NCBI GenBank assembly: GCA_029942185.1 | Contig: JAOZTK010000005.1 | Location: 2,647 to 35,425 of the forward strand | Reading direction: 5' to 3' | From: Flavobacteriaceae bacterium | GTDB taxonomy: Bacteria; Bacteroidota; Bacteroidia; Flavobacteriales; Flavobacteriaceae | Length of the DNA: 32,779 nucleotides | Shown: positions 1-32,779 of the stretch, one piece after another | Layout of the letters: each line of letters starts with the position of its first letter | How positions within the stretch are numbered: the stretch's first letter is position 1 | Position numbers and translations under genes: made by a program | The notes under the pieces: generated by a model | The model's input: only the letters and a program-made list of their open reading frames with translations | Database searches by the model: none | Told to the model about the DNA's origin: nothing

Positions 1-2
1 CG

Positions 3-53
3 CGTAGAGAATTTATTGAGAAAAATGCCCACTATGCAAATGTAGATGCCTAA
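3..53 (+). CDS. gyrB: DNA gyrase subunit B, C-terminal 16 codons only (truncated by window start)
   Basis: Frame 3 reads RREFIEKNAHYANVDA* ; closely resembles the PRR-FIEENA-ANID ending of GyrB. Confidence 0.75.
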   Translation, partial: RREFIEKNAHYANVDA

Positions 54-73
54 TTCATTAGATTTAATTATTA

Positions 74-150
74 ATTCCGACGCAGCGTATCGGGGGATCT
101 GCTAGCAGGCAGGTTAAACCTCCCGGTAATTATTGGAATAGGCTGCGTTC
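74..150. repeat. REP-like palindromic intergenic element with nested inverted repeats
   Basis: ATTCCGACGCAGCGTATCGGGGGATCTGC resembles the widespread 'ATTCCGAGCGAAGCGAGGAATCT' intergenic palindrome family. Nested complementarity: ACGCAGC(80-86)/GCTGCGT(142-148), CGGGGG(91-96)/CTCCCG-type (120-125), and palindrome CTGCTAGCAG(99-108). Confidence 0.45.
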
Positions 151-210
151 AAATCCGGTATAATGGATAGAGCTATTGCAAATTAGCAATAGACTGTAAA
201 GCAAATAATC

Positions 211-1284
211 TTGAATTATCTTTGGTACAAAACAGTACGATTCTACGTTAAAATAAGCTTGCGTTCCTACTTTAAAAAAACGAAAGTTTATGGTGTTGAG
301 AATATTCCAAAAAATCAAGCTGTACTTTTTGTAAGTAATCATCGAAATGGATTGATAGATTCCATAATGATTGCTACTACTAGTTCTAGGGTTCATCTTT
401 TTTTAACACGTGCCAGTGCTTTTAAAAATTCAATTGCTAATATTCTTTTAAGAAGCATTAACATGATTCCCATTTATCGAATTCGGGATGGAAAAAATAG
501 TCTTAAAAAAAATCAGGAAATCTTTGAAGCTTGTTTTAAAGAATTCGAAAAAAAAGGTAGTGTTTTAATATTTCCGGAAGGAAATCATGGTTTACTTCGT
601 AGACTGCGTCCCTTGAGCAAAGGATTTACACGAATTGCATTTGGGTACCTTGACAAATATCCAAAAAAAGACCTATTCATCGTGCCTGTAGGCTTAAATT
701 ATTCAAATATGCAAGAGAAAGCCAGTTCGATTTCTGTTTACTATGGTAAAGCCATCTTAGTTAATAATTTTTACAATCCGACGGATGAAAAAAAAGCAAC
801 AGACTTGCTAAAGGAAAAAGCGAATAATTCGCTAAAAGAGCTATCCACACACATCGATGATGTGGAAAACCATGCTAAAATTGAGCGTGTCTTGATTTAC
901 AAAGGCATTGATTTTTTAGATCCTTTCAAGGCTAATAAATTGATTGCTACAACTTCTGACTGGAATATTCCAACACCCTTGCCAAAACATAAAAAATCAT
1001 TGTCAGAAATCGTAATTCAAAGTCTGTTTACGATAAATACTTTAATTCCTATCTTGATTTGGAATCGTTTAAAAGACAAACCAAAAGATATTGTACTTAT
1101 TCCTACTTTTAGATTGGGTTTGAGCGCTGTATTAATACCTTTTTTTTACCTTTTACAATCTTGGATAGTGTGTTCTATCAGCAATCCATATTGGGGTTTT
1201 GTTTACTTAATCAGTAGTATATTATTACTCGTAATTTACAAAAACAGTATTCATACAGATAGTTTTACAACAAATCCTTCGTGA
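211..1284 (+). CDS. Lysophospholipid / 1-acyl-glycerol-3-phosphate acyltransferase family protein (PlsC-like)
   Basis: VLFVSNHRNGLIDS (NHxxxxD-type acyltransferase block), FPEGNHGLLRRLRPLSKGFTRIA, C-terminal TM helices; TTG start. Confidence 0.85.
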   Translation: MNYLWYKTVRFYVKISLRSYFKKTKVYGVENIPKNQAVLFVSNHRNGLIDSIMIATTSSRVHLFLTRASAFKNSIANILLRSINMIPIYRIRDGKNSLKKNQEIFEACFKEFEKKGSVLIFPEGNHGLLRRLRPLSKGFTRIAFGYLDKYPKKDLFIVPVGLNYSNMQEKASSISVYYGKAILVNNFYNPTDEKKATDLLKEKANNSLKELSTHIDDVENHAKIERVLIYKGIDFLDPFKANKLIATTSDWNIPTPLPKHKKSLSEIVIQSLFTINTLIPILIWNRLKDKPKDIVLIPTFRLGLSAVLIPFFYLLQSWIVCSISNPYWGFVYLISSILLLVIYKNSIHTDSFTTNPS

Positions 1285-2042
1285 TTTCGAACATTGAATA
1301 CGGTTTCATTTTCAAATAATAAATATTGTCCTTTTACACCCATTAATTTCCCTTTAAAATTGGGAGTTTTTCCCAAATTTAAACTCTTAATTTTTGCAGG
1401 ATAGTGTTGAACCGGAAAATGCATCTCCGTTTCCTTTTTATTATCCAAAAAATAATCTTGAACTTCATCCGGCAAATGTATCTTTAGTTTTTCTCGCCAT
1501 TGTACTAAATCCACATCTTCAAGGTTATTTGTAAGCATTTTACGCCAATTCGTTTTGTCATTTACATATTCTTTAAGAGCTACCTCGGCAATACCCGCTA
1601 GATACCTATTGGGGACTTCAAGAATCTCAAGAGCTTCATGTGCTCCTTGATCTATCCATCGGGTTGGTATCTGACTTTTTCGAGTTACTCCTACTTTTAC
1701 ATTGCTGGAGTTTGCCAAATAAACAATATGCGGTTTTAATTGCAGTTTTTTTTCAAATTCTAAATCTCTATCTTCAATACCTAAATGTGCTTTACTTAAT
1801 TCTGGTCTTATAATCCAGTCGGCGGCTTGTGGAAGGCTATAAAAACAATCGTAACAGTAGCCTTGACGAAAAAGTTTTTTGTCCTTACCGCAACCCATAC
1901 ATTGATACTTTATAAAAGTGATTTCAATTTCTTTTCCAATTAATTGATTGACATTAATCACATCCGAACCCATATCTAAATAATATTGAATGGGCTTGGT
2001 GTTTTCTGTTTGCATTTTTTGGAGTACGGATGTGTAGGTCAT
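1251..2042 (-). CDS. DUF2797 family protein with zinc-ribbon-like CxxC...CxxC
   Basis: CMGCGKDKKLFRQGYCYDCF, then HIVYLANSSNVKVGVTRKSQIPTRWIDQGA, typical of DUF2797. Confidence 0.75.
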   Translation of the reverse strand: MTYTSVLQKMQTENTKPIQYYLDMGSDVINVNQLIGKEIEITFIKYQCMGCGKDKKLFRQGYCYDCFYSLPQAADWIIRPELSKAHLGIEDRDLEFEKKLQLKPHIVYLANSSNVKVGVTRKSQIPTRWIDQGAHEALEILEVPNRYLAGIAEVALKEYVNDKTNWRKMLTNNLEDVDLVQWREKLKIHLPDEVQDYFLDNKKETEMHFPVQHYPAKIKSLNLGKTPNFKGKLMGVKGQYLLFENETVFNVRNHEGFVVKLSV

Positions 2043-2044
2043 AG

Positions 2045-2425
2045 TTACAATAAATCTAACGCGAATATAAGTATATCAAAACTAACATAAAAATAAGCAC
2101 TCGTTGGATTGGGGAAAAGAATTAATGAATTAGTTCCTAGCACACTATCAGATTTATTAAAAAATATTTTCCCAATAATTACTTTTTGTTGCGCAACTAC
2201 TGTTTTACCGATGCCTTTTCTACACCAGTAAACACCATCTGCCCAAGTAGCACATTCTGTTAAGAATTGATTCGCTCTTGTTTTAAGTTTAAAATCTTTT
2301 AATTGAATGTCGTTATCATCAAATACTGCAATACTTGCTTCTTTTAGATTTTCGTCCTCTCCTAAGGCATATTCTATACTAAAATAATCATTCGTTTTTT
2401 TTTGGAAATGCTTTAAAAGTCCCTT
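2045..2425 (-). pseudogene. Remnant of a T9SS (type A sorting domain) secreted protein C-terminus, no start codon
   Basis: Continuous 126-codon open frame on minus strand, bounded by stops: KGLLKHFQKKTNDYFSIEYALGEDENLKEASIAVFDDNDIQLKDFKLKTRANQFLTECATWADGVYWCRKGIGKTVVAQQKVIIGKIFFNKSDSVLGTNSLILFPNPTSAYFYVSFDILIFALDLL*. Contains LFPNPTS and GVY....QQK(V)IIGK signatures of Por secretion C-terminal domains. No in-frame ATG, so missing from the ORF track. Confidence 0.65.
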
Positions 2426-2480
2426 TTAGTTACTCATTTCCGTAACCGCTTTTTGGGACTATAGTAAGTAGAAAGAATAA

Positions 2481-2511
2481 AAAAAGCGCCTTTAAAATAA
2501 AAGCGCTTTTT
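2481..2511 (-). terminator. Intrinsic terminator downstream of hppA
   Basis: AAAAAGCGC CTTTAAAATAAAA GCGCTTTTT stem-loop with A/T flanks. Confidence 0.75.
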
Positions 2512-2537
2512 GTAAAATTATTTATTTAACTGTTAAA

Positions 2538-4967
2538 CTATTTCTTCTCAGCGCTATGTTCCTCCAAATACTTTTTAGCGGCATCACCTGTTAACACTTC
2601 TACTTTAGTTTCATCATTTCCTTTAGCATCAGTAGTTGTTGTTTCAATATTAACAGTCGTCACATCTTCGATTACTTCTACGCTAACTTCTTTTCTAATC
2701 TGTTTTGTGTCAGAATCTACTGATAACTGTTCTTTAATAATTATTTCTTTAACAATTTCGTCAGTCTCTGTAGTTGTCGTTGAACTTACAGCAATACTTG
2801 GAGCAATTACTAAAGCCACAACTGACATTAATTTTATCAAAATATTTAAAGAAGGACCTGAAGTATCTTTAAACGGATCTCCTACTGTATCACCTACGAC
2901 GGCTGCTTTGTGTATGTCTGAGCCTTTTCCATATTCTTTTCCATCAACGGTTACACCATCTTCGACCATTTTCTTGGCATTATCCCACGCACCACCGGCA
3001 TTGGATTGGAATATCGCCATTAAAACACCTGTTACAGTAACTCCCGCTAGGAGTCCTCCCAGCATTTCGGGACCGCCTACTCCAAATAATTTATCTCCAA
3101 ACCCTACAATTACCGGAGTTAAAATTGCTAAAACTCCCGGTAAAACCATTTGCTTAATAGAAGCATCTGTTGAGATAGCTACACATTTTTGATACTCTGC
3201 TTTTCCATCTGCTTTATCAAAAATTGCACGATCTTCTGGAGATGCTTTGGTCATATCAGAATCATATTTTCTCATAATTACCAGCGCATTTTTTAACTCA
3301 GGAATCTCTTTAAATTGACGACGTACTTCTTGAATCATTGCCATTGCAGCTTTTCCTACTGCTTTCATAGAAAGTGCAGAAAACACAAAGGGTAACATAC
3401 CCCCGACAAACAATCCTGCCATTACATTTGATTTCGAAATATCAATCGTACTAATACCTGCTTGTAACATAAAAGCTGAAAATAATGCCAATGCCGTTAA
3501 AGCTGCCGAAGCAATGGCAAAGCCTTTACCAATCGCTGCGGTTGTATTTCCTACTGCATCTAATTTATCCGTACGTTTTCTTACTTCTTTCGGCAATTCT
3601 GCCATTTCAGCAATACCACCTGCATTATCAGATATAGGGCCATAAGCATCAACCGCTAGTTGAATACCCGTATTGGCTAACATTCCTACTGCAGCGATAG
3701 CAATACCGTACAATCCGGCAAAATGGAATGATAAAATTATTGAAGTTGCAATTAGCAAAATAGGTATAGCCGTACTCATCATACCCACACTTAAGCCTGC
3801 AATAATATTTGTAGCAGCTCCGGTTGCAGATTGATTGACAATACCCGTTACCGGTTTTGTTCCTGTTCCTGTATAATACTCTGTAATTTTACCAACTCCT
3901 AAACCTGCAACTAAACCTACTATTGTAGCGATAAAAACACCCGTTGATGAAAAATCTTTTCCATTTAAAGTCCATGTTTCCGGTAAAAACTGTTGAATTA
4001 AAAACCAGGAAGCTACAATCATAATAGCGGCAGATAAAAATTCGCCCATATTCAATGCAGTTTGTGGGTTTCCCCCTTCTTTTGTTTTTACAAAGAAAGT
4101 ACCAATAATAGAAACTATAATTCCTACAGCAGCTAATGCTAATGGTAACATTACAGGTCCTAATTGATATTCAGAAAAAGCAGGAATACTAAAATAAGCA
4201 GCACCCAAAACCATGGATGCGATAATCGAACCTACGAAGGATTCAAATAAATCGGCTCCCATACCGGCGACATCTCCTACGTTGTCTCCAACATTATCTG
4301 CAATAGTCGCAGGATTTAACGGATGATCTTCCGGAATCCCGGCTTCTACTTTTCCAACAAGGTCAGCACCCACATCCGCTGCTTTGGTATAAATGCCGCC
4401 ACCCACACGAGCAAATAGCGCTATTGAAGAAGCTCCTAATGAAAATCCTGATAATATGTTTAATACTTTTGTCAAACCATCAGCACTGCTAACATCATAC
4501 ATGTTACTGTATACGATGAATAAAACACTTAAACCAAATACTCCTAGTGACACCACTCCCAATCCCATTACAGCTCCTCCGGAAAAGGCAACCTCCAAAG
4601 CTTTGTTTAGAGAGGTTCTCGCTGCGTTTGTTGTACGCACATTTGCTTTAGTAGCAACGCGCATACCGATGAAACCTGCCAAACCTGACATCAAAGCACC
4701 AACTACAAAAGAAACTGCAACCAACCATGTTGAATTGGCTTCGCTATTCCCTTTAAAAACTAATAATACTGCAACCGCTAATACAAAGATTGCTAATACT
4801 TTGTATTCCGCTTTTAAAAAAGCCATCGCTCCTTCCGCAATATTTTTAGCGATAATTGCCATTTTTTCAGTTCCTTCTTCCTGTTTAGATACCCATGATG
4901 ATTTGATAAACATAAATACAAATCCGATTAAGGCTAATATTGGTAAAATAAATTGGACGTTTTCCAT
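2538..4967 (-). CDS. hppA: Membrane-bound K+-dependent-type pyrophosphatase (ion-translocating)
   Basis: [79 protein letters not shown]; multiple TM helices; extra hydrophilic C-terminal tail of about 75 aa. Confidence 0.97.
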
Positions 4968-5013
4968 AACTTAGAATAAAGTTTATTGAATATTTTTTAG
5001 TTAAAATCGTTTA

Positions 5014-5043
5014 CAAAAGTAATGAAATTATAACAGATAACAA
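5014..5043 (-). promoter_or_regulatory. Bacteroidota-type promoter candidate for hppA
   Basis: Minus strand TTG (5043-5041), 19-nt spacer, TACTTTTG (5021-5014), matching TTTG/TTG-N~19-TAnnTTTG. Confidence 0.55.
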
Positions 5044-5152
5044 GTAAAAACACCAATTTAAGAATACTTTTGTTACACATATTTCCCTTTAAAATTAAAT
5101 AAGTTTAACATAAAGTTGATATATATCAGGTATAGTTTCAGGGGAATCTAAG

Positions 5153-5160
5153 TATCTTTG
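5153..5160 (+). promoter_or_regulatory. Candidate -7 element (TATCTTTG) upstream of mdh
   Basis: TATCTTTG fits TAnnTTTG; no convincing -33 element seen. Confidence 0.4.
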
Positions 5161-5199
5161 TGCAACAAAATAATTTTTAATTAAAACATATAAATATAG

Positions 5200-6135
5200 A
5201 TGAAAGTAACTGTAGTAGGAGCAGGAAACGTAGGAGCAACCTGTGCCGATGTACTCGCTCAAAAAGACGTGGCAAACGAAATTGTATTACTAGATATTAA
5301 AGAGAACTTTGCGGAAGGAAAGGCTTTAGATATTTGGGAATCATCTGCTGTAAATTATTATGATACCCGTGTAATTGGTTCTACCAATGATTATACAAAA
5401 ACTGCGGGATCTGATGTAGTTGTTATCACTTCCGGAATTCCTCGTAAACCGGGAATGTCTCGTGACGACTTAATTGCAACCAATGCAAAAATTGTAAAAA
5501 TTGTTACGGAACAAGTTATTGAGCATTCACCGGAAGCAATTATTATAATTGTATCCAATCCATTGGACGTAATGACTTATGCAGCATTTTTAACTGCTAA
5601 AAAGCCTGCGTCTAAAGTATTTGGAATGGCCGGTGTTTTAGATACGGCTCGTTTCCGAGCTTTTTTAGCAACTGAATTAGATTGCTCGCCTAAAGATATC
5701 CAAACTTTATTGTTAGGAGGTCATGGTGACACTATGGTACCGCTACCAAGATATACAACTGTAGGAGGAATACCTGTTACTGAATTATTAGATGAAGCAA
5801 CAATTGAAGCTATTGTAAATCGTACTAAAAAAGGTGGTGGAGAAATAGTTAACTTACTAGGAACTTCAGGTTGGTATGCACCGGGTGCTGCTGCTGCTCA
5901 AATGGTAGAGGCTATTTTAAAAAATCAAAAACGTATTTTTCCGGTTTGTGCTATGCTAGATGGTGAATACGGTATGAAAAATATCGCCTTAGGTGTTCCG
6001 GTAAAACTCGGAAAAAATGGAATTGAGGAAATTATTGAGCTTCAATTAAACGATAGTGAAAAGGCTCTTTTAGAAGAATCAGCCGGTCATGTTAGAGGTG
6101 TAATGCAAGTTTTAGATGATATGAAATTATTCTAA
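5200..6135 (+). CDS. mdh: Malate dehydrogenase
   Basis: MKVTVVGAGNVGATCADVLAQKD NAD-binding motif; RDDLIATNAKIV; IIIVSNPLDVMTY; GGHGDTMVPLPRY active-site block. Confidence 0.97.
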   Translation: MKVTVVGAGNVGATCADVLAQKDVANEIVLLDIKENFAEGKALDIWESSAVNYYDTRVIGSTNDYTKTAGSDVVVITSGIPRKPGMSRDDLIATNAKIVKIVTEQVIEHSPEAIIIIVSNPLDVMTYAAFLTAKKPASKVFGMAGVLDTARFRAFLATELDCSPKDIQTLLLGGHGDTMVPLPRYTTVGGIPVTELLDEATIEAIVNRTKKGGGEIVNLLGTSGWYAPGAAAAQMVEAILKNQKRIFPVCAMLDGEYGMKNIALGVPVKLGKNGIEEIIELQLNDSEKALLEESAGHVRGVMQVLDDMKLF

Positions 6136-6153
6136 AAGTCAATAAAAAACAAT

Positions 6154-6188
6154 AAAAAAAGGCTGTCTAAAAAAGACAGCCTTTTTTT
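6154..6188. terminator. Bidirectional intrinsic terminator between convergent genes
   Basis: AAAAAAAGGCTGTCT AAAAA AGACAGCCTTTTTTT, near-perfect stem with A and T tracts. Confidence 0.9.
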
Positions 6189-6199
6189 ATACCAATTTC

Positions 6200-7621
6200 T
6201 TAAGGTTTTTGAGCACCTACATGGCCACTTGCACCAAACAACTTTAAAGTTTCCTTCCAAGGATACTTATTCATAAACATCGATACTTTGGAGGTCATGG
6301 TTCCTTGTTGATTCATCCCCAAAACTCTTGCCCATTGGTTCTGAGTAGAATTTGGATCATAATTGGTCGTTTCACTATATCTCGCTGCAAAAAAACCTTT
6401 TAAATAGGCTTTATTCACAAGCAAAGATGGCGCTTCATTTTTATTATTGTTAACCGATGCAAACTCAAGATCCTCAAACTGATCCACAGTAAGGTCTAAC
6501 TTTACATTACTTTCCGGATAGTATCTTAAGTCTCCTGTTTTATTCCCAAAAAAGATATTATTATCAATCTTGATAAATGCATCTTTGCAAAATCTTGAAT
6601 TATCGATTCCTCCCATAATATTTGCTCCGATAATATTATCATGGATGTTATATTCTAATTTGGTCATAATGCGAATACCATAACCCATATCACCAAAATC
6701 TTTAAGACGACTCCATGTAAATAGCACGGTATTATTGGCTATTTCTACTTCCCCACAAGACACCATATTTCTCCTTTCTTTGCTACCGGCACAAGTTCCA
6801 AATATTTCAACAGCTGCCATTCTATTGGCAACAAAAACATTATTCAGCACTTTAAATGTGCCTGATTTATGAGCTGCTTGAATTCCAAAACTTGCTCCAT
6901 TGACAAAAACACAATTTTGTATGGTTACATCGCCACCTTGTGTTCCTGAACGAATGGAAATACAAGGTTCTTCAACCGTACTATTTTTTCCTTTTAGCGG
7001 TTCTGATGACCTGCGGATTCTACCACCTTCAACACCTTCAACAAATCCTTCTTTTAGGTCATAAAGATTTCTTTCACCCATATCCCAAACAATACCATCA
7101 ATAAAAGTTCCACCAACTACTTTTGTAAATCGCAATAAGGCTTTACGTCCTTTTCCTCCACTAGCATTATTGGGTTGAAATACCGTTGGATGTTTCATAA
7201 TATCTTGTTGATTAAAGCCATTATCCCAACTGCCATATAATTTTAATGGCTTGTCACTTTCTAAATAGCCCATTCCAAAAGTACCACTGTATTTTCCTTC
7301 AGCAATATAAATCTGATCTCCTGGAGTCGCTTTTTTCATCGCTTTATCGATATTTTTCATAGGACTTGCCTTACTCCCGTCATTTTTATTACTACCCTTT
7401 TTTGAGACATAGATTATTCTGCCTGTAGCAGCAGCTCCATCTAAAATAGTCTCCTTTGTACTTCCTGTTTTTGTGTTTGAAGTTTTTTTGTTCTTATCTT
7501 TATTTAAAAGTGTTTTTGTTTTACTTTTTAAACGATTAAGGTTAAATTGTGAGTACATCGCTGTTTGAAAAGTAAAGATAAACAGCACCGCTAAGAGAAA
7601 TGATAATTTGTTTAAATTCAT
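6200..7621 (-). CDS. Secreted right-handed parallel beta-helix repeat protein (DUF1565-like)
   Basis: Signal peptide MNLNKLSFLLAVLFIFTFQTAMYSQ; IIYVSKKGSNKNDGSKASPMKNIDKAMKKATPGDQIYIAEGKY (pectate-lyase-like start); later repeats such as VTIQNCVFVNG, FKVLNNVFVAN, EIANNTVLFT. Confidence 0.8.
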   Translation of the reverse strand: MNLNKLSFLLAVLFIFTFQTAMYSQFNLNRLKSKTKTLLNKDKNKKTSNTKTGSTKETILDGAAATGRIIYVSKKGSNKNDGSKASPMKNIDKAMKKATPGDQIYIAEGKYSGTFGMGYLESDKPLKLYGSWDNGFNQQDIMKHPTVFQPNNASGGKGRKALLRFTKVVGGTFIDGIVWDMGERNLYDLKEGFVEGVEGGRIRRSSEPLKGKNSTVEEPCISIRSGTQGGDVTIQNCVFVNGASFGIQAAHKSGTFKVLNNVFVANRMAAVEIFGTCAGSKERRNMVSCGEVEIANNTVLFTWSRLKDFGDMGYGIRIMTKLEYNIHDNIIGANIMGGIDNSRFCKDAFIKIDNNIFFGNKTGDLRYYPESNVKLDLTVDQFEDLEFASVNNNKNEAPSLLVNKAYLKGFFAARYSETTNYDPNSTQNQWARVLGMNQQGTMTSKVSMFMNKYPWKETLKLFGASGHVGAQKP

Positions 7622-7732
7622 ATGGATAATTTTTGGTTAAAAAATAAATTACTTTAATTTTTTTAGATAGTAAAAGTAGCACAATACTCTAACTTTTGCA
7701 AATCAATAATAAACATCACAAATACAGTACAA

Positions 7733-8755
7733 TTATGATATGATATTTACCTCCATTTCCAGAGCTACCCCGAATCTTTCTTGGACCTTATTTTGAATTT
7801 TATAGGCAAGATTAAGTATTTCTCTTCCTGTGGCATTACCATAATTAACTAACACAAGCGCTTGATTTTTATGAACTCCCGCATCTCCATAGCGTTTTCC
7901 TTTAAAACCACATTGGTCAATTAACCATCCAGCTGCTAGTTTCTTAGAATAAGTATCATTCGGCACAGGATAATTGGGAATATTCAGATACTCTTGTATT
8001 AGTTTGTTAAAATGTTTTTCTGAAACTATTGGGTTCTTAAAAAAACTACCGCTATTTCCAATTTCTTTTGGATCGGGTAATTTTTCTGTTCGAATACTAA
8101 TCACAGCATCGGCTACATTTGCAATACACGGTACATCTATATGCCTATCAGTTAATTTTGATTGTATGGCGCCATAATTGTCATGGATAGTATGATTATT
8201 GGTAGTCAGTTTAAAGCTAACACCTGTAATAATATATTTTCCTTTTTGAAGGTTTTTAAAAATTGAATCACGATATCCAAACTTACATTCACTATTTGAA
8301 AAAATAGTTTCTTTCCTAGTTGCTATCTCTATTGTATAAACTTCAACTATAACATCTTTGACCTCTACACCATAAGCACCAATGTTTTGAATAGGTGCCG
8401 TACCTACATTTCCGGGTATTAAGGCTAAATTTTCAACGCCACCAAAATCATTTTCCAAACACCAAAGCACAAATTCATGCCAATTTTCACCTGCTGCCAC
8501 TTGCACCCAAACATGATTTTCATCTTGTTTGATGATTTTTTTTCCTTTCGTGTTTATATGAATAACTATCCGGTCAATATCATTGAGTAAAAGCATGTTA
8601 CTACCGCCACCAATCAAAAAGAAGTCTTTTTCATCAGAAATAATTTCCTTTAAATCATCGATAGATTTTATGGATACAAAACGACCTGCTTTGACATCTA
8701 TTCCAAAGCTGTTATAGGGTTTTAGTGATATGTTTTCTTTAATATTAATACGCAA
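7733..8755 (-). CDS. murB: UDP-N-acetylmuramate dehydrogenase
   Basis: NISLKPYNSFGIDVKAGRFV, IGGGSNMLLL, IPGNVGTAPIQNIGAYGVEVKD, GYRDSIFK, GNSGSFFKNP, AAGWLIDQCGFKG. Confidence 0.96.
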   Translation of the reverse strand: MRINIKENISLKPYNSFGIDVKAGRFVSIKSIDDLKEIISDEKDFFLIGGGSNMLLLNDIDRIVIHINTKGKKIIKQDENHVWVQVAAGENWHEFVLWCLENDFGGVENLALIPGNVGTAPIQNIGAYGVEVKDVIVEVYTIEIATRKETIFSNSECKFGYRDSIFKNLQKGKYIITGVSFKLTTNNHTIHDNYGAIQSKLTDRHIDVPCIANVADAVISIRTEKLPDPKEIGNSGSFFKNPIVSEKHFNKLIQEYLNIPNYPVPNDTYSKKLAAGWLIDQCGFKGKRYGDAGVHKNQALVLVNYGNATGREILNLAYKIQNKVQERFGVALEMEVNIIS

Positions 8756-8764
8756 TGATTAATG

Positions 8765-8819
8765 TTGAGGCGTTGCATGCAACGCTTTTACTTGAGACGT
8801 TGCAATACAACGTCTTTAC
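8765..8819. repeat. Two tandem REP-like palindromes
   Basis: Unit 1 TTGAGGCGTTGCATGCAACGCTTTTAC (16-bp perfect palindrome GCGTTGCATGCAACGC); unit 2 TTGAGACGTTGCAATACAACGTCTTTAC (AGACGTTG/CAACGTCT stem). Confidence 0.8.
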
Positions 8820-8842
8820 TTAATGCATAAAGCCCACCATAT

Positions 8843-10027
8843 TTAATACATTTCAAGGGCTTTCTTCAATATTTCTACGGAACGTACTAATTTTTCTTGT
8901 TTTAAAACATAGGCGATACGCACTTGGTTTTTCCCGGCTCCTTTTGTAGAATAAAAACCACTGGCAGGTGCGACCATCACAGTTTCACCCTTATCGTTAA
9001 ATTTTTCCAACAACCATTGCGCAAATACATCAGTATCGGCAACCGGTAGCTCCGCCACACAATAAAAAGCCCCTTTTGGACTTGAAACTTTTACTCCTGG
9101 TATTTTTTTTAATTCACGCACTAAAACATTTCTCCTCTCCTTATATTCTTCATTAACTTCTGTAAAATATGACTCGGGAGTGTCTAATGCCGCTTCACTT
9201 GCTATTTGCGCATAGGTTGGCGGACTCAATCGTGCTTGTGCAAATTTTAGAGCAGTCGCCATAACCTCTTTATTCTTTGAGACGATGCAACCAATACGCG
9301 CACCACACATACTGTAACGTTTAGAAACGGAATCTACCATAATGGCATGCTGCTCTAATCCGGTTTCTTGCATGATAGAATGATGTGTCAACCCATCGTA
9401 AACAAATTCGCGATATACTTCATCTGCAACCAAAAATAAATCGTGTTTTAATGCTAAGGTTTTTAATTTTTTTATTTCTTCTCGGGTGTATAAATAACCT
9501 GTTGGATTGCCCGGATTGCAAACTAAAATTGCTTTTGTCTTGGGTGTTATCAAAGCTTCAAATTCTTCGATAGGCGGTAATGCAAAAGCCTCATCTATCG
9601 AAGAAATAACCGGTACTACTTTAATTCCACTCGCTGTCGCAAACCCGTTGTAGTTTGCATAAAATGGTTCCGGAATAATTACTTCATCACCTACATCAGT
9701 AATACTTCCCAAAGTAAAAAGCAAAGCTTCCGAACCGCCGGTAGTAACAATAATCTCATCGTGGTTTACGTGAATATCGTGCTTTTTATAGTATTTAGCA
9801 ATTTTAGTTCGATAGACTTCCGAACCTTCAGACCTACTGTATGCCAACACCTTAATCGTATTGTTCTTCACTGCATCTAAGGCAATTTTCGGGGTATTGA
9901 TATCGGGTTGCCCAATATTGAGATGGTAGACATTAATACCATTTTTTTTAGCGGTTTCCGCATAAGGAACTAATTTGCGAATTGGCGACTCTGGCATCAA
10001 TGTTCCCTTTTTTGATATACTTGGCAT
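8843..10027 (-). CDS. Pyridoxal-phosphate-dependent aminotransferase class I/II (aspartate aminotransferase-like)
   Basis: HLNIGQPDINTPK, TTGGSEALLFTLG, LVCNPGNPTGYLYTREE, VADEVYREFVYDG, SVSKRYSMCGARIGC (PLP lysine region), VRIAYVL. Confidence 0.93.
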   Translation of the reverse strand: MPSISKKGTLMPESPIRKLVPYAETAKKNGINVYHLNIGQPDINTPKIALDAVKNNTIKVLAYSRSEGSEVYRTKIAKYYKKHDIHVNHDEIIVTTGGSEALLFTLGSITDVGDEVIIPEPFYANYNGFATASGIKVVPVISSIDEAFALPPIEEFEALITPKTKAILVCNPGNPTGYLYTREEIKKLKTLALKHDLFLVADEVYREFVYDGLTHHSIMQETGLEQHAIMVDSVSKRYSMCGARIGCIVSKNKEVMATALKFAQARLSPPTYAQIASEAALDTPESYFTEVNEEYKERRNVLVRELKKIPGVKVSSPKGAFYCVAELPVADTDVFAQWLLEKFNDKGETVMVAPASGFYSTKGAGKNQVRIAYVLKQEKLVRSVEILKKALEMY

Positions 10028-10169
10028 AATTCACGATTTTAAAGTACAAATTTGCAATTTTTTTCGCAGACATACATAAGATTTGTTGCCTTTTTTTTTC
10101 GTTAATCTTTTCATAAAAACCGGATCTTTTGAATACATTATTTATAATTTATAACTACTTTTAGCATTG

Positions 10170-11510
10170 ATGAGAAGTTACTTAAGACATATTAGTTTTA
10201 GTTTATTGGCTTTGTTGTTTCTGACTTCTAGTTATTCCCAAGGAAGTATGCTGCTTCTAAAAGAGCGAAAAAAACAAAAATTATCTTTTGAAAATATAAA
10301 CAACCTCATCGTTATCCCAATAAGATTAAATGGTAAAGAATTATCATTTATCTTAGACTCAGGTGCGCGTAAAACAATTCTATTTGGATCATCAATTTCC
10401 GATTCACTTGTTTTAAATAATCGCATAAGAATAAAAATTCGTGGTTTAGGTGAAGGAGAACCGATTGATGCGATAGTTTCAAAAAACAATCGTATTAATA
10501 TTAAAGGTATTTATGGTTACAAACAGACAGTCTATGTAATACTCAATGATAATTTCGATTTATCTTTAAAAATGGGAAGACCCATCCACGGTATTATTGG
10601 AAATGAGTTATTAAAAAACTTTGTCACATCCATCAATTATCAAAAGAGTCAACTGGTTTTTTACAATCCGGATAAGTTCAAGCCCCCTCAATCAAAAAAA
10701 TACCAGAGTTTTCCTTTAAGCTTTCATCATGACAAACCCTATATTGTTGCTGAATCTCATCTATCCGATTCTCTTGTTTTTAAAACAAAATTACTACTAG
10801 ACACCGGTTGTAGCGACGCTCTCTGGCTTTTTGAAAATAACGCTACCGGTCTTGTCACACAAAACACATTTTTTAAAGATTATCTCGGTGAAGGCTTAAG
10901 TGGCAGTATAGAGGGCAAAAGAAGTAGAATAAAATCCTTTAAGTTAGGGGGATATACCTTTAATAATATGACTACTGCTTTTCTTGACTCCGCATCGACA
11001 ATTCAAGCGAGGTTTCTGAAAAATCGAGATGGAAGTATTGGATCGCGTTTGTTAGAAAGATTTTATGTTATTTTAGACTATCCTAATAAAACCTTATACT
11101 TAAAAAAAGCAAAAAGTTTTAAAAAAGATTTCCGATATAATCGTGCGGGATTAGGATTGGCATACCACAAAGATGCAAAAGTTTTACAGGTGACAAACAA
11201 GCAAACTAACAAAATTAAAGTCTCGGTTCATGCTGATGGAAGGTTGAAAAATTTATTTGAAATTGCCTACCAATACGAATTAAAACCTCTTTTTTATGCA
11301 TACTATATTCGTCCGGACTCTCCCGCATATAGCGCTGGAGTAAAAGTTGGCGACATCATTAAAACGGTAAATGGCAGAGCTGCTTATACGTACAAACTGA
11401 GAGAAATTATAAATCTATTTTATGGTGAAAAAGGAGAAATTATAAAAATGACTATCGATAGAAATGGAGCTCCTTTTTATTTTGAGTTTTCACTTGAAAA
11501 ATTAATTTAG
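10170..11510 (+). CDS. Secreted aspartyl (retropepsin-like) protease with C-terminal PDZ domain
   Basis: Signal peptide; two D(S/T)G sites (FILDSGARKTILFG and LLLDTGCSDALWLF); PDZ-like RPDSPAYSAGVKVGDIIKTVNGRAA. The ORF track start at 10167 is TTG; ATG at 10170 is more likely. Confidence 0.85.
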   Translation: MRSYLRHISFSLLALLFLTSSYSQGSMLLLKERKKQKLSFENINNLIVIPIRLNGKELSFILDSGARKTILFGSSISDSLVLNNRIRIKIRGLGEGEPIDAIVSKNNRINIKGIYGYKQTVYVILNDNFDLSLKMGRPIHGIIGNELLKNFVTSINYQKSQLVFYNPDKFKPPQSKKYQSFPLSFHHDKPYIVAESHLSDSLVFKTKLLLDTGCSDALWLFENNATGLVTQNTFFKDYLGEGLSGSIEGKRSRIKSFKLGGYTFNNMTTAFLDSASTIQARFLKNRDGSIGSRLLERFYVILDYPNKTLYLKKAKSFKKDFRYNRAGLGLAYHKDAKVLQVTNKQTNKIKVSVHADGRLKNLFEIAYQYELKPLFYAYYIRPDSPAYSAGVKVGDIIKTVNGRAAYTYKLREIINLFYGEKGEIIKMTIDRNGAPFYFEFSLEKLI

Positions 11511-11512
11511 CG

Positions 11513-12907
11513 CTATAATTCTTTCAGAAACTGATATAATAGGCGAACTCCTGCTCCTGTACCTCCTTTTCCATGATAAGAATCTGCTGTTTCTAAAAAT
11601 GCAGGACCCGCTATATCAATGTGTATGTAAGGATATTTCACAAAGTGTTCTAAAAATTTTCCGGCGGTAATCATTCCGGCATTGGGACCTCCTAGATTTT
11701 TCATATCAGCAATATCCGATTTTAATTCACTTTTCCACTCATCCCAAAATGGGAAACGAAAAACTTTATCATTTGTTTTTTGTCCTGATTTATAGAGTTT
11801 TCTAAAATAAACATCTTTAGCATTTCCCATGCTTATAGAAGTTTTTGTTCCTAAGGCTCTTACAGCTGCTCCTGTTAAAGTTGCTGCATCTATCACTAAT
11901 TCCGGTTCATACTTATTAGCATAGGTTAAAGCATCTGCCAAAATCATACGTCCTTCAGCATCGGTATTTAAAACCTCAATAGTTGTCCCATCAAACATTG
12001 TAATAACATCGCCCGGAGCATACGCTGTTTTTCCTGGGCGGTTATCTGTAGCAGGAATCAGGCCTATGACATATACAGGAATTTTGTTTTTAGCCAAAGC
12101 ATCTATTGTAGCAGCCATAGTTGCCGCACCTCCCATATCACTTTTCATCAAATCCATTGAATGTGCAGTAGGTTTTAAACTCAAACCTCCCGTATCATAA
12201 ACAACTCCTTTGCCAACCAATACTACAGGTTGTTTGTTTTTGGCATTTTTCGGTTTGTATTCAATTATTGAAAAAGTAGGTGGTATTTCAGAACCTTTAT
12301 TTACTGCTAATAAACCACCCATTTTTAAGGACTCAATTTTTCTTTTTCCTAAGACTTCAACTTTGTAGTTAGAAGCCTTTCCCTTAGCTTTAATCTCTTT
12401 TGCAAGTTGTATTGCATCCATAAAGGAAACAGGTTCGTTAACTAGATCTCTAGCCCAATAAACAGCATCAATTAGATTTTGTAATTCGTTTAATTCTTTT
12501 TGGCTAATAGCTCCGTGTAGCTTTATTTGATTTAGTGTATGTTTTCGTTTATCAGCATCTTTAAAGTATTTTAAAAACTGGTAATCTGATAATAAAAAGC
12601 CTTCTAAAAATGTCAATGTTTTTTGTAAGTTTTGACTTGAAACACAGACTTCTTTATAATGATTTTTAACTATATCATGTATCGAAAATGCGGTCTTTCG
12701 GATTGTATCTAAATCCTTTTGGGCGGTCTTTACAACAAAAACATAACCTTGTATGTTTTTTATGTATTGCATGTCTTCGTCTTTCCAACACTTTCTAAAA
12801 TATTGGAAGTTTTCTTTTGAAAGTTGCTCTTTTAGGTCACTTATTTTATCCGCTAAAAAGATAATGTTATGCGCTTTCGTTGTGCTTTTTATTATGGTAA
12901 GTTTCAT
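11513..12907 (-). CDS. Leucyl aminopeptidase family protein (M17)
   Basis: VVLVGKGVVYDTGGLSLKP, MKSDMGGAATMAATIDALA, NTDAEGRMILADALTYA (M17 signature NTDAEGRL-like). Confidence 0.95.
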   Translation of the reverse strand: MKLTIIKSTTKAHNIIFLADKISDLKEQLSKENFQYFRKCWKDEDMQYIKNIQGYVFVVKTAQKDLDTIRKTAFSIHDIVKNHYKEVCVSSQNLQKTLTFLEGFLLSDYQFLKYFKDADKRKHTLNQIKLHGAISQKELNELQNLIDAVYWARDLVNEPVSFMDAIQLAKEIKAKGKASNYKVEVLGKRKIESLKMGGLLAVNKGSEIPPTFSIIEYKPKNAKNKQPVVLVGKGVVYDTGGLSLKPTAHSMDLMKSDMGGAATMAATIDALAKNKIPVYVIGLIPATDNRPGKTAYAPGDVITMFDGTTIEVLNTDAEGRMILADALTYANKYEPELVIDAATLTGAAVRALGTKTSISMGNAKDVYFRKLYKSGQKTNDKVFRFPFWDEWKSELKSDIADMKNLGGPNAGMITAGKFLEHFVKYPYIHIDIAGPAFLETADSYHGKGGTGAGVRLLYQFLKEL

Positions 12908-13190
12908 AATTGTGAATTTAAATATATTATTGCTCAGTTGTAAAAAATCTTGCGTCTCACAAGTTGTAAAGGTCGTGATTTTATTGTGATAATAACACTA
13001 CAAATTTATTTTTCATTGCTGTTCTATAAATGAGCTAAGACCTTAATTCTATTTAAGACAAAACGCAACCCTTATTTTTGCCGTTCTTCTATCGTCCTAA
13101 ACTACTAAATATGTTTGTAAACCACGTATGATACTTGATTTTCAATATTCCTTGTAATTCTAACTGATTCGAAATAGATCACAAAATCCC

Positions 13191-13217
13191 ACAGAAATAT
13201 TACCCATACATTTCTGT
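13191..13217. promoter_or_regulatory. Inverted repeat upstream of the DUF47-PiT operon (candidate regulator binding site)
   Basis: ACAGAAAT - 11 nt - ATTTCTGT perfect 8-bp dyad. Confidence 0.35.
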
Positions 13218-13350
13218 CTTATAACTATACAGTGTGTCTACATACTTGTTTTACTGCAATACATTTTATTCTTTTTACACTGTTCTTTAGCTGATTATAT
13301 AATATATATACAATACTATTGCTTTTAGCCCAATAACACTATGACGTAAA

Positions 13351-13385
13351 TTGTTTTTATATGAACACTAAATATCTTACTTTTG
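13351..13385 (+). promoter_or_regulatory. Bacteroidota-type promoter candidate for the phosphate cluster
   Basis: TTG at 13351 and TACTTTTG at 13378-13385 (spacing about 24 nt), 26 nt before the DUF47 ATG. Confidence 0.45.
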
Positions 13386-13411
13386 CTTTTTAATTAAAAA
13401 GGGAAACAATT

Positions 13412-14062
13412 ATGTTCAATGTATTAAAAACTTCCAAAACCGTCGGCCTGAGTATCGACGAGTTTTTTGATAAAATTGAGTTTGGTATTTTAAACTTTAA
13501 AAAGGGAATCAATAATTATCTCAAAGGAAATATTAATGATTTTGAGGATAACCTTAAAACCAATAATACTTTAGAACAAGAAGCTGACACCCTAAAGAGG
13601 AAAATAGAAAATGACTTCTATGTGTACTCATTGATGCCCAATTACTCTAGTGATATCATAAATCTATTAGAAAAGGCAGACGACATCATTGACATGAGCA
13701 AAGAGGTATTGAGTCAATTTGATGTTGAATCCCCAGACATCCCTGAAGATATTAAGAAGATGTATTCAAAACTTACAGCTGCGTCTGTTAAATCAGTAGA
13801 GAATTTGATACCTGCAGCTAGAATATTTTTTACTGCTCCTGAGTTGGTAAAAGAGAAAACTCAAAAAGTGCTTTTCTATCACCGGGAAGCACATACTATC
13901 TCAACCGATATAAAAAGAATTCTTTTTAAAGAGAGTGCTAGTTTGAAATTGAGCGAAAAAATTCACCTGCGCTATTTTGCATTGCATATTGAACAAATTG
14001 CCAACGCAGCTAAGGTTGTTGCACTTTTACTCGCTTCTCTAGTTTTAAAAATAAAAATGTAA
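13412..14062 (+). CDS. DUF47 family protein (PhoU-like, PiT accessory)
   Basis: 216 aa all-helical protein immediately upstream of a PiT gene; LLEKADDIIDMSKEV, FYHREAHTISTDIKRILFK. Confidence 0.82.
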   Translation: MFNVLKTSKTVGLSIDEFFDKIEFGILNFKKGINNYLKGNINDFEDNLKTNNTLEQEADTLKRKIENDFYVYSLMPNYSSDIINLLEKADDIIDMSKEVLSQFDVESPDIPEDIKKMYSKLTAASVKSVENLIPAARIFFTAPELVKEKTQKVLFYHREAHTISTDIKRILFKESASLKLSEKIHLRYFALHIEQIANAAKVVALLLASLVLKIKM

Positions 14063-14071
14063 AACCAACTG

Positions 14072-15859
14072 ATGTTTTTTTTCTTTCTAACAAGCGGACT
14101 TTTTTTAGGATGGACACTAGGAGCCAATGATGCAGCCAATGTATTTGGCTCAGCGGTAGGGTCTAAAATGATTCGTTTTAAACAAGCCGCCATAATCGCT
14201 TCCATATTTGTAATTCTGGGTGCAGTCTTACAAGGCGCAGGTGGATCACACACTTTAGGAAAATTGGGATCTATTGATGCCTTGGGTGGTGCTTTTACTG
14301 TTGCACTTGCTGCCGGACTTGTCGTTTTCTGGATGACTAAATCCAAATTACCTGTTTCTACAACACAGGCTGTAGTTGGTTCCATTATTGGGTGGAACTT
14401 CTTTACAGGTAGTCCAACCGATATTAATTCCTTAGTGAAAATTGTTACCACATGGATTGCAGGGCCTATCCTTGGGGGCATATTTGCTGTACTACTGTAT
14501 TTATTATTAGGTTTTTTTCTACGAAAAGGTAAAATTCATATATTATTACAGGATGCATACACAAAATATGCGCTGATTGTAGTAGGCGCTTTTGGCGCGT
14601 ATAGTTTGGGGGCAAATAATATTGCCAATGTCGTAGGAGTTTTTGTTCCATCTGCCCCAAATGTAATTTTAGACTTTAAATTGTTTACTTTAAACGGTAC
14701 TCAAATCCTATTTTTATTAGGTGGTATCGCCATCGCATTGGGAATCATAACCTATTCAAAACGGGTAATGATGACGGTAGGCAATTCTATAATGAAATTA
14801 TCTTCAGAAACAGCTTTAATAGTGGTGTTTTCTCATTCATTGGTGCTATTTATTTTTTCATCTCAAAGCTTGTCGAATCTATTTGTTCAAATTGGCTTAC
14901 CACCAATTCCTCTTGTACCCGTTTCAAGCTCACAAGTAATTGTCGGATCCATAATGGGTATTGCACTGCTAAAAGGTGGTAGAAATCTTGATTATGGTAT
15001 ACTTGGTAAAATTGCTATAGGTTGGGTTTCCACTCCGGTTATTGCAGGATTAATGTCATTTCTTTCTTTATTTTTTATGACGAATGTCTTTAATCTTACC
15101 GTAACTCAAAAACAAACGGATTTTATAGTTAAAGAACAAGTCAACATTCCTACTACTGTAGAAAATAACAGCAAAATTATTACAGGTGTTAGTGCACCTG
15201 AGATTCCGCAAGAGACAATCGATCTTTACCAATTTGCGTTAATTGCCAGTATTGTTATATTATTTATCCTTGCTCTTTATCTGCTGTGGCTTAACAGAAA
15301 ACTCAGAATTCACATCAAACAAAACGATTATAACGAGCAAATTTTAAAGTACAATGAACAACAAGCCAGCTTGGAATTTGATCTAAAAATAACCAACAAT
15401 CAAAATGCCAGACTAGAAGCCGCTGTTAAAACCAAAAAGAAGGCGCAAAAACGAATCGCACTAGATATTATACAAAAGAATGAAGTCTTAAATCGATTAA
15501 AAACGGAAATTGATTTGATCAAAGAAAAACCTGAAGACGAAATAAAACACAGTGATTTAAACAGTCTTAAATTTTTAATTATCGACCAATTAAACTTAAA
15601 AAAAGAACGAGAATCACTGTACAATTATGTCAAAGAGCTAAATAGAAGTTTTTATAAAAATTTGGAAAAAAGGTATCCAAATCTTACAGAAAAAGAAAAA
15701 CGACTATGTGCACTATTAAGATTATCTTTGTCTTCTAAAGAAATAGCATCCATCTTGGGCATCTCTTTTAAAAGTGTAGAGGTCAACAGATATAGGTTGC
15801 GAAAAAAAATGAATTTAAAAAAGAAAGAAAACCTTTCTAATATTATTAATACACTATAA
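14072..15859 (+). CDS. PiT-family inorganic phosphate transporter fused to TM-coiled coil-LuxR-type HTH
   Basis: GWTLGANDAANVFGSAVGSKMIRF and YSLGANNIANVVGVFVPSA (PHO4/PiT repeats); PVSTTQAVVG and PVSSSQVIVGSIMG; extra TM about residues 386-406; C-terminal YPNLTEKEKRLCALLRLSLSSKEIASILGISFKSVEVNRYRLRKKMNL (GerE/LuxR HTH, about nt 15674-15856). Confidence 0.9.
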   Translation: MFFFFLTSGLFLGWTLGANDAANVFGSAVGSKMIRFKQAAIIASIFVILGAVLQGAGGSHTLGKLGSIDALGGAFTVALAAGLVVFWMTKSKLPVSTTQAVVGSIIGWNFFTGSPTDINSLVKIVTTWIAGPILGGIFAVLLYLLLGFFLRKGKIHILLQDAYTKYALIVVGAFGAYSLGANNIANVVGVFVPSAPNVILDFKLFTLNGTQILFLLGGIAIALGIITYSKRVMMTVGNSIMKLSSETALIVVFSHSLVLFIFSSQSLSNLFVQIGLPPIPLVPVSSSQVIVGSIMGIALLKGGRNLDYGILGKIAIGWVSTPVIAGLMSFLSLFFMTNVFNLTVTQKQTDFIVKEQVNIPTTVENNSKIITGVSAPEIPQETIDLYQFALIASIVILFILALYLLWLNRKLRIHIKQNDYNEQILKYNEQQASLEFDLKITNNQNARLEAAVKTKKKAQKRIALDIIQKNEVLNRLKTEIDLIKEKPEDEIKHSDLNSLKFLIIDQLNLKKERESLYNYVKELNRSFYKNLEKRYPNLTEKEKRLCALLRLSLSSKEIASILGISFKSVEVNRYRLRKKMNLKKKENLSNIINTL

Positions 15860-15883
15860 ATATATAATTAAATTAAATAAACA

Positions 15884-17257
15884 ATGAAAATCAGATTTTA
15901 CACATTAGTAGCTGCAATGATGTTATTTAGCATAGGATCATCTGCACAGAAGGACAAGGAAACAGATACTTCTGTTACACTTAATCAATACGGTCAAAAA
16001 GTTGAGACTGTAGAACTGGAACCCGAAGCTAGAAACGGTATTCTATCTTTTGAATCAAAAGATAAAAAATTCAAATTTTGGTTCGACAATCGAGTCTATT
16101 TTGACGGTGGAGTGTTTTTTGACAAAGACAACTATAATCCTATAGGGAATGGTGTAACTATCAGACGTGCACGTTTTGCGGTAAAAGCCAACTTACACAA
16201 GAATTGGTATGGTGAAGTAGATTTAGATTTTGCCGGAGCCGTTACTGAATTAAAAGATGTGTACATTAAATACACTAATGATGCAAAATATTTCAATATA
16301 AAAGCGGGACAATTTAAAGAAGGTTTTTCTATGGAAACAACCACTACATCCAGGTATGTAACTTTTATGGAACGTTCATTAGCCTCAAAGTTTTCACCTT
16401 CTCGTCATTTGGGTTTTCAAGCTAATTATATGAAAGAAAGATTCTTGTTAATTGGAGGTATTCATTTCAATGCACAAGGAGAAATGGAAGAGGTAGAATT
16501 AGGACAAGACGCTAATAAAGATAATGGGATGGACGAAGGTTATTCATTAACAGGTAGAGCCGTATACCGACCAATTATCGATGCTGAAAAATTCATTCAT
16601 TTAGGTGTCGGAGCCTCTTACAGAACCCCTAAAACTCATTTAGAAGTGCCTAATTCATATAGATTTAGTACACGTTCTATTTCATCTGTTAACAGAAAAA
16701 AATATTTAGACACCGACGATATTTTAAATGTCGAAAGCAATACCATTTGGAATATAGAATTTGCAGGTGCCTATAAAAACATCATGTTCCAAACTGAATA
16801 CCTCAACACTGATGTCAAAAGAATGGAAGGTTTTTCCGATGTAAACTTAAACGGTCTTTACGTACAAGCCGGTTACTTATTAAGAGGTGGTAAATACAAT
16901 TACAACAGAAACGAAGGAGAATTTACACAAATATCCAATAAAAGTGATAAAGGAGAGTTAGAAATAGCTTTTAGATATGATTTCATAGATCTAAATGATG
17001 AAAAAGCAGGTATCTATGGCGGATCTGCCGATGCTTATACACTTGGATTGAACTACTATTTTAATACAAATGTAAAAATGATGCTTAACTATTCCTATAT
17101 CAACCACGACAGATATGCTAATGGAAAAAGCAAATTATTTGTAGGGCATGACAGCAATGGTGAGTTAACCAAAGACTGGGCAGAAGTTGTGGAGCCATCC
17201 GGTGAAGCAGGTGATGACTATGGTCAATTACAAATGAGAATTGAAATAGACTTTTAA
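15884..17257 (+). CDS. Porin, phosphate-selective OprO/OprP-like family
   Basis: Signal peptide; FKFWFDNRVYFDGGVFFDKDN...GVTIRRARFAVKANLHKNWYGEVDLDFA...VYIKY...FNIKAGQFKEGFSME, typical of OprO/P; beta-strand pattern and terminal aromatic residue. Confidence 0.85.
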   Translation: MKIRFYTLVAAMMLFSIGSSAQKDKETDTSVTLNQYGQKVETVELEPEARNGILSFESKDKKFKFWFDNRVYFDGGVFFDKDNYNPIGNGVTIRRARFAVKANLHKNWYGEVDLDFAGAVTELKDVYIKYTNDAKYFNIKAGQFKEGFSMETTTTSRYVTFMERSLASKFSPSRHLGFQANYMKERFLLIGGIHFNAQGEMEEVELGQDANKDNGMDEGYSLTGRAVYRPIIDAEKFIHLGVGASYRTPKTHLEVPNSYRFSTRSISSVNRKKYLDTDDILNVESNTIWNIEFAGAYKNIMFQTEYLNTDVKRMEGFSDVNLNGLYVQAGYLLRGGKYNYNRNEGEFTQISNKSDKGELEIAFRYDFIDLNDEKAGIYGGSADAYTLGLNYYFNTNVKMMLNYSYINHDRYANGKSKLFVGHDSNGELTKDWAEVVEPSGEAGDDYGQLQMRIEIDF

Positions 17258-17288
17258 TAATAAAATAATAATTTAAAAACATATAGAA

Positions 17289-18788
17289 ATGAAAAATTAT
17301 AAATATTTAGTATTCGGTTTTATAATCGCCTTGTTTAGTGCGGTTGGCTGTGTAACAGATGACTTATATACTGAAGAAGGCCCGGATGTAGGAACTTCTA
17401 CTGTAAAATTAAATGAAATTATGTCTACCGGTTCCCCGGACTGGTTAGAACTTTACAACGGAGGAAACGAAGATGTGGATTTAGCAGGTTTTAAATTAAC
17501 CGATAGCAGCCAAGAATGGACAATAGATGCCCTTACAATTGCTGCAGGTGGTTATGTAACCTTTGATTGTGATGATTCAAATATTCCTAATGTCTCTACC
17601 AACTTTAAAATTTCATCCGGTGGAGAGAAAATCTCTCTTTACAATGCAGCAGGTGAATTAATTGATGAGATAACAACTCCTGATATGTCAAGTCAAACCG
17701 GTTTGACGTATGGTAGAGAGAACGACGGGGCTGACAACTGGCTTGTAATGGGAGGTTCAAAAGGAACTGCTAACAGCAGTAACAATGACGCACCACTTAT
17801 CACAGCTGATGACTTGACTGAATTTGATTCTATTTATGAAATCGCTGTTTCTGATGCTGATGGTTTAAGCGCTGTAAACTTAGTTCTAATAACAGAAGAC
17901 AGCGTTCAATCATTAGAAATGGTGCTAGTTGATGATGATTATAAAATTTCAGTTCCGAATTTTCCATTAGGTACTCAAGTTCACTATTATGTTAAAGCTA
18001 CAGACAATACAGGAATGACATCTTTCTTCCCGGAAACTGCTCCTGAGGAAACAAACAGTTATTACGTCACAAATGGAAATGCAATCTTTTTAGCAGTAAA
18101 CTACCAAGGTGCTGATGAAGGAAATCTTGGAGATGTAACCTTTACTGTTGAAGCTTATGACAATGTAGCGGTAACTGAAGTGAAATTGTATTATGTTTTA
18201 CCGGGTTTCACTATTGATGATAAAATTAGTGTTCTTTTAGATCTTGCTGATGGACAATGGACAGGTATTATCCCTGCACAACCTGAAGAGAGTATCGTTA
18301 AATACTATTTAAGAGCTAAAAATGAAGCTGGTAACAAAACTTACTATCCAATGGAAGATGCTGACTTTGATCACGATATCTTAGACACATGGCCTACTTA
18401 TATGGCAGGTGAAGCAGTTGTAATCAATGGTTTCTCTTTATTTACCAATTCTAACCCCGTTGGAGGCAGTGATATAGATATTAGTGTACATATCACTTAT
18501 GATACCGGTGATGTTAGTGAAGTAAAATACTATTATGTAGTAAACTATGATCCTGCAACCTATGACGGTAGCCAAAGAGTTACTTTAGAATGGGACGGTA
18601 GTCTACCTACATCTAATGATTTCTATACCTTCTCAATTCCTACTGCTGAATTCACATCAGGAGATGACATTATCTGGTATATGAGAGCAAAAGATGGAGA
18701 TGGTGACAAGCATTATTTCACAAGAGGTCAAGGTGAAGATTTTGATAAAGACGTTTTGGAAGACTGGGATAAAATGATTATCCAATAA
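17289..18788 (+). CDS. Lamin-tail-domain (LTD) lipoprotein with three Ig/Fn3-like repeats
   Basis: Lipobox-like ALFSAVGC; STVKLNEIMSTGSPDWLELYNGGNEDVDLAGFKLTDSSQEWTI...GGYVTFDCDD (LTD signature); repeats with VHYYVKATDNTGM / VKYYLRAKNEAGN / IIWYMRAKDGDGD. Confidence 0.85.
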   Translation: MKNYKYLVFGFIIALFSAVGCVTDDLYTEEGPDVGTSTVKLNEIMSTGSPDWLELYNGGNEDVDLAGFKLTDSSQEWTIDALTIAAGGYVTFDCDDSNIPNVSTNFKISSGGEKISLYNAAGELIDEITTPDMSSQTGLTYGRENDGADNWLVMGGSKGTANSSNNDAPLITADDLTEFDSIYEIAVSDADGLSAVNLVLITEDSVQSLEMVLVDDDYKISVPNFPLGTQVHYYVKATDNTGMTSFFPETAPEETNSYYVTNGNAIFLAVNYQGADEGNLGDVTFTVEAYDNVAVTEVKLYYVLPGFTIDDKISVLLDLADGQWTGIIPAQPEESIVKYYLRAKNEAGNKTYYPMEDADFDHDILDTWPTYMAGEAVVINGFSLFTNSNPVGGSDIDISVHITYDTGDVSEVKYYYVVNYDPATYDGSQRVTLEWDGSLPTSNDFYTFSIPTAEFTSGDDIIWYMRAKDGDGDKHYFTRGQGEDFDKDVLEDWDKMIIQ

Positions 18789-18802
18789 TTAATATATTCA
18801 TA

Positions 18803-18832
18803 CAAGGGGAATTAATCTTCCCCTTGTTTTTT
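18803..18832 (+). terminator. Intrinsic terminator inside the phosphate cluster
   Basis: CAAGGGGAA TTAATC TTCCCCTTG TTTTTT, 9-bp stem and U-tract. Confidence 0.9.
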
Positions 18833-18836
18833 AATT

Positions 18837-19568
18837 TTGAAGAAGCTTTTTCCTATTCTTTTTATAGTAGTCCTACTATTCGTATCTTGTAAAAAAGAAA
18901 CACTAATTACCAGTCAGCTTGAACTGTTAACTACTTTTTCGATTGATGTTCCTGAACCTTCGGGTCTCGCCATTAATAGCTCCGGGACTATTTTATATAC
19001 GGTTAGTGATCACACCAATAAAGTATATAAATTAGCTACATCCGGTGTTGTTTTACAAATATTTGATTTTACGGGCAATGATTTAGAAGGCGTCTGTAAT
19101 TACACCAATGGGAAGCTCCTATTGGCAGAGGAAAGGACAAAAAATATTATTGAATTAACTATGTTAACCGGAGCCTACGTAACACATCAGATGGATTATG
19201 AGAACGATGAACCTAACGCCGGAATTGAAGGAATTACCTATAATGCTGACACTCATAATATTTATTTTTTAAATGAAAAAAATCCTGATAAATTATTCAA
19301 ATTGAATACAAGTTTCAATATTATATCAAGCTATGATCTGAATTTTGCGAATGATTATTCCGGTATTTTTTATGATTCTACGGATACTGTTTTATGGATT
19401 GTAAGCGATGAATCTCAAACTATCAATAAATGCACATTAGAAGGAGAACTCATTGAATCATTTGTCATCAACGTACAAAAACCGGAAGGAATTGCTATTT
19501 CAAATGAAAAGATATATATTGTCAGCGATTCACAAGAAAGAATTTACACATTTCAAAAACCCAATTAA
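18837..19568 (+). CDS. SdiA-regulated / YjiK-like beta-propeller lipoprotein
   Basis: MKKLFPILFIVVLLFVSC lipobox; DVPEPSGLAINSSGTILYTVSDHTNKVYKL, FTGNDLEGVCNY, NAGIEGITYN, PEGIAISNEKIYIVSDSQERIYTF. TTG start. Confidence 0.8.
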   Translation: MKKLFPILFIVVLLFVSCKKETLITSQLELLTTFSIDVPEPSGLAINSSGTILYTVSDHTNKVYKLATSGVVLQIFDFTGNDLEGVCNYTNGKLLLAEERTKNIIELTMLTGAYVTHQMDYENDEPNAGIEGITYNADTHNIYFLNEKNPDKLFKLNTSFNIISSYDLNFANDYSGIFYDSTDTVLWIVSDESQTINKCTLEGELIESFVINVQKPEGIAISNEKIYIVSDSQERIYTFQKPN

Positions 19569-19617
19569 CAACCCATAGCACTTTAACAAAGTGTACTATC
19601 TTAAAATAAAAACTAAA

Positions 19618-20259
19618 ATGTCAACAACAAACATGAAAATCGGAGAAATATCAAAACCCCGTTTTGAATTCAGAACATTCGGACAAAATTTTGAAGAAGC
19701 CGCCAAATTAATGGCAAGATTATCTGTTCCTATTCCCAAAAAAGTTTGGGAGAGAAATTCAGATGAAATATACATCTTATCCAAAACCAACGACATCAAT
19801 AATACAAAAATTAGAGATGGAAAAATGGATATTAAAACCTTTGTACAAACGGTAGATGGTTTAGAACAATGGAATCCTTTGATGAAAGGTGAATTCCCAA
19901 TAGCAAAAGAAGTCTTAGAAAATGATGTATTTCCAGCTTTTAAAGTTGAAATGCCTGCTTTAACACAAGATACCTATACTATTGAGGAATTTCTTGCAAT
20001 GATAGAAGGACATAAAGATTTACAAGGCGTTAAAGTACACAAACATCGTTTTGGATATATGGTCAACGATACGCTTTGCGAAGTAGCAGAAGTATTGATC
20101 AATGGTGCAAAAGTTTGTACCATCAATTCAGAATCTACGGAACTAGAAGATATCAAAAAGACCTTAAACGACATTCAATTAACAGGAACTGAAAACATCA
20201 ACTATCTACAAGCTATTAAGCGAGTAATCGGGTGGATTAATAAACCATTAGCTAATTAG
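19618..20259 (+). CDS. Divergent CYTH-like (triphosphate tunnel fold) protein
   Basis: PRFEFRTFG...DEIYILSKTNDINNTKIRDGKMDIKTFV resembles the CYTH N-terminal strands; CEVAEVLINGAKVCTINSES resembles the C-terminal half. ATG at 19618 preferred over GTG at 19591. Confidence 0.55.
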   Translation: MSTTNMKIGEISKPRFEFRTFGQNFEEAAKLMARLSVPIPKKVWERNSDEIYILSKTNDINNTKIRDGKMDIKTFVQTVDGLEQWNPLMKGEFPIAKEVLENDVFPAFKVEMPALTQDTYTIEEFLAMIEGHKDLQGVKVHKHRFGYMVNDTLCEVAEVLINGAKVCTINSESTELEDIKKTLNDIQLTGTENINYLQAIKRVIGWINKPLAN

Positions 20260-20288
20260 TTTTTATAAAATATTAAACAAACAACAAC

Positions 20289-20765
20289 ATGGCAAATCAA
20301 GAAATAGAACGGAAATTCCTTGTCAAAGGAGATTATAAAAAATTCGTTTCCAAAGAAACAAAAATTGTACAAGGCTTTCTTTCAACTGTTCCCGAAAGAA
20401 CGGTTAGAATTCGTATCAAAGGAGATAAGGGCTTCTTAACTGTTAAAGGTATCGGTAATGAAAGTGGTGCTTCGAGATATGAATTCGAAAAAGAAATCAG
20501 TGTAGAAGACGCTAAAGATTTAATGGCTATCTGCGAACCCGGAGTTATCGATAAAACACGTTATATTGTACCCGCAAAAAAAGGATTGTTTTTTGAAGTA
20601 GATGAGTTTTACGGTAAGAATGACGGATTAACAGTTGCTGAAATCGAATTACCAACAGAAGAAACTACTTTTGAAAAACCGGTGTGGTTAGGGAAAGAAG
20701 TTACGGGTGATGTCCGTTACTTTAACTCCATGCTGATGAAAAATCCATATAAAGATTGGGAATAA
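20289..20765 (+). CDS. CYTH domain protein (triphosphate tunnel metalloenzyme family)
   Basis: NQEIERKFLVKG (ExExK), VRIRIKGDKGFLTVKG, FEKEIS, DKTRYIVP, FFEVDEFYGKNDGLTVAEIELPTE. Confidence 0.93.
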   Translation: MANQEIERKFLVKGDYKKFVSKETKIVQGFLSTVPERTVRIRIKGDKGFLTVKGIGNESGASRYEFEKEISVEDAKDLMAICEPGVIDKTRYIVPAKKGLFFEVDEFYGKNDGLTVAEIELPTEETTFEKPVWLGKEVTGDVRYFNSMLMKNPYKDWE

Positions 20766-20819
20766 ATTTTTGACATAAAGTACACATAAGAGTAAACAAA
20801 TTTAACTTAGTGCCGCTTT

Positions 20820-20849
20820 CTGCTCAAAGGGAGATTTGCGCTTTAGCAG
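20820..20849 (+). promoter_or_regulatory. Stem-loop in the leader of the SLC13-type gene
   Basis: CTGCT(C)AAAG - GGAGATTTGCG - CTTTAGCAG, one bulge, no U-tract. Confidence 0.3.
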
Positions 20850-20879
20850 TTAAAAAATAACCTATTAAAAACAATTCAG

Positions 20880-22475
20880 ATGAGTGCAATTATACAAAAC
20901 GGTTTTGATGTATTAGACATGAAAAACTATCGAATGGAGAAACTCCCTAAGCGGGATAAATCTAAATTTGAAAAGTTTTTAATGCTAATTGGAGCTCCTT
21001 TAGCAGTTATTTTTTTTGTGTTAATTTTATTTGTTTTTAAGATTCCTTTTTTGGAAAATATGGACACTTCTTCTTTAAGTGCTAATGCCAAAATGAATTT
21101 TGAAAACATAGGTTTGCGTGACTTTATTTTTTCCAACAAAGCCATGTTGGCTATTTTTGTCTCCTCCTTAATCTTATGGATAACAGAGGCTATTCCTAAC
21201 TACTTAACATCCCTAATTTTAATCATAGCATTAGTACTCACAAGTGTACTTCCTGAGGAGGTAGCTTATGCGCAATTAGGACATAAAGTAATGTGGTTAA
21301 ACATCATGTCGTTTGTCTTGGCGAGTATGTTAGTTGCTACTGGAGTTGCCAAAAGGTTTGCCCTTTGGTTTATCATTAAATTCGGGAAAAGTGCTTCATC
21401 TGTTATTTTGAGTTTCTTAGTAATCAACCTAGTATTATCGCTCTTTATATCAGCTACCACAGCCAAAGCAGCAATCTTATTGCCTGTTTTTATGGTCGTT
21501 GCAGCCATATATGGAGCCTCAAATGGTAAAAAAAACAACGTAGGACGGAATGTACTCTTACAAAACCTGTTTCAGAATAATATGGGAGCCAGTTCTTTTT
21601 TAACTGGATCCGGAGCCAACTTATTAGCAGCTTCCTTAATTGCCGGTGCGCTGGGTAGCGATATCTTTTTTTCACAATGGATGATTGCATCTTTTCCTGT
21701 AGCTATGGGTTTAATGCTTATTGCCTGGATTATCGGAATTAAAATAATATTCCCTATCAAAAAAGAGGATAGAAAGCCGAGTATTCCCGGTGGAATGGAT
21801 AGTCTTAAAAAAGATTTAGCAGCTTTAGGAAAAATGTCTTTTAACGAGATAAAATCCATCATAATTTTTGTAAGCATCTTACTTTTATGGGTTACGGATA
21901 AATGGCATGGTGTCAGCCCAACAGCAGTTGCCTTTGTAGGTGCAATTGTCGCCTTACTTCCCAAGGTTGGAATCGTAAAATGGAACGATGTGGACATCCC
22001 TTGGCATTTACTTTTGTTCTCCGCAGGTGCTTATACTTTAGGAGCCGGATTTAAAGTTACGGATTTACCTTCTATTTCTGTAAATGCCGCTTTCGATGCT
22101 ATGGGATTTGGCGATAACACACCTTTTTGGATGTTGTATGCAGTACTTACTTTTTCCATGGTATTTAGCGCTTTATTTATGCAGTCTAAAACCATGCGAG
22201 CGATGATTTTTATCCCAATTGCTATTGGGGTTGCCCTTCGTTTTGATTATCCCATCATGAGTTTAGCATTTCCTGTCGCACTTCTTATTGAGCACGTGTA
22301 TACGCTACCTTTTAACAGCAAACCGGCACTACTACTTTACTCTACGGATCAGTATAGTATGAGTGATGGCTTTAAATTTGGAATTACCATGCAAATAATC
22401 GCTTGGTTCACTTCTATTCTTATGGCTATGACCTATTTTAAATGGTTGGGGATTACACCAGACGGCTTGTTTTAG
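20880..22475 (+). CDS. SLC13/DASS-family anion:sodium symporter
   Basis: 12-ish TM protein; LILWITEAIPNYLTSLI, LFISATTAKAAILLPVFM, DIPWHLLLFSAGAYTLGAG, LPFNSKPALLLY. Confidence 0.82.
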   Translation: MSAIIQNGFDVLDMKNYRMEKLPKRDKSKFEKFLMLIGAPLAVIFFVLILFVFKIPFLENMDTSSLSANAKMNFENIGLRDFIFSNKAMLAIFVSSLILWITEAIPNYLTSLILIIALVLTSVLPEEVAYAQLGHKVMWLNIMSFVLASMLVATGVAKRFALWFIIKFGKSASSVILSFLVINLVLSLFISATTAKAAILLPVFMVVAAIYGASNGKKNNVGRNVLLQNLFQNNMGASSFLTGSGANLLAASLIAGALGSDIFFSQWMIASFPVAMGLMLIAWIIGIKIIFPIKKEDRKPSIPGGMDSLKKDLAALGKMSFNEIKSIIIFVSILLLWVTDKWHGVSPTAVAFVGAIVALLPKVGIVKWNDVDIPWHLLLFSAGAYTLGAGFKVTDLPSISVNAAFDAMGFGDNTPFWMLYAVLTFSMVFSALFMQSKTMRAMIFIPIAIGVALRFDYPIMSLAFPVALLIEHVYTLPFNSKPALLLYSTDQYSMSDGFKFGITMQIIAWFTSILMAMTYFKWLGITPDGLF

Positions 22476-22591
22476 AACACAATAACACACCGTTAATCCA
22501 CGTCTAATATATTGATTAATTTATGTAACATTTACTTCATATAGTAAAAGGTGCTTTGTGTACTTTTGCTGAAATTTAAAAAAAAATAACA

Positions 22592-22933
22592 ATGAATTTA
22601 ATGACTAACCTAGAGCATGTAATAACAACTTCTCAATATCAAGAAATTATAGAAAATAACGAGAATGTTATGATTTGTTGTGGACGCATGGGACCTATGT
22701 GTGTGCCTGTTTACGATGCGATGGAAGAACTTACCGAAGAATCTAAAAATATCAAATTTGTGGATATGCTTTTCGATATCCCCGATGCACACGTAATTAG
22801 AAACGCACCGGAATGCGCCGGATTCATGGGACTACCCTTTACAATGTACTATAAAAACGGAAAAGTAGTAAAAGCTACTTCAAGCATTCAATCTAAAGAA
22901 CAAGTTCAAGCAATTTTAAATGAAGTTTTTTAG
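22592..22933 (+). CDS. Thioredoxin-fold protein with atypical active site
   Basis: VMICCGRMGPMCVPVYDAMEEL...IKFVDMLFDIPDAHVIRNAPECAGFMGLPFTMYYKNGKVV, thioredoxin layout with cis-Pro region (GLPFTMYY). Confidence 0.72.
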   Translation: MNLMTNLEHVITTSQYQEIIENNENVMICCGRMGPMCVPVYDAMEELTEESKNIKFVDMLFDIPDAHVIRNAPECAGFMGLPFTMYYKNGKVVKATSSIQSKEQVQAILNEVF

Positions 22934-22953
22934 TAGAAAATTACTTAAATCAC

Positions 22954-22987
22954 AAAAGCTCCATTTTTTGTTTTGGAGCTTTTTTTA
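22954..22987 (+). terminator. Intrinsic terminator between Trx-like and TrxR-like genes
   Basis: AAAAGCTCCA TTTTTTGTTT TGGAGCTTTTTTT stem-loop. Confidence 0.85.
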
Positions 22988-22999
22988 ATTTGTATAAAA

Positions 23000-23923
23000 A
23001 TGGAAAGTAACAAGTATGATGTGATTGTATTAGGTGGTGGAGCAGCAGGTTTAACAGCGGGAATCTATCTATCAAGAGCCAAAATCAAAACATTGATTCT
23101 CAATGAAGGCATGGTAGGTGGACAAATAGTGCTGACCCACGAAATTGCCAATTATCCGGGTGTAGAAAATATCTCCGGTTATCAATTGGCAAGCACCATG
23201 AAAAAACAAGCAATATCTTTTGGTTGTGATATTAAACAGAATATTCAAATAAGTGATTTAGATTTATCCGGTGAAATAAAAAAAGTAATCATTTCCAATG
23301 GAGAACAATATACTGCTAAAGCAATTATCATCGCAACCGGTGGGCGTTCACGAGAATTAGCCGTAGAAGGTGAAGATACTTTCAAAGGACGTGGAATCTC
23401 TTACTGCGCTACTTGTGATGGGGATTTCTATACAGATAAAGATATCATTGTTGTAGGAGGTGGAAATTCTGCACTTGAGGAAGCGGTTGCTCTGACAACC
23501 TATGTGCGAAGCCTTAGAATTGTACATCAATTTGATCACTTTCAAGGTTTTGCCCATGCTATTGAAGCAGCAAAAAACAATCCTAAAATTAGTTTTATCC
23601 TCAATTCAAAAATAGAGGCCTTCGAGGGAAATGAAAAAGTACAAAAAGTTACTATTCGAAACTTGAACGATAATACTTCTCAAAAAATGGCTATTGATGG
23701 TGTTTTTATCTTGATTGGTTACAAACCCAATTCAGAAAAATTTACAAATCACATTGATATAAATCCATATGGAGAAATTCCTACTGATTCTAAAATGGCA
23801 ACCAATGTTAAAGGAGTATTTGCCGCAGGAGATGTTCGAGAGAAACGTATTAGACAAATTGCAACGGCTGTAAATGATGGTGCAATTGCGGCTATTCATG
23901 CCATTGAATACATTCAATCTTAA
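23000..23923 (+). CDS. Thioredoxin reductase-like FAD/NAD(P) oxidoreductase
   Basis: YDVIVLGGGAAGLTAGIYLSRA, GRGISYCATCDGDFYTDKDIIVVGGGNSALEEA, GVFAAGDVREKRIRQIATAVNDGAIAA. Likely start ATG 23000, not the TTG at 22973 in the track. Confidence 0.92.
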   Translation: MESNKYDVIVLGGGAAGLTAGIYLSRAKIKTLILNEGMVGGQIVLTHEIANYPGVENISGYQLASTMKKQAISFGCDIKQNIQISDLDLSGEIKKVIISNGEQYTAKAIIIATGGRSRELAVEGEDTFKGRGISYCATCDGDFYTDKDIIVVGGGNSALEEAVALTTYVRSLRIVHQFDHFQGFAHAIEAAKNNPKISFILNSKIEAFEGNEKVQKVTIRNLNDNTSQKMAIDGVFILIGYKPNSEKFTNHIDINPYGEIPTDSKMATNVKGVFAAGDVREKRIRQIATAVNDGAIAAIHAIEYIQS

Positions 23924-24013
23924 TTTCTTTTACTCTTATCCTGAGGTAAAACTATGCTTTGACTTTTTTAACCTGAATCCTTTTGTCGGAAAAAAACAAT
24001 ACCTTTACCTTCT

Positions 24014-24991
24014 ATGCCGCTAATAAAAAACTCCCAATATAAACCTGAGTTATTCTTTAAGAACAAACATTTTAATACACTATATCGCTATTTCAAGACA
24101 AATACTCAAATAGATTTTAAAACCGAACGTATAAAAACCCTGGATCAGGATTTTATCGATTTAGATATATCATCTGTGGGTTCAAAGAAAGCTATTGTAG
24201 CTATTCACGGCTTGGAAGGAAGCTCCAATTCTAGTTATATTCGATCTTTGACTCGAGTAGCTAACCACAATGATTTTGATGTAATTGCAATGAATTTAAG
24301 AGGATGCAGTGGTGTCCCTAATCTATTACTTAAATCTTATCACAGTGGTAAAACTTCAGATTTATTGGAAGTAATACAATATATCGAGCAAAAGCATATT
24401 TACACTGAAATGCATATTGTAGGATATAGTCTGGGTGGAAATATCACCTTAAAATTTATGGGTGAAACCCCTAATAATCTTCCTAAAATAATTAAATCTG
24501 CCGTTGGCATTTCCACCCCTTGTGATTTAGAAGGAGGAATAAAAGAATTGAATCAGTTTTCTAATTCTTTATACCAATTCGGGTTTTTAAAAACACTTAA
24601 AGAAAAAGCAAAACATCGATATAAAAAAAGACCAAGCGCCACTATTAATTTAAAAAAAGTTGTAAACGCAAAAAACCTAATGGCCTTTGATGAATATTTT
24701 ACGGCTCCATTAAATGGTTTTAAAAACGCAATCGATTATTACACGCAATCGAGCTGTAAACAATTTATTAAAGATATTAAAACGCCTAGTTTATTAATTT
24801 CAGCTCTGGATGATCCGTTTTTAAGTGAAAGTTGTTATCCCTTCGCCGAAGCAGAAAAAAATGATAGTTTTTATTTACTCACTCCAAAATACGGTGGACA
24901 TGTAGGCTTTTTTTCTAGTTTTAACAAAAATAAAAACTACTGGTTGGAAAACCAAATTTTAAAATTCATTCAAAAAAATCATCCGGATTAA
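24014..24991 (+). CDS. YheT-family alpha/beta hydrolase
   Basis: AIVAIHGLEGSSNSSYIRS, VIAMNLRGCSG, IVGYSLGGNITLKFMGE, LISALDDPFLSE, YGGHVGF. Confidence 0.88.
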   Translation: MPLIKNSQYKPELFFKNKHFNTLYRYFKTNTQIDFKTERIKTLDQDFIDLDISSVGSKKAIVAIHGLEGSSNSSYIRSLTRVANHNDFDVIAMNLRGCSGVPNLLLKSYHSGKTSDLLEVIQYIEQKHIYTEMHIVGYSLGGNITLKFMGETPNNLPKIIKSAVGISTPCDLEGGIKELNQFSNSLYQFGFLKTLKEKAKHRYKKRPSATINLKKVVNAKNLMAFDEYFTAPLNGFKNAIDYYTQSSCKQFIKDIKTPSLLISALDDPFLSESCYPFAEAEKNDSFYLLTPKYGGHVGFFSSFNKNKNYWLENQILKFIQKNHPD

Positions 24992-25490
24992 ATGGGATAT
25001 CATCGTCCGGATCATGATCATCATAGTTTACTCCCGGCGGATTAAACAAACCCCAACGATCAATAATATAATTCCATTCATCAAAAGTTTTTATCCATTC
25101 GGCAAAAAGTACACGAAAAGCTTCGACTTCATCACGTAATAATTGAATATAGTCATGATCTTTAAATCCATACATCTTCATCTCGGTAGAATCTGTCATT
25201 AATTCGCGAGCTGCTTTACGAATGATTGCCGCATTTTCCATTTTTAAATCATAAAGTTCTACTGCCTCCGCACTTGCGATTTTTACAGGAATTATCATTG
25301 CATTCTGACGTAAATAGGAAATAGTATCCTCAAACATAGATTGCTCTATTTCGCTTACTTGTATATCGGTATTTCCGGCAACTTCGGTAATCTTATCAGC
25401 TAATAGCCTTATCTCCCATGCTTTTTTATAAACGGGCATTTTCTTAATTTCATCTCTTGACTTGTAATGATCGTCTTCATTTTCAAACAT
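24966..25490 (-). CDS. Conserved-looking hypothetical protein with acidic C-terminus (possible helical bundle)
   Basis: ATG at 25488-25490 (MFENEDDHYKSRDE) gives 175 codons clear of the upstream gene; the longer ORF start at 25700 overlaps alpha-2-macroglobulin in another frame. Ends DDHDPDDDIPFNPDDFFE. Confidence 0.7.
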   Translation of the reverse strand: MFENEDDHYKSRDEIKKMPVYKKAWEIRLLADKITEVAGNTDIQVSEIEQSMFEDTISYLRQNAMIIPVKIASAEAVELYDLKMENAAIIRKAARELMTDSTEMKMYGFKDHDYIQLLRDEVEAFRVLFAEWIKTFDEWNYIIDRWGLFNPPGVNYDDHDPDDDIPFNPDDFFE

Positions 25491-25509
25491 AATTCTTAAT
25501 TCTACATTT

Positions 25510-28500
25510 CTAATTCTTAATTTGTACACGTACTCCTTCACTATGGCTACTAAATTCCGGCGCATACATAGATTGAATAGTTGTAATCCCATTGCTAAAA
25601 TTACCGGCGTTATTTGCACGTAAGTCGTATTCAAAAACATAGACTCCTTTTGGTAAAAAGTCGATAAAGAAATTCGTACTCGCATCTTTTGTGCTTTCAT
25701 AATATCCTAGACCATCCTGCCATTTGTATTGTGACAGTACATTGACCGGTTCAAAACCACTGGCACGCATATCTTTCATATGTATAAACTCCATGGCTCT
25801 ATCCACCTTTAGCTCTATGCGAACACGTATTAAATCGCCCAATTTTAAACTGGTTTCAGCAGTTACTTCTGTCAATTGCTCCCCACTGTCTGTATTTGAT
25901 TTTAAGAAAAGTTTTTTAGTGATTTGCAAAGGTGTTTTAGCAACTGATATCTTATCTAAATCTTCAAAATATTGCCAATAAAGAGCACCCCAAGCGATAC
26001 CTTCACTTTCTTTGGAAATAGTGACATCAGCCATGTCTTTATTTATTTCTGATCCATTCCATGAAGTTTTAAAATATCCTGTTCCTGCTTCCACTTTGCT
26101 GGACGCTAACTCTAAAGGTTTGATTGTTTGGTCGGCTATTTTAATCGTAACAAAATCCGTATTTTCTAACCAATTCGTTCCTTGTAGCAGTAAAGCATAA
26201 ACAGCTTCTGTAGTCGCTTTAGTCGTTTTCCAACGATTGGTTTGCTTGTTTTTTAACAGCCACATCTTCATGTTGTCAATGTCTTTCTGTCGCGTGACAG
26301 CGTCTTTTGAAACCTCAGCAAATACCTCAATCAACAAAGCTTGTGTCTCTATCGGAGCTTGATACCAATACCAACTACTGGTATTCTCCTTCCAATACAT
26401 TCCTAATTCTTCACCGGTGATACTGTTTTCTTTTAAAGATGCCAATATCTTTTCTGCAATTGTATTTTTATTATTTCTATGCGCTATCAAACTGATAAAG
26501 CCTTTCGAATATAAATTAAAATCTTTCCAGTATTTATACGTTTGTTCGGTGTAATAAGTCACGGCCGATTGCACACTGCTCTGTATTTTTTTGTTTTTAA
26601 AAAAGCTTCGCATATACAAATATTGAACTTGGAAGTGCGACGTATTATTCTTTGCCAAAAACTCCTCATAGATCTTTTGACCTATGTTTTTGTCGTTTTC
26701 TTTTTCCTTGATAATCAGGGCACGTTCTAGTAATTTTTCATAGTCTTTTTTAATTTCATTATCCAAATATTTTAACGCTTCTTCGAGCATGTCATTTACT
26801 TCCTGACTATTGACTTTCGGGTCAACAACTCCCAATTTATTTAAATGCCCAAAACCGGAAACAATATGTTGAGTAATATATCTATTTGCATAGCGATTTC
26901 CTTTAAACCAAGGAAAGCCCCCATTTGACATTTGCAATTGCTTTAATTTGCGCAAAGTCCGCTTTTGTTCTGATTTCATTTTGTGTAAATCAAATAATAA
27001 AGCAATGCGTTTCTTTTGTTCAGTTTCACTTTGTGCATCGCGTAACCAAGGAGTTTCGTTAATAATCAAGGATTTTAATTCTTGGTTTTTCTCTAAATTA
27101 CTGATAAGTGCATCCGAATTTTTCCACTGATTAAATACCTGTTGCATACGTGGATTGGAATTCGCAATATAACTCGCTAAAGTATTGGCGTAGTATCTGG
27201 CAAATGTTTGCTCCGAACAATCGTGTGGATACTCCATTAAATACGGTAACGCTTGTACAGCATGCCATATAGGGTTTGAAGTAACTTCTAATGTAAGCTT
27301 GTGGTTTTTAAGTGTTTTTGATGTACTATTCTTTAATTTATCTAGACTAAAGGTCTTTTCTTGATGCGACCGCACCCACATTGGTAAAGTCTCTGTCACT
27401 AACATTCTATTGGATAAAACAGCTAATACATTTTGTTCCCCATCCGAATAATCTCCGGATTTGGCCACTATTTTATATTGAACAGCTTGCAGATGATCGG
27501 GTATATTTAAACTCCAGGAAACATTAGAATTCCCTCTAGCGTTGATTGAAAAGCCCTGTGTTTGGTTTGTATTTCCTAAATCTAAATCAATAGGTTCATT
27601 GGTTATTGCATCGAACAATTGCAATTCAGCCATACCTTCCAGTATTTTTCCCGTAAGGTTTGAAATCTTTGAACTGATAATTATTCGATCTCCCTCACGT
27701 AAAAAACGCGGTGGATTCGGCAAAACCATCAATTCTTTTTGTGTTACAGTCTCCATAGATTCCACTATGGCATCTAAATCTTTGGTGTGTGCCAAAAGTT
27801 GTAATTTCCATTTTGTCAAACTCTCAGGCGTTGTAAATTCAAAACTCACATTACCGTTTTTATCTGTGGTTAAATGTGGAAAGAAAAAAGCGGTTTCCTT
27901 AAAGTTTGTGCGGATTTTTACACTGGAGAAATCAATACTTCCTTCCGTTGTTTTCTCTACTTTTATTACATTTTCTTCTTCAAGTATTATATTTTCATTT
28001 ATTGCTTTATCTCCGCTTCCATCCATTGGAGCGTACGATAACGCTTTCTTAGATCTTATTTTTCCTCCCCTTAATTTATTGACACGCTCATCACTAACTT
28101 CCATCATAATCGGAGTATCGACATAAAACCTTCCTAATGATAAACCAAACCAGTTTAAAGCATCGTAATTCTGATGCTTTAGAGCAGTATATTTTAAAGG
28201 CTTTTGATAAACCCTAAAGTTGGCATTCGCAAAACTATTATGAGCATTGCTCGCATTAGCCGTAGAATAATATTTGTGATAAACAGGTTGAAAAGACCAG
28301 GTATGAACTCTAAACTGATCCAAACTAGCATCATACATACTCGTTAGCATTTCTGCTACTACTTTATCGCCTTTTGGCCCTTTTACTTTAAAACTCCATG
28401 TTTCTTCTTTCCCGGGTTGTAATTTATCTCTAAAAGTCAGGGTTTCAATTTCCAACTCTGATTTTGGGTAGGGTACGCGAATCAGCATACTTCCACTTTG

Positions 28501-31500
28501 GAAAGAGTTGTAGTTGACAAAGTGATAGTTAACGGCGAACCCGCCTATATCCTCCTTATTGACAGGAATAACAATTGTTTTTATCTCGTCATTTAAGTGT
28601 AATAGCTCGGTTCTTATTACTTTGTGATTCTTTTCTATATCTATTATTACTGTTATATCTTTAGAGGCCGATCCTACACGCATCTTAATTTTGTCATTGG
28701 GTTGGTATTCAGCTTTATCTAATTTGACAGTAAAGAGTTGTTTGTCTGCCACTTTCTTATCAGCAGCACCGTAAACCTCAAATTTGACTTTTTCGGTTAC
28801 ATTTTTTCCAAACTTATCTTTAATAGCTACTACTGCAATATATTTTCCGGATTCCCATCTTTTTATGTTTTTTAGTTGAATTTCCTTATCTTTTTCAGTA
28901 TTAAATTTGGTTTTAAAAATAGGTTCAGCAGTATCTGTTGAAAACTGCTCGGGTGTTTTATATAAATCGTGTGGAAATTGTGTTTCAAATTCAGCTTTCG
29001 GAATATTCTGATAATCGGGTGTGTTCCACGGAGGTTTACGATAAACTTTATTCGGAGGCACTACTTTATAGATTTTTAAAACTCCTTTTGTCGGGATAAA
29101 TTCACCATTCAGATTTTTTGTATCGATTGTCAATTTGTTCTTTTTACTTACTTTGTCAATGTTCTTGTCGATTGTGATATTTGCGGTCAAGGTATGATAA
29201 CCCACATTTATCACTTTTGAAGCACTCCTTGTCTCACCGTTAATATCGGTGACATCAACGCTGATTTCATAATTAAAAATAGGTAAGTCTTCCGCAGCAA
29301 TACCCTTGTCGGGTTGTGCTAAAAAATGTATTTCAAACTCACCTTTTTCATTTGTCATCACTTCTCCATGTGTTATTTCCTGAGCCTCTGACTGATGCCA
29401 AGAAGGTCTGAACCAATACCACCATTTTGGGTATTGCACTTGTCTTTTAACACGGTAGACAGCTTTTGCATTTGACAAGGTCACACCTGCATAAGCAGTA
29501 GCTACACCTTTTATAGTAACTTGATTGTTGAGCTTGAATGTTTCTTTTATTTTGTCGAAAGAAACAGAAAATTTTGGACGTTTGTATTCTTCTACTGAAA
29601 AAGCAACACTTCCATAGAGACCATCATTACGACGAAACGATAGTTTGTCTTTAAAATCTTTTACCGCTTCAATCGATATTTCATATTGACCTGTCAGACC
29701 ATTAGCAGGCAAAATAAATTCACCACTAAAGGATCCGAATTCATTTGTAATAAGTGTTAGTTTTTGAATGTCTTGATAATTGACATCTCTTAAAATAAGT
29801 TCAACTTTTTTATTGACAATTACTTGCGATTTATTTTCAAATTGAGAAACAGCTATCCCTTTAAAATACACAGTTTGTGAAGGTCTATAAATACTTCTGT
29901 CTGTAAACAAGAAAATCCTTTTACTTTGAAATTCACGATCTCTTTCTCTTTGATTCCGGTCGAACAATCTAAAATATCTGAATAAACCTTTATCATGATT
30001 TTGTTCTACACTAATCTCTATGCTATTGTGATGGTTTTTGGGTGTAAAACGAATAAAACCATTTTTATCTGTCGTAAATGTCTTATCTATTGGTTTGTTT
30101 GAATGGCGAGCATTCTTGTTTCTAAGGTGTACGGTTGCAGCTTCTAAAGGCTTTCCGGTAGCTCTATTTACTACTTGATATCTATAGGATTTGTTTTGAT
30201 TGCTCTCGACAAGTGCTATATTGGTAGCTTGAATAAACGAAAATGCATACGAAGCATCATCCTTAAAATCTGCATTTTCAGAGGCTAAGATCAAATAATG
30301 ACCTTGTGGTAATTTAGGCAAAACCACCTCTGTTGTATGTTGCTGGTAATCCTTTTCATCTCTCAAATTAGCCTCAAAACTCACAAGAGTGCTAAAGCTG
30401 TTGATATAGTCTAATTTCTTTCCTTGATTGTATTTCTTAAGAATAAGATCTTCTACATTGGGAGCGACTTTTTGAATTTTAAAATACAACTTATCGATAT
30501 TTTTATAGAAGACCAATAGTCTACTCGCTTTATCGGGTTCAATATAATTTTCATTCGTAATGCTGAGAACGGGGCGAAAGATATTAGTCTTAAGGTTTTC
30601 ACATTTTTTGGCTCCATTTGAGTTTGGATATTTTTCAATTGCATCCTTACAAATCCCCAATGCATCTCGCAACATAAACTGGTGCTTCTTATTTTGACCA
30701 GCCTCGTAATCCTGTGACAATCTTTGGTATTCCAAAGCAATTCGATAATCGATTTCTGTTACAATCTCATCGTTTTTATATTCCTGTTTCAAAGCTAAAA
30801 GCGTTTGTAAATAAACGGCATCAACATCGTCAAAACGCGCATTGGACTTTACAAATTCTAATCGATTTAATGTTAAGTCAATAAGTGCTTTTGTATTTTT
30901 ATTACGATGATGAAAAAGGCTTAAATTTTTATAGAGCTTTAAAGCATGTAGTTTTTGAGATAAGCTGTCCTTTGAAGATAAATCAGCTTGTAAAAATGTA
31001 TTGTTATCTCCTAACAAAGAGGGATTTTCTATTTCGAATTTATAACTAGGCTGTGCTAAATTACTTTCACCTGTTCTGTAAAACTTCAAGGCATTATGCG
31101 CTAAAAAATCATAGAGACTTGGCCTATATATTTGTGAGCCATCTTGACTCAGTAAAATAGCATTAAAATCTTTTAAAGATCTATTTTGTGCTAATAAGGC
31201 ATTGTGTAGGGAATTTTGATAATGTAGGTGTATTTCTTTAAAAATAGTGTGTAAATCCCAAGTCCTAAAATCGTTTATATCTACTTTCTCCTCCGTGTTG
31301 GTTCGATTGTAAAATTTCCATCTATTCTGTTGAAAATACTGCCAATACAAACCCGCTAGAACACTTTCTAAAATGTTCCTTGTAGGAAAATCAGCTTGTT
31401 GAATTTCTTTTTCAAAATCGTGAACAATGTCGAGTAAGGCATCTTCTTTCAGCGTCAACGCATATTTGGATTGGTACATCAAACATTTTACAATTTGAGT

Positions 31501-31680
31501 TGCGTTGTTAACTTGTTTGGCTTTCTTAAAAATTACAGCAACTTTTTTAAGTGCCGATTTTGGTAAATCATCTGATTCTAATTGCGTAACTTCTTCCCAA
31601 AGTTTATTGTAAGTGTCATAGGGTTGTTGTGCATTCATTATTGTAGATAATAAAATGATTAATAAAACAACTTTTTGCAT
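25510..31680 (-). CDS. Alpha-2-macroglobulin family protein (2056 aa)
   Basis: Signal peptide; MG domains (IFLFTDRSIYRPSQTVYFKGI), FPHLTTDKNGNVSFEFTTPESLTKWKLQLLAHT, thioester-type motif YPHDCSEQTFARYYAN (CSEQ at 27208-27219). Confidence 0.95.
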   Translation of the reverse strand: MQKVVLLIILLSTIMNAQQPYDTYNKLWEEVTQLESDDLPKSALKKVAVIFKKAKQVNNATQIVKCLMYQSKYALTLKEDALLDIVHDFEKEIQQADFPTRNILESVLAGLYWQYFQQNRWKFYNRTNTEEKVDINDFRTWDLHTIFKEIHLHYQNSLHNALLAQNRSLKDFNAILLSQDGSQIYRPSLYDFLAHNALKFYRTGESNLAQPSYKFEIENPSLLGDNNTFLQADLSSKDSLSQKLHALKLYKNLSLFHHRNKNTKALIDLTLNRLEFVKSNARFDDVDAVYLQTLLALKQEYKNDEIVTEIDYRIALEYQRLSQDYEAGQNKKHQFMLRDALGICKDAIEKYPNSNGAKKCENLKTNIFRPVLSITNENYIEPDKASRLLVFYKNIDKLYFKIQKVAPNVEDLILKKYNQGKKLDYINSFSTLVSFEANLRDEKDYQQHTTEVVLPKLPQGHYLILASENADFKDDASYAFSFIQATNIALVESNQNKSYRYQVVNRATGKPLEAATVHLRNKNARHSNKPIDKTFTTDKNGFIRFTPKNHHNSIEISVEQNHDKGLFRYFRLFDRNQRERDREFQSKRIFLFTDRSIYRPSQTVYFKGIAVSQFENKSQVIVNKKVELILRDVNYQDIQKLTLITNEFGSFSGEFILPANGLTGQYEISIEAVKDFKDKLSFRRNDGLYGSVAFSVEEYKRPKFSVSFDKIKETFKLNNQVTIKGVATAYAGVTLSNAKAVYRVKRQVQYPKWWYWFRPSWHQSEAQEITHGEVMTNEKGEFEIHFLAQPDKGIAAEDLPIFNYEISVDVTDINGETRSASKVINVGYHTLTANITIDKNIDKVSKKNKLTIDTKNLNGEFIPTKGVLKIYKVVPPNKVYRKPPWNTPDYQNIPKAEFETQFPHDLYKTPEQFSTDTAEPIFKTKFNTEKDKEIQLKNIKRWESGKYIAVVAIKDKFGKNVTEKVKFEVYGAADKKVADKQLFTVKLDKAEYQPNDKIKMRVGSASKDITVIIDIEKNHKVIRTELLHLNDEIKTIVIPVNKEDIGGFAVNYHFVNYNSFQSGSMLIRVPYPKSELEIETLTFRDKLQPGKEETWSFKVKGPKGDKVVAEMLTSMYDASLDQFRVHTWSFQPVYHKYYSTANASNAHNSFANANFRVYQKPLKYTALKHQNYDALNWFGLSLGRFYVDTPIMMEVSDERVNKLRGGKIRSKKALSYAPMDGSGDKAINENIILEEENVIKVEKTTEGSIDFSSVKIRTNFKETAFFFPHLTTDKNGNVSFEFTTPESLTKWKLQLLAHTKDLDAIVESMETVTQKELMVLPNPPRFLREGDRIIISSKISNLTGKILEGMAELQLFDAITNEPIDLDLGNTNQTQGFSINARGNSNVSWSLNIPDHLQAVQYKIVAKSGDYSDGEQNVLAVLSNRMLVTETLPMWVRSHQEKTFSLDKLKNSTSKTLKNHKLTLEVTSNPIWHAVQALPYLMEYPHDCSEQTFARYYANTLASYIANSNPRMQQVFNQWKNSDALISNLEKNQELKSLIINETPWLRDAQSETEQKKRIALLFDLHKMKSEQKRTLRKLKQLQMSNGGFPWFKGNRYANRYITQHIVSGFGHLNKLGVVDPKVNSQEVNDMLEEALKYLDNEIKKDYEKLLERALIIKEKENDKNIGQKIYEEFLAKNNTSHFQVQYLYMRSFFKNKKIQSSVQSAVTYYTEQTYKYWKDFNLYSKGFISLIAHRNNKNTIAEKILASLKENSITGEELGMYWKENTSSWYWYQAPIETQALLIEVFAEVSKDAVTRQKDIDNMKMWLLKNKQTNRWKTTKATTEAVYALLLQGTNWLENTDFVTIKIADQTIKPLELASSKVEAGTGYFKTSWNGSEINKDMADVTISKESEGIAWGALYWQYFEDLDKISVAKTPLQITKKLFLKSNTDSGEQLTEVTAETSLKLGDLIRVRIELKVDRAMEFIHMKDMRASGFEPVNVLSQYKWQDGLGYYESTKDASTNFFIDFLPKGVYVFEYDLRANNAGNFSNGITTIQSMYAPEFSSHSEGVRVQIKN

Positions 31681-31705
31681 TTTTGTATTTTTAGTATTGT
31701 TTCTA

Positions 31706-31740
31706 CAAATCTACAACAATCGTTCCGTAAATTAAACAAA
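31706..31740 (-). promoter_or_regulatory. Bacteroidota-type promoter candidate for the macroglobulin gene
   Basis: Minus strand TTTG (31740-31737), 23-nt spacer, TAGATTTG (31713-31706). Confidence 0.4.
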
Positions 31741-31900
31741 CAAGCGTCCAAGCTTATTTGCCTGAGATAAAGCATCATATTTGATTTTATACACACTTTT
31801 GTTTTTAATTAAAATATATTCGTTACATTTATTGTTTCTAATTACATTTAGTTACAATATGCCTGTGTCCGGTAAAAACGATAACAAAAACACATGACTT

Positions 31901-32461
31901 ATGTTTAAATATATGCTCTTACTCGTGGTAATCTTTAGCTTTTCTTTTCAAAATATTGCACAAGATTCCGGTCTTTCTTTTGAAGTCCATTATCCGTTAA
32001 TATTTAGCGATAAAAACAATACGTACTCGGATACTTCCGGAGTTTTAGGAGGTGTTTTACAATATCAATTTACAGATAATATCCCATTTAATTTTGGAGT
32101 TGAATATAAATTTGACCTTTTACAAACTGTGGAAAATTTAAGTGAGTTCACGGAGCCCACAAAACGCAATTTTTTAATCAACAATCTCAATGTGTTCAGT
32201 AAAATGCTTTTTGTTACCATTCCTGAGCTGCAACTTTATACTTCAGCCGGATTCACAACCTATAAATACAAAAATACCACTGCGGGTCGTAGTCATATAG
32301 GTTTTAATGCAGGAGCCGGATTGTCGTATGACATTTTTGAACAAATCTATTTTCTTGCTTCTTACAGCTTTATTAAAGCCACACTCAAACAAAACGATGG
32401 AGAGAGTTTAACTTCGGACAAACACCATTTGGTACGTTTAGGAGCTGGTTTTAAATTCTAG
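31901..32461 (+). CDS. Outer membrane beta-barrel protein
   Basis: Signal peptide, alternating amphipathic strands (NFGVEYKFDLL, YTSAGFTTYKY, GFNAGAGLSYDIF, YFLASYSFIKA), terminal LVRLGAGFKF. Confidence 0.75.
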   Translation: MFKYMLLLVVIFSFSFQNIAQDSGLSFEVHYPLIFSDKNNTYSDTSGVLGGVLQYQFTDNIPFNFGVEYKFDLLQTVENLSEFTEPTKRNFLINNLNVFSKMLFVTIPELQLYTSAGFTTYKYKNTTAGRSHIGFNAGAGLSYDIFEQIYFLASYSFIKATLKQNDGESLTSDKHHLVRLGAGFKF

Positions 32462-32510
32462 GTCCAATAAAACAATTCTTAAACTTTAGCCGGCAAGCTC
32501 GTACAATCAG

Positions 32511-32779
32511 ATGATACTAAAAGAACTAAACGGAAAAACACCTAGATTTGGGGAGCAGTGCTTTTTTGCAGAAAACGCTGTTGTAATTGGTGATGTGGTA
32601 TTGGGTGATTATTGTAGTATATGGTTCAGTGCAGTTGTTCGAGGTGATGTAAACTATATAAAAATTGGCAACAATGTAAACATTCAAGATGGCGTTGTAA
32701 TTCACGGAACTTATAAAAAATCGTCTACAAATATTGGTGACAATGTTTCCATTGCTCATAATGCTACTGTACACGGGTG
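32511..32779 (+). CDS. Gamma-carbonic-anhydrase-like / left-handed beta-helix protein, 3' truncated by window end
   Basis: MILKELNGKTPRFGEQCFFAENAVVIGDVVLGDYCSIWFSAVVRGDVNYIKIGNNVNIQDGVVIHGTYKKSSTNIGDNVSIAHNATVHG; WFSAVVRGD and NIQDG are family hallmarks. Not in the ORF track because it runs off the end. Confidence 0.93.
   Translation, partial: MILKELNGKTPRFGEQCFFAENAVVIGDVVLGDYCSIWFSAVVRGDVNYIKIGNNVNIQDGVVIHGTYKKSSTNIGDNVSIAHNATVHG

Follow-up and report, generated by a model that had tools for sequence, protein, structure and literature searches.

Transceptors are usually inferred from mutants. Among described proteins, CbrA and other SLC5/STAC histidine kinases join a transporter to a signalling output, and transport-coupled signalling has been proposed for them (PMC13022988, PMC9100948). 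In Eggerthella and Gordonibacter, polytopic LuxR-type regulators with 10-12 TM helices control neighbouring genes in a substrate-specific manner (PMC11585353), and in S. aureus, PhoU-like PitR proteins and their cognate Pit transporters work together (PMC13170248). A PiT permease fused to a LuxR-type DNA-binding domain was not found described in the open-access literature searched. Here we analyse such a fusion, encoded within a stretch of 32,779 nucleotides (the window, i.e. the whole stretch of DNA analysed), whose carrier is a marine-type bacterium. With a probability of roughly 0.6, we read the protein as a membrane-bound one-component regulator, or transceptor, which would control its own phosphate-acquisition operon through an array of promoter repeats.

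The fusion is a single open frame of 595 aa, running from ATG to stop with no interruption, and its architecture in one polypeptide is certain. An earlier note, made from the letters of the window, had read PiT signatures, an extra TM helix, a coiled coil and an HTH in this frame (14072-15859), and had asked for a domain search; the frame is indeed intact, and both families were recovered above their Pfam cut-offs, PF01384 PHO4 at residues 17-329 (199.3 bits, cut-off 33.7) and PF00196 GerE at residues 537-587 (30.7 bits, cut-off 23.5), with the recognition helix conserved. The top fold match of an AlphaFold2 model built from 40 sequences (mean pLDDT 75) was the solved structure of a sodium-dependent phosphate transporter, 6L85 (E 9e-14, TMt 0.68). 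In that model the long linker is predicted to be disordered at about residues 354-387 (pLDDT <50), residues 385-485 form one long helix holding both the extra membrane helix and the coiled coil, the latter at moderate confidence (pLDDT about 54-77), and the HTH is folded near residues 540-579.

Table 1. Coordinates of the fusion, its neighbours and its promoter elements in the window.
Feature	Position	Strand	Remark
Exact CACTACA, outside the phased positions, may be chance	12996..13002	+	-416
Candidate operator copy CCATACA (CACTACA variant)	13204..13210	+	-208 from PhoU_div start
Candidate operator copy CTATACA	13225..13231	+	-187; two helical turns after the 13204 copy
Degenerate Crp/Fnr-like inverted repeat TGACGTAAATTG	13342..13353	+	
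Bacteroidota -7 promoter box TACTTTTG (TAnnTTTG)	13378..13385	+	
PhoU_div/DUF47 (PitR-like), first operon gene	13412..14062	+	9 bp before the fusion
PiT-LuxR fusion gene	14072..15859	+	PHO4 domain aa 1-345, linker 346-384, TM 385-407, coiled coil 408-530, HTH 535-590
PiT/PHO4 permease half (aa 1-345)	14072..15106	+	GANDAAN 17-23, PVSTTQ 94-99, GANNIAN 180-186, PVSSSQ 283-288
Extra TM helix, coiled coil and LuxR HTH (aa 385-595)	15224..15856	+	
Porin_O_P (phosphate-selective porin family)	15884..17257	+	
Lamin-tail-domain (LTD) lipoprotein-like protein, conserved in the cluster	17289..18788	+	
SdiA-regulated / phytase-like beta-propeller	18837..19568	+	
orf19591, predicted triphosphate-tunnel (CYTH-like) fold	19591..20259	+	Top PDB match ygiF with tripolyphosphate
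CYTH triphosphatase-family protein	20289..20765	+	
DASS-family sodium-coupled anion symporter, with which the conserved cluster ends	20880..22475	+	

The fusion is the second gene of a cluster with short gaps, in the order PhoU_div, PiT-LuxR, Porin_O_P, LTD, SdiA-like, orf19591, CYTH and DASS. This eight-gene order was kept in the loci carrying the fusion (fused loci) wherever the contig reached far enough; in one of them (L043), the LTD gene was not detected. orf19591 has no Pfam match; the folds that its model (pLDDT 89) matched were those of triphosphate-tunnel enzymes. In the wider set, a PhoU_div relative was present in 73 of 80 loci, nearly always immediately upstream. Apart from the fusion, no product of the conserved cluster was recognised as a DNA-binding protein. 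A membrane H+-pyrophosphatase gene lies upstream in the window (2538-4967, minus strand). Tripartite tricarboxylate transporter genes (TctC/TctB, TctA) stand beside the unfused PiT loci L108, L110 and L092, where the fused loci have DASS.

In the mechanism that we propose, the permease half would import an oxyanion, in all likelihood inorganic phosphate, and its conformation would probably be read jointly with PhoU_div, the PitR-like product of the preceding gene. The signal would be relayed via the extra helix and the coiled coil to the cytoplasmic LuxR HTH, which would bind helically phased repeats of the CACTACA type, some 100-240 bp ahead of the first gene, and thereby tune, probably activate, its own eight-gene operon. 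Activation is suggested by the upstream position of the array.

Within the 260 bp that precede the operon in 16 fused loci (4.16 kb in total), the heptamer CACTACA occurs in 20 exact copies, all on one strand, with no copy on the opposite strand of the same 4.16 kb and a background of 0.05 per kb and strand elsewhere in the fused loci. In 500 dinucleotide shuffles, 7-mers of comparable G+C content reached at most 5 copies, and the upstream regions tested were otherwise at shuffled-level identity (0.68 vs 0.66). A caveat is that the loci are related and that the DNA around the array is AT-rich. A free EM motif search on the upstream regions drifted to A-rich sequence, and the array is defined here by k-mer counts and shuffles. 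Its copies are direct repeats located near -240, -187, -155 and -100 from the first gene, and their spacings cluster at 21, 32, 53 and 86 bp, close to 2, 3, 5 and 8 helical turns (multiples of 10.7 bp). As a further caveat, the subclade of the window uses a variant, C[CT]ATAC, present 8 times in 1.04 kb compared to 0.39 per kb elsewhere, and the window itself has two clear copies of it (Table 1). Downstream of the array, TGATNNNNATCA palindromes, which we take to be Crp/Fnr-like, were found 11 times in the 16 fused loci, and in most of these loci the distance from the palindrome to the -7 box is nearly fixed at about 35 bp. One genome, a Lutibacter bin (G437), has two copies of the array and operon start (L046 and L116).

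The chief rival to autoregulation is that the array serves another regulator, e.g. an OmpR/PhoB-type response regulator, with the fused HTH acting elsewhere or weakly here, which we consider rather unlikely. A LuxR dimer would be expected on inverted half-sites, and none are obvious in the array. By inspection, a related heptamer is also often found 11 bp upstream of the copy at -187 (CCAAACA TAAC CACTACA), a tandem layout of the OmpR type, but this tandem form is missing at most other copies, and none of the genes in the conserved cluster was recognised as a response regulator. In contrast to a global Pho regulon, the array was limited to the fusion operon in each fused genome searched with exact patterns, other hits being comparable to the reversed control. 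Nor does it extend to unfused relatives, in which CACTAC[AT] occurred once across 15.7 kb of sequence preceding PhoU_div, although these array-less loci belong to other lineages, so that the association between array and fusion is partly phylogenetic. The link between HTH and array is correlational, drawn from a single recognised DNA-binding protein in the cluster and from an array that is locus-specific and follows the fusion. Dedicated autoregulation by the fusion is likely, and the promoter array lends independent support to the transceptor idea.

For the tail of the fusion, many matches were found to the output half of LuxR regulators from Flavobacteriales, mostly at about 30-40% identity over the tail. 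Among 75 single-TM LuxR regulators sampled, 59 contained TPR_12 and 11 contained Y_Y_Y, in agreement with the earlier note, which had recognised the tail as the output half of common Bacteroidota membrane regulators. None of the 75 had more than 3 TM-like segments, and a permease as input half is therefore exceptional in this sample. The note had further proposed that a periplasmic sensor was replaced by the permease; the exceptional input stands, and replacement becomes one history among others, since unfused Bacteroidales PiT proteins already have an added helix. These unfused proteins (L048-L054, L056-L059, L062-L064 and others) end in a single additional helix followed by a short basic tail. 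They may represent forerunners of the fusion, in which case the HTH would have joined an existing helix. Alternatively, the extra helix may have arrived together with the HTH. Human PiT C-termini have been placed outside the cell by tags (PMC3126765). In the fused proteins, K+R counts were 1.9-4.4 in predicted inside loops, 0.2-0.9 in outside loops, and 3.4 after the extra helix. An external PiT C-terminus, one further helix and this positive-inside pattern together would place the HTH in the cytoplasm.

Across 14 fused proteins, identity averaged 78% in the PiT half, 24% in the linker, 40% in the extra helix, 52% in the coiled coil and 74% in the HTH, indicating that both ends of the fusion are under constraint. 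The long, variable and predictedly disordered linker would be a poor relay of conformational change, which could mean that the permease is a mere membrane anchor or a plain transporter, and that the HTH is driven by PitR, membrane state or similar rather than by occupancy. We hold this to be unlikely, because conservation extends to the coiled coil and the extra helix, and because without coupling there would be little reason for the permease to have stayed fused through the depth of the clade. From the sequence data, transceptor function of the fusion is plausible.

The substrate is a separate question. Residues critical in human PiT2 are D28, E55, S113, H502, D506, E575 and S593 (PMC3126765). 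The PiT proteins of the subfamily (82 in the tree) are found in several phyla. Of the two GANDVANA signatures of PiT permeases, each with an Asp, they keep the Asp in the first and read GANN in the second, and both Glu positions critical in PiT2 are hydrophobic in them. As judged through the 6L85 alignment and what we take to be the PiT2 positions, rather than by direct alignment, the subfamily retains the equivalents of D28, S113 and S593 (D20, S96 and S285), and in the window protein those of E55, H502, D506 and E575 (4 of 7) are replaced by V47, L179, N183 and V252. Across the 82 proteins, N at the D506 place and V at the E575 place are invariant, and a hydrophobic residue always occupies the E55 place. 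The replacements are thus a subfamily trait, common to fused and unfused members, rather than decay after the fusion event, and they bear on phosphate function while leaving PiT homology standing. With 4 of the 7 residues replaced, transport is uncertain and the assignment of phosphate rests on gene context, namely PhoU_div, the porin, two triphosphate-tunnel folds and an exopolyphosphatase-family gene that adjoins an unfused relative in Cloacimonadota. This context makes inorganic phosphate the most likely substrate. The orf19591-type family (L094, L103, L110, L092) also adjoins PiT in Spirochaetota and Cloacimonadota.

The permease could instead handle another oxyanion, e.g. sulfate, to which the operon would then answer. 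The nearest NCBIfam model is the sulfate permease CysP, and the cluster includes a DASS symporter. In CysP, the first-motif Asp is changed to Gly and the second to Asn (PMC5840216). The Asn is shared by 82 of 82 subfamily members, but the first-motif Asp, which is Gly in B. subtilis CysP, is likewise kept in 82 of 82, so that the second replacement alone is present, and the match to the CysP model (NF053884) scored 75.5 bits, far under the cut-off of 400. Membership in CysP was rejected on these grounds. As phosphate and polyphosphate proteins are neighbours in several phyla, we regard another oxyanion as an improbable substrate.

A scan of species genomes found full-length relatives of the fusion in Flavobacteriaceae bins (Lutibacter, Maribacter and others), plus single bins labelled Saprospiraceae and Bacteroidales. 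The layout was identical at full length in 13 further loci, with additional ones broken off at contig ends, and is thus neither chance nor an assembly error. In the PiT tree, the 16 fused loci formed one clade (100/99; 200 of 200 bootstrap trees). The 12 fused tails also formed one clade (100/99) when analysed together with 75 further LuxR tails, a sample that omits L137, L138, L139, L141 and L144, whose full frame was not recovered; this tree singled out no donor of the tail. Inner branching was alike in the trees of the PiT and HTH halves, and the fusion arose once. All named carriers are metagenome bins, yet a false joining of two genes during assembly or binning is ruled out for practical purposes, since the same junction recurs in loci of many separate bins, and both halves form matching clades with similar branching.

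The PiT subfamily was present in 3 of 398 genomes evenly sampled from the order and in 13 of 396 evenly sampled from the phylum; in these samples, the copy of the window was the only frame long enough for an HTH fusion. A number of unfused relatives (L055, L060, L066, L072, L075, L076, L078, L097-L099, L101, L105-L108, L111) share a conserved domain of some 140 aa at the C-terminus with no further helix, which would be periplasmic by PiT topology; in the one scanned (L101), PHO4 was the only Pfam match. Genome G000 has a second PiT gene (C80:1017-2420), within a 764-aa open frame.

PstA was not detected in the genomes of the window's genus (G000-G006), with 14 of 14 control genomes positive. 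Pst loss as a rule for fused genomes was rejected, as PstA was above the cut-off in G433, G435 and G441, with a match below the cut-off in G437. In its strongest form, the transceptor reading would make this protein the first bacterial phosphate permease acting as a transcription factor, whose occupancy, read together with PitR, sets the promoter of its own operon via the operator array, as a substitute for the Pst-PhoU-PhoR-PhoB chain in a genus where PstA was not detected. We put this tentatively, as slightly short of an even chance. If true, it would be a route of phosphate control without a two-component system. Sensor, transporter and DNA-binding output would be combined in one polypeptide with a defined candidate operator, and direct control of transcription by the conformational cycle of a secondary transporter would become testable with one protein and one promoter.

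Compared to described systems, the fusion resembles CbrA and the SLC5/STAC kinases in having a solute transporter and a signalling output in one polypeptide. It differs in its fold, which is PiT and not SLC5 (SLC5, STAC and kinase domains gave no Pfam match in the fusion), and its output would itself contact DNA instead of acting through a response regulator. The regulators of Eggerthella and Gordonibacter are likewise many-helix membrane proteins with a LuxR HTH, whereas the fusion belongs to another phylum, has other target genes, and brings a recognisable PiT half, a phosphate-type operon and an added helix and coiled coil. With the single-TM LuxR regulators of Bacteroidota it shares a homologous TM, coiled coil and HTH, but its input is a permease, where theirs is periplasmic TPR or Reg_prop/Y_Y_Y. 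A PhoU-like accessory gene adjoins a Pit permease in the PitR-PitA phosphate systems of S. aureus and other bacteria as well (PMC13170248); there the output is PhoR, whereas here the permease has an HTH of its own. TmPiT (PDB 6L85) has the fold of the permease half, lacks the regulatory tail, and has acidic residues where the fusion is hydrophobic and an Asp in the second motif. Transporter-kinase and polytopic LuxR proteins are already known; the joining of a PiT permease to a LuxR HTH had no described counterpart in the open-access literature searched, and the candidate operator array is new here.
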